64,000 nucleotides of DNA from Crocinitomicaceae bacterium (GTDB lineage Bacteria > Bacteroidota > Bacteroidia > Flavobacteriales_D > Crocinitomicaceae): the NCBI GenBank assembly GCA_017984635.1, contig JAGNZC010000012.1, positions 1 through 64,000 of the forward strand. Direction: 5' to 3'. Positions 1-64,000 of this stretch are shown here, piece by piece (the first letter of the stretch is position 1; the number at the start of each line of letters is the position of its first letter). Position numbers and translations under genes: made by a program. The notes under the pieces were generated by a model. It searched no databases. It was not told the DNA's origin and saw only the letters and a program-made list of their open reading frames with translations.

Positions 1-1442
1 AAGGTGTTCCAGGTTTATGGGGTGTTTTTGACGATATTTTTTGTTCGAAAGAAGAAAGCATTCATTTTTTACAAGATATTTTAGATGAAGTATTGGTTTT
101 ATTTCCTTCTCAATACATTCATGTAGGAGGTGACGAAGCTCCAAAAGCTCGTTGGACAAAATGCAAAAAATGCCAAGCAGTGATGCGTGAAAATGGAATA
201 AAGGATGAACACCATTTACAAAGTTATTTTATCCAACAAATGGATCAATATTTAACGAAAAAAGGCAGAAAATTAATTGGATGGGATGAAATATTAGAAG
301 GAGGATTATCTGAAAATGCCGCTGTTATGTCTTGGCGTGGATTTGAAGGAGGAATTGATGCAGCAAAACAACAACATTTTGTAGTCATGTCGCCCGGTTC
401 TCATTGCTATTTTGATCATTATCAAAGTACAAATCCAGGCGAACCGATAGCGATTGGTGGATACACGCCTATTGAAAAAGTATATGATTTCAACCCGATC
501 CCTGAGAAATTACCAGCAAGTTACCATGCCTATATTTTAGGAGGACAAGCTAATTTGTGGACGGAGTACATTTCGTCTATGGAAAAATTAGAATACATGG
601 CGTATCCGCGTGCTATTGCTTTGTCACAAGCGTTGTGGTGTCAAGAAAAACCAGTATTCGATGAGTTCAAACAAGCGTTTCAAGGGTTTCATATTGCTTA
701 TTTACAACATAAAAATGTCAATTTTTCAAGAGCTTTATTTTACCCAAGTTCAAAATTAGTTCCAACAGAAAACGGAATGAAATTGTATGTGAAAGACGAA
801 GATAAAACACAAGATTTTCAATTAAACTACAAAATCGGCGATGCTGGAGATTATACGTCGAAAACAATTCATGATTTTGATTCACTGTCTTTTGTCCGAA
901 CAACAGGTTCTGTTATGGAAAAAATCACCGTTGAACTTTCATCACCCTTATTAAAAGATCCTGCCAAACAAGTAATTTATCGTCATCCTGCATTAGGCTT
1001 GCCAATTAATATGTTGACTAAGCCAAGTCCTCAATACAGCTCAAATGGTAGTTTAACCCTTGTGGATGGAGTGTATGGGAAATTGCCTTGGAAAGGATAT
1101 GAATGGCTTGGTTTTGATACTTCTACAATTGAATTCATTGTTGATTTGCAAAAGAAATCGGTGTTGGATGAAGCTAGAATCCATTTTTTAAACGACAATA
1201 ATTCGTGGATTTATGTACCTGAAAAAGTAGTAATTTCTGTTTCTAAAAATGGGAAAAAATGGTCAAAACCGATTGCATTAAAAAAAGAGGCTATAACGCC
1301 TGAATTTATTGTAAAACAACAATTGAAAGGGCGTTTTGTAAAATATTCGATTCAAAGTATTTCAAAAATCCCTGTAGGATCGAATGGGGAAGGGAATACG
1401 CCTTGGACATTTATTGACGAACTCATTTTATTTTTTAAGTAA
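1..1442 (+). CDS. beta-N-acetylhexosaminidase (GH20), 5'-truncated by window edge
   Basis: This is the 3' portion of a glycoside hydrolase family 20 gene. The frame is already open at base 3, so the true start lies outside the window. The hallmark HVGGDEAPK segment carries the catalytic Asp-Glu pair at bases 132-137; in this family the Asp orients the substrate acetamido group and the Glu is the general acid. A Trp-rich barrel end follows (ANLWTEY, ALSQALW). Downstream is a linker and an F5/8-type (discoidin-like) C-terminal domain, roughly bases 1040-1430. The enzyme should remove terminal GlcNAc/GalNAc from chitin- or glycan-derived oligosaccharides in the periplasm or outside the cell; the signal peptide is not visible here. 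The stop overlaps the cutC start (TAATG), so the two are probably translationally coupled. Confidence 0.93.
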   Translation, partial: GVPGLWGVFDDIFCSKEESIHFLQDILDEVLVLFPSQYIHVGGDEAPKARWTKCKKCQAVMRENGIKDEHHLQSYFIQQMDQYLTKKGRKLIGWDEILEGGLSENAAVMSWRGFEGGIDAAKQQHFVVMSPGSHCYFDHYQSTNPGEPIAIGGYTPIEKVYDFNPIPEKLPASYHAYILGGQANLWTEYISSMEKLEYMAYPRAIALSQALWCQEKPVFDEFKQAFQGFHIAYLQHKNVNFSRALFYPSSKLVPTENGMKLYVKDEDKTQDFQLNYKIGDAGDYTSKTIHDFDSLSFVRTTGSVMEKITVELSSPLLKDPAKQVIYRHPALGLPINMLTKPSPQYSSNGSLTLVDGVYGKLPWKGYEWLGFDTSTIEFIVDLQKKSVLDEARIHFLNDNNSWIYVPEKVVISVSKNGKKWSKPIALKKEAITPEFIVKQQLKGRFVKYSIQSISKIPVGSNGEGNTPWTFIDELILFFK

Positions 1443-2143
1443 TGAAAATTGAATTGTGTGCAGCGTCTTTGTCTGCTATTCATCTAGCTAAAGAATTCAA
1501 TTTTGATCGCATTGAATTGTGTCAAAATTTAGAACATGGTGGACTTACACCATCTTATGGAATGATAGAGTATGCAATCGCATATGGCATTGAAACACAT
1601 GTCTTAATTCGTCCACGACCAGGAGGTTTTTGTTATTCTGAAGATGAGCAAGAAATCATGTTACGTGAAATCATCAATTGCAAAACAATGGGAGCAAAAG
1701 GAATTGTTATTGGTGCTTTGACGGAAGTAGGTGCAATAGACGCATCTTTTTTATCTAAGGTAATGCAAAAAGCAGTAGGTATGGAAGTTACGTTTCACCG
1801 AGCTTTTGATGATTGTTACGATTGGAAAAAAGCAATGACTGTTTTAATCAATCATGGCGTGAATCGTGTCTTGACATCCGGTTTAGCTCGAAATGTTGAT
1901 CTAGGAATGTCAGTTTTAAAAGAAATGAAAGCTTTTAGCGCAGGCAAGCTGCAAATTATGATTGGAGGAGGAGTAAGTGCAGCAAATGTTGCTAAATTAA
2001 ATAAGGAGATTCATCCGGATGCTATTCATTTTTCAGGAACGATAAAAATGCAATTAGATGAAGAGTCTTTGTTCTCTGAAAATGTATTGAAAGTAGATGA
2101 AGCGCGTGTAAAACGTATTTTAACTGCCTTAGAATCGTTCTAA
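1442..2143 (+). CDS. cutC: CutC family protein (copper homeostasis family)
   Basis: The 233-residue protein begins MKIELCAASLSAI and continues RIELCQNLEHGGLTPSYG and HVLIRPRPGGFCYSEDE, all signatures of the CutC TIM-barrel family. The length matches bacterial CutC (about 230-250 residues). The late motif MIGGGVSAANV fits the C-terminal barrel strands. CutC was linked to copper tolerance in E. coli, but that link is debated and the enzymatic activity is unknown, so family membership is firm and function is not. The start overlaps the GH20 stop by one base, which suggests co-expression. The 3' end overlaps the convergent nucleoside phosphorylase gene by 15 bases, leaving no room for a terminator between them. 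Confidence 0.9.
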   Translation: MKIELCAASLSAIHLAKEFNFDRIELCQNLEHGGLTPSYGMIEYAIAYGIETHVLIRPRPGGFCYSEDEQEIMLREIINCKTMGAKGIVIGALTEVGAIDASFLSKVMQKAVGMEVTFHRAFDDCYDWKKAMTVLINHGVNRVLTSGLARNVDLGMSVLKEMKAFSAGKLQIMIGGGVSAANVAKLNKEIHPDAIHFSGTIKMQLDEESLFSENVLKVDEARVKRILTALESF

Positions 2144-2992
2144 AACATAAACTATTAATTGATTCATTTCTTCTTCAAAACCTTGAGAGAATTCAAAGTT
2201 AGGACGATTGGCGACACCCAAACAAATAGTTGTTGCTTGGTGATTTAAAGCTTTGCTTAATGCAAAAATAGCCGAACTTTCCATTTCAAAATTCACTATT
2301 TTTTCACCTTCAATTTCTGTTTTTTCAATATGCTCGTTCATGTGTTGCACTCTTCTTTTTGCGCGCAATTCTCTTCCTTGTGGTGCATAAAAGCCACTAC
2401 TTGTGATAGTAATTCCTTGATAAGTTTGTTCAGATGAAAAACGATGTACTAATTCAGGAGAAGCATCTACAAAATACGGTATAACTGATGATGGTAATCC
2501 TAATTGTTGATTTAAGTTAGTACCTTTTTTTAGTTCTATTTCAGAATATGGAATTTGATAAAAATGCGCAATGTTATCTAATCCAATGGCGTGTTCCGAT
2601 AAAATATACGAATGAAGAGGAATGTTGGATTGAAGAATTCCACATGTTCCAATGCGAACAAATTCAAGTGCTTTTTTAGCCGTTTTTTCTCTTCGTGTAT
2701 GTAAGTCGATATTAAACAATGCATCAATTTCATTGATAACAATGTCAATATTGTCTGTACCAATTCCTGTTGATATAACAGAAAGCTCTTTTCCTTTATA
2801 AGATCCTGTATGCACTACAAACTCACGATGTTGAGACGTATGTCTAATTGTATCAAAAAAATTGGAAACCAGTTGTACGCGATCCTGGTCTCCAACTAAA
2901 ATAATTTTTTCAGCTATATCTTCAGGTGAAATTCCTAAATGATAAACTTGATTATTAGCATTTAAAACTAATTCAGAAGCAGGATAAAACAT
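2129..2992 (-). CDS. nucleoside phosphorylase (uridine/purine phosphorylase family)
   Basis: The protein is a PNP_UDP_1 family phosphorylase of 287 residues. Visible landmarks are the phosphate-binding GDQDRV near residues 34-39, STGIGTDNIDI in the active-site region, RIGTCGILQ, and the nucleoside-ribose binding stretch NFEMESSAIFAL with its conserved Glu-Met-Glu. The family splits nucleosides with phosphate to give ribose-1-phosphate and a free base in cytosolic salvage. The GTD and EME arrangement is closer to uridine phosphorylase than to trimeric PNP, but substrate cannot be fixed from sequence alone. It starts three bases after the DUF4197 lipoprotein stop, so both probably lie on one transcript. 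Confidence 0.85.
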   Translation of the reverse strand: MFYPASELVLNANNQVYHLGISPEDIAEKIILVGDQDRVQLVSNFFDTIRHTSQHREFVVHTGSYKGKELSVISTGIGTDNIDIVINEIDALFNIDLHTRREKTAKKALEFVRIGTCGILQSNIPLHSYILSEHAIGLDNIAHFYQIPYSEIELKKGTNLNQQLGLPSSVIPYFVDASPELVHRFSSEQTYQGITITSSGFYAPQGRELRAKRRVQHMNEHIEKTEIEGEKIVNFEMESSAIFALSKALNHQATTICLGVANRPNFEFSQGFEEEMNQLIVYVLERF

Positions 2993-2995
2993 GGT

Positions 2996-3748
2996 TTAAT
3001 TTAATTTGATACTTCCGAAAACTTTCTGAAGAATATCGTTAACTCGAGCTGCAGGATCTTTTCTTATTTTATTTTCTTCTATTTCTACTAATTTAAAAAG
3101 TCCATCAATTGCTTTCTGAGTAACATATGCATTCAAATCTGGATTTACTTTTTGTCCACCAGTAAAGGTCATTGCAGTATTGTATTTTGACATGATCGGA
3201 TTCCAAACTTCCGTTAATTTGACTTGAGAAATGGCTTCTTTTACTTTTGGAGCAAAAGCAGTTGTTAATTCTGCTGTTGTTTGTTTTTTTAAAAAGTTAG
3301 TTGCAGCTCCATTTCCACCATTTAAAATAGCAAAGCCATCACTTACACTCATCGATGTAATAGCTTTAGTGAATATTGGCAAAGCTTCTTTTGTTGCTGA
3401 TTCTGCGGCACGATTTAAAGTTGTCTCGAAATTGTCAACTTGCGTTTTCATTCCAAGATCGATGGCTTTTTGCTTAACTTTTACAGCATCTTCAGGAAAA
3501 GGCAAACGAATCATTGGGTTGCCTAAAAAACCATCTGTTACTGAACTTAATTTCACTGAATTCTGAATCCCAACTGTTAATGCATTTTTTAAACCTGAAA
3601 TTACATCCGCATTCGATAATTTTGGTTGTGTTGCAGTAGGTTGATTCATTGAAGTTGGAATGTTATTAGCCATTGAACTTAATTCACTAGCCACTTCACA
3701 AGAAATGAATAATAAACTTCCTACAGATATAATTAAAAGTGTTTTCAT
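2996..3748 (-). CDS. DUF4197 family lipoprotein
   Basis: The N-terminus MKTLLIISVGSLLFISC is a lipoprotein signal with the lipobox Cys at residue 17, so the mature protein should be acylated. I chose this ATG over an in-frame GTG seven codons upstream because it gives a compact signal peptide. The rest (250 residues in total) matches the DUF4197 pattern: NADVISGLKNALTVGIQNSV, a DGFLGNPMIRLPFP segment, SVSDGFAILNGG, and a C-terminal helix with KAIDGLF. The family function is unknown. It is followed immediately by the nucleoside phosphorylase gene. A terminator for the upstream adhesin gene lies just before it, so its promoter should sit in the 30 bases between; no clear TAnnTTTG box is visible there. 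Confidence 0.82.
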   Translation of the reverse strand: MKTLLIISVGSLLFISCEVASELSSMANNIPTSMNQPTATQPKLSNADVISGLKNALTVGIQNSVKLSSVTDGFLGNPMIRLPFPEDAVKVKQKAIDLGMKTQVDNFETTLNRAAESATKEALPIFTKAITSMSVSDGFAILNGGNGAATNFLKKQTTAELTTAFAPKVKEAISQVKLTEVWNPIMSKYNTAMTFTGGQKVNPDLNAYVTQKAIDGLFKLVEIEENKIRKDPAARVNDILQKVFGSIKLN

Positions 3749-3778
3749 AATTAGAGATTTTTTAGACACTAAAGTTCA

Positions 3779-3808
3779 TAAAAAAAGGGAAGCAAAAACT
3801 TCCCTTTT
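3779..3808 (-). terminator. intrinsic terminator after the T9SS type B protein
   Basis: A perfect 10-bp stem (AAAAGGGAAG / CTTCCCTTTT) with a six-base A-rich loop is followed on the minus strand by a T tract. It lies 18 bases past the stop of the minus-strand adhesin gene. Confidence 0.8.
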
Positions 3809-3825
3809 GAAAAATTTATTAAAAA

Positions 3826-6324
3826 TTAACGTAACACGTTAATTGAACCTGAGAATTCATGTTTCCCATCGTTCATAATATCTTTTGCACTAGCTCGCCA
3901 AAAGTAAGATCCTGCCTGTACGATTTTTCCATTATAAGTTCCATCCCAAGAAGAATTTACGTCATTTGTCTCCCAAATGATTTCGCCCCACTTGTTGAAT
4001 AACATTAAATTAAAGGAATAAATATCAATTCCTTGAATAGCAAATTTCCAATCTTGATTGTGTTCATCTCCATCTGGTGTAAATGAGTTTGGTGCATACA
4101 TAATAATATCTTGAATCACATTCATGTTATAGGATACAGTATCCATACATCCGTAATTAGAAGTAACAATTAATGTTGTTGGATAGATGCCAACTTCTCC
4201 TAATGGATAAGTGAAAACTGGATTTTCCATTTGACTGTATGTTGGAGAAGCATAAGGATTGATCCAATTCCACGTTACAACATCTGAAGATGATCTATTT
4301 TGCATGAAAATAGTAGTTTCAAAGAAAGTAGCTGGATTTGACGAAAAAGTAAAATCCGCTTTAGGAACGTCTCTAACATTAACGATATTTTCAAACGTAT
4401 CTGTGTAGATACAACCAAAAACTGATGTTACAGTCATTATAACAGTATATTGATTTGGTATTTCAAATGTATTTGATGTTGAATCAATTCCAGTTTCTAA
4501 GACATTGAATCCATCTGAAAATTCAAAATAAGTAGATGCTATTTCTGATGCATTTGAAGAATTGTTTGTGAATTCAAATTTAGCTGGGATACATCTTTCA
4601 GGCACGTCTGGACTTACCGCTGGAATAATATCTAGCGGAAATGTAATAATTGTACATGAATCTGTAAATGGAGAACCACATACTTCTTCCATTTTCACAC
4701 AATAATTTGTGTTAGAATTTAAAGGGTTTACTGTAATAGAATTACCTGTTCCAATTACATTCCCATTTTCTGACCAAGTAAAAATATAGGGTGAAGATCC
4801 ACCTGTTCCATTTACTGATAAAGTAATTGAAGCCTCTGGGCAAATTTGTGTAGGTGGTGTTAAAACAGATATTGCTAAAGGTAATGGTTCGTCAAGTGTG
4901 TCTGAAATGGTAATAACACAACCATTTGCATCTGTGATTGAAACAGCTTGGTATCCAACATATAAATCACTAGCCGTGTCGTTTACAGATGTTGAATTCA
5001 ACCAATCATAGGTGAATGGAGCTGTTCCTTGTGTGACAGATACCGCCATTAATCCATTATTTGCTGAGTTACAAGTTACGTCGTTAATTGCAGAAAAAGT
5101 TCCAATCATTCCTGGAATCGTTCCAATGGTAACTGTTTTTGTACCAACGCATCCAATATCTGAAGTGATAGTACACGTGTGTGTTCCGGCAGGTAATCCA
5201 GTTGCTGTTTGAGTTGTTTGTTGCAATGGATCATTCCATAAGTAAGTAAGGTTTCCTATTACTGGACTCATAGACACTGTTGCTGTTCCATTTGAACCTC
5301 CAGGACAAGAAACTAAAGTTGAAGTACCTGAATAGCTTACAGAACTTGCTCCAACTGTTACAGTAGCAGTACCGACACATCCGTTAGATAATGTTACTGT
5401 ACATGTATAAGTACCAGGCAATAATCCTGTCGCAATTTTTGTTGTTTGTCCATTATTCCATAAATAAGTTGCTGTGATACCAGCATTCCCACCAGCCATC
5501 GCAAAATTAGCCGTTGCAGTACCATTTGCTCCTCCAATACAAGATGCTTGTGTAGATGTGGCGCTGTAGGTTGCAACTTTATTTAATACGGTAACGGTTC
5601 CTGTAGTTGGATTAACCGCTTGGTTATTTGTAGGGTTAGGTGAGGAAGTAACAGTTACAGTGTATGTTCCAGGTGCTAAATTGTTTACAGTTTGTGTTGT
5701 TGGGTTTCCAGGTAAATTCCATGTATATGTATATGGTGGATATCCACCAGCAGCTGTTACCGTAGCAGAACCTGTTGCTTGACCACAAGTTGCTGCAACT
5801 TGAGTCGTTGTTGCCGTAAAGTTTGTGTTACAATTGATTGCACCAGTAGAAGGTAAGCCAGAATTCTGAGCCAAACTAATTGTTCCTGCAGAACCATTAA
5901 AATTTGTTACCAATAAAATATATACTTGTCCTACAACTGCACCAATAATATCAACATACTCTGTAGCAGATGCTGAATAGGAACAATCAACAGTTGGTGT
6001 AGTAGGTCCAATTGGACAACCTGCCGCCACACTTGTGTATGGTCCATACAAAGCAAAATCAACATCAATTGGATTACCAGTGTTAGAAACTTGAGTTAGT
6101 GTTAAATGCACATCACCATTATTAGCAATTCCTAAGGCTAACCAATTCGCATTTGGTGTAGAACCTAAGCATGAATAAGAACCCATACTTGCTGTTCCAG
6201 AAAGATTAGTATAAGAACCACCCAATGAACAACCTGCTTGGTCACAACTTGCACCAGGATTAACTTGTGCATTTAATAGTGAAGTGATCAACAAAATGAC
6301 AACAAAAAATATTTTTTTAAGCAT
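3826..6324 (-). CDS. T9SS type B sorted surface protein with SprB-like repeats and gliding-motility C-terminal domain
   Basis: This is a large secreted protein of 832 residues. I start it at MLKKIFFVVILLITSLLNAQ, a clear signal peptide; an ATG 12 codons upstream would overlap the preceding gene. The N-terminal third resembles a pre-peptidase-like beta domain. Four SprB-type repeats follow, each with a Cys, a GxxNGxA segment and a YxW strand (around residues 170-480). Next come a PKD-like region and a Cys-rich module. The last 90 residues (NSFTPDGDEHNQDWKF, then FNKWGEIIWET and SWDGTYNGK) are the CHU_C/gliding-motility-associated domain that directs T9SS type B export. The likely role is adhesion, gliding or matrix formation; the ligand is unknown. 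It lies ten bases behind a small secreted protein gene and is closed by a strong terminator. Confidence 0.9.
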   Translation of the reverse strand: MLKKIFFVVILLITSLLNAQVNPGASCDQAGCSLGGSYTNLSGTASMGSYSCLGSTPNANWLALGIANNGDVHLTLTQVSNTGNPIDVDFALYGPYTSVAAGCPIGPTTPTVDCSYSASATEYVDIIGAVVGQVYILLVTNFNGSAGTISLAQNSGLPSTGAINCNTNFTATTTQVAATCGQATGSATVTAAGGYPPYTYTWNLPGNPTTQTVNNLAPGTYTVTVTSSPNPTNNQAVNPTTGTVTVLNKVATYSATSTQASCIGGANGTATANFAMAGGNAGITATYLWNNGQTTKIATGLLPGTYTCTVTLSNGCVGTATVTVGASSVSYSGTSTLVSCPGGSNGTATVSMSPVIGNLTYLWNDPLQQTTQTATGLPAGTHTCTITSDIGCVGTKTVTIGTIPGMIGTFSAINDVTCNSANNGLMAVSVTQGTAPFTYDWLNSTSVNDTASDLYVGYQAVSITDANGCVITISDTLDEPLPLAISVLTPPTQICPEASITLSVNGTGGSSPYIFTWSENGNVIGTGNSITVNPLNSNTNYCVKMEEVCGSPFTDSCTIITFPLDIIPAVSPDVPERCIPAKFEFTNNSSNASEIASTYFEFSDGFNVLETGIDSTSNTFEIPNQYTVIMTVTSVFGCIYTDTFENIVNVRDVPKADFTFSSNPATFFETTIFMQNRSSSDVVTWNWINPYASPTYSQMENPVFTYPLGEVGIYPTTLIVTSNYGCMDTVSYNMNVIQDIIMYAPNSFTPDGDEHNQDWKFAIQGIDIYSFNLMLFNKWGEIIWETNDVNSSWDGTYNGKIVQAGSYFWRASAKDIMNDGKHEFSGSINVLR

Positions 6325-6334
6325 GATTTCTAGT

Positions 6335-6733
6335 TTAATTTTTTTCAATGAATAGTTCATAACTTACTGAATATCCTGTTATTATGACATTGAATTGATC
6401 TAATGCTTCTTTCAATGTTTCTTTTGTGAATTTTGGTGTTGAAACAATTTTCATCAAATTATTATCATCATTTATTTTGATTGTTTGAATTTCATTGTAC
6501 TTTGAAAGAATTGCTTTGAAAGCATCTTTTTGGGAAGAATTTAAGCCAGACAAACCAATAGTTTGATGACTCCAAATACCTGTTAATATTTCTATTCCAG
6601 CAACCTTATTTTGATCGATTTTTGATTGAATTTCATTATTAGAATTCATGTAAATCACTTCATAGGACTGAGAATAGCCTTTAAAACTAAAAAGAAATAG
6701 CGCCAAAAGTGTTAAGAAAATAGTATTTTTCAT
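6335..6733 (-). CDS. small secreted protein of unknown function
   Basis: This protein of 132 residues starts MKNTIFLTLLALFLFSFKGYSQ, a signal peptidase I type leader. I prefer this ATG to an in-frame start 13 codons upstream because it begins at the signal peptide. The mature part (about 110 residues) has alternating strands and helices, with segments such as SYEVIYMNSNNEIQSKI and FTKETLKEALDQFNVIITG. This is reminiscent of a small ferredoxin-like or HMA-like fold, but I do not recognise the family and there is no CxxC. It is the first gene of a two-gene unit with the T9SS type B surface protein, with a Bacteroidota promoter directly upstream, so a role as partner or chaperone of that protein is possible but unproven. 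Confidence 0.75.
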   Translation of the reverse strand: MKNTIFLTLLALFLFSFKGYSQSYEVIYMNSNNEIQSKIDQNKVAGIEILTGIWSHQTIGLSGLNSSQKDAFKAILSKYNEIQTIKINDDNNLMKIVSTPKFTKETLKEALDQFNVIITGYSVSYELFIEKN

Positions 6734-6769
6734 TGTATAGTATTTGTAATTCAGTAATCTTAGTACGGC

Positions 6770-6801
6770 CAAATATATTAATAGTTGCCTTCAAAAACAA
6801 A
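6770..6801 (-). promoter_or_regulatory. Bacteroidota-type promoter for the small secreted protein / T9SS type B operon
   Basis: Read on the minus strand, TTTG (6798-6801) is followed by 20 bases and TATATTTG (6770-6777). This matches the TTTG / TAnnTTTG consensus of the Bacteroidota housekeeping sigma factor. Transcription should begin near 6764, about 30 bases before the chosen ATG. Confidence 0.6.
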
Positions 6802-6903
6802 TTAATTATTCATTCAAATTTTATTATTTAATAACAATTTTTTAATTAATCAACAATTTAAGTTGCCTTTGTTATTTTTTCATTTTTAGTAATTAATTTT
6901 TTT

Positions 6904-6911
6904 TACATTTG
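6904..6911 (+). promoter_or_regulatory. putative -7 element of gdhA
   Basis: TACATTTG matches TAnnTTTG and lies 26 bases before the gdhA start. No convincing -33 TTTG is seen at the usual spacing, so support rests on the -7 box and its position. Confidence 0.4.
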
Positions 6912-6937
6912 CTTCGTTAATTTAAAACACATTTATA

Positions 6938-8293
6938 ATGTCAAATAAATACCAAGCACAGATCGATGCTTTCATGGAAAAAGTGAAAGCTACAAATGGT
7001 CATGAAAAAGAATTTATTCAAGCAGTTCATGAAGTAGCTGAAGCAGTTATTCCTGTTATTGAAGAGACTCCTAAATACAAAGCGTCTAAAATTTTAGATC
7101 GTATTGTTGAGCCAGAACGTACTATTATTTTCAGAGTTCCTTGGTTGGATGACAAAGGTGAAATTCAAGTGAACAGAGGTTATCGTGTAGAGTTTAACTC
7201 TGCAATCGGACCATACAAAGGTGGTTTACGTTTCCACCCTTCTGTAAATCTTTCAATTTTGAAATTTTTAGGATTCGAACAAATTTTCAAAAATTCATTA
7301 ACAACATTGCCAATGGGTGGTGGAAAAGGTGGTTCTGATTTTGATCCAAAAGGAAAATCAGACAACGAAGTAATGAAGTTTTGTCAATCGTTTATGACTG
7401 AATTATGTCGCCATATTGGTGCTGATACAGATGTTCCAGCTGGTGACATCGGTGTTGGTGGACGTGAAATTGGCTACATGTTTGGTCAATACAAAAGAAT
7501 TCGTAACGAGTTTACAGGTGTTTTAACTGGTAAAGCGCGTAACTGGGGTGGTTCATTGATCCGTCCTGAAGCAACTGGTTACGGTACTGTATATTTCGCT
7601 CAAGAAATGTTAGCTACTAAAAATGATTCTTTCAACGGTAAAATTGTTGCTGTTTCTGGATCTGGAAATGTTGCGCAATACGCTTGTGAAAAAGCCACTC
7701 AATTAGGTGCAAAAGTTGTTACGTTATCTGATTCTTCAGGTTACATTTACGATGCTGATGGTATCAATGCTGATAAATTGGCTTTCGTAATGGAATTGAA
7801 AAATGTGAAAAGAGGTCGTATCGAAGAATACGTTGCAAAATATCCTTCAGCTAAATTTGTTGCTGGAAAACGTCCTTGGGAAGTGAAAGCTGACATCGCG
7901 TTACCTTGTGCTACTCAAAACGAATTAAACGGTGAAGAAGCTGCTGTTTTGATTGCAAATGGTGTAATGTGTGTTGCTGAAGGTGCTAATATGCCTTCAA
8001 CTCCTGAAGCAATTGCTGCATTTGATGCTGCTAGAATTTTATTCTCTCCAGGAAAAGCGTCTAACGCTGGAGGAGTTGCAACTTCTGGTTTAGAAATGTC
8101 ACAAAATTCATTGCGTTTATCTTGGCCTGCTGAAGAAGTAGATCAACGTTTACACGGTATCATGGTTTCAATCCACGAAGCTTGTGTGAAATACGGTAAA
8201 AGAGAAGACGGAACAATTGATTACGTAAAAGGAGCAAACATTGCTGGTTTCGTAAAAGTTGCTGATTCAATGATTGACCAAGGTTTGGTTTAA
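6938..8293 (+). CDS. gdhA: NADP-type glutamate dehydrogenase
   Basis: The enzyme has 451 residues, the length of the hexameric class I glutamate dehydrogenases. It interconverts 2-oxoglutarate plus ammonia with glutamate in the cytosol. [14 protein letters not shown] is followed by [17 protein letters not shown] (residues 125-141), which holds the catalytic Lys. [19 protein letters not shown] and the Rossmann motif [11 protein letters not shown] follow. These fit the NADP(H)-dependent assimilatory type well, although coenzyme preference is inferred from family resemblance. The gene stands alone, with its own -7 element upstream and a clean terminator downstream. Its codon use (GTT, GCT, CGT rich) suggests high expression. 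Confidence 0.96.
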
Positions 8294-8312
8294 TTCATTC
8301 ATATCTTATAAC

Positions 8313-8345
8313 AAAAGGCTGGTTCAATTGAATCAGCCTTTTTTA
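8313..8345 (+). terminator. intrinsic terminator after gdhA
   Basis: AAAGGCTG and CAGCCTTT form an eight-base stem around a 12-base loop that itself contains GTTCAATTGAAT; a T run follows. It lies about 20 bases after the gdhA stop. Confidence 0.8.
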
Positions 8346-8370
8346 TTTCCAACCTTTTTCACTTTCTACG

Positions 8371-8400
8371 CTTGTTCTCCGACAATTTGCATTAATTTTG
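8371..8400 (+). promoter_or_regulatory. putative promoter of the E1 dehydrogenase gene
   Basis: TAATTTTG (8393-8400) matches the -7 consensus, with CTTG (8371-8374) 18 bases upstream as a one-mismatch -33 element. The ATG follows 25 bases later. Confidence 0.45.
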
Positions 8401-8425
8401 TAAATTATTCGATCGATTTCAACGT

Positions 8426-10426
8426 ATGGAAAAATTAGATAAATTATACACCACTTTCAACCGTGATGGGTTTGATGATCAAGAATTAATAACAATCTAT
8501 AAAACGCTGTTAAAACCGCGTATGATTGAAGAAAAAATGTTGATTTTATTGCGTCAGGGGAAAATCACGAAATGGTTTTCTGGCTGGGGACAAGAAGGAA
8601 TCTCTGTAGGTTGTGCGTATGCAATGAACCAGGATGAGTATATTTTGCCGATGCATCGAAATTTAGGTGTTTTTACAACACGTGATATTCCACTAAAACG
8701 ATTATTTGCTCAATTTCAAGGGAAAGAAGCTGGTTTTACAAAAGGACGCGATCGTTCGTTTCACTTTGGAACACAAGACTATAAAATAGTTGGTATGATT
8801 TCGCATTTGGGACCTCAATTAGGCATCGCAGATGGAATCGCATTAGCAGCAAAATTAAAGAATGAACAGAAATCTACAATCGTTTTTACTGGCGATGGTG
8901 GTGCTTCAGAAGGTGATTTTCACGAGTCATTAAATGTGGCAAGTGTGTGGGATTTACCTGTGATTTTTGCAGTTGAAAATAATCGTTGGGGATTATCAAC
9001 GCCTTCAGAAGAACAATTTAGATGCAAACAATTCATAGATAAAGGTATTGGATACGGTATGGAAGCTGTTCAAGTGGATGGAAACAACATTTTGGAAGTG
9101 ATTCGAACAGTTCGTAAAATTAACGAAGAAATTCGTGTGGAACCGAAACCATTTTTATTGGAGTTAATGACTTTCAGAATGCGTGGTCACGAAGAGGCTT
9201 CAGGTACAAAATATTATCCTGAAGGTTTACAAGACCACTGGGAGAAATTTGATCCTGTAGCGAATTACGAATTGTACTTGAAAGAAATTGGTGTTCTGAA
9301 TGAATCGATGGAAAGTGACATCAAAAATGCATTTAAAACGGAAATTCAAGTTGGATTTGACGAAGCAAATGCTGAACCAGCAATTGTCGCTTCGTTAGCA
9401 ACTGAAATGACAGATGTATATGCTCCATTTGATCAAGCTGTTCAAAGTGCAAGCGGTATTAAAGAAGAAAAGCGTTTTATTGATGCGATACAAGATGCCA
9501 TGCGTCAATCGATGGAAAAATACCCAGAATTAGTAATTATGGGACAAGACATTGCGGAATATGGTGGTGCATTTAAAGTGACAGAAGGATTTGTTGAGCA
9601 GTTTGGAAAAGGACGCGTGCGCAATACACCAATTTGTGAATCGGCGATAGTTGGAGCAGGTTTAGGCTTGTCGATTGCAGGAATGAAAGCGATTGTAGAA
9701 ATGCAATTTGCTGATTTTGTAACGTGTGGATTTAATCAAATTGTCAATAATTTAGCAAAAATGCATTGGCGTTGGGGTCAAAATGCAGACGTTGTGGTGC
9801 GCATGCCTACGGGTGCAGGTACAGCAGCTGGACCTTTTCACTCACAAAGTAACGAAGCTTGGTTTTTTCATACGCCAGGATTGAAAATAGTTTACGCATC
9901 CACTCCATACGATGCAAAAGGATTATTGAATGCTGCTATTGAAGATCCAAATCCAGTCATGGTATTTGAACACAAATATTTATACAGAAGTTTGAAGGAA
10001 GAAATTCCATCTGATTATTATACGGTTGAAATTGGTAAGGCTAGAACGGTTCAAACGGGTAACGATTTAACGATTGTAACCTATGGTTTGGGAGTTCATT
10101 GGGCGACTGAAATTTTAGCTGAAATGCCAGAGGTAACAGCTGAAATTGTAGATTTAAGAACCTTATTACCGTTGGACACTGAAGCAATATATGCTGCAGC
10201 ACGAAAAACTGGTAAAGTACTGGTTTTACACGAAGATTGCATGACAGGCGGAATTGGCGGTGAATTGGTTGCTTTAATTACTGAAAATTGCTTCCAAGAT
10301 TTAGATGCACCAGTGAAACGTGTTGCTTCGTTGGATACACCAGTTCCTTTTGCGGTTTCGTTGGAAACACAATTTTTACCAAAAGAACGACTAAGAGATG
10401 CGATTAATGCACTCTTAGCATATTAA
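8426..10426 (+). CDS. fused alpha/beta E1 subunit of a 2-oxoacid dehydrogenase (probably branched-chain 2-oxoacid type)
   Basis: One chain of 666 residues joins both halves of a thiamine-diphosphate E1. Residues 1 to about 310 are the alpha part, with the ThDP motif starting GDGGASEGDFHESLN at 156 and ending with Asn-Asn at 185-186. Residues about 345 to 666 are the transketolase-like beta part (PELVIMGQDIAEYGGAF, then the C-terminal EDCMTGGIGGE). It decarboxylates a 2-oxoacid and passes the acyl group to an E2 lipoyl protein. The family is usually annotated as branched-chain 2-oxoisovalerate dehydrogenase E1 in Bacteroidota, but pyruvate use cannot be excluded. No E2 or E3 gene is nearby. 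A DEAD-box helicase gene starts 29 bases downstream and may share the transcript. Confidence 0.9.
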   Translation: MEKLDKLYTTFNRDGFDDQELITIYKTLLKPRMIEEKMLILLRQGKITKWFSGWGQEGISVGCAYAMNQDEYILPMHRNLGVFTTRDIPLKRLFAQFQGKEAGFTKGRDRSFHFGTQDYKIVGMISHLGPQLGIADGIALAAKLKNEQKSTIVFTGDGGASEGDFHESLNVASVWDLPVIFAVENNRWGLSTPSEEQFRCKQFIDKGIGYGMEAVQVDGNNILEVIRTVRKINEEIRVEPKPFLLELMTFRMRGHEEASGTKYYPEGLQDHWEKFDPVANYELYLKEIGVLNESMESDIKNAFKTEIQVGFDEANAEPAIVASLATEMTDVYAPFDQAVQSASGIKEEKRFIDAIQDAMRQSMEKYPELVIMGQDIAEYGGAFKVTEGFVEQFGKGRVRNTPICESAIVGAGLGLSIAGMKAIVEMQFADFVTCGFNQIVNNLAKMHWRWGQNADVVVRMPTGAGTAAGPFHSQSNEAWFFHTPGLKIVYASTPYDAKGLLNAAIEDPNPVMVFEHKYLYRSLKEEIPSDYYTVEIGKARTVQTGNDLTIVTYGLGVHWATEILAEMPEVTAEIVDLRTLLPLDTEAIYAAARKTGKVLVLHEDCMTGGIGGELVALITENCFQDLDAPVKRVASLDTPVPFAVSLETQFLPKERLRDAINALLAY

Positions 10427-10455
10427 AAGTGTGGTTTCACACGTAAAAAATTAAA

Positions 10456-11805
10456 ATGGAAAATAGTACATTTCGTGATTTAAACTTAAACAAACCTTTG
10501 CTAAACGCATTGGATGATTTAGGATTTGAAACACCAACAACCATTCAGCAAAAAGCTTTTTCTGTCGTTATGTCCGGAAAAGACATGTTGGGTATCGCTC
10601 AAACAGGAACGGGTAAAACTTTAGCGTTTTTATTGCCAACCTTGCGCCAATGGAACTTTACAAAAGATCGTTTGCCTCAAATATTAATCATTGTTCCAAC
10701 GCGTGAATTGGTGATGCAAGTAGTGGAGGAAATCGAAAAGTTAACCAAGTACATGACCTTTACGGTTGTCGGGGTTTATGGTGGAGCAAACATCCGAACA
10801 CAAGCAGAAGAAGTTTCACTTGGTTTAGATGCCTTGGTTGCGACTCCAGGACGTTTGTTAGATTTAGTTTTGCGTGGAGATTTAGCGTTGAAAAACATCA
10901 AGCGCTTAATAGTGGATGAGGTGGATGAAATGTTTGACCTAGGATTTAGAACGCAACTAACGAATATTTTAGATATTTTACCGGAACGCAAACAAAGTTT
11001 GTTTTTCTCTGCAACCATGAACGAAGACGTGGAGGCATTGATTGATAATTATTTCATTGCTCCTGTAAAAGTGGAGGCTGCTCCAGCTGGAACACCTTTG
11101 GAAAGTATCAAATTAGAAGGATATAAAGTTGCCAATTTCAATACCAAATTGAATTTATTACAACATTTGCTTGAAACCGATGAAGACATGAAAAAAGTCT
11201 TGGTTTTCACCAGTAGTAAAGCGTTTGCAACGATCGTTCATGAACGGTTGGAATTAAACTTTGAAGAACGTTTAGGAATAATTCACTCCAATAAATCGCA
11301 AAATAATCGTTTTGAAACGGTACGACAATTTCAAACTGGAGAAATTGATTTGTTGGTAGCTACAGATGTCATTTCTCGTGGTGTTGATATAACAGGTGTG
11401 ACGCATGTGATCAATTTTGACGCGCCAGAAGATTTCGAGAATTTCATTCACAGAGTTGGTAGAACGGGTAGGGCAGACCAGCAAGGAACTGCGATTTGTT
11501 TCTTCTCTCCTTTTGAAGAAAAACAACAGAAAGCGATTGAAGAAGAATTAGGTGATTTAACGATTGAATACCATTCGTTCCCAGAAATAGTAACGATTTC
11601 GAATGTATTGATTCTTGATGAGGAACCGAAATCGACCATGCCTGAACCGCAAATCAAAATTACGAAACGCGAGGTAGGACCTGCTTTCCACGAAAAATCC
11701 TTGAAGAATCAAAAGGTTAACGTGCGCAAGGACTGGAAAAAAATGAAACAAGAAAAGTACGGTCGCCCAATTACAAAAGGTCAGAAGAAGAAAAAGAAGA
11801 AGTAA
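10456..11805 (+). CDS. DEAD/DEAH-box ATP-dependent RNA helicase
   Basis: This is an SF2 RNA helicase of 449 residues. The order is Q motif (FRDLNLNKPLLNAL and PTTIQQKA), motif I AQTGTGKT at 48-55, PTREL, motif II DEVD at 154-157 (a variant of DEAD), motif III SAT at 185-187, and a C-terminal RecA-like domain ending in HRVGRTGR. The last 40 residues are strongly basic and end in a run of lysines, a likely RNA-binding tail. Such proteins remodel RNA in ribosome assembly or mRNA decay. The gene is probably co-transcribed with the upstream E1 gene. Its stop lies four bases from the stop of the convergent PIN toxin gene, which marks the left border of the accessory island. Confidence 0.93.
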   Translation: MENSTFRDLNLNKPLLNALDDLGFETPTTIQQKAFSVVMSGKDMLGIAQTGTGKTLAFLLPTLRQWNFTKDRLPQILIIVPTRELVMQVVEEIEKLTKYMTFTVVGVYGGANIRTQAEEVSLGLDALVATPGRLLDLVLRGDLALKNIKRLIVDEVDEMFDLGFRTQLTNILDILPERKQSLFFSATMNEDVEALIDNYFIAPVKVEAAPAGTPLESIKLEGYKVANFNTKLNLLQHLLETDEDMKKVLVFTSSKAFATIVHERLELNFEERLGIIHSNKSQNNRFETVRQFQTGEIDLLVATDVISRGVDITGVTHVINFDAPEDFENFIHRVGRTGRADQQGTAICFFSPFEEKQQKAIEEELGDLTIEYHSFPEIVTISNVLILDEEPKSTMPEPQIKITKREVGPAFHEKSLKNQKVNVRKDWKKMKQEKYGRPITKGQKKKKKK

Positions 11806-11809
11806 ATCC

Positions 11810-12217
11810 TTACTTTCGGATGTATTCTTTCGCTGTCATTATTGGGATTTTTGCGTACTTGAAATCTTTTTTGTTGCGGGTAATAATGATTTGAGCCTTG
11901 CTTTCTAATGCGGAATAATATTGAATAGCATCTTCGAAATCTTTAAAATCTGATGCTAAAGCAAGTTCGATTATTTTATCATCAACAGGCGCAACGTTTA
12001 CAAGAACTTTAAACGTATTCAATATTTTACGCGTTTCTTCTAGTTTTAAATGTTTTGAAAGAATGTAATGGGTGTTAGCAAATGTGAGTGCTGAAATTGT
12101 TAATTCAACTTTATTCAAGTCTGCTCGTGTAAATAATTCTTGAGCTTCTTGAAAAAATTCTGCTCTTTGAGCCAGCAAATCCAATACAATATTGGTGTCA
12201 ACAAAAAGCTGTTCCAT
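11810..12217 (-). CDS. PIN-domain toxin (VapC-like ribonuclease)
   Basis: The protein of 135 residues has PIN-domain acidic residues: Asp7 in FVDTNIVLDLL, Asp93/Glu95/Asp96 in DFKDFEDAIQ, and the late TRNKKDF with Asp118. PIN toxins are Mg-dependent ribonucleases that cut tRNA or rRNA when freed from their antitoxin. The start codon overlaps the antitoxin stop (TAATG), the usual antitoxin-first arrangement. Its stop almost touches that of the DEAD-box helicase on the other strand. The assignment as toxin rests on domain plus partner; target RNA is unknown. Confidence 0.88.
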   Translation of the reverse strand: MEQLFVDTNIVLDLLAQRAEFFQEAQELFTRADLNKVELTISALTFANTHYILSKHLKLEETRKILNTFKVLVNVAPVDDKIIELALASDFKDFEDAIQYYSALESKAQIIITRNKKDFKYAKIPIMTAKEYIRK

Positions 12218-12459
12218 TACGAATATTTTTCAATGAGATAATCTGTGTATCCCTTCTTTTCATTTAACGAATCATTTGGAATTACGCCTGTTAAACTTGC
12301 AACAAGTGGACTGATTTTATCAGAAGAATCGCTGTTTCTATTTAAAGAACCCAAGTAATTCTCAATCAATTTAGACAAGCTAACATGGTTACTTTTTGCA
12401 TAGCTTTTAGCCTGTTCAATCACGCTTTTATTGAGGTTTAACGTTAGTTTTGTGTTCAT
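12217..12459 (-). CDS. DUF6364-type antitoxin partner of the PIN toxin
   Basis: This small protein of 80 residues begins MNTKLTLNLNKSVIEQAKSYAKSNHVSLSKLIENYL, a short basic beta strand followed by two helices. That pattern fits a ribbon-helix-helix DNA-binding domain of the DUF6364 family. The C-terminal half (about residues 45-80) is polar and acidic, as expected for the segment that blocks the toxin active site. It lies directly before the PIN gene with a one-base overlap. Two direct repeats just upstream are a plausible operator, so the complex probably autoregulates the operon. Confidence 0.82.
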   Translation of the reverse strand: MNTKLTLNLNKSVIEQAKSYAKSNHVSLSKLIENYLGSLNRNSDSSDKISPLVASLTGVIPNDSLNEKKGYTDYLIEKYS

Positions 12460-12471
12460 ATCAATGTTTTA

Positions 12472-12511
12472 TACGTGTAAAAATAATAAATTATTACGTG
12501 TAAAAAATAAT
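12472..12511 (-). promoter_or_regulatory. direct-repeat operator candidate of the toxin-antitoxin operon
   Basis: Two near-identical 17-base copies, TACGTGTAAAAATAATA (12472-12488) and TACGTGTAAAAAATAAT (12495-12511), start 23 bases apart, about two helical turns. They lie 13 bases upstream of the antitoxin ATG. Such repeats are typical binding sites for ribbon-helix-helix antitoxins; binding here is inferred. Confidence 0.5.
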
Positions 12512-12560
12512 TGCAGTTATTTTTTTTCTATTATGGAGAGATTTTAAAAGTTTAGAAAGA

Positions 12561-13520
12561 TTAGCGAATAAACGTATTTTTATAATGCCAATTTAAATTT
12601 TCAAACGATGGATAAAAAATTTCCTTACTTGGTAAAAGTAATTGTTTGCCAACAAACTGTTTGATAGAATAGGGCGAATCATTTTCTTTCATTGCAGTTG
12701 AAACAACTAATTCGTAATTGTCATTAATTGCAATTAAACCTCTATCAAAAGCACGATGCAAATTTGGTGAAAGAGATATTCCATTTGGAATTGTATCATT
12801 TTGAGAAACCGAAAAAGGTACAATATGACAAGCATCAACTAATTGCGCATTTGTTGTTGATTCAATTCTCATTCCAGATACTGCGCAATGGTAATTATAA
12901 ATCTTTGGTATTTCCTTTTTAAAAACGCCGCTTCTGACATAAACTTCTTCCTCGAATGATTCTTTTGATAATGTATTTTTCAACTCTTCAATTCTCAATC
13001 TATATTCAAAAGCGTTGTCAGCAACTAGTTGATTTTCAATAATATTAAATAAATTATAAGATTTGTTTTGCAATTCATTTTTAGTTTCCGAAAAATACTT
13101 TTCTAATAAGTTTTCTTTTATAACCGCACTAGAGATAGGGTCAACCAAGAACAAAAACAATTCTTTATCAATTTCCGCAAAAGCGATTGATTCTTTCAAT
13201 GAATTAAAACTTTTCACACTATTTGAATTTGAAATAGGCAAAATCATTCCTGTTTTAGTTACCAACTTCCAGAAAGGCTCAGATTTCATGTGAAAAAATG
13301 GCAAGGCGAAATTTGGATGATGTTGTGAAGTCACCAACTTACTCCAATTATTCTTAAATTCCAATACTAATTCAGGCGTAATTTCTATACGATTATTAAT
13401 GATTTCTCCTTTTTGAACTAACTCAATTATAGAAAGTAATAAAATTGGTTTGTGAGGCGCACCTCCGTTTTTACTATCACGGCGTAATTTGGAAAAATAA
13501 TGAATGTATGTTGATAGCAT
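12561..13520 (-). CDS. HNH endonuclease, restriction-endonuclease-like
   Basis: This protein of 319 residues has two parts. The N-terminus (residues 1-140) carries GGAPHKPILLLSIIELV, then EFKNNWSKLV and ALPFFHMKSEPFWKL, a module known from predicted HNH restriction enzymes (COG3440-like). The C-terminus (about 210-290) is an HNH_2-type nuclease: Cys212 in HCAVSG, the catalytic-type His232 in DACHIVP, Asn247 in NGISL, and His255 in LHRAFDRG. It should cut double-stranded DNA in the cytosol, and the N-terminal module may recognise DNA or a modified base. It lies five bases behind the helicase gene, so it is the last gene of the NUDIX-helicase-HNH unit. No methyltransferase is present, so self-protection would need another mechanism. 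Confidence 0.87.
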   Translation of the reverse strand: MLSTYIHYFSKLRRDSKNGGAPHKPILLLSIIELVQKGEIINNRIEITPELVLEFKNNWSKLVTSQHHPNFALPFFHMKSEPFWKLVTKTGMILPISNSNSVKSFNSLKESIAFAEIDKELFLFLVDPISSAVIKENLLEKYFSETKNELQNKSYNLFNIIENQLVADNAFEYRLRIEELKNTLSKESFEEEVYVRSGVFKKEIPKIYNYHCAVSGMRIESTTNAQLVDACHIVPFSVSQNDTIPNGISLSPNLHRAFDRGLIAINDNYELVVSTAMKENDSPYSIKQFVGKQLLLPSKEIFYPSFENLNWHYKNTFIR

Positions 13521-13525
13521 TGAGG

Positions 13526-16438
13526 TTAGTTAGAGTAAACAATATAATCATACAATGATTTTTCAACTGGAGAATCTAAAATAAATGACATTTCAACTAC
13601 TGAAACAAGATTTCCATTATCATCTGGAAGTTGTTTCTCAATGGCACTATCTTCTTTGTATCTTACATTTCCTAGGTAATAAAAGTCACTGCCTTCTGCA
13701 TTTGATTTTTTTACAAATAACGGTAATCGAATTTTATTTTCTTTTTGATTAATAATTGTTGAGACATCAGGAGAACTTATTTTTCTTTTACTTTTTGACA
13801 TCCAAATAAATTCATTTTTTGAAGCAAAACGATCATGATATTTTGTTGTTGCTGATATTTCATCATCTTTTTGATAATTCACAAAAATTGCGCAGTCATT
13901 TTTTGCAGCTGAAATCATATAACCACCGACATTTTGAGCTACAGGATTTACATCCCATTTTAAAATTCTAAACACATCTTTACGCGTATATCGCTTGTTT
14001 AAAGAGAAATCATTTATTGTAATGTCATAAGTTGATTTTTGAAGATTCTGCAATGAATAATCACATAAATCCAACAAGGTGTTTTTGATGAAATCTGAGT
14101 TTATTAGTTCTATTAATGTTGAACCTAATATAAGCTTAGAATTGACAAATTTGATTATTTCATATTTACGATGTAAACCAACTTTAACTAATTTCCGATC
14201 AACATTAATCGTATGAAACAATCCATTTATTACTAATAATGAATGATCTATAGATTCAAGTTTGATATTCGTTTCAATTTGAAATAGTTTTTCATATTCA
14301 GATAATGAGATTTCATTTGCTAATAAAACTGTTTTGAATAAATGAACATCTATAAATCTTATTGGGTTTAATATTTCCTTTGAAATAAAATTAATTAAGT
14401 CCTCTTGATTTTTAGTTAAAATAGAATTCACCTCATCTATTGATCTTAAAAATGAATAATAAGAGCCATAAACTTCAATATATTGGTAAGGGTCTCTTTC
14501 ACCATGATTAATAAAATCAGTGAAATTTGGGATTCTTCCTATTTTACCTTTTAGTAAAAAGTAGTCTTCTTTTAATTGTCTTTTTTGCTGCAAATTTCCA
14601 TTATCGATTGAGTTGAAAATTTTTTCTTTTACAACACGATCAAAATATATGGTTGAAGCTCCTATGATGGATTGTTCAGGGCGATTTACCAGCTTTCTTA
14701 AATTTTCTTTTGAAAAAGAATTGTCGCCAAATAATGCTACTGGTACTAAAAAATTATTTTGGTAATTTCCTATGAAATCAATTACCGTTACGTATGATTT
14801 TCCTTCACGCTTTCTTAAACCTCTCCCTAATTGTTGAACAAATATTATCGCTGATTGAGTTGGTCGTAACATGACTATTTGATTGACGCGAGGAATATCA
14901 ATTCCTTCGTTAAAAATGTCAACAGTAAATATATAGTCTAATTTAATCTCTAAATCATCGGTTTCTAATAAATCGATAGCGCGTGAACGTTCGTCATCTG
15001 ATGAACTTCCAGTTAAAACCAACGTTTTAAATCCTGCATTATTGAAATGTTCTGATAGATATTTACATTCTTCTTGACGAGAACAAAAAACAAGTCCTCT
15101 TGTAACACCATAATCAGTACCAAATAAATTTATTTTTTCTATAATATGATTAACGCGATCAAGTCGATTTAAATCATGAATTGTAGCTTTATCATCTAAT
15201 AAATTTCCATTTACTTCAATATCAGAGATTCCATAATAATGAAAAGGAACCAACATTTCTTGTTCAAGTGCATCATGTAATCGTATTTCAAAAGCAATAT
15301 TAAAATCAAATATTTTAAAAACATCTAAACCATCAGTTCTTTCTGGAGTTGCTGTCATTCCCAATAAAAAGGTTGGCTTAAAATAATTCAATATTTTTTG
15401 ATAACTCGCAGCACTTGCACGATGGGTTTCATCAATTACGATATAATCAAAATGTGCTTGATCAAATTTATTCAAATGTTCATCACGACTAAATGTTTGA
15501 ATCGTAGAAAAAATATAATCAGCAGAACTGTTTTTGGTGTTACCTGAATACAAACCCATTTGAATATCATTACCCAAAAAAGTTTGAAAACTTTCCATTG
15601 ATTTTTGAGCAATGTTTTTTCTATGAACCAAAAACAACATACTTTTGGGTTTTACTTGCAAAACGTCAAAAGCTGATAAAAATGTTTTACCAGTTCCTGT
15701 TGCTGAAACTAATAATGCTTTGTTTTTTCCAGCTTTTCTTAAATTCATTAAATTAAGTAATGCTTGTTGTTGCATTTTATTTGGTTCAATAGTTTGAATC
15801 GTATTTTCTAATAACGCTTTTCTTAAACCTTGTCTTAATTTTTTTTCAGAATTATAAATAAATGAATAACGATTTAAATAATCTTCTGTAACACTTTGAG
15901 ACGAAACAAATACTTTATCAAATTCAATAATTGTTTGTTTAAATAATTCACTATCCTTATGAGCAGTTACTTTTAAATTCCATTCTTTGTTTTTTGTAAG
16001 TGCACCATGAGTAATGTTACTACTTCCAATAATTATAGTATAATAATTAGAATGTGTAAAAAGAAAACCTTTAGAATGAAAATCGATTTCATTTGCAATT
16101 TTCAATTCAACATTAGGTAATTGCAATAACTTTCTAAGTGCTTCAGGTTCTGTGAAATTCAAATATTCTGAAACTAAAATTTTTCCACTAACGCCTTTTG
16201 CATTCAAATCTAATAATGCACCCATTAATGAAGCTACACCACCACTAGTTATAAAAGCAACCGATAAAAAGAAAGATTCACATGTGCGTAATTCATCCAG
16301 AATAGTAGTTAATACTTTCTCATTTAATACTGGTTCATTTGTAAGAATAGATGGTCTATAATCAGAAATAGATGAAATCTGATCATCTACAAAACCTGTT
16401 GTGACTGATTGTTGAATTGCTAATTTAAGGGCTTCCAT
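13526..16438 (-). CDS. PLD-like nuclease / SF2 helicase / DUF3427 fusion protein
   Basis: This protein of 970 residues has three modules. Residues 40-185 are phospholipase D-like: His121-x-Lys123 then GSSN at 138-141, a single HKD-type half-site that would need dimerisation to cut DNA. Residues about 215-600 are an SF2 helicase: SATGTGKT at 245-252, DETH at 336-339, TATPERTD, and QQLGRGLRKREGK. The C-terminus, from about 800 onward (YTRKDVFRILKW to the end), matches the DUF3427 pattern, proposed in comparative genomics to sense DNA features. The protein probably translocates on DNA and activates or directs cleavage. It overlaps the NUDIX stop by one base (TAATG) and precedes the HNH gene, so the three form a tight unit. 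By eye the coding sequence is more AT-rich than its neighbours, a hint of transfer. Confidence 0.88.
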   Translation of the reverse strand: MEALKLAIQQSVTTGFVDDQISSISDYRPSILTNEPVLNEKVLTTILDELRTCESFFLSVAFITSGGVASLMGALLDLNAKGVSGKILVSEYLNFTEPEALRKLLQLPNVELKIANEIDFHSKGFLFTHSNYYTIIIGSSNITHGALTKNKEWNLKVTAHKDSELFKQTIIEFDKVFVSSQSVTEDYLNRYSFIYNSEKKLRQGLRKALLENTIQTIEPNKMQQQALLNLMNLRKAGKNKALLVSATGTGKTFLSAFDVLQVKPKSMLFLVHRKNIAQKSMESFQTFLGNDIQMGLYSGNTKNSSADYIFSTIQTFSRDEHLNKFDQAHFDYIVIDETHRASAASYQKILNYFKPTFLLGMTATPERTDGLDVFKIFDFNIAFEIRLHDALEQEMLVPFHYYGISDIEVNGNLLDDKATIHDLNRLDRVNHIIEKINLFGTDYGVTRGLVFCSRQEECKYLSEHFNNAGFKTLVLTGSSSDDERSRAIDLLETDDLEIKLDYIFTVDIFNEGIDIPRVNQIVMLRPTQSAIIFVQQLGRGLRKREGKSYVTVIDFIGNYQNNFLVPVALFGDNSFSKENLRKLVNRPEQSIIGASTIYFDRVVKEKIFNSIDNGNLQQKRQLKEDYFLLKGKIGRIPNFTDFINHGERDPYQYIEVYGSYYSFLRSIDEVNSILTKNQEDLINFISKEILNPIRFIDVHLFKTVLLANEISLSEYEKLFQIETNIKLESIDHSLLVINGLFHTINVDRKLVKVGLHRKYEIIKFVNSKLILGSTLIELINSDFIKNTLLDLCDYSLQNLQKSTYDITINDFSLNKRYTRKDVFRILKWDVNPVAQNVGGYMISAAKNDCAIFVNYQKDDEISATTKYHDRFASKNEFIWMSKSKRKISSPDVSTIINQKENKIRLPLFVKKSNAEGSDFYYLGNVRYKEDSAIEKQLPDDNGNLVSVVEMSFILDSPVEKSLYDYIVYSN

Positions 16439-16836
16439 TAATTTTCTTGTTCAATTAATGATTTAACAATAGGTAAGTCTGCTGCAGCCCAATCTAAATA
16501 GGGCAATTCATTTTTTGAAAGCCATTTCAAATCAATATGTTCATTTAATTGAATTTCTCCTGAAACAATTTCACATAAAAAAGTGTCCATGATTATTCTA
16601 AAATCAGGATATAAATGATCAACTTGAACGAAAAAACCATTAACTTTAATTGTAAGACTTAATTCTTCTTTAATTTCCCGTTTAATTGTTTCTTCGCTTA
16701 ATTCATTTTCTTCAATTTTTCCACCAGGAAATTCCCATTTATTAGAAATGTAGTTGAATTTATTAGAATTACGTTGAACGCACAATATTTTTTTATTTTT
16801 AATAATTACTGCTGCTGCAACATGAACTGTTTTCAT
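16438..16836 (-). CDS. NUDIX hydrolase, MutT-like (deoxy)nucleoside triphosphate pyrophosphohydrolase
   Basis: The protein has 132 residues with the NUDIX box starting at Gly39: GKIEENE, then REIKEE at residues 53-58, matching Gx5Ex7REUxEE. The usual Gly two residues later is replaced (Leu-Ser-Leu). The overall form (VAAAVIIKNKKILCVQR, then WEFPGGK) is that of MutT/CtfA-type pyrophosphohydrolases that hydrolyse oxidised or non-canonical dNTPs. In this setting, first gene of a unit with a DUF3427 helicase and an HNH nuclease, it may alter nucleotides or a signalling nucleotide during defence rather than serve as a general housekeeping MutT; that is inference. No TAnnTTTG promoter is obvious in the 135 bases upstream, which are AT-rich and otherwise featureless. 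Confidence 0.9.
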   Translation of the reverse strand: MKTVHVAAAVIIKNKKILCVQRNSNKFNYISNKWEFPGGKIEENELSEETIKREIKEELSLTIKVNGFFVQVDHLYPDFRIIMDTFLCEIVSGEIQLNEHIDLKWLSKNELPYLDWAAADLPIVKSLIEQEN

Positions 16837-16971
16837 AAATTATGAATATTATTTCTCAAACAAAACTGAGTATTAACTTCTAATTGAGCTTGAAATTAAG
16901 AAATAAATCACAATAAATTAAATTAGTTCTAACAAGAAAAATTTAACACAAAAGACGATGATGAAGAGACA

Positions 16972-17607
16972 TCAATCCTTAATCACACTATAACCCGGGA
17001 ATTTTTTCAAGTCGAAGACAAATTTTGAATCATCGATTGCTGGGTTTTCTTGGAATTTTGTCAATAAGTAAACCATTGTAGAACCATCTTTAGAGCGCAT
17101 TACCGCTTTTTTTAGTTCGTTGGAAACTTTAGAAATGTATAAAGTGATGGTGTGATAATCAACTTTTGAAGGGTTTTTTGGAAATAAGTTGATGATATGA
17201 ACGGTTTCGTTATTGATTTTATCTTCTTTGTCGTATTTGTTTTTAAATCCTGTTTCCCAAATGGTCATTAATTTTTTAGGATTCAACGATTGCTCATCTT
17301 TGTCGGATGCGTCACTTTCGTATACTGATTTCTCGTCCCTAACAACTGACCATGTTTTTATTCCGTTAGAAATGATGGTGTTATCGCCATACGCTGCATA
17401 AAACTTGTTGTTTTTTACCCAACCCTTTCCAGTTTCGTTTTCGTTGGTTCCTGATGAGCTGTTTTTAATTGTCGCTGAAAATTCGATGTAAAAAGTTTTC
17501 ATCCCTTTCATTTTTGTAGAAAGTTTATCTAAAACAGCTTGAGATTTAGCATCTTGACCAAATCCAGTGAATGCAACGAATGCAAAAAGTACAACTAAAA
17601 GTTTCAT
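16972..17607 (-). CDS. LolA-like outer-membrane lipoprotein carrier
   Basis: A signal peptide (MKLLVVLFAFVAFTGFGQ) leads into a LolA-type beta half-barrel of 211 residues in total. Typical features are SQAVLDKLSTKMKGMKTFYIEFSAT, the GKGWVKNNKFYA strand, a TIISNGIKTWSV hairpin, and the late FVFDLKKFPGYSVI. In Bacteroidota, LolA-family proteins ferry lipoproteins across the periplasm, and paralogues are common. Whether this is the primary LolA or a paralogue cannot be decided. It sits alone, between the defence-like island and an esterase gene. A one-mismatch -7 box (GATATTTG on the minus strand, 17633-17640) lies upstream. Confidence 0.85.
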   Translation of the reverse strand: MKLLVVLFAFVAFTGFGQDAKSQAVLDKLSTKMKGMKTFYIEFSATIKNSSSGTNENETGKGWVKNNKFYAAYGDNTIISNGIKTWSVVRDEKSVYESDASDKDEQSLNPKKLMTIWETGFKNKYDKEDKINNETVHIINLFPKNPSKVDYHTITLYISKVSNELKKAVMRSKDGSTMVYLLTKFQENPAIDDSKFVFDLKKFPGYSVIKD

Positions 17608-17675
17608 CTATTGAATGTATTAAATTTCAGTGCAAATATCAGAAATTGTACCAAATAACGTGGTATTAAATAAAA

Positions 17676-18302
17676 TTATTTGATAGCTGCTGTTAATTTT
17701 TGTAAACACGCTGAATCAATCGTATGTGTTCCTTCGTAAACAATCGTTTGGTAGCCTTTGTCTTGGTAGGTTTGAAGCAAGTTTGTTTGTTCATCTGGTG
17801 TTACAAATTCATCGTTGGTTCCAATGACAAAAAAGTTGGTTTTTGTAGTGTTTGGTGTTTTAGTTAGTTCCTGTTCTAAATCCGGAGGAAAAACACTGGC
17901 CCAACTAATGAAATGATCGAATTGGTTCGTCGCATGAAACCAACGTGCTGCTGTGGCTCCACCTTGAGAAAATCCCAATAAACTGATTTTTTGATAGGTG
18001 TTTTCGGATGTCAATTTTGCTAATAAGGTATTGAGCCAATTCATATTCGTTTGAATGTCTAATTGACGTTCTTCTTTTGTCATCCAAGAAGCTCCAACGC
18101 GCCCACTACTTCCTTTTAAGTAGAAACGATGCATTCCTTCTGGTGCAACTATAAAAAAATCGTCCTCCAAAACCTGGAATTTCCGAATGAAATATTCTGC
18201 CAGTTGACCATAACCATGTAAAACGATTAATAAATGAGGTGCTTTTTCAGAACCATGTGTGACATAGCGAAAGGTTGAAGGTGCTTCTAAATAGTGCTTC
18301 AT
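17676..18302 (-). CDS. alpha/beta hydrolase, carboxylesterase/phospholipase family
   Basis: This hydrolase of 208 residues has a complete catalytic triad: Ser112 in GFSQGG, Asp164 in GTNDEF and His193 in GTHTID. An oxyanion-hole HGYGQ lies near residue 29. The size and motif order match the small cytosolic carboxylesterase/thioesterase family (Abhydrolase_2). No signal peptide is present. The natural substrate is not evident. The gene is read from a -7 box (18339-18346) that abuts an opposing box for the neighbouring plus-strand gene. Confidence 0.85.
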   Translation of the reverse strand: MKHYLEAPSTFRYVTHGSEKAPHLLIVLHGYGQLAEYFIRKFQVLEDDFFIVAPEGMHRFYLKGSSGRVGASWMTKEERQLDIQTNMNWLNTLLAKLTSENTYQKISLLGFSQGGATAARWFHATNQFDHFISWASVFPPDLEQELTKTPNTTKTNFFVIGTNDEFVTPDEQTNLLQTYQDKGYQTIVYEGTHTIDSACLQKLTAAIK

Positions 18303-18338
18303 GTTAACTTTTTAAGCATAAATTTTAGTAATCGAAAT

Positions 18339-18346
18339 CAAATATA
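18339..18346 (-). promoter_or_regulatory. -7 element of the esterase gene, back to back with a divergent promoter
   Basis: On the minus strand this reads TATATTTG, a perfect TAnnTTTG. A one-mismatch -33 (TTCG on the minus strand, 18365-18368) lies 18 bases upstream. The next base starts the opposing -7 box, so the two promoters overlap. Confidence 0.5.
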
Positions 18347-18354
18347 TACATTTG
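18347..18354 (+). promoter_or_regulatory. -7 element only four bases before a GTG start (leaderless candidate)
   Basis: TACATTTG matches the consensus, with TTTT (18323-18326) 20 bases upstream in the -33 position. Transcription should begin at or very near the GTG start codon at 18359. Confidence 0.5.
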
Positions 18355-18358
18355 TTTT

Positions 18359-18901
18359 GTGAGACGAATTTTATCTTTTCTTCTTTTTTGTATCATTAGT
18401 TGGCAACTGATCGGGTTTGTTGGCTATTTTGAATTTTCAAAATTCAAGATAAAAAAGGAATTAAAAAGTTTGATCAAGCAGGGAGTGCCTCAAAAACAAT
18501 TGATTGCATTTCAATTCAATCAGAAAGAAATCAAGGATTTAGTTTGGCATAAAAAGCATGAGTTTGAATTGGATGGACACATGTATGATGTTGTTTACAA
18601 AGGAACATCCAAAAAAGGCATTCATTACTTTAAATGTGTTTCCGATGATCAAGAAACGCAATTGTTCAAAGATTTAAAACAGTACGTTTCATCCAATTTG
18701 GGTGATGAAAAAAATTCGCAATCGTTGAGTAAATTCTTTAAACTTGTTCAAGTTCCCTTTGTATTAAACGAAGTTAATTTCACGCTTGAAAAATTCTTGC
18801 CAATTCTTCTTTCAAACGATTTTTTTCAATACACGTTTCAATTGGAGACAATAGATCCATCAATTGAAACACCGCCACCAAATTCATTTTTAATTTCATA
18901 A
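18359..18901 (+). CDS. membrane-anchored protein of unknown function
   Basis: The 180-residue product begins with one hydrophobic segment (ILSFLLFCIISWQLIGFVGYF), so it is probably anchored in the inner membrane or exported. The remainder is Lys-rich and soluble-looking (FKIKKELKSLIKQGVPQKQLIAFQF, then HMYDVVYKGTSKKGIHYFKC) and ends with a Pro-rich tail. I do not recognise a family. The start is GTG; there is no earlier in-frame start after the upstream stop, and the next ATG is at about codon 76, so GTG is the only start that keeps the membrane segment. A -7 element ends four bases before it. A large hairpin region follows the stop, before a TonB receptor gene. Confidence 0.65.
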   Translation: MRRILSFLLFCIISWQLIGFVGYFEFSKFKIKKELKSLIKQGVPQKQLIAFQFNQKEIKDLVWHKKHEFELDGHMYDVVYKGTSKKGIHYFKCVSDDQETQLFKDLKQYVSSNLGDEKNSQSLSKFFKLVQVPFVLNEVNFTLEKFLPILLSNDFFQYTFQLETIDPSIETPPPNSFLIS

Positions 18902-18903
18902 AC

Positions 18904-18949
18904 ATTCGAATGCGTTCGAATTATTCAACATCAATGGATGTTTGAATAA
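18904..18949. repeat. two consecutive inverted repeats upstream of a TonB receptor gene
   Basis: ATTCGAA-TGCG-TTCGAAT (18904-18921) is a perfect 7-base inverted repeat. Directly after it, TTATTCAACATC and GATGTTTGAATAA (18921-18949) form a 12-base stem with one bulged A and a four-base loop. The second could end transcription of the preceding gene, though no T tract follows. Either could be an operator for the receptor gene that starts 55 bases on. Confidence 0.6.
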
Positions 18950-18971
18950 TACTGGTTGCTGAATATAATTC
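18941..18971 (+). promoter_or_regulatory. possible promoter of the TonB receptor gene, overlapping the hairpin
   Basis: TTTG (18941-18944) is followed after 19 bases by TATAATTC (18964-18971), which has two mismatches to TAnnTTTG. The TTTG lies inside the right arm of the preceding hairpin, so hairpin or operator and promoter would compete. Position relative to the ATG at 19005 is suitable. Confidence 0.3.
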
Positions 18972-19004
18972 AGTTGACTGATTATTGAATTTAAAAAATT
19001 AAAA

Positions 19005-21425
19005 ATGAAAAAAATTAAGTTACTTTTCGTTTCTATGTGCTTATTCATAAGTGTTCAAGCACAATTACAAACACAAAAAATTACAGTGGTTGATCAACAT
19101 ACCTTAGAGCCTTTGTCAAATGTTCAAATCTTTAAAGCAAATGAAGGCTATCCTTTTGCTGTGTCTGGCGATGATGGTATCATAAACGTGAAAGATTGTG
19201 CACCAACACAAGAGATTTATTTTAGAAACCCAAATTTTGAATTGAACTTCACAACATTAGAAAAATTGAAGTCATTGAATTACACGGTTAAAATGATCAA
19301 AAAATTCAATGAAATAAACGAAATTGTTGTTTCAGCGAGTCGATTTGAAGAATTTAAAAGGGATGTTTCTCAAAAAGTACAAGTTCTTTCTGCGCGAGAA
19401 ATCCAAGATATGAATCAATCATCTACAGCAGATGTTTTGGCTAATTCTGGAAATGTGATGGTGCAAAAATCACAGTTAGGTGGTGGAAGTCCAATTATTC
19501 GTGGATTTGAAACCAATAAAGTGTTGATGGTTGTTGATGGTGTTCGAATGAACAATGCAATCTACAGAGGAGGGCATTTACAAAATGTGTTGACCTTAGA
19601 CAATGCAATTATGGATCGTGTTGAAATCGTTTATGGTCCTGGTTCTGTGGTATATGGTTCCGATGCGCTTGGAGGTGTTATGTCTTTTACAACTAAAAAT
19701 CCACTATTATCCAAAAGTGGTAAGTTTGTGGTGAAATCAAACGCATATACACGATATATGTCAGCTGTTTCAGGATATGCTGCGCATGCAGATGTAGCAG
19801 TTGGAGGAAAAAAGTTCGGCTCATTAACATCGTTTACGTATTCTAATTTTGGAGATTTGCGTCAAGGAGCGGCTAGAGCGACAGAAGTGGGTAACTTTGG
19901 TGCAAGAACATGGTATGCGGATCGAATCAATGGTGTAGATTCGATGGTGATGAACAAAGACACGAATCTTCAAGTTGGTTCAGGTTATTCTCAGTATGAT
20001 ATCTTACAAAAATTCTTATTCCAACAAAAATCAACTGTAAAACACATTTTGAATCTCCAGTATTCTAATTCATCTAACATTGATCGTTACGATCGTTTAA
20101 CCTTACTTTCAGGTTCAAAACCAAAATTTGCAGAATGGTATTATGGTCCTCAAAAAAGAATGATGACGTCTTATACACTAGAATTGTCAAAAGCAACTAA
20201 AATGTATGATAATGCACGTTTGATTATAGCGTATCAACAAATTGAAGAAAGTAGAATAGACCGCAAATTCAAAAACAATAATCTAAATAACCGAATTGAA
20301 AATTTAGATGTGTATACGCTCAATTTAGATTTCTTGAAATACCTAGGAAATCATGAGCTAAGATACGGTGTAGATGGATGGTACAATTCAGTTAATTCAA
20401 CGGCATTCACTAAAAACATTGCTACAGGCGTTGAATCACCTTTGGATACACGTTATGCATCAGGAGGCGCTACTATGCAATCTATTGCTGTTTATGGAAC
20501 TCATAAATGGATTATTTCTGATAAATTAATCATTAATGATGGTTTACGTTATTCAAACGTTGGACTTAACGCGAAATTTACAGATACTACATTTTTTAAT
20601 TTCCCATTTAAAGATGCGAATCAAAACAATAATGCATTGACTGGAAACATTAGTTTAATTTATAAACCTTCTTCAGAAACACGCTTGACAGCTGTATTCT
20701 CAACTGGATTTAGAGCGCCAAATGTGGATGATTTGAGTAAAGTGTTTGAATCAACACCTGGAAATATAACGGTACCCAATTCATCTTTAAAACCAGAATA
20801 TACTTACAATGGAGAAGTTGGAATTACGCACAGCTTTAGCGATGCTTTAAATATTCAAGTAAACGGTTATTACACATGGTATAGAAATGCGTTAACGACT
20901 CAAAACTTTACCTACAATGGTCAAGATTCAATTTTATATGGTGGAACAATGAGTCAAGTTGTTGCAACAACAAATGCGAACAAAGCATTCCTATATGGTT
21001 TAGAATTGGCTGTTAATGGACGATTAAATTATAATGTAAGCTATTACGCAACCTATAACTATACACATGCTCGTATCGTTTCAGATAAGGGTATCGTTCC
21101 ATTGGATCACATTCCTCCTGTATTTGGTAAATTTGGTTTACAAGTAATTGATCGTAAAGTCAAAGCTGATTTATTTGTGAATTACAGCGGTGCTAAAGAT
21201 ATCAAAGATTACAGTTCTTCAGGTGAAGACAATGAAGCATATGCTTTGCCAACTGGAATGCCATCTTGGTTTACTGTAAATGCAAAATTGAATTACCAAT
21301 TCAATAAATTTATTGGTGTACAAGTAGCGTGTGAAAATATGTTAGATCAAAACTACCGCGTTTTTGCTTCTAATATTTCTGCACCAGGAAGAAACTTTAT
21401 TGTAACCTTGAGAGGAAGCTTTTAA
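19005..21425 (+). CDS. TonB-dependent outer-membrane receptor (haem/haemoglobin-receptor-like)
   Basis: The protein has 806 residues with a signal peptide (MKKIKLLFVSMCLFISVQAQ), then a short carboxypeptidase-regulatory-like strand domain (residues 25-105). A TonB-box-like EIVVSASR is followed by the plug (SSTADVLANSGNVMVQKSQ to SDALGGVMSF, about 130-225) and a beta-barrel ending in Phe. The plug wording (GGGSPIIRGFETNKVLMVVDGVRMNNAIYRGGHLQ) resembles haemoglobin/transferrin/haem receptors, so haem or iron uptake is plausible, but substrate is not proven. Two inverted repeats precede it and a strong terminator follows, so it is a single-gene unit. No haem-utilisation partner is adjacent. Confidence 0.9.
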   Translation: MKKIKLLFVSMCLFISVQAQLQTQKITVVDQHTLEPLSNVQIFKANEGYPFAVSGDDGIINVKDCAPTQEIYFRNPNFELNFTTLEKLKSLNYTVKMIKKFNEINEIVVSASRFEEFKRDVSQKVQVLSAREIQDMNQSSTADVLANSGNVMVQKSQLGGGSPIIRGFETNKVLMVVDGVRMNNAIYRGGHLQNVLTLDNAIMDRVEIVYGPGSVVYGSDALGGVMSFTTKNPLLSKSGKFVVKSNAYTRYMSAVSGYAAHADVAVGGKKFGSLTSFTYSNFGDLRQGAARATEVGNFGARTWYADRINGVDSMVMNKDTNLQVGSGYSQYDILQKFLFQQKSTVKHILNLQYSNSSNIDRYDRLTLLSGSKPKFAEWYYGPQKRMMTSYTLELSKATKMYDNARLIIAYQQIEESRIDRKFKNNNLNNRIENLDVYTLNLDFLKYLGNHELRYGVDGWYNSVNSTAFTKNIATGVESPLDTRYASGGATMQSIAVYGTHKWIISDKLIINDGLRYSNVGLNAKFTDTTFFNFPFKDANQNNNALTGNISLIYKPSSETRLTAVFSTGFRAPNVDDLSKVFESTPGNITVPNSSLKPEYTYNGEVGITHSFSDALNIQVNGYYTWYRNALTTQNFTYNGQDSILYGGTMSQVVATTNANKAFLYGLELAVNGRLNYNVSYYATYNYTHARIVSDKGIVPLDHIPPVFGKFGLQVIDRKVKADLFVNYSGAKDIKDYSSSGEDNEAYALPTGMPSWFTVNAKLNYQFNKFIGVQVACENMLDQNYRVFASNISAPGRNFIVTLRGSF

Positions 21426-21442
21426 AAGATTTATTTTTAAAT

Positions 21443-21479
21443 AAAAGAGTGGCTATTGAAAAATAGCCACTCTTTTTTT
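21443..21479 (+). terminator. intrinsic terminator after the TonB receptor gene
   Basis: AAAAGAGTGGCTATT pairs perfectly with AATAGCCACTCTTTT (15 base pairs, four-base loop) and is followed by a T run. This is the strongest terminator-like hairpin in the window. Confidence 0.88.
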
Positions 21480-21570
21480 GTTTAAAAACTAAAAGTTAGT
21501 TGAAGTAAAAATTTATTCTCAATAAGTTTAATTGAAACAATTAATGCGAGAAATCCGATTTGCTTGATGC

Positions 21571-21590
21571 TTACTTTTTATAAAAAGTAA
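21571..21590. repeat. perfect 20-bp palindrome between convergent genes
   Basis: TTACTTTTTATAAAAAGTAA is a perfect palindrome, 39 bases past the stop of the minus-strand lipoprotein gene. It could act as a weak terminator for that gene or be a protein-binding site; there is no T tract beyond the stem. Confidence 0.45.
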
Positions 21591-21628
21591 TGAAAGATAA
21601 TTCGATTTACATTTTTAAATCATTTGTC

Positions 21629-22402
21629 TTATTTATTTTTTGTCATATACTTTTCTGTCTCAGTATGATAAAAGAAGCGGTAAGCTAACTCCTTTGTAGC
21701 TGTAAGTTTAGGCTCAAAAGTATTTGGATCTGTTCCGGCAGAAGGTTGTTGGTAGTTTGCTTTATAGATTAAAATATCTTTCAGCGGTCCCATTGTTCCG
21801 TCGGAATAGCCAAATGTAAACGCTTCTTGTTTTCCTTTTAAAATTCCGTCAAAATTTTTCCATTTGAAATAACTTTTTGGCGTATGATTGACAATTGTAA
21901 AGTATTCTCTGTAACCTGCATTCGAAACATGGTATTCGACAATGGCATCTTTATATGCTAAAGAATAAACATTTTCAAAGCTTACTTTTAGTGGAACGTT
22001 TGCATTAGAAGCAATGACAATTTGAGGAGAAATCAAATTTAATTCTCCATCGTAGTAGAAGATGAAATTGTAATATCCCATGTATCCAAATTTTGAGTAC
22101 AAAGCAGGATTAGGAGATTTTGCAGCGTCGCTTTTAGCATTTTCAAAACGATTAAGCTTGATAATGGCATCTATTTTATCATCGCCGTCTAAATGTTCTT
22201 TATAGATCGTGTAGGTGAACTTTTCATTCGCTGGAATTGATAATGCACGCATTATATGTGCTTTAGCTTGTTCTTCAACCGATAACTTTTTTGTTGTTGA
22301 ATGCGGTGCTTTATCTTTTTCGACAGGTTTTGTAGATGAAGTTTCATTTTTACAAGCTACCAACAAAAGAATTAAATTTAAAACAAGAACTATTTTTTTC
22401 AT
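21629..22402 (-). CDS. lipoprotein of unknown function
   Basis: I start the gene at MKKIVLVLNLILLLVAC, a lipoprotein leader with the acylated Cys at residue 17; an in-frame ATG 13 codons upstream would spoil the leader. The mature part (about 240 residues) is soluble and begins with a Ser/Thr/Lys-rich linker. A conserved-looking core follows: FTYTIYKEHLDGDDKIDAIIKLNRFENA, with a DGDDKIDA segment like a calcium-binding or repeat-in-toxin loop, and YMGYYNFIFYYDGELN. I do not recognise the family. A TATATTTG box lies 41 bases upstream of the start. The neighbouring ung gene is divergent. Confidence 0.72.
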   Translation of the reverse strand: MKKIVLVLNLILLLVACKNETSSTKPVEKDKAPHSTTKKLSVEEQAKAHIMRALSIPANEKFTYTIYKEHLDGDDKIDAIIKLNRFENAKSDAAKSPNPALYSKFGYMGYYNFIFYYDGELNLISPQIVIASNANVPLKVSFENVYSLAYKDAIVEYHVSNAGYREYFTIVNHTPKSYFKWKNFDGILKGKQEAFTFGYSDGTMGPLKDILIYKANYQQPSAGTDPNTFEPKLTATKELAYRFFYHTETEKYMTKNK

Positions 22403-22443
22403 GTACTTCAGAATAGTGAGAATTAAAAGCATACAATGCAAGG

Positions 22444-22451
22444 CAAATATA
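22444..22451 (-). promoter_or_regulatory. -7 element of the lipoprotein gene
   Basis: On the minus strand the sequence reads TATATTTG, 41 bases before the chosen ATG. No good -33 element is seen. Confidence 0.4.
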
Positions 22452-22493
22452 GCCTATTCCTTGATAATTCGTGCTTTTAAAAGATAAAAAATG

Positions 22494-22501
22494 TACATTT
22501 G
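22494..22501 (+). promoter_or_regulatory. -7 element of ung
   Basis: TACATTTG matches TAnnTTTG and ends 17 bases before the ung ATG, giving a predicted leader of about 11 bases. The -33 region is only T-rich. Confidence 0.42.
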
Positions 22502-22518
22502 AGCAGAAAATTTAAAGC

Positions 22519-23184
22519 ATGGAATTACCTCAATCGTGGAAGAATCAATTAATATCTGAAGTTGAAAAATCTTATTTTTTAAGTTTAATGCAATGCGTCG
22601 AAAAAGCTTATGCTTCAGAGAATATACAAGTTTTTCCTTCAAAAGAGTTAGTGTTCAATGCATTTGAAAAATGTTCGTTTGAAGCAACAAAAGTCATTGT
22701 TTTAGGTCAAGATCCCTATCCAACAATTGGACACGCCAATGGTTTGTGTTTTTCAGTTGATCCATCTTTGAAGAAATATCCTAAAAGTTTAATCAATATT
22801 TTCAAAGAACTTCAAGAAGATGTAAAACGTTCAATTCTTTTGTCGGGTAATTTAGAACCTTGGGCAGAACAAGGTGTTTTGTTATTGAATACAGCATTAA
22901 CGGTTGAAGAAGGTAAACCAGGTAGTCATGGTCACTTTGGTTGGGAAGTATTTACAGATGCAGTAATTGAGTTGCTATCATCGAATAAAGAGCATTTAGT
23001 TTTTATTTTGTGGGGAGCGCATGCTCAAAGTAAAATGCGTTTGATTGATGGATCGAAACATTTGATATTAACAGCTCCACATCCATCTCCATTAGCTGCT
23101 TATCGAGGTTTTTTTGGTTCAAAACCATTTTCTAAAACCAATCATTATTTAAACCAACATGGTTTGACTGAAATTCAATGGTAA
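22519..23184 (+). CDS. ung: uracil-DNA glycosylase (family 1)
   Basis: The enzyme of 221 residues removes uracil from DNA as the first step of base-excision repair. The water-activating motif is GQDPYPT at residues 63-69 (Asp65), followed by GHANGLCFSV, LLLNTALTV, and the leucine-intercalation loop HPSPLAAYRGFFG with catalytic His188. The usual GQDPYHG form is replaced by GQDPYPT, a variant I associate with actinobacterial Ung proteins rather than the common proteobacterial form. All catalytic residues are kept, so activity is expected. A -7 element lies 17 bases upstream. Confidence 0.93.
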   Translation: MELPQSWKNQLISEVEKSYFLSLMQCVEKAYASENIQVFPSKELVFNAFEKCSFEATKVIVLGQDPYPTIGHANGLCFSVDPSLKKYPKSLINIFKELQEDVKRSILLSGNLEPWAEQGVLLLNTALTVEEGKPGSHGHFGWEVFTDAVIELLSSNKEHLVFILWGAHAQSKMRLIDGSKHLILTAPHPSPLAAYRGFFGSKPFSKTNHYLNQHGLTEIQW

Positions 23185-23211
23185 GTTCTACCATAAAAAA
23201 AAATGATTGCT

Positions 23212-23219
23212 TATCTTTG
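23212..23219 (+). promoter_or_regulatory. -7 element five bases before the hemE start (leaderless candidate)
   Basis: TATCTTTG is a perfect match to the Bacteroidota -7 box and ends five bases before the hemE ATG. Transcription should start at or next to the start codon. Confidence 0.5.
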
Positions 23220-23224
23220 CTCCA

Positions 23225-24262
23225 ATGGAATTAAAAAATGATTTAATATTACGCGCTGCAAGAGGAGAAGCCATTGAGCGTTATCCTGTTTGGTTAATGC
23301 GACAAGCTGGACGAATTTTACCTGAATACAGAGCGGTTCGTTCGAAACTTTCTGGTTTTAAAGAATTGGTGGAGACACCAGAATTTGCGGCTGAGGTTAC
23401 CATTCAACCAGTTGATATTTTGGATGTTGATGCGGCAATTATTTTCTCTGATATTTTAGTCGTTCCAGAAGCGATGGGCTTGGAATACCAAATGTTAGAA
23501 CAAAAAGGTCCTTGGTTTGAAAAAACTATTCAAACGATGGATGATTTAAAATATGCAGAAACTAATTTCGATATTGAAGATCGATTAGGGTACGTACTTG
23601 AAGCCATTCGCCTTACCAAAAAAGAATTGAATGGTCGTGTTCCCTTAATTGGATTTGCTGGTGCTCCATGGACAATTTTTTGTTACATGGTGGAAGGAAA
23701 AGGATCTAAAACGTTTTCTGAATCACGAAAAATGTTGTACACCAATCCAACTTTAGCACATGAATTATTGAATCGTATTACAGATGTAACCATCAGCTAT
23801 TTGAAAGCACAAGTTAATGCTGGCGCACAAATGTTACAACTATTTGATTCATGGGCAGGGATTTTGGGTACAGAGCAATATGCAGAATTTGGTTTGAAAT
23901 ATTTGGATAAAATCGCCAATGCAATCAATGAAGTTCCGTTGACGCTGTTTTCAAAAGGAGCAATTAATTCTGTGAATGATTTAGCAAAATTGAATTGTAA
24001 TACAATCGGATTGGATTGGAATATGGATGCAGTTGCCATTCGTAAAGAAGTAGGTGAAACAAGGACTTTACAAGGGAATTTAGACCCATGTGCGTTGTAT
24101 GCATCACATGCTGAAGTAGAAAAATCTACAATAAATATGTTGAATCGCTTTGAAAGTCAAAGACATATTGTAAATTTGGGTCACGGAGTGTATCCTGATA
24201 TTGATCCTGAAAAGGTTAAAACATTTATAAAAACAGTAAAAAATTATGAAATACGTTTCTAA
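23225..24262 (+). CDS. hemE: uroporphyrinogen decarboxylase
   Basis: The product (345 residues from the chosen ATG) decarboxylates uroporphyrinogen III to coproporphyrinogen III in haem synthesis. The N-terminal signature [18 protein letters not shown] contains the conserved Arg-Gln-Ala-Gly-Arg substrate loop. [14 protein letters not shown] contains the conserved active-site Asp, and [16 protein letters not shown] and a final [13 protein letters not shown] follow. I start at ATG 23225 rather than an in-frame TTG six codons earlier because the protein family begins at MELKND-like sequence and a -7 box lies directly upstream. The 3' end overlaps the following OmpA gene by 17 bases. No other haem genes are adjacent. 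Confidence 0.95.
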
Positions 24263-25430
24263 AAAGATGATGCGCGTAAGTACAATTTTCGTACTTGGAT
24301 TGAGTGCTTTTAGTGCTTTTGCTCAAGAAAACTTAGTGCCAAATGGAAGTTTTGAAGCAACTGAAGGAAAAATAAAAAAAGTGGGTGCAATTTCTAGTGC
24401 AACTGGATGGACTTCTCCAACAGCTGTTCAAGCAGATTTATTTGTACCAGGAAAAGTCTTGGAAATCAATGTTCCGGATAACATGTATGGAAAAGAAGAT
24501 GCAAAAGAAGGTTCTAATTATGCTGGAATTGTAGCTTTTTCAGTAGGAAATAAAGTGCCAAGATCTTATTTGATGACAAAATTAAGTACGCCGTTGAAAA
24601 AAGGGATGCGTTACTGTGTGAAATTCAGTTTGTCTTTAGCGGATGGTTCAAAATATGCTTCAAATCAAATTGGAATTAATTTTTCAAAAAAACAATTTGG
24701 TTCAGAAGATAAAGGAATTATTAAAGATGTAGCTCATGTTTTACATGCTAATAATGAAACCAAAAAAATCAACCAAATGTACAATTGGGATCAAGTTTGT
24801 GGAATTTATGAAGCTACTGGTGGTGAGAAATTCATTACAATTGGTAACTTTTATCCTGATGCAAATACAAGTTCAGAAACAAATCGTAAAAACAAAGATT
24901 TGAAGATCAATCAAATTGTAGCTGCCTATTATTACATTGATGATGTTTCTGTTGAGTTATTAGGTAAAAAAGATAAATGTGATTGTCAAATTGAAGTAGA
25001 TCAAGATAATTATTCAACGACAGTTTATCAAAAAGCGGTGAATTTGAATGATAAAATGACACCAGCTCAAAAAATTGAGAAGCACCAATTGTTTTTCGCT
25101 TTTGGGAAATCAACAGTAACTCCAACAGGAAAAGAAGCCTTAGATTTTGTTGTTAAAACATTGAAAGAAAACCCAACAATGAAATTGGAGATTTTAGGTC
25201 ATAGTGATCCTGAAGAAGATAAAGTTGGAAAAGAAAAAGGTCAATATGCAGAAATGTCGACAAAACGTGTTGATGCTATTCAAGCTTATTTCATGGAAAA
25301 TGGAATTCCTGAGGCGCGTTTAATTGCATCTCCACAAGGAAGTGAATTACCAAATGAAGAAATTTCAACGGTAGATGAAGACGATTTAAAACAAGCTAAA
25401 AACAGAAGAGTAACGTTCAAAGTACGTTAA
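24246..25430 (+). CDS. OmpA family outer-membrane/peptidoglycan-binding protein
   Basis: The protein of 394 residues has a signal peptide ending at SAFAQ (about residue 27). An N-terminal region of about 230 residues beginning [14 protein letters not shown] resembles a carbohydrate-binding jelly-roll. A C-terminal OmpA domain follows: [33 protein letters not shown] with the diaminopimelate-binding Asp, and [10 protein letters not shown]. It probably ties the outer membrane or surface layer to peptidoglycan. The gene overlaps the hemE 3' end in another frame, and ATG codons at residues 8 and 9 are alternative starts. A weak terminator follows. Confidence 0.88.
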
Positions 25431-25452
25431 TTCTGATTTATAATTAAGAGAG

Positions 25453-25482
25453 AAAGGTCGATAGCATATCGGCCTTTTTTTT
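25453..25482 (+). terminator. intrinsic terminator after the OmpA gene
   Basis: AAAGGTCGAT and ATCGGCCTTT form a ten-base stem with one G-T pair around a five-base loop, followed by Ts. It overlaps the end of the convergent maf gene by two bases. Confidence 0.7.
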
Positions 25483-26041
25483 ATTCAAAAGACTTGAGCG
25501 CTTCAAATACTTCAGCCGTTGGTAGGCCAACAACATTGTTATACGAACCTTGTATACTTTTTATTCCAACAGCCCCAATGAATTCTTGTATGCCATAAGA
25601 ACCTGCTTTATCAAAAGGTTGAAAGGTTTCAATATAATAGTTGATTGTTTCTGATGAAAGCTCATTAAATAAAACCTTTGTATTAACAGAGAAGTCTATT
25701 TTTTTACTTGCTGAAGCGATTGTAATTCCAGTGATTACTTCATGTTCTTTTCCAGAAAGGGTGGAAAGCATTTCAAATGCCTGTTTTGGTGAATTTGGCT
25801 TGCCCAAAATTTGAGTTCCAAGAACTACAATCGTATCTGCACAGATTAAAACTTCATTCTCTTGCAATGTGTCATTTAATTCGGAAGCTTTTTTATTCGC
25901 AATGAAAGTTGCAACGTCTTTTGGTGCTAATGTCTCTGGATACGATTCATCTGTTTCCTTTGTTCTGATTTCAAATTGGTAACCGAGTAAGGAAAGTAAT
26001 TCTTTTCTTCGTGGAGATTTTGATCCTAAAATAAGTTGCAT
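25481..26041 (-). CDS. maf: Maf family nucleoside triphosphate pyrophosphatase
   Basis: The 186-residue protein begins LILGSKSPRRKELLSLLG, the Maf signature with SxSPRR. It continues DESYPETLAPKDVATFIANKKA, ICADTIVVLGTQILGKP and STLSGKEHEVITG. Maf proteins hydrolyse dTTP, UTP or modified nucleotides and are thought to clean the nucleotide pool; some delay septation. The gene is the last of the minus-strand series queE - PorE-like - UbiA - maf, 13 bases behind the UbiA gene, and probably shares their transcript. Confidence 0.93.
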   Translation of the reverse strand: MQLILGSKSPRRKELLSLLGYQFEIRTKETDESYPETLAPKDVATFIANKKASELNDTLQENEVLICADTIVVLGTQILGKPNSPKQAFEMLSTLSGKEHEVITGITIASASKKIDFSVNTKVLFNELSSETINYYIETFQPFDKAGSYGIQEFIGAVGIKSIQGSYNNVVGLPTAEVFEALKSFE

Positions 26042-26054
26042 GTAGCTGAATAGA

Positions 26055-27008
26055 TTAGATTGTTGCCAATAAAGCTATGTAAAACGTAGATAAAACTCCA
26101 ATTAAAAGAGATGTTTTAATCAATGCGTCATACAATTTTAAGCGTTTAGTTTGATCTTTAAAACTGAAGAAAATGACAATTAAATTGATTAATGCGGTAA
26201 GCATAAAAGGAATGGTTGCAACAAAATAATTGATGCCTTCCAATGAATTTTTTGAATACAATACTGTGTAAATAATGAAAAATATAGGAAGTGTTGCTAA
26301 TAGAAACGTTACCAACCAAATGGATTTCTTTTCGCCTAAAACCATTGGAATGGATTTCACATAAATTAATTTATCACCTTCAACATCTTGCATGTCTTTA
26401 ATGATTTCACGTGCAAGGTTTTGAACAAAGGCAAAAAAGGCTAATACATAAAAGAAGTCGTAGTTAATAATTGCAATCCAAGAGTCCGATTTAAATTCTG
26501 AAAAAGCTAAATGATACGTGTTTCCAACTTTAAAATAAATCACAGCTAAAATAGGAACCAAAGCAGTTAGAGCAGCAACCATTAAATTCCCAATAAATAC
26601 TTTTCGTTTGAAAAGCATGCTATAAAACCAAAGCGCATTGATGGAAAGTAAATGGATAAAAACAAACCAAAGCGATTGGTATTTTATACTTAAATAAAGT
26701 GCAATTGCAAATGCAATCCCATTAAAAATCCAATGAATTAAAATGGCTGATCTTCTCTCAATGTGTTTTGTAATAATTAAACGTTCCGGTTTGTTAATTC
26801 GGTCAGCACGCACGTCAAAATAATCATTGATAATATTCCCTGCAGCAGCAATTAAAAGTGTTGAAAACACTAATAAGAAAAAATCCAATGAATTATCTTT
26901 CACTTTTTCATAATAGTGAATGTTTAAAATGTAAAATCGAACACCATACATCGTGATGGCAATGATTAACAAGTTAATTGGTCGGATAAGTTTAATAAAA
27001 TGCATCAT
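26055..27008 (-). CDS. UbiA family prenyltransferase (geranylgeranylglycerol-phosphate geranylgeranyltransferase-like)
   Basis: This integral membrane enzyme of 317 residues has about eight to nine hydrophobic segments. Two Asp-rich motifs bind prenyl diphosphate through Mg: NDYFDVRADRINKP and DMQDVEGD. In Bacteroidota this subfamily is commonly labelled geranylgeranylglycerol-phosphate geranylgeranyltransferase, but acceptor specificity (quinone, glycerol phosphate or another lipid) is not settled by sequence. The start overlaps the upstream OmpA-like gene by four bases, which points to translational coupling. maf follows after 13 bases. Confidence 0.87.
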   Translation of the reverse strand: MMHFIKLIRPINLLIIAITMYGVRFYILNIHYYEKVKDNSLDFFLLVFSTLLIAAAGNIINDYFDVRADRINKPERLIITKHIERRSAILIHWIFNGIAFAIALYLSIKYQSLWFVFIHLLSINALWFYSMLFKRKVFIGNLMVAALTALVPILAVIYFKVGNTYHLAFSEFKSDSWIAIINYDFFYVLAFFAFVQNLAREIIKDMQDVEGDKLIYVKSIPMVLGEKKSIWLVTFLLATLPIFFIIYTVLYSKNSLEGINYFVATIPFMLTALINLIVIFFSFKDQTKRLKLYDALIKTSLLIGVLSTFYIALLATI

Positions 27009-29038
27009 TTTAATAGTTTATATTCTGTTCTACGATTCATTTGATGTGCTTTTTCTTTTGCAAATGCATCCGTAATCTTCTCAATTTCTTCTGAAGTATT
27101 GATTGGTTGAGAAGCACCGTAACCCTTATACGTTAATCGTTTTTGAGTAATGCCTTTGTCGCAAAGATATTGGTAAACTGCTTTCGCTCGTTCAGTCGAA
27201 AGGGTAACATTTGCTGATGCGTCACCACGATTATCGGTGTGCCCACTGATCTCAATTGAAAGTGTTGGGTTTTTTTGAAGGAAGTCAACTAATTTATTCA
27301 ATTCTACAAATGATTCATTTCTTAAATTAGCTTTACCTAAATCAAAGAATACATTGGCTAATAAATTTGGTTGTTCACTTGTAATTGGAATCATTGGAAT
27401 GTTCATATGAAAAGCAGTTCGGTTTAACGAATCTTTCATATTAAAATTTTCAGAATAAAAAGTATAACCAGGATAACTCACATTTAAAGCATATGTTTTA
27501 TGAATGGGTAAAGAAACTAAAAATTCTCCAGTTAATTTATCTGCTTCAGAAAAAATAATTTCTTTACCAGTTTGTAAATCAATTAATTGGAATTTCCCAC
27601 CAAGTGGTTTTTGAGTTGTAGCATCGTACACCAATCCTTCAAAATACAACGTTTTAGTTGGACGGAGTTCTTCTGGCATTTCAAAAGAATAAATATCTAA
27701 ATCGCCAAAACCGCCCGTTCTATTAGATGCAAAATATGCGATGGTTCCTTCAGCTGAAACGAGTAAAGAATTTTCATCAAAATGCGTATTAATTGGATAG
27801 CCTAAGTTCTTAGGATTGGACCAATTGCCATTATCTTCTAAAGTAGAAAGGTATAAATCTGAACCGCCCATGCCAATGTGGCCGCGAGAAGCAAAATACA
27901 AGGTTTTTCCATCAGGATGAATGAGAACGGATTCTTCTTCTGCCAATGTATTGATGTTGCTAGGTAGTGCTTCAGCAGTTGACCAATCACCATTCTCTAA
28001 TAAATGAGAAACATAAATATCGGAATTGGCGGCCTCACCACGTTTATTGACTCTGCGAATAAAATAAAGTGTTTTCCCATCAGCTGATAATGAAGGTTGA
28101 GATTCCCATGTTCCTGTATTTACACTACCAGGAAGGTTAATTGGATTGAGCCATTTTGAACCTAATTTTTTGGTAAAAAACAAATCGCAACTTCCTTTAC
28201 CTGTTCGTTCGTTTCCGTAATTGTTAGTGCCAGATTGGTCTGAACAGGCAACAAAAATCAAAGAACGACCATCTGCTGCAATGGAAGGAGCGCCTTCATT
28301 TAAATTGGTGTTAATATTTTTCGGCATTGGTTGTGCTTTGTTCCAAGTTTTTTCAAAATATGAAACGAAAAAATCTTCCTGTAATTTACGCAGATTTTGC
28401 GCGTTTTCATCTTTAATTCTTCGAGTAAACAACAACGTTTTTCCATCAACGGTTATGGTTGGGAAATATTCAGGATCGATTGTATTGATTCCTTCTCCGA
28501 CATTTTTTGGATTAAATGACATTGGATGTTGAATGGCATCAAGAGCGAATAAACAATTTTCACGAATGAAATATGCTTTTTTCACTAATTCATTATTTGG
28601 GATAGAACTAGGTGCTATTTTTTTATAATTTATAAATTGATCTGAAAATTGCAATCCTTTTTCATAATTCCCTAAGGCTTGGTATAAATTGGCAGCATAA
28701 AAATACGTACTTCCAGTTTTACTGTGTTGTGGATTGATTTGAATTGCGGCTTCGTAATGAGCAATAGCCGATGGATAATCTAACAGCATTTCGCAATATT
28801 CTCCAGCAAAAACGTGAGCTTCCCAAAAACGAGGGTCTTTTTTTAATGCTTGATTAAAATAATTTAATCCTAATTTATAATTCGGAATATGCGTAACAGG
28901 ATCCAATGATTCATTCGGAGCTTTTTGGCCTTTTTCAAATAGTTTGATTGCTTTTTTATTCTTTGTTGAATAATGAAATTGTGCAATTGACATTGAATGG
29001 ATGAAAAAGATACTTAGAAAAAGGATTAAAAATTTCAT
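27005..29038 (-). CDS. OmpA-TPR-WD40 envelope protein with PorE-like architecture
   Basis: The protein has 677 residues from the chosen ATG; an in-frame TTG two codons upstream is less likely. A signal peptide (MKFLILFLSIFFIHSMSIAQ) leads to TPR-type helices (residues 25-155). Next is a PD40/WD40-like propeller of about five blades with repeated DGKTLxF/Y motifs (about 190-450), then a carboxypeptidase-regulatory domain (about 465-545). The C-terminal OmpA peptidoglycan-binding domain has VFFDLGKANLR, GHTDNRGDASAN and NRRTEYKL. This order is that of the T9SS anchor PorE of Porphyromonas, but the leader here lacks a lipobox and paralogues with other roles exist. It likely binds peptidoglycan in the periplasm. 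queE is 20 bases upstream. Confidence 0.85.
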   Translation of the reverse strand: MKFLILFLSIFFIHSMSIAQFHYSTKNKKAIKLFEKGQKAPNESLDPVTHIPNYKLGLNYFNQALKKDPRFWEAHVFAGEYCEMLLDYPSAIAHYEAAIQINPQHSKTGSTYFYAANLYQALGNYEKGLQFSDQFINYKKIAPSSIPNNELVKKAYFIRENCLFALDAIQHPMSFNPKNVGEGINTIDPEYFPTITVDGKTLLFTRRIKDENAQNLRKLQEDFFVSYFEKTWNKAQPMPKNINTNLNEGAPSIAADGRSLIFVACSDQSGTNNYGNERTGKGSCDLFFTKKLGSKWLNPINLPGSVNTGTWESQPSLSADGKTLYFIRRVNKRGEAANSDIYVSHLLENGDWSTAEALPSNINTLAEEESVLIHPDGKTLYFASRGHIGMGGSDLYLSTLEDNGNWSNPKNLGYPINTHFDENSLLVSAEGTIAYFASNRTGGFGDLDIYSFEMPEELRPTKTLYFEGLVYDATTQKPLGGKFQLIDLQTGKEIIFSEADKLTGEFLVSLPIHKTYALNVSYPGYTFYSENFNMKDSLNRTAFHMNIPMIPITSEQPNLLANVFFDLGKANLRNESFVELNKLVDFLQKNPTLSIEISGHTDNRGDASANVTLSTERAKAVYQYLCDKGITQKRLTYKGYGASQPINTSEEIEKITDAFAKEKAHQMNRRTEYKLLK

Positions 29039-29058
29039 AGTCAAATGCGTTTTAAAAA

Positions 29059-29682
29059 TTAGGGGATTTGCATGAATTTATGTGTCTGCAAAGAAATCCT
29101 CCATTGAGGATAACGTTTAACATACGCAATTATTTCAGGAAGAAAACGATCTTGTTTAGACCATTCAGGTTGTAAATACATTTTGCATGAACTATTTACT
29201 TTCGAAGCATGTAATTCCGCGAATTCAAAATCACTTGGATGATTGATAATCACTTTTAATTCAGCAGCTTTATCATACGCATCTTGAATGGGTTGTTTAA
29301 ATTTCTTAGGAGAAAAACAATACCAATCTATGTGACCAATTAAAGCGAAAGTACCAGAAGTTTCTATGGCAATTTCTAGCTTCAACTCTTTTAAGCGCAT
29401 CGTTAATTCTGTTAAATCATACATAGCAGGTTCTCCACCAGTAATCACAACAAAATTGGTGGTTGACTTTACTACTTCAGAAACAATAAAATCAATTGTC
29501 AACAACGGATGGTCTTCTGCATTCCAACTTTCTTTTACATCACACCAAACACAACCTACGTCACATCCTGCTAAACGAATGAAAAAAGCTGCACGTCCTG
29601 CATAACTTCCTTCCCCTTGGATGGTGTAGAAATATTCCATGATTGGAAGTTCTTTTGTTGTGTCGATATCCTTAACTTGCAT
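29059..29682 (-). CDS. queE: 7-carboxy-7-deazaguanine synthase (radical SAM)
   Basis: The protein of 207 residues has the substrate-side motif YTIQGEGSYAGRAAFFIRLAGC and an iron-sulfur motif Cys40-x3-Cys44-x2-Cys47. TGGEPAMYD, the SAM-binding GGE, follows. QueE ring-contracts 6-carboxytetrahydropterin to 7-carboxy-7-deazaguanine on the path to queuosine in tRNA. Other queuosine genes are not in the window. It is the first gene of the minus operon that continues into the PorE-like, UbiA and maf genes. A -7 element lies only four bases before its ATG. Confidence 0.93.
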   Translation of the reverse strand: MQVKDIDTTKELPIMEYFYTIQGEGSYAGRAAFFIRLAGCDVGCVWCDVKESWNAEDHPLLTIDFIVSEVVKSTTNFVVITGGEPAMYDLTELTMRLKELKLEIAIETSGTFALIGHIDWYCFSPKKFKQPIQDAYDKAAELKVIINHPSDFEFAELHASKVNSSCKMYLQPEWSKQDRFLPEIIAYVKRYPQWRISLQTHKFMQIP

Positions 29683-29686
29683 TGAA

Positions 29687-29694
29687 CAAAAATA
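29687..29694 (-). promoter_or_regulatory. -7 element four bases before the queE start (leaderless candidate)
   Basis: On the minus strand the sequence is TATTTTTG, a perfect TAnnTTTG, separated from the queE ATG by four bases. No -33 TTTG is visible at the usual distance. Confidence 0.45.
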
Positions 29695-29725
29695 AGACTT
29701 TTTTTTGGTTGATTTTTAGATTTCC

Positions 29726-29755
29726 TTTGAAAGCTCATTTCGTTTTTTATCTTTG
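29726..29755 (+). promoter_or_regulatory. Bacteroidota-type promoter of the T9SS protein / TonB receptor operon
   Basis: TTTG (29726-29729), 18 bases, then TATCTTTG (29748-29755): both elements match the consensus. Transcription should start near 29761, about 16 bases before the ATG. Confidence 0.65.
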
Positions 29756-29776
29756 TTACACTTAAACGAAAAATAA

Positions 29777-30721
29777 ATGAAAAAACAATTACTACTTAGC
29801 ATAACTAGCATCTGTATTGCATTAAATTCAATTAGTCAATCTCAAATCGAAAATAGTAATTTCGAACTGTGGGAAAATGTTGGAAATCCAACAGAGGAGC
29901 CTATAAATTGGAATGGATTTAAAACTGCATCGGGGAGTTTAGCTTCATTTGCTTCTCAACAATTACAACGTTCAACTGCCATCCGTCCAGGAGCTTCTGG
30001 TCAATATTGTGCTCGAATTTGGACCAAAACAATTCTTGGCGCTTCAGCAAACGGAACAATTTCTTTAGGGCGAGTAAACATGGCGAGTTCTACAATTACA
30101 AGTCCATTAAATCACACCTATTCTGACGTAACAAATCCAGCGTTTTCTGAAACGATAAGCGCACTTCCAGATTCAATTGTTTTTTGGGCCAAATACACAC
30201 CCGTAGTTGCAGGTACGAATCAAGCATTAATGAATGCGATATTACACGATAATTATAATTTCATTGATCCAAATGATCAGGGTGGAATGCACCAAATGGC
30301 ACAAGCTCAATTGTATTACCCTTCAACAAATGGTCAATGGAAACGATTTAGTGTACCGTTTAGTTATGTTGGACCCGCAACCAATATTACCAATATTCTC
30401 TTAACGTTTTCAACGAATAAAACACCTGGTCAAGGCTCTGGGAATGATGAGGTTTTGGTTGATGATGTTGAATTAATATACAATCCACTAGGTATAAACG
30501 AAGCATCACTAGAAAAAATTGCTGTTTATTATGCAGGAGATTATTTGAAAATCAATTCTCCACAAGCAATTGATACCTATACAATTTATGATATCAATGG
30601 AAAAATTATTTCAAGTGGAGTGCAAGCGTCATCCATTCTATTTCAAGAAAAATCAGGAATGTATTTTATTCATTTGTCAACAGGTACTCAAAACCGTGTG
30701 ATTAAATTCATCAAAGAATAA
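29777..30721 (+). CDS. secreted protein with T9SS type A sorting domain
   Basis: The protein of 314 residues has a signal peptide (MKKQLLLSITSICIALNSISQS). A jelly-roll-like N-terminal domain begins IENSNFELWENVGNPTEEPINW, the wording of PCMD-type carbohydrate-binding domains, and includes ILLTFSTNKTPGQGSGNDEVLVDDVELIY. The last 75 residues (LGINEASLEKIAVYY, then YTIYDINGKIISSG and GMYFIHLSTG) form a T9SS type A C-terminal domain that directs export and surface attachment. It is read from a good promoter and lies seven bases before a TonB receptor gene, so it may be the surface partner of that receptor. The ligand is unknown. Confidence 0.85.
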   Translation: MKKQLLLSITSICIALNSISQSQIENSNFELWENVGNPTEEPINWNGFKTASGSLASFASQQLQRSTAIRPGASGQYCARIWTKTILGASANGTISLGRVNMASSTITSPLNHTYSDVTNPAFSETISALPDSIVFWAKYTPVVAGTNQALMNAILHDNYNFIDPNDQGGMHQMAQAQLYYPSTNGQWKRFSVPFSYVGPATNITNILLTFSTNKTPGQGSGNDEVLVDDVELIYNPLGINEASLEKIAVYYAGDYLKINSPQAIDTYTIYDINGKIISSGVQASSILFQEKSGMYFIHLSTGTQNRVIKFIKE

Positions 30722-30728
30722 ACAACGA

Positions 30729-33128
30729 ATGAAAATAATAATTACCGTTTTTTTATCCTGTTTTTTATCAATCGTTTTCGCTCAAAATTCACGCGTTAGA
30801 GGAAGAATTGTTGATGAGAAAAACGAAACAGTCTTTGGCGCGATTGTTCGTGTAAAAAACAGTGATGTAAGCACGGTTTCTAATGATCAAGGTCAATTTC
30901 AGTTTTTATTAAATCGTGGTGTCTATGAAATTGAAATTAGAAATGTTGGGTATGAACGAGCATTTGTCAATTTTGAAATCAATCAGGATACCAACTTGTT
31001 TTTTACGTTTACATTAAAACCATTAGTATTAGAATTAAAAACGGTTGAAATTAAAGTAGGAAAATTTGACAAACCCTTGGATGAACAAACTGTTTCTATG
31101 CAAGTGATTAAGCCACAATTAATTGAAAATAAAAACACGCGAAGTATAGAAACAGCGTTAGATCAAACTCCAGGATTAAATATTTTAGATGGTGAACCTC
31201 AAATTAGAGGGGGGAGTGGATTTACTTTTGGTGTGGGCTCCAAAGTGGCTGTTATTGTAGATGATATGCCAATGCTTTCTGGTGATGCAGGTCGTCCAGA
31301 ATGGGGTTTTATTCCAGTAGAAAACATCAATCAAGTTGAAGTGATTAAAGGAGCAGCATCTGTTTTATCAGGAAGTTCAGCTCTTTCTGGTTCAATACAT
31401 ATTCGGACAGCTTTTCCTGGCCCAAAGCCCGTGACAAAAATAAATGCTTATTCAGGAATGTATTCAAGTCCAGGAATGGCCAAATGGAACACAGCATTTC
31501 CTGGGATTTTCGGAGTTAATTTCTTGCATTCAAAACAAATAAAAAATTTAGATCTTGTGATAGGTGGAAATTACAATTACGATCACGGATACATTGGTCC
31601 TCCAATTACTGATTCATTAGTTGCAACAATTTTTCCTGATACAATTTCTAATTTCAAAGAACGACAAATGGTTGCTCATCGCATCCGATTAAACTTTAAT
31701 TTACGCTATCGTTCAAAAAAGTATGAGGGGTTAACATATGGATTAAACGGGAATGCTATGCTTTCACATTCTGCAATGGCCTTAGCTTGGTTAAATGATT
31801 CAAGTGGTTTGTTTAGAGCATATCCTGGAGCTGTATTTTTACAAGATCAATTTATTTTTAACCTAGATCCTTTTATTAATTATTACACCTCACAAAAAGG
31901 AAAACATAGTTTAAGAACACGTATTTTGCATACTGATAATGAAATGACGGCCAATCAATCTAATAGAGCGACATCTTATTATGCGGATTACCTTTTTCAG
32001 AAAAAACTAACTAAATTGAAGCAATTGGAGTTTATTGGTGGAATTACTGGGAATTATGTCAATTCTTTTTCCTCTATTTATGTAGGATCAGGAACCCCCA
32101 ATAACAAGCTTTTAAATCTTTCAGCTTATACGCAAGGTGAGATTAAAATTGGTAAACGATTGAATTTATCTGCTGGAATGCGCTTAGAATATTTTCAATT
32201 GAACGACACCATTCAAGCGATTAAACCAATTTTCAGAGCGGGTGCTAGTATGAAATTTTTTAAAGAAACGTATGTCAGAGCTTCTTTTGGAGAAGGCTAT
32301 CGTTTTCCAACAATCACCGAACGATTCATTAAGACAGGTGTTGGTAATTTTGGTGTTTTCCCTAATCCAGATTTGAAATCTGAAAGCAGTTGGAATGCAG
32401 AATTAGGTATGAAACAAGGGTTTAAACTAGGAAACACTATAGGATTTATCGATGTTGCAGGATTTTGGCAAGAATATCAAAATACAATTGAATACATGTT
32501 TGGCGTTTGGCACCCAATTACTTCTGTTGAAACGATGGGTTCAAGTGCTGGATTTAAATTTTTAAATACCGGAAAATCCAGGGTTTTAGGAATTGATGCT
32601 AGCATGGCAGGGATGACCAAGTTATCACCAAAATTAGATTTAAACTTTATTGTTGGTTATAATTACATTGTTCCAACTACTTTGTCACCTGATTATGTGT
32701 ATGCCATTGATTCCTTGAACAGAGTATTTACTTATAATTCAACTTCATTAGATCCTTCCAATAAAGTGTTAAAGTACCGTTTCTTGCACAATGTTAAAGC
32801 TGATTTTGAATTCGTTTATGCAAAGAAAATAAGCTTCGGAATCAGTGCGAAATACTTTAGTAAAATAGTAAACATGGACAAAATCATTGAGGATTTTGAG
32901 CAAATCACCGTGGATAATGAATTATTACAAGATATTCGATACATGGATTATTACAATGCGCATCGTTTTGGAAATTGGATTTTTGACGCTCGATTATCTT
33001 ATCAAATCAATGAGAAACATAAATTAGCCATTATTTCTTCTAATATTTTCAACCGCATTTATTCATTGCGACCATTGAAAATTGAACCTCCACGTACTAT
33101 CATGCTTCAGTACACATTGAAATTTTAG
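30729..33128 (+). CDS. TonB-dependent outer-membrane receptor
   Basis: The protein of 799 residues has a signal peptide ending near FAQ, then a carboxypeptidase-regulatory-like domain (RVRGRIVDEKNETVFGAIVRV, residues 21-110). The plug domain is at about 115-230 (ETALDQTPGLNILDGEPQIRGGSG to GAASVLSGSSALSG) and the beta-barrel ends in LQYTLKF. It is in one operon with the preceding T9SS protein. A cobalamin riboswitch begins about 40 bases after its stop but is downstream, so it does not control this gene. Because the next locus is B12-related, this receptor is a candidate corrinoid importer (BtuB-like role), but the sequence alone does not prove it. Confidence 0.88.
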   Translation: MKIIITVFLSCFLSIVFAQNSRVRGRIVDEKNETVFGAIVRVKNSDVSTVSNDQGQFQFLLNRGVYEIEIRNVGYERAFVNFEINQDTNLFFTFTLKPLVLELKTVEIKVGKFDKPLDEQTVSMQVIKPQLIENKNTRSIETALDQTPGLNILDGEPQIRGGSGFTFGVGSKVAVIVDDMPMLSGDAGRPEWGFIPVENINQVEVIKGAASVLSGSSALSGSIHIRTAFPGPKPVTKINAYSGMYSSPGMAKWNTAFPGIFGVNFLHSKQIKNLDLVIGGNYNYDHGYIGPPITDSLVATIFPDTISNFKERQMVAHRIRLNFNLRYRSKKYEGLTYGLNGNAMLSHSAMALAWLNDSSGLFRAYPGAVFLQDQFIFNLDPFINYYTSQKGKHSLRTRILHTDNEMTANQSNRATSYYADYLFQKKLTKLKQLEFIGGITGNYVNSFSSIYVGSGTPNNKLLNLSAYTQGEIKIGKRLNLSAGMRLEYFQLNDTIQAIKPIFRAGASMKFFKETYVRASFGEGYRFPTITERFIKTGVGNFGVFPNPDLKSESSWNAELGMKQGFKLGNTIGFIDVAGFWQEYQNTIEYMFGVWHPITSVETMGSSAGFKFLNTGKSRVLGIDASMAGMTKLSPKLDLNFIVGYNYIVPTTLSPDYVYAIDSLNRVFTYNSTSLDPSNKVLKYRFLHNVKADFEFVYAKKISFGISAKYFSKIVNMDKIIEDFEQITVDNELLQDIRYMDYYNAHRFGNWIFDARLSYQINEKHKLAIISSNIFNRIYSLRPLKIEPPRTIMLQYTLKF

Positions 33129-33158
33129 GTAAAACAACAGATTCCTACTTAAATTGCT

Positions 33159-33166
33159 TACCTTTG
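33159..33166 (+). promoter_or_regulatory. -7 element for the riboswitch-controlled transcript
   Basis: TACCTTTG matches TAnnTTTG. It places the start of transcription near 33171, exactly where the 5' strand of riboswitch helix P1 begins. Confidence 0.55.
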
Positions 33167-33170
33167 CATC

Positions 33171-33326
33171 GGTTTTTGGTAGCAATTTTTGCATTAAAAA
33201 GGAATTCGGTGTAAATCCGAAACTGTAACTGCAGCTGTAAATACTGTTAAATCGGTTTAACGACGTCACTGAGCAATCGGGAAGGCAAAGCCGAGTTGGT
33301 ATGAGTCAGAATACTTGCCAAAAACT
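33171..33326 (+). ncRNA. cobalamin (adenosylcobalamin-type) riboswitch aptamer
   Basis: The closing helix P1 is visible: GTTTTTGG (33172-33179) pairs with CCAAAAAC (33318-33325). The core follows the cobalamin pattern: AAAAAGGAATTCGGTGTAAA, then TCCGAAACTGTAACTGCAGC with CTGTAA, and the B12-box-like segment CACTGAGCAATCGGGAAGGC. The region between the TonB receptor gene and the beta-propeller gene is 311 bases long and is almost entirely this riboswitch plus its expression platform. It should bind a cobalamin and switch off the downstream gene. Confidence 0.88.
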
Positions 33327-33351
33327 AGAGAGAAGACTTCAGATTAAAGTC

Positions 33352-33393
33352 GGACTCAAGCCGTTTTCCCCAACGGACTTGTCCTTCTTTTTT
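33352..33393 (+). terminator. intrinsic terminator of the riboswitch expression platform
   Basis: GGAC-T-CAAG-CCGTT pairs with AACGG-A-CTTG-TCC across a TTCCCC loop, with single bulges, and is followed by TTCTTTTTT. It lies between the aptamer and the ATG at 33440, so ligand binding probably favours transcription termination. Confidence 0.75.
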
Positions 33394-33439
33394 CATGCTT
33401 CTTGTTTTTAAGTTTATTAATCTTTAAAAAACAAAAAAG

Positions 33440-34714
33440 ATGAAAAAGGTAATTTTTTCCCTTGTATTAGGGATGTCAGCAATGGCGCAAGCACAATCGT
33501 ATGTGCATCAAGTTTACGTGTTAAATGAAGGTAATTTTGATTACGTTACAAACACACAAATTGTTCCTGTTACATTAGGAACTTACAATCCTCAAACTCA
33601 AGTTTATTCAGTGTTAGACACACTAGAAAACATGCGTTTTGCTTCTGATTTAGTTATTTCAGGCGATTATTTTTATGTTGCTGCAGATGCTAAAATCTTA
33701 AAGTATAGTAAATTAACGAATCAGTTGATAACAGAAGTAGCGTGTCCAGGTGTTCGTAATTTAGGTGTGTATCAAAATAAATTAGTTGCCACAAGAGGGG
33801 AATATTTGTCTACATTTAATTCGTATTTACACATTTACAACGCAACAGATTTATCATTGATTGCTGCTATTGATACAGTTTCAGGACCGAAATGGGCGAC
33901 ACAAAACATCGTAATTGATGGATCAACTGCCTACGTAGCTGTAAATAACGGTTATGAATGGGGAAATGAAAAAGGCTTAATTGGAGCCTTGAATTTAGCT
34001 ACATTGACGTATGGAAATGAAGTTGATTTAGGAGTGAATGGTAAAAACCCAGATAATTTAGTAAAAATTGGAAATTACATAGTAGCTGTAAATAATAAAG
34101 ATTGGTCAGGTTCTTCGATTTCAAGAGTTGATTTATCAAATAATACAGTTATCACAGAAAATCTATCGTTGGCTAGTACAGGTTGTGGAACATCATGTGT
34201 GAGAGAAGGGAATATTTCGTACCAAATTGCTTATGATATTACCGTAAATGAATGGAATGTATTAGCAATGACTAATGTTGGACCTGTAAATAATTTAGCC
34301 CTTTCATATTATGAATTAGCTGAAGATGAAACCAACCATTTATTGTATGCAAGTAATACTGATTACACTTCTTATGGAAAAGTATATGTGTACGATCAAA
34401 CCAATAATGAAGTAACTAATTTTGATGCAGGAGTTGCTCCAGGAACAATTGTTTTTGATGTTCGTTCTTCGCTGGGAATGAATGAATTAGCATCTGAATT
34501 TAAAGTAATGCCAAATCCAGCAACTGGAAAAACTACTATTTCTGGAAATTATATCGGAACAGTACAATTGCTTAATACCTTAGGTCAAGTAATTGAAACA
34601 ACTAATATGAATATGAATACATCAATAGATGTGTCAAGTATTGAACCAGGAACTTATTTCATTAAATGTATAGATTTACCATCACACTCAACTATTAAAT
34701 TGATTGTTGAGTAA
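33440..34714 (+). CDS. YncE/DUF5074-type beta-propeller with T9SS type A tail, probable BtuG-like corrinoid-binding surface protein
   Basis: The product has 424 residues. The leader MKKVIFSLVLGMSAMAQAQS is a signal peptidase I type without lipobox. HQVYVLNEGNFDYVTNTQI is the typical opening of DUF5074/YncE-like propellers, and blade-like repeats run to about residue 345 (YFYVAADAKILKYSK, AYVAVNNGYEWG, LLYASNTDYTSYGKVYVYD). The last 70 residues (ELASEFKVMPNPATGKTTISG, then LGQVIETTNMN and PGTYFIKC) are a T9SS type A sorting domain. The gene is led by a cobalamin riboswitch. In Bacteroides, the BtuG surface lipoprotein, also a seven-bladed propeller, captures B12 for BtuB. Here the same job would be done by a T9SS-exported version; that is inference from fold, motif and riboswitch. 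Confidence 0.82.
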   Translation: MKKVIFSLVLGMSAMAQAQSYVHQVYVLNEGNFDYVTNTQIVPVTLGTYNPQTQVYSVLDTLENMRFASDLVISGDYFYVAADAKILKYSKLTNQLITEVACPGVRNLGVYQNKLVATRGEYLSTFNSYLHIYNATDLSLIAAIDTVSGPKWATQNIVIDGSTAYVAVNNGYEWGNEKGLIGALNLATLTYGNEVDLGVNGKNPDNLVKIGNYIVAVNNKDWSGSSISRVDLSNNTVITENLSLASTGCGTSCVREGNISYQIAYDITVNEWNVLAMTNVGPVNNLALSYYELAEDETNHLLYASNTDYTSYGKVYVYDQTNNEVTNFDAGVAPGTIVFDVRSSLGMNELASEFKVMPNPATGKTTISGNYIGTVQLLNTLGQVIETTNMNMNTSIDVSSIEPGTYFIKCIDLPSHSTIKLIVE

Positions 34715-34732
34715 GTTTAAATCCTTAACTTT

Positions 34733-34762
34733 AAATCCTGATTAACACTCAGGATTTTTTTT
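34733..34762 (+). terminator. intrinsic terminator after the beta-propeller gene
   Basis: AAATCCTGA and TCAGGATTT form a perfect nine-base stem around TTAACAC, followed by seven Ts. It separates the riboswitch unit from the SNF2 helicase gene. Confidence 0.85.
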
Positions 34763-34814
34763 ACCCTATAATTTCTATTTACCGATCAATAATTGGCAGC
34801 AATGCACCTGACTT

Positions 34815-37800
34815 ATGATAAAAAACGACGTATTTAAATTGTACATTGAAGCGCATTCGAATCAGTCGTTAAAAGTAAAAATGAAAGATTGCGAGGTCGA
34901 AAATTTAAATATCGGTAAATTAGGAATTGCTGCAAATGTCAAAGCCTTAAGTTATTATAAGGTAAACATCGTTATTTTTCAAGGAATCATTCATTCAACT
35001 GCGTGCACGTGTACTAATAATCCCGCAAAAGTCTGTGAGCATATTTTAGCGGTACTGCAAGCTGCACATACGTTTTTGTACAAAATGGAGATGCAATTAT
35101 TGCAAGATGATATTTTAGCTCAGGAAAAAAGAACGGGACATCCAACAACTTATTTGTTCCCTGCATTAAAATTCAAAGAGTTGAGTAATGACTTTATTTT
35201 TGGTCATTTAAAAGATACGCCCAGCTATAATTTAAGCGCTTATATTGAAGAATTAAGAATCAATGAAGCGATCATCGTTGTTTCAAAATCTTATTACGAG
35301 CGTGAAATGGTTCATGTAACGTTTGAAGCTGGTGATTTAATTCTTGAATGTCAATGTGAAGAATTGAAAACACATTTGTGTAAGCACCAAGAAAAGGCGA
35401 TGTATATGTTAAAGGATGATGCATTAGTACGTCCATTTTTTGACAAAGATGCCCGCCAAGTATATTTACAAAAACAAGCGGATGATTATGGATTGTCCTT
35501 CAAAGACAATTTAGAAGATTACTTTGAGCTTCAATATGAAAACAAAGAAATCAAAATTAAAAGTTTAATTTCTGGCTTGACACCAATAAATGAGTCAACG
35601 CTAGACCAACTAAAAAAACAATTAATACCATCCAAACAAACACCTTTTGAAATTTCAAATCAAGCTGGGCTTCCCAAAGAAAATTGCATTGTATTTGAAG
35701 AAGCACGTTATGCTAACGATTTTCACATTAGTTTATACAGTGCGTTTTTAACAAAAGAAGGAAGGATAAAAAATCCATTAAAATTAGAAGACGCGCGACA
35801 ATATATTTTTTCAAGTGACGATCATCAATCTTTAAAATTTTACAGTGCAATTGCTGTTTTTCAAAATTCACCAACTTTTATTCCAAATCGTAAAACAACT
35901 GACGAACAAATTGCTTTAAAAGAAATCGTTCGTAATTGTGAAGAATTAGCGGTGTATTGCTTAAACACACAACAATCTGATAAATGTACAGTTCAAGGGT
36001 TAGAACCTGTACAATTAAAAAAAGCAGTAATCGAATTTCAATTAAAAATTGTTCAAAAAGAGGATTTTTATGAATTAACACCTAAGTTATTCATTGACAG
36101 TGTTTCTATTAATTTTTCTGCTATCAAATTAGTCTATGCTACTTTTATTAGGGTTGCAAATGATTTGATCTATTGTCAGGATGAAGCTGTTTTAAAAGCG
36201 CTTCATTTTTTCAAAAAACAGCAAGCTAAAATATTGTTGCACAAAGATAAATTCCCTTCATTTCAAGCTACTTTATTGAATCAATTGGCTGATAAAATCA
36301 CAATAGATTACACCTTTTTGCAACCAGCAACTCCGAAACAATACGATGATTTTATCGGTGAAAAAACGCCTGTAAAAAGAATTTACTTGAGTGAGTCAGA
36401 TTCCTTTGTTTTAATTTCTCCAGTGATCGAATATGGCAATATCGAAGTACCTGTTCGTTCCAAAAGAAGAATTTATCAGTTAGATGCTTTGGGACAACCA
36501 TTTGAAATCAAACGCGATGAAGCATTGGAAATTCGTTTTTTACTTTCTATAGAAGATAAACACCCCAATTTTGAGGAACAAGAACAATTTGATTATTACT
36601 ATTTAAACAAAGCAATCTTCTTAGACGATCAATGGTTTTTAACAGTTTTCGAACAATGGCAGCAGGATGGTGTAGAAATTCTTGGATTCAATGCGTTGAA
36701 AAACAATGTCTATCATCCTTCGAAAATGTCTGTTTCATTAGCTGTTTCTAGTGGAATCGATTGGTTTGAAACTGCTGTAAAAGTTAGTTTTGGTGATGAA
36801 AACGTACGTTTGAAAGAAATCCAACGTTCGGTTGTTAACCAATCTAAATACGTGCGTTTAGGAGATGGACGTCTAGGAATTATGCCGCAAGAATGGTTAG
36901 ATAAATTTGCCACATTTTTTCGTTCCAGTGAAATTTATGATTACTTATTAAGAACATCAAAAATACATTTCTCCTACATCGATGAACTGTTCAAAGATGA
37001 AGTGTTACCCAACGATGTGTCTAAAGAAATCAATCGTTACAAAGAAAAGTTAGCATCTTTTCAAGCAATAGAAACAGTTAAAATTCCAAAAGGATTGAAA
37101 GCGACTTTACGGGATTATCAAAAAGAAGGATTGAACTGGTTGCATTTTCTCGATTCTTTTAATTTTGGTGGATGCTTAGCGGATGACATGGGTTTAGGTA
37201 AAACAATTCAAATTATTGCGTTTATTTTATCGTTAAAAGAAAAAAACGGAAAACGACCGCATTTAATTGTTCTGCCAACTTCCTTATTGTTTAACTGGAA
37301 AAGTGAATTAGAGAAATTCGCACCGTCCTTAAAATTCCATATGAATTATGGGAATGAACGCAAAAAAGATGCTGAATTCTTCAAAAAATTCGATATTATT
37401 TTCACGACTTATGGCACACTTTTGAGTGATGTAACAGCTTTAAAATTAGTTGATTTTGATTATGTGATTTTAGATGAATCTCAAGCAATAAAAAACCCAC
37501 TTTCGAAACGTTATAAATCAGTACGCTTGTTAAAGGCTAGAAATCGATTGGTGTTAACTGGAACTCCAATTGAGAATAACACCTATGATTTATATGCTCA
37601 ATTTTCGTTTTTAAATCCAGGAAGTTTGGGTTCTCAACAACGATTTAAAGATAATTACTCTATTCCAATTGATAAGTTCAAAGATGGATTAAGAGCTAAA
37701 GAATTACAACAAAAAATTCATCCTTTTTTATTAAGAAGAACAAAAAAACAAGTTGCGAATGAATTACCTGAAAAAACAGAAATAGTCTTGTTTTGCGAAA

Positions 37801-38486
37801 TGGGGAATGAGCAACGAACGGTTTATGAATCGTATAAAAATGAATTTAAGTTATACTTGGAGAAAAGCAAAAAGGAAGAATTATTGAATCAAAATATGCA
37901 TGTATTGCAAGGTTTGACAAAATTAAGACAAATCTGTAATTCACCTGCATTATTGAATGATGAAGGTTTTTATGGCAATGAGTCAGCAAAAATCGATGTA
38001 TTAATGGATCAAGTTTCTGAACAAGTTGCGAACCATAAAATTTTGATATTCTCCCAATTTGTTGGGATGTTAGATTTGATCAAAGAGCGATTCGTACAAC
38101 AAGGAATTACATTTGAATATTTAACGGGTAAAACTAAAAACAGAGAAGAGGTTGTTCGTAATTTTCAGGAAAATGATTCCATTCGCGTCTTTTTAATTAG
38201 CTTGAAAGCGGGTGGAGTAGGCTTGAATTTAACCGAGGCAGATTATGTGTATATCGTTGATCCGTGGTGGAATCCTGCAGTTGAAAATCAAGCAATTGAT
38301 CGCTGTTACCGCATTGGACAAAAAAGAAAAGTGATTGCAGTTCGATTAATTTGTCCGAACACAATTGAAGAGAAAATTATACAATTGCAAGCATCCAAAA
38401 AAGAGATGATTGATGATTTGATTAAGGTGGATTTGAATGCGTCCAAAAATCTAGCGAAAGACGATTTGTTGTTATTGTTGGAATGA
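34815..38486 (+). CDS. SNF2 family DNA helicase with SWIM-type zinc motifs
   Basis: The protein of 1223 residues has a SWIM-type zinc motif at Cys64-x-Cys66-x7-Cys74-x-His76, and a second CxC...CKH motif near residue 180 (ECQCEELKTHLCKH). A long divergent middle region follows. The Swi2/Snf2 ATPase core occupies the C-terminal 450 residues: DDMGLGKT at 790-797, LPTSLLFNWKSELEKF, DESQ at 887-890, LTGTPIENN, and the end signature NPAVENQAIDRCYRIGQKRKV. Such proteins are ATP-driven DNA translocases. In Bacteroidota they are common as large single genes and their cellular role is unclear. It lies between a terminator and a pair of inverted palindromes. Confidence 0.9.
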   Translation: MIKNDVFKLYIEAHSNQSLKVKMKDCEVENLNIGKLGIAANVKALSYYKVNIVIFQGIIHSTACTCTNNPAKVCEHILAVLQAAHTFLYKMEMQLLQDDILAQEKRTGHPTTYLFPALKFKELSNDFIFGHLKDTPSYNLSAYIEELRINEAIIVVSKSYYEREMVHVTFEAGDLILECQCEELKTHLCKHQEKAMYMLKDDALVRPFFDKDARQVYLQKQADDYGLSFKDNLEDYFELQYENKEIKIKSLISGLTPINESTLDQLKKQLIPSKQTPFEISNQAGLPKENCIVFEEARYANDFHISLYSAFLTKEGRIKNPLKLEDARQYIFSSDDHQSLKFYSAIAVFQNSPTFIPNRKTTDEQIALKEIVRNCEELAVYCLNTQQSDKCTVQGLEPVQLKKAVIEFQLKIVQKEDFYELTPKLFIDSVSINFSAIKLVYATFIRVANDLIYCQDEAVLKALHFFKKQQAKILLHKDKFPSFQATLLNQLADKITIDYTFLQPATPKQYDDFIGEKTPVKRIYLSESDSFVLISPVIEYGNIEVPVRSKRRIYQLDALGQPFEIKRDEALEIRFLLSIEDKHPNFEEQEQFDYYYLNKAIFLDDQWFLTVFEQWQQDGVEILGFNALKNNVYHPSKMSVSLAVSSGIDWFETAVKVSFGDENVRLKEIQRSVVNQSKYVRLGDGRLGIMPQEWLDKFATFFRSSEIYDYLLRTSKIHFSYIDELFKDEVLPNDVSKEINRYKEKLASFQAIETVKIPKGLKATLRDYQKEGLNWLHFLDSFNFGGCLADDMGLGKTIQIIAFILSLKEKNGKRPHLIVLPTSLLFNWKSELEKFAPSLKFHMNYGNERKKDAEFFKKFDIIFTTYGTLLSDVTALKLVDFDYVILDESQAIKNPLSKRYKSVRLLKARNRLVLTGTPIENNTYDLYAQFSFLNPGSLGSQQRFKDNYSIPIDKFKDGLRAKELQQKIHPFLLRRTKKQVANELPEKTEIVLFCEMGNEQRTVYESYKNEFKLYLEKSKKEELLNQNMHVLQGLTKLRQICNSPALLNDEGFYGNESAKIDVLMDQVSEQVANHKILIFSQFVGMLDLIKERFVQQGITFEYLTGKTKNREEVVRNFQENDSIRVFLISLKAGGVGLNLTEADYVYIVDPWWNPAVENQAIDRCYRIGQKRKVIAVRLICPNTIEEKIIQLQASKKEMIDDLIKVDLNASKNLAKDDLLLLLE

Positions 38487-38493
38487 TAAAATC

Positions 38494-38517
38494 TTTACAA
38501 TATTGCAATGTTGTAAA
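38494..38517. repeat. 24-bp palindrome, left copy of an inverted pair
   Basis: The sequence TTTACAATATTGCAATGTTG plus TAAA is an imperfect palindrome with arms TTTACAA and TTGTAAA around an ATTGCAAT centre. Its exact reverse complement occurs at 38600-38623. It begins eight bases after the SNF2 stop. Confidence 0.7.
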
Positions 38518-38599
38518 GATAGAATTATCTAATTGTTTAAAGTTTCTTATTTATCCGGAATTTTTTCTTTCTAATTTACATTAATAGTTTGAAATATTT

Positions 38600-38623
38600 T
38601 TTACAACATTGCAATATTGTAAA
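38600..38623. repeat. 24-bp palindrome, right copy of an inverted pair
   Basis: TTTACAACATTGCAATATTG plus TAAA is the exact reverse complement of the copy at 38494-38517. Both share the arms and the ATTGCAAT centre and differ only in which arm holds the C/T substitution. Confidence 0.7.
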
Positions 38624-38662
38624 GAATCCAGCAATACTGAGTTTCCCAAACGTTTTCCCATA

Positions 38663-38696
38663 AAAAAAACCAGCTTATTTCTAAGCTGGTTTTTTA
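38663..38696 (-). terminator. intrinsic terminator after rpsA
   Basis: AAAAACCAGCTTA and TAAGCTGGTTTTT form a 13-base stem around TTTC. The A and T runs on both sides would make it work in both directions, serving rpsA and possibly the convergent SNF2 gene. Confidence 0.82.
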
Positions 38697-38712
38697 AAAA
38701 ATTGAAAATTGA

Positions 38713-40518
38713 TTAGTTTCCTTTTTCCATTTTTTCTTTCAATGCTGATAAAGCATCTAAATCACCTAACGTAGATTTCTCTGTGTTTTGGTTGATTGCT
38801 TTAACTGCTTGTGAAGTTGATGATCCACCACCAGCGTTTCCACCTTTTTTACCACCTGTTGCTTTCGCAGTAGTTGTTGGTTTATCTTCTCCCTCTTCGA
38901 ATAAACGTGTATGAGAAACAACGATTTTCTTAGATTCTTTATTGAATTCGATAACTTTGAAATCTAAAGTTTCTTCTACTTTAGCATTTGTTCCGTCTTC
39001 TTTACGTAAATGTTTTGCTGGGCAAATACCTTCTACTCCGTAAGGAAGTGCAACGATTCCTGATTTATCTTTATTTTCAATGATTGTTCCTTGGTGAATT
39101 GAACCTTCTCCGAAGATTGTTTCAAATACATCCCATGGATTTTCTTCTAATTGTTTGTGACCTAAAGAAATTCTTCTGTTTTCACGATCGATTTCTAATA
39201 CAACTACTTGCATTTCGTCACCTACTTTACAGAATTCAGATGGATGTTTGATTTTTTTCTGCCAAGAAAGGTCAGAAATATGGATTAATCCATCAACTCC
39301 TTCTTCTAATTCAACAAATACACCGAAGTTAGTGAAGTTACGAACTTTAGCGTTGTGTTTAGAAGCAACTGAATATTTACCTTCGATATCAGCCCATGGA
39401 TCTGGCATCAATTGTTTGATACCTAAAGACATTTTACGCTCTTCACGATCTAATGTTAAGATAACTGCCTCAACAGTGTCTCCAACATTCATGAAATCTT
39501 GAGCAGAACGTAAATGTTGCGACCAGCTCATTTCTGAAACGTGAATCAAACCTTCAACACCTGCAGCGATTTCAACGAAAGCACCGTAGTCAGCCATTAC
39601 AACAACTTTTCCAGAAACTTTATCACCAACATTTAATTCAGTGTTTAATGCATCCCATGGATGAGGTTGTAATTGTTTTAATCCTAAAGCAATACGTTTT
39701 TTATCGTCATCAAAGTCAAGAATAACAACATTTAATTTTTGATCTAATTCAACGATTTCTTCTGGGTGGTTAACACGTCCCCAAGATAAATCTGTAATGT
39801 GAATTAAACCATCAACACCACCTAAATCGATGAATACACCATAAGATGTGATGTTTTTAACTGTTCCTTCCAATACTTGTCCTTTTTCAAGACCAGAGAT
39901 AATTTGTTTTTTCTGTTCTTCCAATTCTGCTTCAATAAGCGCTTTGTGAGAAACAACAACGTTACGGAATTCTTGGTTGATTTTAACCACTTTGAACTCC
40001 ATGTTTTTACCAACGTAAACGTCGTAATCACGAATTGGTTTAACATCAATTTGAGAACCTGGTAAGAAAGCTTCAATTCCAAATACGTCAACAATCAAAC
40101 CACCTTTAGTACGACATTTCACGAATCCAGTGATAACTTCACCAGTACGTAATACATCATTCACACGCAACCATGCTTTGTGCATACGTGCTGTTCTGTG
40201 AGAAACGATTAATTGACCTGTTTTGTCTTCTTGGCATTCAACGAATACGTCAACAACATCTCCAGCTTTTAATTCTGGGTTGTAACGGAATTCTGATGCA
40301 GGAACAACTCCTTCAGATTTGTAACCAATGTTAATGATTACTTCTTTTTTTGTTACGATAACAACAGTTCCTTCAACAACTTCTTTTTCGTTGATTGATG
40401 TCAATGTTACTTCGTATTTGTCTGATAATTCAGAACGTTGGATTTTTGAGTATCCGTCTAGTGCTAACGCATCCCAGTCGAAATCTGCAGTCCCCTGCAT
40501 GCTTGTGTTTTTTGCCAT
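38713..40518 (-). CDS. rpsA: 30S ribosomal protein S1
   Basis: The 601-residue protein consists of successive S1/OB-fold RNA-binding domains. Visible units include EGTVVIVTKKEVIINIGYKSEGVVPASEF, GTVKNITSYGVFIDLGGVDGLIHITDLSW, GKVVVMADYGAFVEIAAGVEGLIHVSEMSW and AKVRNFTNFGVFVELEEGVDGLIHISDLSW. Each later one is followed by an LGxKQLxPxPW linker. S1 binds mRNA and brings it to the 30S subunit, which matters in Bacteroidota, where Shine-Dalgarno sites are weak. The length is close to the six-domain S1 of other bacteria, with a Gly/Lys-rich and Ser/Thr-rich tail. Its promoter shares an 18-base segment (one mismatch) with that of rpsF, and the predicted leader is about 90 bases. Confidence 0.96.
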   Translation of the reverse strand: MAKNTSMQGTADFDWDALALDGYSKIQRSELSDKYEVTLTSINEKEVVEGTVVIVTKKEVIINIGYKSEGVVPASEFRYNPELKAGDVVDVFVECQEDKTGQLIVSHRTARMHKAWLRVNDVLRTGEVITGFVKCRTKGGLIVDVFGIEAFLPGSQIDVKPIRDYDVYVGKNMEFKVVKINQEFRNVVVSHKALIEAELEEQKKQIISGLEKGQVLEGTVKNITSYGVFIDLGGVDGLIHITDLSWGRVNHPEEIVELDQKLNVVILDFDDDKKRIALGLKQLQPHPWDALNTELNVGDKVSGKVVVMADYGAFVEIAAGVEGLIHVSEMSWSQHLRSAQDFMNVGDTVEAVILTLDREERKMSLGIKQLMPDPWADIEGKYSVASKHNAKVRNFTNFGVFVELEEGVDGLIHISDLSWQKKIKHPSEFCKVGDEMQVVVLEIDRENRRISLGHKQLEENPWDVFETIFGEGSIHQGTIIENKDKSGIVALPYGVEGICPAKHLRKEDGTNAKVEETLDFKVIEFNKESKKIVVSHTRLFEEGEDKPTTTAKATGGKKGGNAGGGSSTSQAVKAINQNTEKSTLGDLDALSALKEKMEKGN

Positions 40519-40604
40519 GTGGCTTTTAATAATTGTATTTCGAGCACCCTGTTTTCTCGAAAGAGATAAATACTAAACTGTCAAAATTAGGGTAACAGTC
40601 TTAT

Positions 40605-40644
40605 TTTAAGGGTGCAAAGATAATTAAAAATCTTGAAAAACAAG
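40605..40644 (-). promoter_or_regulatory. promoter of rpsA with extended ribosomal-gene motif
   Basis: On the minus strand CTTG (40641-40644), 18 bases, then TATCTTTG (40615-40622) is followed by CACCCTTAAA. The plus-strand segment TTTAAGGGTGCAAAGATA (40605-40622) recurs at rpsF with one change. A second TAATTTTG box (40582-40589, minus strand) lies nearer the gene and could be an alternative start. Confidence 0.55.
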
Positions 40645-40656
40645 TGTTTGAAACAA

Positions 40657-40688
40657 AAAAAAGGCCATTCTGATGAATGACCTTTTTG
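40657..40688 (-). terminator. intrinsic terminator after the TPR protein gene
   Basis: AAAAAGGCCATTC and GAATGACCTTTTT form a 13-base stem with one mismatch and a TGAT loop, with a minus-strand T run beyond. It lies 14 bases past the TPR gene stop and just upstream of the rpsA promoter. Confidence 0.7.
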
Positions 40689-40701
40689 AACAAAATTTAA
40701 A

Positions 40702-41910
40702 TTATTTTAAAGCGTCAATTTTCGCTTTGTATTCTTTCGCTTTTTCAGTATTTCCAATACTTCTATTCAATTGATACAAAATCGTTAATACGTCTTTGTC
40801 AGTTGGGTTTTTAGCGATGTATTTTTCTAATGGATTAATAGCTCTAGTGTATGTTTCATCAGCTGTTTTAATCATTTTATCGTAATTTGGATCGCCAAAT
40901 TTTAATGCATTAGCTTGCGTTTTCATATCGCTAGCCCATGATACTAAATGTGCACCTAATTGGTACAATGCATCTGTGTAATTAGGGTCAATCTCTATGG
41001 CTTTTAAAAGTGCAGCTTCTGCTTTTTCATTTTTCTTTAAGTCAATGTAAATTGTTCCAATTGTATAATGCAATTGTTTGTTTGTTGGATCTGTTGCAAT
41101 TGCTTCATTTAAAGCGTTTTCAGCACCAGCAGCATCTCCTGCATCAATACTAAAATTGACCATTTCCAATAACAATTCTTTGTCTAACGGGAATTTTTTA
41201 CGTCCTTCAGTAATTAATTCTTTCGCTTCTGCATTTTGCTTGTTTCTTCTGTAATTCGTAGAAGCTAAAGCGTAAGTTGTTGTTGGTTTGTAACCTAAAC
41301 GTGCTAATTGAGCATAACCTTTTGCTGCTTTTGCATATTCTTTTGCGTTTTCAAAACACAAAGATGCATTGAATAAAGAAGTACTATCTGTTTCGCCAAC
41401 AGCATCAAAGAATTTATATTCTGTTTGATATGCTTCTGCAGCCTCTTTGAACATTTTTCCTTTGTACAACATACCAGCCATTCGATCAATCATGTCGTGT
41501 TTTCCATAAGCTGATTCACGAATTTCATCGTCAAATTTATCACTTACAGTAAATCCTTTTTTGAACGAAGCTATTGATACATCAATTCCATCAGCTCCAA
41601 CTAATTTCACAAAATTTGTATCGACTGTTTGCATGCCTAGCATAACAATACTCGAATAAATCTCACCTTTTAACCAAAGTGTTTTTGGACTTTCTTTCGT
41701 TTCAATATGCTCAGCTGCTAAATCAATAAATCCTTTCGCTGCAATTAATGCTTTTTTCGCTTTGTCAAAATCTTGCGAAGCATAACTTGGTAAGTAGTTG
41801 TTTTTGAATTCAACTGCTGCGCTCGTTTCATTTTTCTTTTGCGCAAAAGAAATTGCTGAAACCATCAAGGCTCCAGCAATTAAAGTTGTTTTTTGAATTG
41901 ACTTTTTCAT
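40702..41910 (-). CDS. secreted TPR-repeat protein
   Basis: The protein of 402 residues has a signal peptide (MKKSIQKTTLIAGALMVSAISFAQ) and then tetratricopeptide repeats over most of its length. The clearest repeats are LFNASLCFENAKEYAKAAKGY and LHYTIGTIYIDLKKNEKAEAALLKAIEIDP with NYTDALYQLG. TPR proteins are scaffolds for protein contacts; this one should be periplasmic or attached to the outer membrane. It starts 37 bases after the gyrA stop on the same strand and may be partly co-transcribed with it. A terminator follows. No specific partner is evident. Confidence 0.85.
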   Translation of the reverse strand: MKKSIQKTTLIAGALMVSAISFAQKKNETSAAVEFKNNYLPSYASQDFDKAKKALIAAKGFIDLAAEHIETKESPKTLWLKGEIYSSIVMLGMQTVDTNFVKLVGADGIDVSIASFKKGFTVSDKFDDEIRESAYGKHDMIDRMAGMLYKGKMFKEAAEAYQTEYKFFDAVGETDSTSLFNASLCFENAKEYAKAAKGYAQLARLGYKPTTTYALASTNYRRNKQNAEAKELITEGRKKFPLDKELLLEMVNFSIDAGDAAGAENALNEAIATDPTNKQLHYTIGTIYIDLKKNEKAEAALLKAIEIDPNYTDALYQLGAHLVSWASDMKTQANALKFGDPNYDKMIKTADETYTRAINPLEKYIAKNPTDKDVLTILYQLNRSIGNTEKAKEYKAKIDALK

Positions 41911-41947
41911 CGTAATCAGTTTTTTCTTAATAGATGCAATTTTTTAA

Positions 41948-44518
41948 TTATTCCATATCTGAATTTTCTTCTTCAGTTGTCTCCTCTGTTGAAGCATCAT
42001 CAATAATTGGGTTTTCAATAACTATACCATTTTCATCTAATTCTATTTCTTCTTCATCTTCTGTTCTAGGAACTCTTGCGATTGCTGCAATTTCAGCGTT
42101 CCCTTTTAAGTTGATTAAACGAACACCTTGTGCTGCTCTACCCATTGTACGAATCGTGTCAATGTGCATACGAATTGCAACACCAGATTTGGTGATGATC
42201 ATTAAATCTTCTTCATCAGAAACATTTAAAATAGAAAGTAATTTACCTGTTTTTTCAGTGATGTTCAATGTTTTCACACCTTTACCACCTCTGTTTGTAA
42301 TACGGTAAACTGGTTCGTTGTCTTCTGGATCGTTTAAGAACGTGCGTTTTCCGTATCCTTTTTCAGAAACCACCAAAATAGTAGAGTAAACATCTTCTAC
42401 ACAAACCATTCCTACTAAACTATCTTCTTCGCTTAATAAAGTAACACCTCGAACTCCTGAAGCATTTCTTCCCATCGGACGAACTTTTTCTTCATTGAAT
42501 CGAATGGCTCTACCTGAATTAGTTGCTAAAACAATTTCGTTTGTTCCGTTCGTTAATTTTGCTTCTAATAATTCATCGTTTTCACGAATTGTAATGGCAT
42601 TAATACCATTTGAACGTGGACGAGAATAAGCAGCTAAAGATGTTTTCTTAATAACACCTTGTTTAGAACACATCACAATAAAGTTGTTTTCTACGTATTC
42701 TTTGTCCGTCAAATCTTGAACTTTCACATACGCTTTCACCTTATCATCTTGTGGGATGTTGATTAAGTTTTGGATTGCTCTACCTTTAGATGTTTTATTC
42801 CCTTCTGGAATTTCGTAAACACGCATCCAGAAACATCTTCCTTTTTCAGTAAAGACCAATAAATAATTATGGTTAGTAGCAACAAATAAATGCTCTAAGA
42901 AATCTTTATCTCTTGTGGTTGAGCCTTTTGAACCCATTCCACCTCTGTTTTGAACTTTGTATTCAGATAAGCTTGTGCGTTTGATGTAACCAGCATGAGA
43001 AATTGTAATGACAACTTCTTCATCCGCGATTAAATCTTCCATGCGCATTTCACTTGCTGAGTATTCAATTCTTGAACGACGCTCATCACCATATTTTGCA
43101 CGAATTTCAATTAATTCGTCTTTGATGATTTGCATTCTTCGCTCTTCACGATCTAAGATATCTCTTAAATCTGCAATTGTTTTCATTAACTCATCGTACT
43201 CAGCACGTAATTTATCTTGCTCAAGACCAGTTAATTGTCTTAATCGCATATCGACAATCGCACGCGTTTGAATTTCGCTCAATCCGAAACGAACACTTAA
43301 TTTTTCACGTGCTTCATCAGGGCTAGAGGATTTTTTAATGATTTCAATTACTTCATCTATATTGTCTGAAGCAATGATTAATCCTTCTAAAATATGTGCT
43401 CTTTCTTCCGCTTTACGTAACTCGTAACGTGTTCTTCTAATCACAACTTCGTGACGGAAATCAACGAAATTTGAGATTAATTGCTTTAAGTTTAATAATT
43501 GTGGACGACCTTCAACTAAACAAATATTGTTAACTGAGAAAGATGTTTGTAATGAAGTGAATTTGTATAATTTGTTCAATACAACATTGGCAATTGCGTC
43601 ACGTTTAATTTCGTAAACGATACGCATTCCATTTCTATCTGATTCATCTCGGATATCTGAAATCCCTTCAATTTTTTTATCATTTACTAACTCAGCAGTT
43701 TTTTTAATCATTTCTGCTTTGTTGATCTGATAAGGAATTTCTGTAACAATGATTTGCTCACGTCCATTGTGTTCTTCAATTTCCGCTTTTGCACGCATCA
43801 CGATTCTTCCACGTCCAGTCATTAACGCATCACGAACTCCTTCGTAACCGTAAATGATTCCTCCTGTAGGGAAATCGGGTGCCTTAACATAGTTAAGTAA
43901 TTCTTCTATTTCAATTTCTTTGTTGTCAACATATGCAATAACTCCATCTACAACTTCAGATAAATTGTGAGGGGCCATATTTGTAGCCATACCTACTGCA
44001 ATCCCAGAAGCTCCATTTACTAATAAATTTGGAACTTTAGTTGGCATTACTGAAGGCTCAAGTAAACTATCATCAAAGTTAGGTGTGAAATCTACCGTTT
44101 CTTTGTCAAGATCATCTAGCATTTCTTCTGCAATCTTGCGTAAACGTGCTTCTGTATAACGCATTGCTGCAGGACTATCTCCATCGACAGAACCAAAGTT
44201 ACCTTGTCCGTCAACTAACGGGTAACGTAATGACCAGTGTTGCGCCATACGTACCATTGTGTCATATACTGAACTATCACCATGTGGATGGTACTTTCCT
44301 AAAACTTCCCCAACGATTCTCGCTGATTTTTTATACGGACGATTTGAAAAGACACCTAAATCTTGCATACCATATAATACACGTCTGTGAACTGGTTTGA
44401 AACCATCACGAACATCAGGAAGCGCACGTGAAACAATAACCGACATTGAATAATCAATGTAAGCTGATTTCATTTCATCTTCGATGTTAATCTGTATTAT
44501 TTTTTCTCCATCTGCCAT
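41948..44518 (-). CDS. gyrA: DNA gyrase subunit A
   Basis: The protein has 856 residues. The catalytic Tyr is at 121 in [10 protein letters not shown]. The quinolone-resistance region [10 protein letters not shown] has Ser82 and Asp86 (equivalent to E. coli Ser83 and Asp87), the susceptible residues. The C-terminal domain contains the GyrA box QNRGGMG, which separates gyrase from topoisomerase IV, and ends with an acidic tail. With GyrB it introduces negative supercoils using ATP. gyrB is not in the window. The clpC gene is divergent, 213 bases away; that gap is AT-rich, with a one-mismatch -7 box for gyrA (CGAAATTA on the plus strand, 44570-44577). Confidence 0.97.
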
Positions 44519-44678
44519 CTTGTCACTAATTTTTTAATTGCACGTTTATTGTGCGGTTTAAGCAAGCTCCGAAATTAGAAAATTAACTGGTATAAAAAAC
44601 AGGTCAGAAGGTGTTTTTACTAACAAAAATCTGTGGAAAATTGACTTTTTCGGTGACTTATTAACATTTTTTTCGTTT

Positions 44679-44686
44679 TATATTTG
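44679..44686 (+). promoter_or_regulatory. putative -7 element of clpC
   Basis: TATATTTG matches TAnnTTTG and lies 45 bases before the clpC ATG. The -33 position has no TTTG. No CIRCE or CtsR-like repeat was seen. Confidence 0.38.
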
Positions 44687-44731
44687 TAGTATCGGATAAT
44701 TGTACATTTTTATCCTTGAAAAATTAAAAGT

Positions 44732-47269
44732 ATGGAAGCAAGATTTTCACCACGTGTTAAAGATGTGATTAGTTTTAGTCGTGAAGAAGCGATGCGTTTA
44801 GGAAATGATTTTATCGGTGTAGAACATTTGCTTTTAGGAATAATCCGAGAAGGAGATGGGAAAGCGGTGAAGATTATGCATGATTTTCAATTGGACTTAA
44901 AGTTGATCCGTTCAGAAATTGAACGTAGTTTACAACGTTCTGTCGCTGCAGCTCAAACACCTCTTGGTAATATTCCATTGGTTAAGCAAGCTGAGAAAGT
45001 TTTAAAAACTACTTATTTAGAAGCAAAATTGTACAAAAGTCCAATTATTGGAACGGAACATTTATTATTATCCATATTAAAAGAGGAAGATAGTTTTGCC
45101 TGTCGACTGTTAAATAAATACGGTGTCATTTATGATGCTATTAAAGATGATTTTGAAACGATGACTGAAGAAACTAAAAGTCCAAGGGCAGAGTTCCCAG
45201 GTGGACAAGACGAAGAGGGTGGAGGAGATCAATTCTCTGCGCCACGTAAGCCAACAGATCCAAAATCGAAAACGCCCGTTTTAGATAATTTCGGAAGGGA
45301 TTTAACGAAAATGGCTGAAGTAGGAAAATTAGATCCAATTGTTGGGCGTGAAAAAGAAATAGAACGTGTTAGTCAGATTTTAGCACGAAGAAAGAAAAAT
45401 AATCCAATATTAATTGGTGAACCTGGTGTTGGTAAAAGTGCGATCGCTGAAGGTTTGGCATTGCGCATCGTGCAACGAAAAGTTTCCCGCGTATTATTCA
45501 ATAAACGAATTGTATCCTTGGATTTGGCTTCATTGGTAGCTGGAACAAAATACAGAGGTCAGTTTGAGGAGCGTATGAAAGCGGTGATGCAAGAGATTGA
45601 AAAAAATCCAGATGTGATTTTATTCATCGATGAAATTCATACGATTATTGGTGCTGGTGGTGCAAGTGGTTCATTGGATGCTTCTAACATGTTTAAACCT
45701 GCATTAGCTCGAGGAGAAATGCAAGTTATTGGTGCGACAACACTAGATGAATACCGCCAATATATTGAAAAAGATGGTGCCTTAGAACGTCGTTTTCAAA
45801 AAGTATTGATTGAACCAACATCGATCGAAGAAACTGTTCAAATCTTGAACAACATCAAAGAACGTTATGAAGATCACCATTCTGTAAATTATACGGATGA
45901 AGCAATTAGCGCTTGTGTTAAGTTAACAGAACGTTACATTACGGATCGTCACTTACCTGACAAAGCAATTGATGCATTGGATGAGGTAGGTTCTCGTGTT
46001 CACTTGAAAAACATTCATGTTCCGCAAGAGATTTTAACGGTAGAACAAGAATTGGAAACGCTGAAAGCACATAAAAACGATGTGATCAAAGCACAACAAT
46101 ACGAGAAGGCTGCTGAATTGAGGGATAGTGAGAAGAAATTGCAAGAGCAATTGGAAATCGCTAAAAAACAATGGGAAGAAGATGCGAAAGCAAATCGTGT
46201 GACCGTAACGGAAGAACACGTTGCTGAAGTCGTTTCAATGATGTGTGGAATTCCTGTGACACGTGTTTCTCAATCGGAAACAGGTAAGTTAGTTTTGATG
46301 GGCGAAGAGTTACGTGGAAAAGTAATCGGCCAAGACGATGCCGTTTCCAAAGTAGTGAAAGCTATTCAGCGCAACAGAGCTGGTTTAAAAGATCCAAACA
46401 AGCCGATTGGTTCGTTTTTCTTTTTAGGACCAACTGGTGTAGGGAAAACGCAATTAGCAAAAGTATTAGCGAAATATTTATTTGATACAGACGATGCTTT
46501 AATTCGTATTGACATGTCTGAATACATGGAGAAATTTTCTATTTCTCGATTGGTAGGTGCGCCTCCAGGATACGTTGGTTATGAAGAAGGTGGACAATTA
46601 ACTGAAAAAGTAAGACGTAAACCGTATTCAATCATTTTACTTGATGAGATTGAAAAAGCGCATCCTGATGTCTTCAATTTGTTGTTACAAGTTTTAGATG
46701 ATGGGCATATGACAGATGGATTGGGGCGTAAAATTGACTTTAAAAACACAATTTTGATTATGACTTCAAACATTGGTGCGCGTCAATTGGCTGATTTTGG
46801 TTCAGGAGTTGGTTTTGGAACGAAAGCGAAAGAAGATTCAAGAGATGAGAATGCAAAAACAGTGATTCAAAATGCTTTAAGAAAAGCATTTGCACCGGAG
46901 TTCTTAAACCGTATTGATGATATGATTTTATTCAAATCATTGCAACGTGAGAGCATTCACAAAATCATTGATTTAGAATTGTCAAAATTATACGGAAGAA
47001 TCAATGATTTGGGTTACCAAATTCAATTGACTGAAAAAGCGAAAGACTTTATCGTTGACAAAGGTTACGATGAAAAATTTGGAGCACGACCATTGAAACG
47101 AGCAATTCAAAAATACATCGAGGATCCTCTTGCTGAAGAGATTATCAAATCGCACTTACAGTCGGGAGATACGATTAAATTGGATATCGAAGAAGGTCAC
47201 GAAGAATTGACGGTTAAAATTGATAAGCCAAAAAGTCCTTCGAAGAAAAAAGAAGAAAAAGAATCATAA
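44732..47269 (+). CDS. clpC: ATP-dependent Clp protease ATP-binding subunit, ClpC type
   Basis: The protein of 845 residues has two N-terminal Clp repeats ([35 protein letters not shown], then a second at about 85-150). AAA+ domain 1 has Walker [13 protein letters not shown]-like coiled middle segment ([18 protein letters not shown]) follows, and AAA+ domain 2 has GPTGVGKT. The short middle domain and UVR-like motif indicate ClpC rather than ClpB. It unfolds substrates for ClpP in protein quality control; clpP is not in the window. It is a single-gene unit with a terminator directly after the stop. Confidence 0.94.
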
Positions 47270-47273
47270 ATAG

Positions 47274-47300
47274 AAAGAGTCCGAAAGGGCTCTTTTTTTA
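47274..47300 (+). terminator. intrinsic terminator after clpC
   Basis: AAAGAGTCC and GGGCTCTTT form a nine-base stem with one G-T pair and a GAAA tetraloop, followed by seven Ts. Confidence 0.8.
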
Positions 47301-47317
47301 TCCTTAAATCAGCAATT

Positions 47318-48019
47318 TTGCAACTAGAAAAAACAATCTTGGAAATCATCTACCAAGATGAGGTCATGGTCATTGTGAATAAACCAACTGGCTTGTTGGT
47401 GCATCGTTCTCCTATTGCGGCTGACGCGAGTGAATTTGCTATACAAGTATTGCGTGATCAAATCGGTAAAAAAGTGTTTCCAGTGCATCGTTTGGATCGA
47501 AAAACAAGTGGTTTGTTGGTGTTTGCTTTGAATGAAGAAGTGAATAAATTAATGCAAGTAGCATTTATGAACCGAGCGATAGAGAAAAAATATTTGGCCA
47601 TTGTTCGTGGGTTTGTAGCCGAAAACGGAACGATCGATTATGCATTAACCAATGAAGCTGGGAAAGTACAAGATGCGCTAACTCATTATAGATTGCTTCA
47701 ACACTTTGAAATTGAAATTCCAAATGGGAAATTTACAACTGCGCGCTATTCATTGGTGGAAGTTGAACCGGAAACAGGTCGAATGCATCAAATTCGAAAG
47801 CATTTTGCGCATATTTTTCATCCAATTATTGGAGATCGTCCGCACGGTTGTAACAAGCAAAACAAATTGTTTTTAGAAAAATGGGGAATGAACTCAATGT
47901 TATTGCATGCGAGTGAATTAACGTTTAAACACCCAATCTCCAATCAAGAAATGACATTTAAAGCAAGTTTACCAGCAGATTTTAACTTGACAATCGAACG
48001 TTTGTCGAAAAAAGATTAA
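47318..48019 (+). CDS. truC: RluA family pseudouridine synthase, probably TruC (tRNA pseudouridine 65)
   Basis: The enzyme of 233 residues has the pseudouridine-synthase core FPVHRLDRKTSGLLVFA, with catalytic Asp60. An N-terminal IIYQDEVMVIVNKPTGLLVH, EVEPETGRMHQIRKHFAHI, and GDRPHGCNKQNKLF follow. The compact form without an S4 domain and the HG-x-N-x-Lys end resemble TruC, which modifies U65 of some tRNAs; RluA-type rRNA targets are not excluded. The start is TTG: it directly precedes the family's first conserved strand and the next ATG is at codon 17, inside that strand. The 3' end overlaps the convergent tcdA gene by four bases. Confidence 0.85.
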   Translation: MQLEKTILEIIYQDEVMVIVNKPTGLLVHRSPIAADASEFAIQVLRDQIGKKVFPVHRLDRKTSGLLVFALNEEVNKLMQVAFMNRAIEKKYLAIVRGFVAENGTIDYALTNEAGKVQDALTHYRLLQHFEIEIPNGKFTTARYSLVEVEPETGRMHQIRKHFAHIFHPIIGDRPHGCNKQNKLFLEKWGMNSMLLHASELTFKHPISNQEMTFKASLPADFNLTIERLSKKD

Positions 48020-48777
48020 TCTTCTGTAAGAATACGTGCTTTCATTTTTCTGCCATCATCTTCCATTAAATAACGAATGACATCTGCAGCGCCCATTAAG
48101 CCAAATAGCGCAGGCATGTAACTTACAGTTCCATAGAAAGAGCGTTTAAAATTAGAACCATCCGTTAGTTTCAACGATTTTTTTTGTTGTAATTCAGAAG
48201 AGAAAACGGCACGAATTGTTTTGAAATGTATCCCGTCTTTCTTTAAACGTTTTTTTAAGTGGGTTGCAAGTTTGCAATTATGTGTTTGTGTTAAATTAAC
48301 AACTTGAACTTTCGTTGGATCCATTTTTCCACCTGCTCCCAAGTGTGATATTAATTTGTACTTTAATACTTTAGTTGCTTTGATCCATTCTAATTTTGGC
48401 GTTACCGAATCAATGCAATCCATGACATAATCTGGTTTTGCTTCTTTCAATATTTCCCAAACACGATCTGGTAAAACAAATTCTTGAATAATGGTTAAAT
48501 TTAGTTTTGGATTGATATCTAACAAACGTTCACCCAACACTTCTGCTTTGTTTCTTCCGATGGTAGAATCAAGTGCTGTTAACTGACGATTTTTATTTGT
48601 TTCGTCAAAATTATCCCCGTCAATAATGGTCATTCGTCCAACTCCAGCTCGACAAATAAATTCTGCTGCAAACGAACCTACGCCACCCAAACCAACAATT
48701 AAAACATGTGAATTTGCTAATTTATCTATTTTGTCTTCGTCTATCAGAAGTGCTGTCCGTTCAAGCCATTTTTCCAT
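48016..48777 (-). CDS. tcdA: tRNA threonylcarbamoyladenosine dehydratase
   Basis: The 253-residue ThiF/E1-like ATP-binding protein has the nucleotide loop HVLIVGLGGVGSFAAEFICRAGVG, the conserved DGDNFDETNKNRQ, MDCIDSVTPKLEWI, and LGAGGKMDPTKVQV. This matches TcdA (CsdL), which cyclises t6A at position 37 of tRNAs to ct6A using ATP. The CsdA/CsdE sulfur partners are not nearby. The start lies inside the end of the upstream TatD-like gene (34-base overlap), so translation is likely coupled. Confidence 0.92.
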   Translation of the reverse strand: MEKWLERTALLIDEDKIDKLANSHVLIVGLGGVGSFAAEFICRAGVGRMTIIDGDNFDETNKNRQLTALDSTIGRNKAEVLGERLLDINPKLNLTIIQEFVLPDRVWEILKEAKPDYVMDCIDSVTPKLEWIKATKVLKYKLISHLGAGGKMDPTKVQVVNLTQTHNCKLATHLKKRLKKDGIHFKTIRAVFSSELQQKKSLKLTDGSNFKRSFYGTVSYMPALFGLMGAADVIRYLMEDDGRKMKARILTED

Positions 48778-49397
48778 TTTGTAAAAACGCGTTTAAAATT
48801 TTGTTCTATTGAGATTTCTAATTCCTGCAAAGGTATATTTTTTAGTTTTGAAACAAACTCATAAAGCGTTAAAATTGAACAATCGGCTGTATCGGTTTCT
48901 AGAAACAACAGGTTTAAAGGAACTTTTAAAAGCGCTTCTTGTAATTTTATGTTTGTTACAATCGCTGCTCCAAAACTTAGATAGGTTGTTGAATTCACGA
49001 CATCTTCCACCAAAGCTGCTTTTTCAAATCCATGGTAAATCCAAGCTTGTAGAGGCTTCAATTGTTGTTTCAATTGTTTAATTTCGTTCCATGCTTTCAC
49101 GCAATGGATAATGATGGGAAGTTGTTGTTGTTCAGAAATTGCAATTTGAGCTTTAAAAACGTCAATTTGTACATGAATGGATGGGCCATTTAATTTGTCT
49201 AAACCAATTTCTCCGATTGCTAAACAGTTTTCTTTAGTTGTTTCAGTAATCAAATGTGTATCTAATTCAATCCATTTTTCTGCATTCCAAGGGTGGATTC
49301 CATACGAAAAGAGTCCGTTAGTGAATGGATTGTCTTCTTTGTTTATAATTTCAATTCCTTGATTTTTAAAATGATGCGTATGGATATTGATGAGCAT
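48744..49397 (-). CDS. TatD-like metal-dependent hydrolase
   Basis: The protein of 217 residues opens with INIHTHH, whose His-x-His binds metal, then GIHPWN, AIGEIGLDKL with a metal-binding Glu, IIHCVKAWNEI, YHGF and FLETDTAD with the late Asp. This is the TatD amidohydrolase set, although the chain is shorter than the usual 250-260 residues and the HTHH opening is a variant. TatD family members act as DNases or phosphoesterases. It overlaps tcdA by 34 bases and forms an operon with it. A -7 box lies four bases before its ATG. Confidence 0.85.
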   Translation of the reverse strand: MLINIHTHHFKNQGIEIINKEDNPFTNGLFSYGIHPWNAEKWIELDTHLITETTKENCLAIGEIGLDKLNGPSIHVQIDVFKAQIAISEQQQLPIIIHCVKAWNEIKQLKQQLKPLQAWIYHGFEKAALVEDVVNSTTYLSFGAAIVTNIKLQEALLKVPLNLLFLETDTADCSILTLYEFVSKLKNIPLQELEISIEQNFKRVFTKWKNGLNGQHF

Positions 49398-49401
49398 GTT
49401 A

Positions 49402-49409
49402 CAAAGTTA
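49402..49409 (-). promoter_or_regulatory. -7 element four bases before the TatD-like gene start (leaderless candidate)
   Basis: On the minus strand the sequence is TAACTTTG, a match to TAnnTTTG, with four bases between it and the ATG at 49397. Confidence 0.42.
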
Positions 49410-49519
49410 GTAAATGAAAAATTGAATAGAGTAAAAAAAAATAGCTTAAGAAAAAAATGGTTTTCAATTAAAAGTAAAATATATTTTCTATTTTCACACC
49501 ACATTAAAACTATTATAAA

Positions 49520-50941
49520 ATGAGTTCAGAAATTAATATTATTGACAGAATTGAAGCGCAAGGTACAATTTTAGGTCATCCGAAAGGTTTGTTTTTATTA
49601 TTTTTCACAGAAATGTGGGAGCGTTTTAGTTATTATGGAATGAGAGGAATACTTATTTTGTATATGACAAAATTATGGGCTGAGAATGGATTGAATATTG
49701 CAGAAGATAAAGCATCTTTGATTTATGGGTTTTTCACAGGTTTCGTTTATTTCACACCAATTATTGGTGGATGGTTAGCTGATAAGTACTTAGGTCAAAG
49801 AAGAGCAATTACAATTGGAGGTATTACAATGTTATTAGGGCAATTAGCTTTATTTTCTATGAATACACATGTTGGTTTAGCAATAGGTTTGGTTTTATTA
49901 ATTATTGGTAATGGATTTTTCAAACCAAATATTTCAACGATTGTAGGGCAATTGTACAGGCCAAATGATGCAAGAAGAGATTCTGCTTTCTCAATTTTTT
50001 ACATGGGGATTAATTTAGGTGCATTAATCGCTCCTCTTTTAATTGGACTTTTGGCAGAAAATTGGTTTGCAGTGAAAGGAATGACGGAAAATGGTGAATC
50101 AATTGTTTTGAGCTATGGTTTTAAATATGGATTTTTAGCAGCAGCAATAGGTATGGCAATAGGTCAAATTTTCTTTAATTTATTAGCGAAAAAATACTTA
50201 TTAGAAATAGGTGAGAAACCTGTTAAGGATCTTCGTTCTAAAGAAGATATTGCTCAATCTGAAAACATGTCAGTTAATGATAAAAAAATTGAAAGACAAA
50301 GAATTACAGTGATTTTTATTCTTACGTTTTTTGTCATTTTCTTTTGGGCAGGATTTGAACAAGCAGGTTCTTCGATGACACTTTACACAGATAAATTTAT
50401 TGATAGAACAATTTTTGGTTGGGAAATACCTACAACTTTCTTTCAATCTGTTAATCCAATATTGATTGTATTACTAGCTCCATTTTTTGTTTGGTTTTGG
50501 GGTTCTAAAATTGGTAGTAAATTATCTATTCCAATTAAAATGAGTTTAGGTATGATTTTATTAGGTGTAGGATTTTTATTTATGTTGATCGCTACATTCA
50601 ATGTGAGAGTTAATCCAACTGGAGATGTTGCTCAAAAAGCAGCATTAATTTGGTTGATAATGACTTATTTCTTCCATACTATTGGTGAATTATGTTTATC
50701 ACCAGTAGGTTTATCAATGATCACAAAGTTAGCACCAGTTAAATTAGCTTCTTTGTTAATGGGTGTTTGGATGTTGTCATCTTTTGTCGCAAATATTATT
50801 GGCGGCTTCATTGCAGCCTATGTGGAACAATTAGGAGCTGCTACTATTTTTAGTTCAATTGCCATATTTGTTATTGCATTAGGTGTCTTGATGATACTAG
50901 TGTCAAAACGATTGTCAAATATGATGCATGGTGTTCGTTAA
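49520..50941 (+). CDS. POT/PTR family proton-coupled oligopeptide transporter
   Basis: The protein of 473 residues is an MFS permease with about 12-14 membrane segments. It carries the POT signature FTEMWERFSYYGMRGIL with the ExxER proton-coupling motif, and the second family motif (GFFKPNIST then FSIFYMGINLGAL). It imports di- and tripeptides with protons across the inner membrane. A terminator follows, so it is transcribed separately from the second POT gene. No clear -7 box is visible in the AT-rich gap upstream. Confidence 0.92.
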   Translation: MSSEINIIDRIEAQGTILGHPKGLFLLFFTEMWERFSYYGMRGILILYMTKLWAENGLNIAEDKASLIYGFFTGFVYFTPIIGGWLADKYLGQRRAITIGGITMLLGQLALFSMNTHVGLAIGLVLLIIGNGFFKPNISTIVGQLYRPNDARRDSAFSIFYMGINLGALIAPLLIGLLAENWFAVKGMTENGESIVLSYGFKYGFLAAAIGMAIGQIFFNLLAKKYLLEIGEKPVKDLRSKEDIAQSENMSVNDKKIERQRITVIFILTFFVIFFWAGFEQAGSSMTLYTDKFIDRTIFGWEIPTTFFQSVNPILIVLLAPFFVWFWGSKIGSKLSIPIKMSLGMILLGVGFLFMLIATFNVRVNPTGDVAQKAALIWLIMTYFFHTIGELCLSPVGLSMITKLAPVKLASLLMGVWMLSSFVANIIGGFIAAYVEQLGAATIFSSIAIFVIALGVLMILVSKRLSNMMHGVR

Positions 50942-50963
50942 TACAGTATTTATTTTATTTTTC

Positions 50964-50995
50964 AAACAGTCCTTAATTTAAGGGCTGTTTTTTTT
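50964..50995 (+). terminator. intrinsic terminator between the two POT transporter genes
   Basis: AAACAGTCCTTAA and TTAAGGGCTGTTT form a 13-base stem with one G-T pair and a short AT loop, followed by Ts. Confidence 0.8.
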
Positions 50996-51014
50996 AACTA
51001 AAAATCTTAATTCA

Positions 51015-52640
51015 ATGGCAAGTAAACACCCAAAGGCATTGCCTTATTTGTTCTTCTCAGAAATGTGGGAACGATTCGGTTATTATTTAATGATTGGAAT
51101 TTTCACGCTTTATTTGAAAGATAAAGTGGATGGATTTGGAATGGATGAAGCATCTGCTTCAGATTTATATGGAACATTCATTGCGCTTGTGTTTTTGACC
51201 CCTTTTGTTGGTGGACTGTTAGCGGATAGAATAATTGGCTATAGAAAGTCAATTGTTTTTGGTGGTATTTTAATGGGAATAGGATATTGTCTTATGGCTA
51301 TTCATGATATTAATATGCTCTATCTTTCTATGTTTCTTGTGATTGTTGGAAATGGATTTTTCAAGCCAAATATTTCTACATTGTTAGGTAATATTTACAA
51401 TGAAGACAAATACAAATCACTAAAAGATTCTGGTTATAGTTTGTTCTATATGGGGATTAATATTGGGGCTTTTATTTGTAATTTCTTCGGTGCAGCAATG
51501 TATAATATGCTTGGTTGGGGTGCCGCTTTTATCACAGCGGGTGTTGGAATGTTTATTGGGATTGCGATATTTTGGTCAGGAACAAGGCACTTCAAGCATG
51601 CCGATGTAATCAAGCCTAAAACTGAATCAGATATGTCCTTGATTCAAATTTTTGGAGCTATTTTATTACCTGCTATTGGTTTTGGGTTAATAGGATACTT
51701 TTTACCAGAACCACTCGTTAAGACTCGTTCAACAGATGCATTTCTCTTTGGTTGTATTCCGGTTGTGTTTTTCTATGTACGTTTATTGATAAAAAGCCCG
51801 AAAAAGGAGCGAAGACCTATTTCAGCGATGTTGGCAATTTTTGCACTTGTTATAGCCTTTTGGGCAGTGTTTAAACAAAATGGTTCAACGTTGAATACCT
51901 GGGCGGATCAATACACAGATAGAGAAGTTCCGACTGCTGTTTTACCTGTTATGAAATCGTTAAAACAGGTGAAAGATTATACCTACAAAAAAGACTCAAT
52001 TGAACAAACAGATCATCAATTTAGAGCAATTAAAGTAGATGGTCAGCCTGTTATGGTAAATGATTATCCCGACTTTTTTAAAAATATGAAAAAAGAAGAT
52101 AAACCTGCTGATGGGAAATCGATTCATACGTTTAATACAAATTTGTTTCAATCAGTTAATCCTTTCTGGGTTATTGCTCTTACACCTTTAGTTTTAGCAT
52201 TTTTTGGTTTTTTAAGAAGAAAAGGAAAAGAGCCATCTACTCCTACAAAAATTGCATTTGGTCTATTGATTTCTGCATTGTCATGTCTTGTAATGGTTGC
52301 AGCAGTATATTCGAGTGAAAATGGAGCAGTGAAAACATCTGCTTGGTGGTTCATTTCTTCTTATGCTGTAATTACCATTGGTGAACTGTTTTTAAGTCCA
52401 ATGGGACTGTCGATGGTAAGTAAATTAAGTCCACCGCGTTTAACTGCATTGATGATGGGGGGATGGTTTTTAGCAACTTCAATTGGAAATAAACTCTCTG
52501 GTTTGTTGAGTAGTTTTTGGGATGGATACACTGATAAAGCAAATTTTTTCTATGTTAACTCAATTTTATTGCTTTGTGCAGGACTAATAATGTTTGGAAT
52601 GTTGAAGTGGTTAAATAAAATATTTAAAGAGCATGTTTAA
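51015..52640 (+). CDS. POT/PTR family proton-coupled oligopeptide transporter with extra hydrophilic loop
   Basis: This is a second POT permease, of 541 residues, clearly related to the preceding one. It has FSEMWERFGYYLMIGIF with ExxER, GNGFFKPNIST, and SLFYMGINIGAF. Compared with its neighbour it carries an insertion of about 65 residues (roughly 315-380) between the segments WADQYTDRE and FQSVNPFWV. The insertion is charged and Lys-rich and should form an extramembrane loop. The tandem pair suggests duplication with divergence in substrate or regulation. A hairpin terminator follows and is shared with the convergent ABC exporter gene. Confidence 0.92.
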   Translation: MASKHPKALPYLFFSEMWERFGYYLMIGIFTLYLKDKVDGFGMDEASASDLYGTFIALVFLTPFVGGLLADRIIGYRKSIVFGGILMGIGYCLMAIHDINMLYLSMFLVIVGNGFFKPNISTLLGNIYNEDKYKSLKDSGYSLFYMGINIGAFICNFFGAAMYNMLGWGAAFITAGVGMFIGIAIFWSGTRHFKHADVIKPKTESDMSLIQIFGAILLPAIGFGLIGYFLPEPLVKTRSTDAFLFGCIPVVFFYVRLLIKSPKKERRPISAMLAIFALVIAFWAVFKQNGSTLNTWADQYTDREVPTAVLPVMKSLKQVKDYTYKKDSIEQTDHQFRAIKVDGQPVMVNDYPDFFKNMKKEDKPADGKSIHTFNTNLFQSVNPFWVIALTPLVLAFFGFLRRKGKEPSTPTKIAFGLLISALSCLVMVAAVYSSENGAVKTSAWWFISSYAVITIGELFLSPMGLSMVSKLSPPRLTALMMGGWFLATSIGNKLSGLLSSFWDGYTDKANFFYVNSILLLCAGLIMFGMLKWLNKIFKEHV

Positions 52641-52673
52641 ATTGTTGATTTATCTCTTTAAGAATTAAAGATC

Positions 52674-52702
52674 AAAAAAAGCGCTTTTAAGCGCTTTTTT
52701 TA
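52674..52702. terminator. bidirectional intrinsic terminator between convergent genes
   Basis: AAAAAAGCGCTT and AAGCGCTTTTTT form a 12-base stem with a TT loop, with A and T runs on both sides. It serves the plus-strand POT gene and the minus-strand ABC exporter gene and overlaps the latter's stop. Confidence 0.82.
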
Positions 52703-54508
52703 TTCCATACCCTGTAGTTCTACTAATTTTGAATAATGTCCGTTTAAAGCGATTAATTCATCGTGTGTGCCCTTTTCAGCAATCTCTCCTTGTTGTATCA
52801 CGAGAATTTGATTCGCATTTCTAATTGTCGACAAGCGATGTGCAATTACAATCGATGTTCTACCGACCATTAATTTATCTAATGCATCTTGTACCAATTT
52901 TTCTGATTCAGAATCCAATGCAGATGTAGCTTCGTCTAAAATCAATATTGTCGGATTTTTAATAATGGCTCTTGCAATCGCTATACGTTGTTTTTGTCCG
53001 CCAGAAAGCTGAATGCCTCGATCTCCCACTTCCGTTTCTAATCCTTCAGGGAAACTAGAGATAAATTCCCAGGCATTGGCTTGTTTGGCTGCTGCTATGA
53101 TAGCTGCTTCATCTGCATCGGTATTCCCAAAAGCAATGTTTTCGCGAATAGAACCTCCAAAAAGGATGACTTCTTGTGGGACGATAGCCATTTTACTTCG
53201 TAAATAATGCGTATCAATTTTTTCAATTGGCGTTCCGTTGAATTGAATTGCGCCACTTGTTATGGTGTAATAATTCAATAACAAAGATGAAATCGTTGAT
53301 TTTCCAGAACCAGAAGTTCCAACTAAAGCAATGGTATCGTTCACATTTGCTTTGAAGGAAATGTCGTTCAATACTTTGATGTCGTTGCGTTGCGGGTAAC
53401 TAAATTCAACGTGTTCAAAAGAGATCTCTCCATTTATTTCTGGTTGTTCTGTTCCAATTAATGTTTCTTTTTCACTAGGAGAATTAATAATATTCATCAA
53501 GTTTTCTGTTGCTCCAATTGATTTTTGAATGCTTGCATACAGATCTGGTAGCGAACCAATAGAAGCTCCCATCATTATGGTGAACATGATAAAGGAATAG
53601 AACGATTGAGAAGACAATTCTGGATGAGGTCCTTGTGTCATCAATAATCCTTGCCAAACAATGAAAACGATGGCGCCAAACAAACAAAAAATGATAAAAG
53701 AAATAAATAATCCTCGCCAAACGCCACTTTTAATGTTGAGCGTTCTAATTTCTTCTATCGCTTTCATGTATTTAGAAAGTACAAACCCTTCGTTGGTAAA
53801 AGATTTTACATTACTAATGCCTGACAATGCTTCTTCGATAATTGAATTAGAAGATGCTGCTTGATCTTGTGCTTTTTTAGATAGGTTTCGAATGAAACGA
53901 CCGAAGAAAACAGCAATAATAGCCATAACAGGAACCGTTCCGAGCATAATTAATGCAAGTTTCCAAGATAAGAAAAACAGAAATGTGATTCCCCCTACTA
54001 TCATAATGATTTGTCTGAAGAATTCTGAAATGGTTGTTTTAAGTGTGTCTTGTATTTGAACAATGTCTGAGGACAAACGACTGGTTAATTCACCCACTTT
54101 ATTTTGGTTGAAAAAGTCCATAGGCATATAAATCAACTTATTGAAAGCTGATTTGCGCACATCTCTTAAAGCGTTTTCTGTTACATTCGTGAAGATTACT
54201 ACTCTGAAATACGAAAACAAAGATTGCACGCCAAATAAAATAAACAATAAGATTGCAATCGTATTTACATTGTTTAAGTCGATTAAACGAACAGATTCTT
54301 CTAGGTTTTTAGGTTTCGCTGATCCGCTACCTAATAATTGTCCCATTAAAAAGGGAAAAACTAATCCGGCAGATGTAGAAAGCGCTAAAAATATCCAGCC
54401 GATTAAAAATTGTAAACGATACGGGCGTAAGTAAGTGAAAATCCCTTTTGCTTTTTGAATACTTTCCTTGGTAACTTTGATTTTTTCTTCTTTGTTGCGT
54501 CGTGCCAT
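52700..54508 (-). CDS. ABC exporter, MsbA/multidrug-like (fused permease and ATPase)
   Basis: The 602-residue half-transporter has an N-terminal permease with about six membrane segments (residues 30-330). The ATPase domain has Walker A GTSGSGKST, a Q loop (VPQEVILFGGSIREN), the signature LSGGQKQR, and Walker B ILILDEATSALD. It works as a homodimer that flips a lipid or drug outward. The similarity is to MsbA-type lipid A exporters, which are common in this phylum as multiple paralogues, so substrate is open. A -7 box (54527-54534, minus strand) lies 18 bases before the ATG. The gene is divergent from rpmH. Confidence 0.92.
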   Translation of the reverse strand: MARRNKEEKIKVTKESIQKAKGIFTYLRPYRLQFLIGWIFLALSTSAGLVFPFLMGQLLGSGSAKPKNLEESVRLIDLNNVNTIAILLFILFGVQSLFSYFRVVIFTNVTENALRDVRKSAFNKLIYMPMDFFNQNKVGELTSRLSSDIVQIQDTLKTTISEFFRQIIMIVGGITFLFFLSWKLALIMLGTVPVMAIIAVFFGRFIRNLSKKAQDQAASSNSIIEEALSGISNVKSFTNEGFVLSKYMKAIEEIRTLNIKSGVWRGLFISFIIFCLFGAIVFIVWQGLLMTQGPHPELSSQSFYSFIMFTIMMGASIGSLPDLYASIQKSIGATENLMNIINSPSEKETLIGTEQPEINGEISFEHVEFSYPQRNDIKVLNDISFKANVNDTIALVGTSGSGKSTISSLLLNYYTITSGAIQFNGTPIEKIDTHYLRSKMAIVPQEVILFGGSIRENIAFGNTDADEAAIIAAAKQANAWEFISSFPEGLETEVGDRGIQLSGGQKQRIAIARAIIKNPTILILDEATSALDSESEKLVQDALDKLMVGRTSIVIAHRLSTIRNANQILVIQQGEIAEKGTHDELIALNGHYSKLVELQGME

Positions 54509-54526
54509 TTTGTTCTATTTGTACTA

Positions 54527-54534
54527 CAAAAATA
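54527..54534 (-). promoter_or_regulatory. -7 element of the ABC exporter gene
   Basis: On the minus strand the sequence is TATTTTTG, ending 18 bases before the ATG. The -33 region has no good TTTG. Confidence 0.42.
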
Positions 54535-54584
54535 GTGGTCTTTCACTGGAAATGATTCTTTTTTAGAAATTTTATTTAAAACAG

Positions 54585-54614
54585 TTTGTTTTTTTGAAAA
54601 TTAAACTATCTTTG
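54585..54614 (+). promoter_or_regulatory. Bacteroidota-type promoter of rpmH
   Basis: TTTG (54585-54588), 18 bases, then TATCTTTG (54607-54614), both perfect. Transcription should start near 54620, about 37 bases before the rpmH ATG. Confidence 0.65.
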
Positions 54615-54656
54615 CATTCCGAATTTTTGAGATAAAAAAGCATAATATAACAGATC

Positions 54657-54815
54657 ATGAAAAGAACGTTTCAACCATCAGTAAGAAAGAGAAGAAACAA
54701 GCACGGTTTCAGAAGCCGTATGGCTACTAAGAACGGACGTCGCGTTTTAGCTGCACGTCGTCGTAAAGGAAGAAAAAGACTTACTGTATCAGATGAGCCA
54801 ATGCACAAACGTTAA
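54657..54815 (+). CDS. rpmH: 50S ribosomal protein L34
   Basis: This short gene encodes 52 residues beginning [20 protein letters not shown] and continuing [20 protein letters not shown]. That is the strongly conserved L34 sequence, followed by a short [12 protein letters not shown] tail. L34 is a small basic protein of the large ribosomal subunit. The usual rpmH neighbours (rnpA, dnaA, yidC) are absent, which is common in Bacteroidota. A consensus promoter lies upstream and a terminator directly downstream, so it is a single-gene unit. Confidence 0.97.
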
Positions 54816-54837
54816 TTAAACGTTTGCAACGATAGTA

Positions 54838-54867
54838 TAACCGATGTCTTCTGGCATCGGTTTTTTT
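54838..54867 (+). terminator. intrinsic terminator after rpmH
   Basis: AACCGATG and CATCGGTT form an eight-base stem around TCTTCTGG, followed by a T run. Confidence 0.8.
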
Positions 54868-54939
54868 GTTTCTAAAAGTTTGCTAGGAAGCAACTTTATT
54901 ACTAACTTAAGGTAAATTTTAATTTAAAATGAAACCATT

Positions 54940-56478
54940 ATGTTAGTAAAAACCTACAGTAGCACCGTTTTTGGAATTGATGCAACAACCATCACCATCG
55001 AAGTAAATTTAGGAATAGGCATTGGGTTTTTCCTGGTAGGATTACCCGATAGCGCTGTAAAAGAAAGTCAACAACGCATCAAGGCAGCATTTAAGAACAA
55101 CAATCTTGCCTATCCTGGAAAAGAAATCACGATCAACATGGCACCTGCTGATATTCGAAAAGAAGGGTCTTATTTTGATTTGCCTATCGCTGTAGGTATT
55201 TTGGCAGTCAATAATTTAGTGCAAGTTGATCGTTTACAACAATACATTTTAATTGGAGAATTGTCATTGGATGGCAATTTAAATCCATTAAAAGGAATCT
55301 TACCGATCGCATTACAAGCAAAGAAAGAAGGTTATAAAGGTGTAATTGTACCATCTCAAAATGCAAAAGAAGCAGCTGTTGTGAGTGGAATTGAAATAAT
55401 TGGAGCATCAACTTTAATGGAAGTTGTTCAATTTTTAAATGATGAATTGGCGATTCAGCCTTTTTCTGTAAACATTGAACAAGAATTTGAACGCATGGTG
55501 GATGAAATCGAAGTAGATTTCAGAGATGTGAAAGGCCAATTGAATATTAAACGAGCATTTGAAATCGCGGCTACTGGAGGACATAATGTTATTTTAATCG
55601 GGCCTCCCGGTGCTGGAAAATCAATGTTAGCCAAGCGTTTACCAACCATTCTTCCTCCAATGAGCTTAGAAGAAGCGTTGGAAACAACAAAGATTCACAG
55701 TGTTGCAGGAAAAATTAAAAATGAAAAAGGACTGATTACCCAACGACCTTTTCGAAAGCCGCACCACACAATATCTGATGTCGCACTAGTCGGTGGAGGT
55801 GGATATCCGCAACCTGGAGAGATATCTTTGGCGCACAATGGTGTGTTGTTTTTAGATGAATTACCAGAATACAAACGAACAGTTTTGGAAGTGATGCGTC
55901 AACCTTTAGAAGATCGTTGTGTGACTATTTCAAGAGCAAAGTTCTCAGTGGATTATCCAGCGGGTTTTATGCTCATAGCTGCCATGAATCCGTGTCCGTG
56001 TGGCTATTACAATCATCCAGAGAAAGAATGCGTCTGCGGGCCTGGAATTGTGCAACGTTATTTGAATAAAATTTCAGGACCTTTGTTGGATCGAATTGAT
56101 TTACATGTCGAAGTAACGCCCGTTTCGTTTGATGAATTAACGCAGGACGAAACTGCTGAAGGGAGTCGTGAAATCAGAAAGAGGGTAGAGCAGACCCGAA
56201 AATTGCAACAAGGTCGCTTTGGCGAGCGAAGTGGAGTTCATTGCAATGCGCAAATGTCCCAAAATGACATCAAAGAATTTTGTAAAATTGATTCAGAAAG
56301 TAATGCGTTATTGAAAAAAGCAATGGACCGTATGGGATTGTCTGCCCGTGCATTTGATCGCATTTTAAAAGTGGCACGTACAATTGCAGATATTGAGAAT
56401 TCAGAGCGAATAGAAACACAACACATCGCTGAAGCCATTCAATTTAGAAGCTTGGATAAAGTAGGGTGGGCAGGGTGA
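54940..56478 (+). CDS. YifB/ComM family Mg-chelatase-like AAA+ ATPase
   Basis: The protein of 512 residues has an N-terminal LonC-like domain (GIGFFLVGLPDSAVKESQQRIKAA, GELSLDGNL, IVPSQNAKEA). An AAA+ module follows with Walker A GPPGAGKSMLAKRLP at about residue 222, the FRKPHHTISDVALVGGG segment, Walker B GVLFLDELPEY, and a zinc-like CPCGYYNHPEKECVCGPG. Homologues include ComM, a hexameric helicase that promotes branch migration in natural transformation in Haemophilus and Vibrio. Here it stands alone with no competence genes in view. The same gene order beside rpmH may be chance. Confidence 0.92.
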   Translation: MLVKTYSSTVFGIDATTITIEVNLGIGIGFFLVGLPDSAVKESQQRIKAAFKNNNLAYPGKEITINMAPADIRKEGSYFDLPIAVGILAVNNLVQVDRLQQYILIGELSLDGNLNPLKGILPIALQAKKEGYKGVIVPSQNAKEAAVVSGIEIIGASTLMEVVQFLNDELAIQPFSVNIEQEFERMVDEIEVDFRDVKGQLNIKRAFEIAATGGHNVILIGPPGAGKSMLAKRLPTILPPMSLEEALETTKIHSVAGKIKNEKGLITQRPFRKPHHTISDVALVGGGGYPQPGEISLAHNGVLFLDELPEYKRTVLEVMRQPLEDRCVTISRAKFSVDYPAGFMLIAAMNPCPCGYYNHPEKECVCGPGIVQRYLNKISGPLLDRIDLHVEVTPVSFDELTQDETAEGSREIRKRVEQTRKLQQGRFGERSGVHCNAQMSQNDIKEFCKIDSESNALLKKAMDRMGLSARAFDRILKVARTIADIENSERIETQHIAEAIQFRSLDKVGWAG

Positions 56479-56547
56479 GATAAGTTTTTTCGTTAAACAT
56501 TTTGCCACCTCATTAAAAATTCCTATTTTAGGACAAAATTACCTAAT

Positions 56548-57891
56548 ATGGGAAAAACCAAAATATTTGTAGTCGAAGATGACGCCTTGTATTCCCGCAT
56601 GTTGCGTCATAAATTAACCCTTGATCCTGAGTTTGAGGTTGAAGTTTTTAATGATGGGAAATCATTTTTAAAGAAAATTGCAGATAAACCTGCTGTTATT
56701 ACTTTAGATCATACCTTACCCGATATTTCAGGTTTGGAATTGTTGAAGAAAATCAGAAAAGAATACCCTTCTATTCCAGTCATTGTTTTGTCAGCCCAAG
56801 AAGATGTAAATACAGCGTTAGAAATGTTAAAGTCAGGTGCTTATGATTACATTATCAAGGATAACACAGCTATGGATAAACTATGGCACGTTGTTCATCA
56901 GGCAAATGAAAAAAACACATTGCAAAATGAAGTTGAGATTTTAAGTAATGAAATTTCAACTAAATATAATTTTCATAAATACATCAAAGGTTCTAGTGCG
57001 CCTATGCAACGCGTATTTACCTTGTTGGAGAAAACCACTAAAACAAATATTACTGTTTCTGTATATGGTCAAACCGGTACAGGAAAAGAAGTGGTAGCTA
57101 AAGCCATTCATTTTAATTCTGATCGCTTTAAAAAGCCCTTAGTAGCTATTAATGTTGCAGCCATTCCAAAAGAACTAATCGAAAGTGAATTATTTGGTTA
57201 TGAAAAAGGTGCGTTTACTGGCGCAGACTCTTCCAAACCCGGAAAATTTGAGGAAGCAAATACAGGAACACTTTTCTTAGACGAAATCGGTGAGATGGAT
57301 TTGAACATGCAGGCAAAATTATTGCGTGTCCTACAAGAGCGTGAGGTTTGTCGTTTAGGGTCAAATAAATTAATTCCAATTGATGTGCGCATCATAATTG
57401 CAACTCATAGAGATTTATTGGATGAAGTTAAAGCGGGAAATTTCAGAGAAGATTTGTATTACCGATTAATGGGTTTGCGAATAGATTTACCAACATTGAG
57501 AGAACGTGGAAATGACATTGTTTTATTAGCTAAAACGTTTGCTTTAGAGTTTTGTAAAGAAAATGGAATTCCTAAAAAAGATTTTTCACCTGCTGCTTTA
57601 GAAAAACTATTAAAATACAATTATCCTGGTAACGTTCGGGAATTAAAATCTATCGCTGAGATTGCAGTTGTTATGAGTGAAGGAAGCCAAATTCAAGCTG
57701 ACGATATTCAATTTAACCAACGACATTTAGTAGAGGATTTCTTACAAGAAGAATTAACTTTAGAAGAATACAATACACGAATCATTAAGTGGTACTTACA
57801 ACGTTACAATAATAACGTTTTAAAAGTGGCGGATAAATTAGATGTTGGAAAATCAACCATTTACAGAATGATGAAAGAGGGGAAAATATAA
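56548..57891 (+). CDS. NtrC-family sigma-54-dependent response regulator
   Basis: The protein of 447 residues has a receiver domain with the phosphoacceptor at Asp54 (VITLDHTLPD), an acidic pair at residues 11-12 and VIVLSAQED. The AAA+ activator domain has Walker A GQTGTGKE, the sigma-54 contact loop GAFTGA, and LFLDEIGEMD. A Fis-type helix-turn-helix lies at the end (VLKVADKLDVGKSTIYRMMKEG). When phosphorylated it should activate RNA polymerase with sigma-54. Its partner kinase is not in the window. Two small signalling genes (REC and HPt) follow after 70 bases and may belong to the same pathway. Confidence 0.94.
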   Translation: MGKTKIFVVEDDALYSRMLRHKLTLDPEFEVEVFNDGKSFLKKIADKPAVITLDHTLPDISGLELLKKIRKEYPSIPVIVLSAQEDVNTALEMLKSGAYDYIIKDNTAMDKLWHVVHQANEKNTLQNEVEILSNEISTKYNFHKYIKGSSAPMQRVFTLLEKTTKTNITVSVYGQTGTGKEVVAKAIHFNSDRFKKPLVAINVAAIPKELIESELFGYEKGAFTGADSSKPGKFEEANTGTLFLDEIGEMDLNMQAKLLRVLQEREVCRLGSNKLIPIDVRIIIATHRDLLDEVKAGNFREDLYYRLMGLRIDLPTLRERGNDIVLLAKTFALEFCKENGIPKKDFSPAALEKLLKYNYPGNVRELKSIAEIAVVMSEGSQIQADDIQFNQRHLVEDFLQEELTLEEYNTRIIKWYLQRYNNNVLKVADKLDVGKSTIYRMMKEGKI

Positions 57892-57961
57892 TTTCTTTTT
57901 AACAATCAAATGAGCTTAAAATAATTACGATTACTGAAACCAAAAAAAAAGAATTTAGCAT

Positions 57962-58330
57962 ATGTTCAATCAATTTAAAATATTAATTGCAGAGGATAAT
58001 CAATTGAATCAGATGTTGATAAAAGCAATTTTGGATAAAGAATCAATTCAATATGATTTAGCTGAAAATGGGGTGCAAGTTCTTGAGAAATTAAAAAGCG
58101 CACATTTTGATTTAATTTTAATGGATATTCAAATGCCTATTATGGATGGAATAAATGCAACGATTGAAATTAGAAACCAACTCAAATCAAGTATTCCAAT
58201 TATTGCGCTTACTGCAAATGCTTCTGTGACGGATGAATTAAAGTATAAGGAAGTTGGAATGAACGATCATTTGTCTAAACCATTTAAACGAGAAGACCTC
58301 TTTAATAAAATAAAAAAACAACTCATTTAA
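57962..58330 (+). CDS. single-domain response regulator (stand-alone REC)
   Basis: The protein of 122 residues is only a receiver domain: ILIAEDNQLNQ with the acidic pair, phosphoacceptor Asp55 in LILMDIQMPIMDG, ALTANA, and the conserved Lys106 in LSKPF. The wording is that of receiver domains fused to hybrid histidine kinases rather than CheY, suggesting descent from a split or lost kinase. Without an output domain it probably passes phosphate to the HPt protein encoded eight bases downstream. No kinase gene is visible nearby. Confidence 0.9.
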   Translation: MFNQFKILIAEDNQLNQMLIKAILDKESIQYDLAENGVQVLEKLKSAHFDLILMDIQMPIMDGINATIEIRNQLKSSIPIIALTANASVTDELKYKEVGMNDHLSKPFKREDLFNKIKKQLI

Positions 58331-58338
58331 TCTTGAAA

Positions 58339-58680
58339 ATGATTTATTCAACTTCAAATATCGAAGCAATTGCAGGAGGTGATTTAGCTTTCGTAAAATC
58401 TATAGTTGCAATTTTTATTGAAACTTCTACAAATTGTGTGTCAGAAATAAACAAAGGTATTGCTTCAGAAAATGGTGCATCAATAAAATTCAATGCGCAT
58501 CAACTCAAACCTTCTATAGATTTATTTGAAATTGAGGAAGGTAAACAATTGGTGAGGGATTTGGAATTAGAAAGTACGGTTGAATTTGCTGATTTTAAAA
58601 CGCTTGCGTTAAAAGCAGCATCGTTTACTGAAATTATTGAATCGGTAAATAAGGCGTTGAAAGAGGATTTCTTAATTTGA
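58339..58680 (+). CDS. histidine phosphotransfer (HPt) domain protein
   Basis: This protein of 113 residues is all-helical in pattern, and the HPt signature FNAHQLKPSIDLF carries the phosphoacceptor His54. HPt proteins relay phosphate between receiver domains. The start is taken at ATG, two codons after an in-frame TTG. The gene lies directly behind the stand-alone receiver gene and close to an NtrC-type regulator, so a REC-HPt-REC relay is plausible; the direction and the kinase are unknown. It is weakly conserved outside the His region, so the domain call is good but not certain. Confidence 0.8.
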   Translation: MIYSTSNIEAIAGGDLAFVKSIVAIFIETSTNCVSEINKGIASENGASIKFNAHQLKPSIDLFEIEEGKQLVRDLELESTVEFADFKTLALKAASFTEIIESVNKALKEDFLI

Positions 58681-58700
58681 TTTTAGTTTTCAATAGGAAT

Positions 58701-59411
58701 TCAGTTGGTTGGAAACGCCTGTTGAATTAATGCTTCCTTTTCAATGTTGTGCGTTAAAACCATTTTTTTCTCCACAAAATCAATGTAAATTATATTTTGA
58801 ATGGTTTCCAAGCATAATTCGATATCATGCGAGGAAAATAGGATGCATTTATTTTCTTTTTCAGCAATTTCTTTTAATAGTTGAATGATTTTAACTCGAT
58901 TTCCATAATCTAAAAAAGCGGTAGGCTCATCTAAGATTACAATCGGTGTGTCTTGAATCAATGCTCTTCCAATGGCCATGATTTGTCGTTCACCATCACT
59001 TAGATTATGCATGTATTTTGTTAAAAATGACTCGATATTTAAACGATTCACAATATTCTCTATGATTTGTCTATCATTTTTTGAGAGTCTACCAAAAATA
59101 GTTGTGTAAGGTGTTCTTCCTAATTCAAGGTACGCTTGTACTGTTAGAAAATCTGGTAAATCAGATTTTGATTGAACAAACGCAATTTTTTTGGCTAATT
59201 CTTTAGCCGAATAGGTTATTAACTTTTCTGTATCAATGTTAATTGTCCCGTCTATAGGTGTGATTTGTTTCGTTAGCGTTGAGAAAAAAGTTGATTTTCC
59301 TGCTCCATTCGAGCCAATTAACGCGTAAATTTCACCTTTATATAATTGCATGTTTTCAATTGAAAACAAGACTGATGAGTAGCCAATTTTACAGTTATTA
59401 ATAGCAATCAT
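58701..59411 (-). CDS. ABC transporter ATP-binding protein (FecE/BtuD type)
   Basis: The protein of 236 residues is a classic ABC ATPase: Walker A GSNGAGKST, Q-loop FVQSKSD, signature LSDGERQ (a variant of LSGGQ), Walker B IVILDEPTAFLD, and the switch His in FSSHD. It powers the importer formed with the permease and binding protein encoded just upstream. Its ATG overlaps the permease stop by four bases (ATGA). The substrate is iron-siderophore, haem or cobalamin by family. Confidence 0.92.
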   Translation of the reverse strand: MIAINNCKIGYSSVLFSIENMQLYKGEIYALIGSNGAGKSTFFSTLTKQITPIDGTINIDTEKLITYSAKELAKKIAFVQSKSDLPDFLTVQAYLELGRTPYTTIFGRLSKNDRQIIENIVNRLNIESFLTKYMHNLSDGERQIMAIGRALIQDTPIVILDEPTAFLDYGNRVKIIQLLKEIAEKENKCILFSSHDIELCLETIQNIIYIDFVEKKMVLTHNIEKEALIQQAFPTN

Positions 59412-60400
59412 TTTAAACGTTTTATTAATATGTAAATCACTATTGGTGCTCCGATGATTGAGGTAAACACATTAATTGGTAAATGAAAATAAGGTTCGAT
59501 TAATTCGATTAATACATCTGAACCAACTAGAAAGCATGCGCCAATTAAAGCATTACCAATTAATAAAATGCCATGTGATTGTGTTTTGAATAGTAAACGC
59601 GATATGTTTGGAACGGCTAAACCAACGAAGGCTATTGGCCCACAAAAGGCTGTAATTAAACCGGTTAAAATCGCTGTAATTCCGATTGTTACAAAACGTA
59701 TGGATTTAACATTTAAGCCTAATGAAAATGCTGCTTGTTCGCCTAAAACGAAAGCATTCAATGGTTTAATCAAGAAAAAACTTAAGAAGAGTCCACTTAA
59801 AAAGACAAAAATAATGATCGGGAGTTGGGCAAAAGTAACTTGCTGTAAAGAACCCATTGTCCACATTGTAAAAGATTTTAATTCTTCAGAAGCGCTGTTC
59901 ATTTGTAAAATTGAAATCAATGAGCTAGTGAAGCTTCCCAGCATTAAACCAATTAGTAATAATGAAATTTGTGAACGAATAAAGGATGAAAATCCAATGA
60001 TAATTAGTCCAAATACAAACGCACCGATTAATGCACTTGAAATGATACCAAAGTCATTGGTAAATAAAGGAATGCCTGTCATAAATGTACAGGCAACAAA
60101 TAAACTTGAACCTGTATTGATTCCAAGAACATAGGGTCCAGCCAATGGGTTGTTAAATAATGTTTGCATCAACATGCCGGCAATTGCTAAGCCACTTCCA
60201 GCAATAATTCCCATGATTAAACGAGGAATTCTGAATTCGCGGAGTATTAATTCGGCTGAATTAGCTGAATTGTAGTTGAAAATTGAATGATAGAATGTAC
60301 TGAAGTTGAAGGTGAATTCACCTGTGATAAGATGAAAAACACTCAATACTATTAGTAACAAGCACAATAAAATGGGTAGTATGATTATTCTGTTTTTCAA
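59408..60400 (-). CDS. FecCD-type ABC permease (iron-siderophore/haem/cobalamin)
   Basis: The membrane protein of 330 residues has about nine to ten hydrophobic segments and the FecCD signatures LREFRIPRLIMGIIAGSGLAIAG and FNNPLAGPYVLGINTGS, with GPIAFVGLAVPNISRL in the ATPase-coupling loop. It forms the channel of the importer as a homodimer. The start is TTG, overlapping the upstream stop as TTGA; it is supported by the four-base overlap and by the hydrophobic start directly after. Translation is therefore probably coupled to the binding-protein gene. Confidence 0.92.
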   Translation of the reverse strand: MKNRIIILPILLCLLLIVLSVFHLITGEFTFNFSTFYHSIFNYNSANSAELILREFRIPRLIMGIIAGSGLAIAGMLMQTLFNNPLAGPYVLGINTGSSLFVACTFMTGIPLFTNDFGIISSALIGAFVFGLIIIGFSSFIRSQISLLLIGLMLGSFTSSLISILQMNSASEELKSFTMWTMGSLQQVTFAQLPIIIFVFLSGLFLSFFLIKPLNAFVLGEQAAFSLGLNVKSIRFVTIGITAILTGLITAFCGPIAFVGLAVPNISRLLFKTQSHGILLIGNALIGACFLVGSDVLIELIEPYFHLPINVFTSIIGAPIVIYILIKRLK

Positions 60401-61485
60401 TGAATTTGAGTGTAATAATGAAGTGTTTCGTTCGTTTTTTGCGATGGGTGCAAAATTTGAATCAAATCAAATAATACTAAATGGGGTTCAATGGCACTCA
60501 TTTCCCAAAAATAGTTTTGATTTTTTGAATAACAATAGACTTGTTCCTTTTTAACAGCTTTAAAGTGAACGATTTTTGGATTTCTGTTTGCTAATGCTAA
60601 GAGAGAAGTTGCTCCAGGGTTGAACCAAAATTCCGAATTTTGATTATCGCGCATAATTTTCTCGAAACTAAAAGATAAGCTTTCTGTTCCGTTTGTGTTT
60701 TTATACGTGTAATTTGCTTTTGCATCTGTTAATAATTGGGCAAAATAATTTTTCCCAGATGGAGTAAACCAAGTGTCACCAATTAAATTCCCAACAAATA
60801 CTTGTTTTGAGAGCGGAAGTTTTTGAGCGCTCTTTTTCAAATCCAAATAGGCTGTTTCACAGGATTTGAAATAATTATTTGCTTGTTGTTCTTTACCAAT
60901 CAAGATTCCAATTAAACGAATCCATTCCGCTTTTCCTAAGGGATGATTTTCTTTCCAATCATAGTTTGGGATGCAGCTAATGTGTGCTTGATTTAATTGT
61001 TTTTCGTGTGGGAATTCATTTTCAAAACCACTAAAAATGATACAGTTAGCTTTGGATTGAACGATTTTTTCAAACGACATAGTGGAAGCATCTCCAAAAT
61101 TTGTGGTGTGACCCGTTTTGCAATTTTGTTTCACTTTTTTATTGTAAACATAGCTTTCATTTGCAATGCCAACTATCTTGTCTTCTGCTGCTAATTTTGA
61201 AAGCATTCCAATGTCTGTTCCACTCAAGGTGATGATTCTTTTGACAGGAACTTGAATGAATGTGTAATTTTTCGCTATGTTTTTTGGTTTGGTTTTTCCT
61301 AGATAGAAATATGTAGTGTTGTTTGTTTTTGGATTGATTAATTCAACCATCGATCCGTAGCTGTCGGATTGAATTTTTAAATTCTGTGCATATCTTAAGT
61401 TGGAAGTGCTAGAAGCTGCTTTTTTCTTTGGAGAACAAGCAATCAATAAGAAAAGACAAAATATAAGAAGTTGTTTTGCAAACAT
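60397..61485 (-). CDS. substrate-binding lipoprotein of the FecBCD/BtuFCD-type importer
   Basis: The protein of 362 residues starts MFAKQLLIFCLFLLIAC, a lipoprotein leader with the acylated Cys at 17. A helical-backbone two-lobe binding protein follows (RIITLSGTDIGMLSKLAAEDKIVGIA, IIFSGFENEF, DWKENHPLGKAEWIRLIGIL, and FWEMSAIEPHLVLFDL near the end). It captures a siderophore, haem or corrinoid in the periplasm. It is the first gene of the importer operon. The stretch before it holds the rplI terminator and no clear TAnnTTTG box. No cobalamin riboswitch is seen here, so iron or haem is slightly favoured. Confidence 0.88.
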   Translation of the reverse strand: MFAKQLLIFCLFLLIACSPKKKAASSTSNLRYAQNLKIQSDSYGSMVELINPKTNNTTYFYLGKTKPKNIAKNYTFIQVPVKRIITLSGTDIGMLSKLAAEDKIVGIANESYVYNKKVKQNCKTGHTTNFGDASTMSFEKIVQSKANCIIFSGFENEFPHEKQLNQAHISCIPNYDWKENHPLGKAEWIRLIGILIGKEQQANNYFKSCETAYLDLKKSAQKLPLSKQVFVGNLIGDTWFTPSGKNYFAQLLTDAKANYTYKNTNGTESLSFSFEKIMRDNQNSEFWFNPGATSLLALANRNPKIVHFKAVKKEQVYCYSKNQNYFWEMSAIEPHLVLFDLIQILHPSQKTNETLHYYTQIH

Positions 61486-61534
61486 GTTTTAAATTTCGGA
61501 ATAAAAGTTGAAATGAGCGGAATGTTTCATCAAA

Positions 61535-61566
61535 AAAAAAGTCCCGACAATTGCCGAGACTTTTAA
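61535..61566 (-). terminator. intrinsic terminator after rplI
   Basis: AAAAGTCCCG and CGAGACTTTT form a ten-base stem with one mismatch and an eight-base loop, with a minus-strand T run beyond. It ends the rpsF-rpsR-rplI operon and separates it from the ABC importer operon. Confidence 0.72.
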
Positions 61567-61582
61567 AAAGTAAAAAGAATGA

Positions 61583-62029
61583 TTATTCTCCAATAACTTC
61601 AAATTTGAAAACTGGTTTAACACCTTTGTGAAGGTTTGCCTCAGCTTCGAACGTTCCAACTTCTTTAATTGGCTCGTCTTTAATTTTTAATGATTTACGG
61701 TCGATATCAAATCCAACTTTTTTCAAAGCTTCTGATAATTGAACTGTATTTACAGAACCAAAGATTTTACCGTTTTCTCCAGCTTTCGTAGAGATAGTAA
61801 CAGTTACAGCTTCTAATTTAGCAGCAATTTCTTGTGCTTCAGCCAACATCTTCGTTTCTTTGTGTGCTTTTTGTTTCATGATTTCAGCATGCGCTTTCTT
61901 TGCAGAAGCTGTTGCTAAAATACCATATCCTTGAGGGATTAAGAAGTTACGACCGTAACCAGGTTTTACCGTAACCACCTCATTCGCGTATCCTAATTTG
62001 TCTACGTTTTTCTTAAGAATTACTTCCAT
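61583..62029 (-). CDS. rplI: 50S ribosomal protein L9
   Basis: The 148-residue protein begins MEVILKKNVDKLGYANEVVTVKPGYGRNFLIPQGYGILAT, the L9 N-terminal domain with the conserved RNA-binding stretch. A long helix and a C-terminal domain (AGENGKIFGSVNTVQLSEALKK) follow. L9 binds 23S rRNA and affects frame maintenance. It is the third gene of the rpsF-rpsR-rplI operon, 31 bases behind rpsR. Confidence 0.96.
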   Translation of the reverse strand: MEVILKKNVDKLGYANEVVTVKPGYGRNFLIPQGYGILATASAKKAHAEIMKQKAHKETKMLAEAQEIAAKLEAVTVTISTKAGENGKIFGSVNTVQLSEALKKVGFDIDRKSLKIKDEPIKEVGTFEAEANLHKGVKPVFKFEVIGE

Positions 62030-62060
62030 TTTTTTAAATTTTTCCTGTTAAACAATCGAC

Positions 62061-62324
62061 TTATTTCAACATATCAGCTACGTAAGGCAAGATAGCAATG
62101 TGACGAGCACGTTTGATAGCTTTATTTACTTTCTTTTGGTATTTAGCAGAAGTACCTGTAATACGTCGAGGAAGAATTTTACCTTGTTCGTTGATTAATT
62201 TCAAAAGGAAATTAGCATCTTTATAATCGATGAATTTAATTCCGCTCTTTTTGAAACGGCAATACTTATCTTTTCTGATTTCGATGTTAATCGGAGTCAA
62301 ATAGCGAATATCGTTTTGTGACAT
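62061..62324 (-). CDS. rpsR: 30S ribosomal protein S18
   Basis: The protein of 87 residues has the S18 pattern: [62 protein letters not shown]18 sits on the 30S platform together with S6. It is the middle gene of the operon, 24 bases behind rpsF. A single Cys (CRFKK) remains from the zinc-binding form seen in some bacteria. Confidence 0.96.
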
Positions 62325-62348
62325 TTTTTTAAGTTTTAAAGTTAATGA

Positions 62349-62714
62349 TTAAGCTTCTGCTGCAGGTGTAGCAGTTACTTTTTTCTCACCCATTTTAGCT
62401 CTGCGTTTTTCAGCATATGCTTGGTGATCTTTTTCCATTTTCACTGTTAAGAATCTCATGACACGCTCATCACGTTTCATCAATAATTCTAAACCAGCTA
62501 CAACGCTTCCTTCAGCGTCAAAGTCAATTAGGAAATAAAATCCTGTTGATTTTTTTTGGATAGGGTACGCTAATTTACGTAATCCCCAGTTCTCAGAGTG
62601 CTTAACTTTTCCACCCAATGACGTGATTTCGCCTTCGAATTTCTGCACTGCTTCCTTTGCCTGATCATCAGACAAAACGGGAGTTAAAATGAAAACAGTT
62701 TCGTAAGAATTCAT
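62349..62714 (-). CDS. rpsF: 30S ribosomal protein S6
   Basis: The 121-residue protein has the S6 ferredoxin-like core: [45 protein letters not shown], then [17 protein letters not shown]. It binds S18 and 16S rRNA. It is the first gene of the operon. In many bacteria ssb sits between S6 and S18; here it is absent, which is usual for Bacteroidota. The promoter upstream shares an extended motif with rpsA. Confidence 0.96.
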
Positions 62715-62739
62715 ACTTGAATTGTTTAATTAATAAATA

Positions 62740-62780
62740 TTTAAGGGTGCAAAGGTACTATTTTCTTCTGAATTAGCAAG
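62740..62780 (-). promoter_or_regulatory. promoter of the rpsF-rpsR-rplI operon with extended ribosomal-gene motif
   Basis: On the minus strand CTTG (62777-62780), 19 bases, then TACCTTTG (62750-62757) is followed by CACCCTTAAA. The plus-strand segment TTTAAGGGTGCAAAGGTA (62740-62757) differs from the rpsA copy at one base. Start of transcription should be near 62744, about 30 bases before the rpsF ATG. Confidence 0.6.
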
Positions 62781-62883
62781 TTTTTTTTCTTTTTGAATGA
62801 TATTATTTTAAGAATATAGACTTACATTCAAGTTGCTATATCAAATTAGCGCTTTTTTTGAAAAATTTTCGCAATTAATTACT

Positions 62884-62891
62884 TAAATTTG
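62884..62891 (+). promoter_or_regulatory. putative -7 element of the aconitase gene
   Basis: TAAATTTG matches TAnnTTTG and lies 41 bases before the ATG. A TTTG at 62857-62860 is 23 bases upstream, slightly longer than the usual spacing. Confidence 0.42.
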
Positions 62892-62932
62892 TAACCGATT
62901 AAAAAATAATACAATAATTTCAAAATTACACT

Positions 62933-64000
62933 ATGGTTTTCGATTTAGACATGATCAAAAAGGTGTATGCTAAATTCCCAGAACGCATCGAAGCTGCGCG
63001 TAAAGTGGTAGGCAAACCTTTAACGCTTTCAGAAAAAATTCTTTACGCTCATTTATGGGATGGCAATGCACAAACTGCTTTCGAACGTGGTAAGTCATAC
63101 GTGGATTTTGCACCAGACCGTGTTGCGATGCAAGATGCAACTGCTCAAATGGCTTTGTTGCAATTCATGCAAGCGGGTAAGAAAAAAGTAGCTGTGCCTT
63201 CAACTGTTCATGCTGATCACTTAATCCAAGCAAAATTAGGAGCGAGTAAAGATTTACAAGCATCTTTGAATCAAAACAATGAAGTATTTAATTTCTTGTC
63301 TTCGATTTCTACTAAATATGGAATCGGTTTCTGGAAACCAGGTGCTGGAATCATTCATCAAGTTGTACTAGAAAATTATGCATTTCCTGGTGGAATGATG
63401 ATTGGAACGGATTCTCACACAGTGAATGCTGGTGGTTTAGGAATGGTTGCAATTGGTGTTGGTGGTGCTGACGCTGTTGATGTAATGGCTGGAATGGCTT
63501 GGGAATTGAAATTTCCTAAGTTAATTGGTGTGAAATTGACAGGTCATTTAAATGGTTGGACTTCAGCGAAAGATGTAATCTTGAAAGTGGCTGATATTTT
63601 AACAGTGAAAGGTGGAACAGGTGCGATTGTTGAATACTTCGGTGATGGTGCGATTTCTCTTTCTGCAACTGGAAAAGGAACTATTTGTAACATGGGAGCT
63701 GAAATTGGTGCAACAACATCAACGTTTGGTTACGATGATTCAATGAGAAGATATTTGGCTGCTACAGGTCGTCAAGAAGTAGTGGATGCTGCTGATGTAA
63801 TTGCTGAACATTTAACAGGTGATGCTGAAGTATATGCAAATCCTGCTGCTTACTTCGATGAAGTGATTGAAATTAATTTATCTGAATTAGAACCACATAT
63901 TAATGGTCCTTTTACACCAGATAGAGGTACGCCTGTTTCTAAAATGAAAGCAGATGCGGAAGCAAATGGTTGGCCAATGAAAGTAGAATGGGGATTGATT
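62933..64000 (+). CDS. aconitate hydratase, 3'-truncated by window edge
   Basis: The first 356 codons are present and the frame is still open at the window end. The start [19 protein letters not shown] leads to [53 protein letters not shown], and [30 protein letters not shown]. These are signatures of the mitochondrial-type aconitase used in the TCA cycle to interconvert citrate and isocitrate. About half of the expected 750 residues is missing, including the iron-sulfur Cys ligands. A -7 element precedes the gene and it is divergent from the rpsF operon. Confidence 0.95.

Follow-up and report, generated by a model that had tools for sequence, protein, structure and literature searches.

Within the 64,000-nucleotide stretch of Crocinitomicaceae DNA that was analysed (the window), a gene for an SNF2-type helicase (34815..38486, + strand; PF00176, 1.4e-74) and rpsA, encoding ribosomal protein S1 (38713..40518, − strand; S1 domains, 7.6e-78), converge on a gap of 226 bp, as a sequence-only reading of the window had described. 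In this gap, the same reading had noticed two 24-base sites with a ATTGCAAT centre that are exact reverse complements of each other, and both were confirmed, at 38494-38517 and 38600-38623. Site A (38491..38518, + strand) consists of ATC followed by the 24-mer TTTACAATATTGCAATGTTGTAAA (38494-38517) and a G; it lies 7 bp past the helicase stop codon and has its TTC-core orientation on the + strand. Site B (38599..38626, − strand) reads TTTTACAACATTGCAATATTGTAAAGAA on the + strand, with TTTACAACATTGCAATATTGTAAA as its 24-mer at 38600-38623 and the TTC-core, TTCTTTACAATATTGCAATGTTGTAA, on the − strand at 38601-38626, and the two copies of the window thus point opposite ways. The motif matched twice in the window, compared with no match in 100 dinucleotide shuffles. 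An AAT triplet reported outside each site is indeed present (38490-38492 and 38625-38627) but probably represents chance, the conserved bases next to the core being a GA that follows it. By eye, a 'head' flank of site B (38624..38652, − strand) resembles flanks beside other copies, although its per-column conservation is weak. A hairpin, CCAGCTTA-TTTC-TAAGCTGG, is seen in the sequence between A and T runs at 38670..38689; it was missing from the output of a simple terminator scan, but is probably the bidirectional terminator of rpsA and distinct from the palindrome sites. Most other congeners have a different neighbour gene, and no such site, downstream of rpsA. In three of them (G005, L114; G024, L116; G007, L127), a different repeat, around GCCACAGATGCACAGATT, is found there.

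The earlier reading had suggested a genome-wide search for the 24-mer. In the 2.65-Mb, 91-contig assembly of the source genome (G000), a 26-mer query with up to 3 mismatches identified 18 copies at 14 intergenic places, four of which are pairs, and the reversed control gave none. Among 60 genomes searched with up to 2 mismatches, the source genome included, the motif occurred in three members of one genus (18 copies in G000, 18 in G017 and 16 in G006) and in none of the 57 other relatives, and the reversed motif was absent from all 60. A further Crocinitomicaceae record, JAHENC01, contains the motif once as an exact copy, in a location homologous to a G006 place. At L093:3102 and 3177, G006 carries a tandem pair spaced by 75 bp; the corresponding single site of JAHENC01 (L099:3184) joins the first site's left flank to the second site's right flank, indicating collapse or duplication between the repeats. 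None of the 52 copies lies within a convincing long ORF; the sole overlaps concern ORFs of 72, 91 and 240 aa, the last by its upstream extension.

By ORF calling, five of the 14 places in the source genome lie between convergent genes (rpsA/SNF2, L060, and the ABC-transporter, dihydropteroate-synthase and dehydrogenase places, L061, L065 and L069), two between divergent genes (L067 and an arsR-like gene) and seven in tandem or unclear settings. Judged from the ORFs, a gene start lies within about 100 bp at only about three of the 14 places, so that most sites lack the promoter location expected of ArsR/SmtB-family operators. Many copies are situated 7-40 bp past a stop codon, the orientation of the motif relative to the nearest gene is mixed, and inspection by eye revealed no clear pattern in the helical phasing of paired sites. 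Small stand-alone GIY-YIG ORFs of 75-89 aa (L086:176-445, L080:4316-4543 and L084:5451-5717) occur close to sites of the DNA polymerase III alpha place and of the L084 place. In addition, a variant site, TTTACAAATTTACAATTTTGTAAAGAA, lies at L150:4000-4030 (G000:C43:30619-30644), just upstream of a 113-aa ORF whose product looks PadR-like by inspection; the same variant is present in G017:C35 and G006:C48.

All 52 copies (18, 18 and 16) were aligned; of the four at L082, two are flanked by the same sequence and might reflect a duplication in the assembly, one of them adjoining an N run. Conservation starts at core position 2 and reaches two or three bases past the core, TTACAACATTGCAATATTGTAAAGAA (n=52), taking in the GA after the core (51 and 52 of 52). 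The sites had been described as palindromic, but neither is a perfect palindrome: positions 8 and 17 are unpaired in both window sites, and the asymmetry recurs in 52 of 52 copies (position 8, C in 51 and A in one; position 17, A in all). As these two positions never pair, no copy is a true palindrome and the motif is oriented. Its direction is carried by only two core positions, so that two transitions would suffice to turn a site, and no symmetric intermediate was seen among the 52 copies. The sole common inner variant is position 12, with G in 42 and A in 10 copies. One way to read the 24-mer is as a row of three half-sites of 8 bp each, TTTACAAT, ATTGCAAT and GTTGTAAA, of which the first two may form a 16-bp operator of ArsR type. 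As the middle half-site is its own mirror, the second and third could also make an operator, one base poorer, and this arrangement would explain a strict direction without a palindrome.

The divergent place with the arsR-like gene points to a candidate binding protein. Here, a gene for a 97-aa ArsR-type winged-helix protein (L070:4670-4963, − strand) is preceded by two sites in tandem, which start 38 and 96 bp before its ATG in G000 and G006, and 37 and 94 bp before it in G017. As a single sequence, the protein matched PagR (7.1e-9) and ArsR/SmtB (1.6e-7) in NCBIfam, both below the cut-off, and no Pfam family at 0.001. A profile of 12 homologues retrieved PagR (2zkz, 1.6e-9), NolR and CzrA from the PDB, and HTH_5 (arsR) matched 12 of 12 members at E≤1, the best at 3.1e-8, with the G000 protein's own HTH_5 score below the gathering cut-off. 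NolR and PagR are regulators that are not known as arsenic sensors, and their targets are promoters. They share the ArsR-type winged helix with the 97-aa protein and are among its nearest solved structures by profile, but their sequence relation to it is remote. The protein has one cysteine, compared with about six in canonical copies, and thus lacks the sensor cysteines of metal-sensing ArsR. In the topology of a protein tree, the G000/G017 gene clusters with the derived genes of five other genomes, G003, G005, G022, G024 and G009. In the last four of these, the derived gene lies beside an orthologue of a gene that is probably tyrS; in G000 this gene is about 3.4 kb away.

Among 47 homologues compared, 19 are canonical, ending in CC and with about six cysteines, and 28 are derived, with 0.7 cysteines on average; the genomes with derived genes also encode a canonical ArsR ending in CC. 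Within 200 bp upstream, ATCGTAATATT[GA]C[GA]AT occurs at 19 of 19 canonical arsR genes and at none of the 28 derived ones. In contrast, an 8-bp periodicity was the best lag upstream of 17 of 28 derived versus 4 of 19 canonical genes, and was matched by at most 5 of 200 shuffles for 16 of 28 versus 5 of 19. For the G000-clade promoters, the periodicity was not significant, lag 8 being reached by 21 and 11 of 200 shuffles.

The operator of ArArsR from Arsenicibacter rosenii has been DNase-footprinted as TTTTATCGTAATATTGCGATCACAATC (PMC11868830), and the canonical upstream sequence found here is that operator. The G005 core TTCTACGTAATATTGCGAAG has 13 consecutive bases in common with this footprinted sequence. 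Between the 24-mer and a canonical form, an uninterrupted run of 11 bases agrees, a result equalled by 13 of 20000 shuffles, whereas over the full length of the 24-mer the resemblance to the canonical operator is modest (12/17; 299 of 20000 shuffles as good), and the cores of G005 and G003 are intermediate between the two. Like the footprinted operator, the sites upstream of the 97-aa gene are a AATATTGC-centred inverted repeat before an arsR-family gene; unlike it, they belong to a set of 18 copies mostly away from promoters, and the encoded protein has one cysteine and not six. Read as half-sites, they would also differ from the canonical operator (ATCGTAATATTGCGAT) in a third half-site, and CG is replaced by AC/CA. 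The cores of G003 and G005 keep the CG, and the recognition helix reads SQTTVHNHL in these two versus SSKCVHDHL in the G000 clade, a correlation between helix and core.

Derived arsR homologues of other species carry different arrays of 8-bp units at the same upstream place. In four genomes, the 200 bp upstream of the derived arsR were used as a query in its own genome, and such sequences were dispersed as well: they occurred at five other places in G003, one of them before a canonical arsR, at seven in G005, at nine in G009, and at 14, plus two weaker ones, all round the single-contig chromosome of the more distant G114, where three further matches covering the promoter part of the query alone were left out. 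The cores are TTCTACGTAATATTGCGAAGTTGCAA in G005, TTCTTCGCAATATTGCGAAGTTGCAA and TTCCTTATAATATTGTAAAGTTGCAA in G003, TTCTTTACAATATTGCAATGTTGTAA in the G000 clade and GAGTGTTCGCAATATTGCGAACACTC in G114. G003 has two derived paralogues; its two cores define families of 8 and 5 copies, and each family has a member in the promoter of its own paralogue. One derived paralogue of this genome (G003:C101, L173) contains an in-frame TAA (77-aa reading), and the sites of its core family persist. G009 (L138-L140 and L189-L199) has long arrays of 8-bp units, ATTACAAC, ATTCCAAC and GTTGCAAA, with a common leader ending in CGGGAGTTTTAAGTAAG at most of the nine places and at the arsR-like promoter. Genus g11 (e.g. 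G104, G114 and G156), of which 11 members were searched, has two to seven ArsR-like homologues per genome, more than most other genera of the family.

Matches to a degenerate core pattern with up to 2 mismatches were found in 7 of 8 genus genomes with a close homologue and in 1 of 18 without (p=9e-5, kinship ignored). The pattern had been written from G000-clade, G003 and G005 sequences; with these five source genomes left out, the proportions were 2 of 3 and 1 of 18 (p=0.04, again ignoring kinship). G009 has the homologue with a single core match, at 3 mismatches, its arrays being different, and neither G022 nor G024 matches the pattern at its arsR promoter, though other places in these genomes match. 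In G007 (69% complete), four core matches were identified, and a search for the arsR-like gene did not find one. Most genes flanking dispersed copies in G003, G005 and G009 have no orthologue among the genes that flank the copies of the G000 clade, so that a fixed ancient regulon is not supported; the places differ between these distant congeners, indicating that copies turn over on that time scale.

We consider it probable that the palindromes are dispersed operators of a lineage-specific, cysteine-poor and self-regulating ArsR-family winged-helix paralogue. Each site of 24-27 bp would be an ArsR-type operator with a AATATTGC core and a third half-site, and its binder an ArsR-family protein that has lost nearly all cysteines of canonical ArsR. 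The 97-aa protein encoded near tyrS would probably repress its own promoter through the tandem pair; it should also bind at about 13 further places between genes, the rpsA/SNF2 gap among them, of which the majority are not close to a start codon. Binding, autoregulation and a role at non-promoter sites, including this gap, are what we infer from sequence comparison; a mostly non-promoter placement is unusual for ArsR operators. The earlier suggestion of a paired binding site for a dimeric protein is thereby supported as far as a binding site is concerned, but not as a local pair, since the site is one of 18 genome-wide. Rather than a local operator belonging to rpsA or SNF2, the pair in the window most likely represents two of about 18 dispersed sites. 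The literature listings searched showed no paper that connects ArsR paralogues with dispersed sites, or with arrays of 8-bp units, in Bacteroidota, and a satellite paper (PMC6749651) was not relevant to these sites.

A different protein might instead use the copies as chromosome-organisation or segregation sites, such as nucleoid-occlusion, matS- or parS-like elements, with those before the arsR-like gene being incidental. The motif is oriented, near-invariant, intergenic and mostly away from gene starts, and the distribution of the same type of site all round the G114 chromosome would also agree with such a function. Known sites of this kind, matS (MatP), SBS (SlmA) and NBS (Noc), are short palindromes that are scattered between genes and not bound to promoters. 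The sites here resemble them as short intergenic palindromes mostly off promoters, but those known sites serve other proteins, and G114 displays no obvious clustering and no obvious ori/ter bias. Moreover, the motif is present at the arsR-like promoter of each of the three species, the promoters of the homologues carry the dispersed motif of their genome in G003, G005, G009 and G114, and the motif itself is restricted to three congeners and one more record. We therefore regard this explanation as unlikely. A dif-type site acted on by Xer, single per chromosome, does not agree with the 18 copies.

Another rival is a non-autonomous mobile repeat, of the MITE or REP/BIME kind, that a transposase would have spread and that was perhaps recruited later. 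REP/BIME elements are intergenic imperfect palindromes, single or paired. The many near-identical sites here share this appearance, a weakly common flank lies beside many copies, positions differ among distant congeners, and tandem copies can collapse (L093 versus L099). However, unlike REP/BIME elements, the sites are conserved in position and operator-like. Twelve of the 14 places, as judged by neighbouring ORFs and flanks, are common to at least one sister species and eight to both; two G000 places are absent from the assemblies of both sisters, which are draft genomes. At orthologous sites, the 27-base core is identical at 1046 of 1080 bases, whereas the gapped 40-base flanks are 82% (left) and 81% (right) identical, compared with 77% and 75% for unrelated flanks. 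The core is thus near-identical while the flanks hardly exceed the unrelated control, indicating that the sites have been kept as adjacent DNA drifted. The orthologous pair in G017 (L077) and G006 (L085) is direct, 114 bp apart and not inverted; the 27-base core of site B is identical in both, and the counterparts of site A face the reversed way. A query of 161 bases over both sites yielded 36 matches, of which 35 fell on the motif and spanned no more than 24-61 bases, so that the 132-base unit proposed earlier is not a repeat. As the interior is not repeated, 12 of 14 places are common to sisters and the sister pairs are direct, the miniature inverted-repeat element proposed with it was likewise abandoned. 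It had further been argued that a single copy conserved in relatives would speak for a local regulatory site and against a mobile element: copies are many, but their positions are conserved, a combination that fits dispersed operators. Common places, a site kept between diverged flanks, an oriented motif and its resemblance to an ArsR operator together make a mobile repeat improbable. A phage att site or viral origin was rejected, as the viral_contigs set contained no exact match to the inner 22-mer.

Finally, it is highly improbable that the sites act at the RNA level, as transcribed hairpins that terminate transcription or affect mRNA stability at the 3′ ends of genes: the 24-mer can form a hairpin, as seen in the sequence, and many copies follow stop codons closely, but the motif is AT-rich and without the GC-rich stem and T tract of intrinsic terminators, the scan returned no terminator-like site, rpsA is adjoined by a separate terminator, no Rfam family reached the gathering score, orientation relative to genes is mixed, and six of the 15 G114 places are divergent (two convergent, seven tandem). 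In G000 the sites seemed to favour the 3′ ends of genes, but G114 does not show this preference, and the idea was not retained.

Under the preferred reading of dispersed operators of the 97-aa protein, its role at non-promoter sites would most likely be that of an architectural or roadblock (insulating) protein, or else the sites may titrate the repressor; classical promoter regulation there is less favoured. As a tentative and rather doubtful generalisation, duplicated ArsR repressors without sensor cysteines may have become self-regulating, genome-wide DNA-organising proteins in Crocinitomicaceae, each paralogue co-evolving with its own operators, which would consist of 8-bp half-sites in threes or longer arrays at 10 or more intergenic places round the chromosome, the set being rewritten when the recognition helix changes. 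The scattered palindromes and degenerate 8-bp arrays of these Bacteroidota hereby gain a candidate binder, and an anonymous intergenic repeat becomes a testable protein-DNA pair. There are several paralogues, such as the two in G003 and the multiple homologues of each g11 genome, and each seems to have operators of its own; they provide a natural series in which to follow how specificity changes in a regulator and, at the same time, in its many sites. If the protein does occupy non-promoter sites genome-wide, this would be an instance of a metal-sensor family taking on a new function in chromosome architecture, in insulation or in titrating the repressor.
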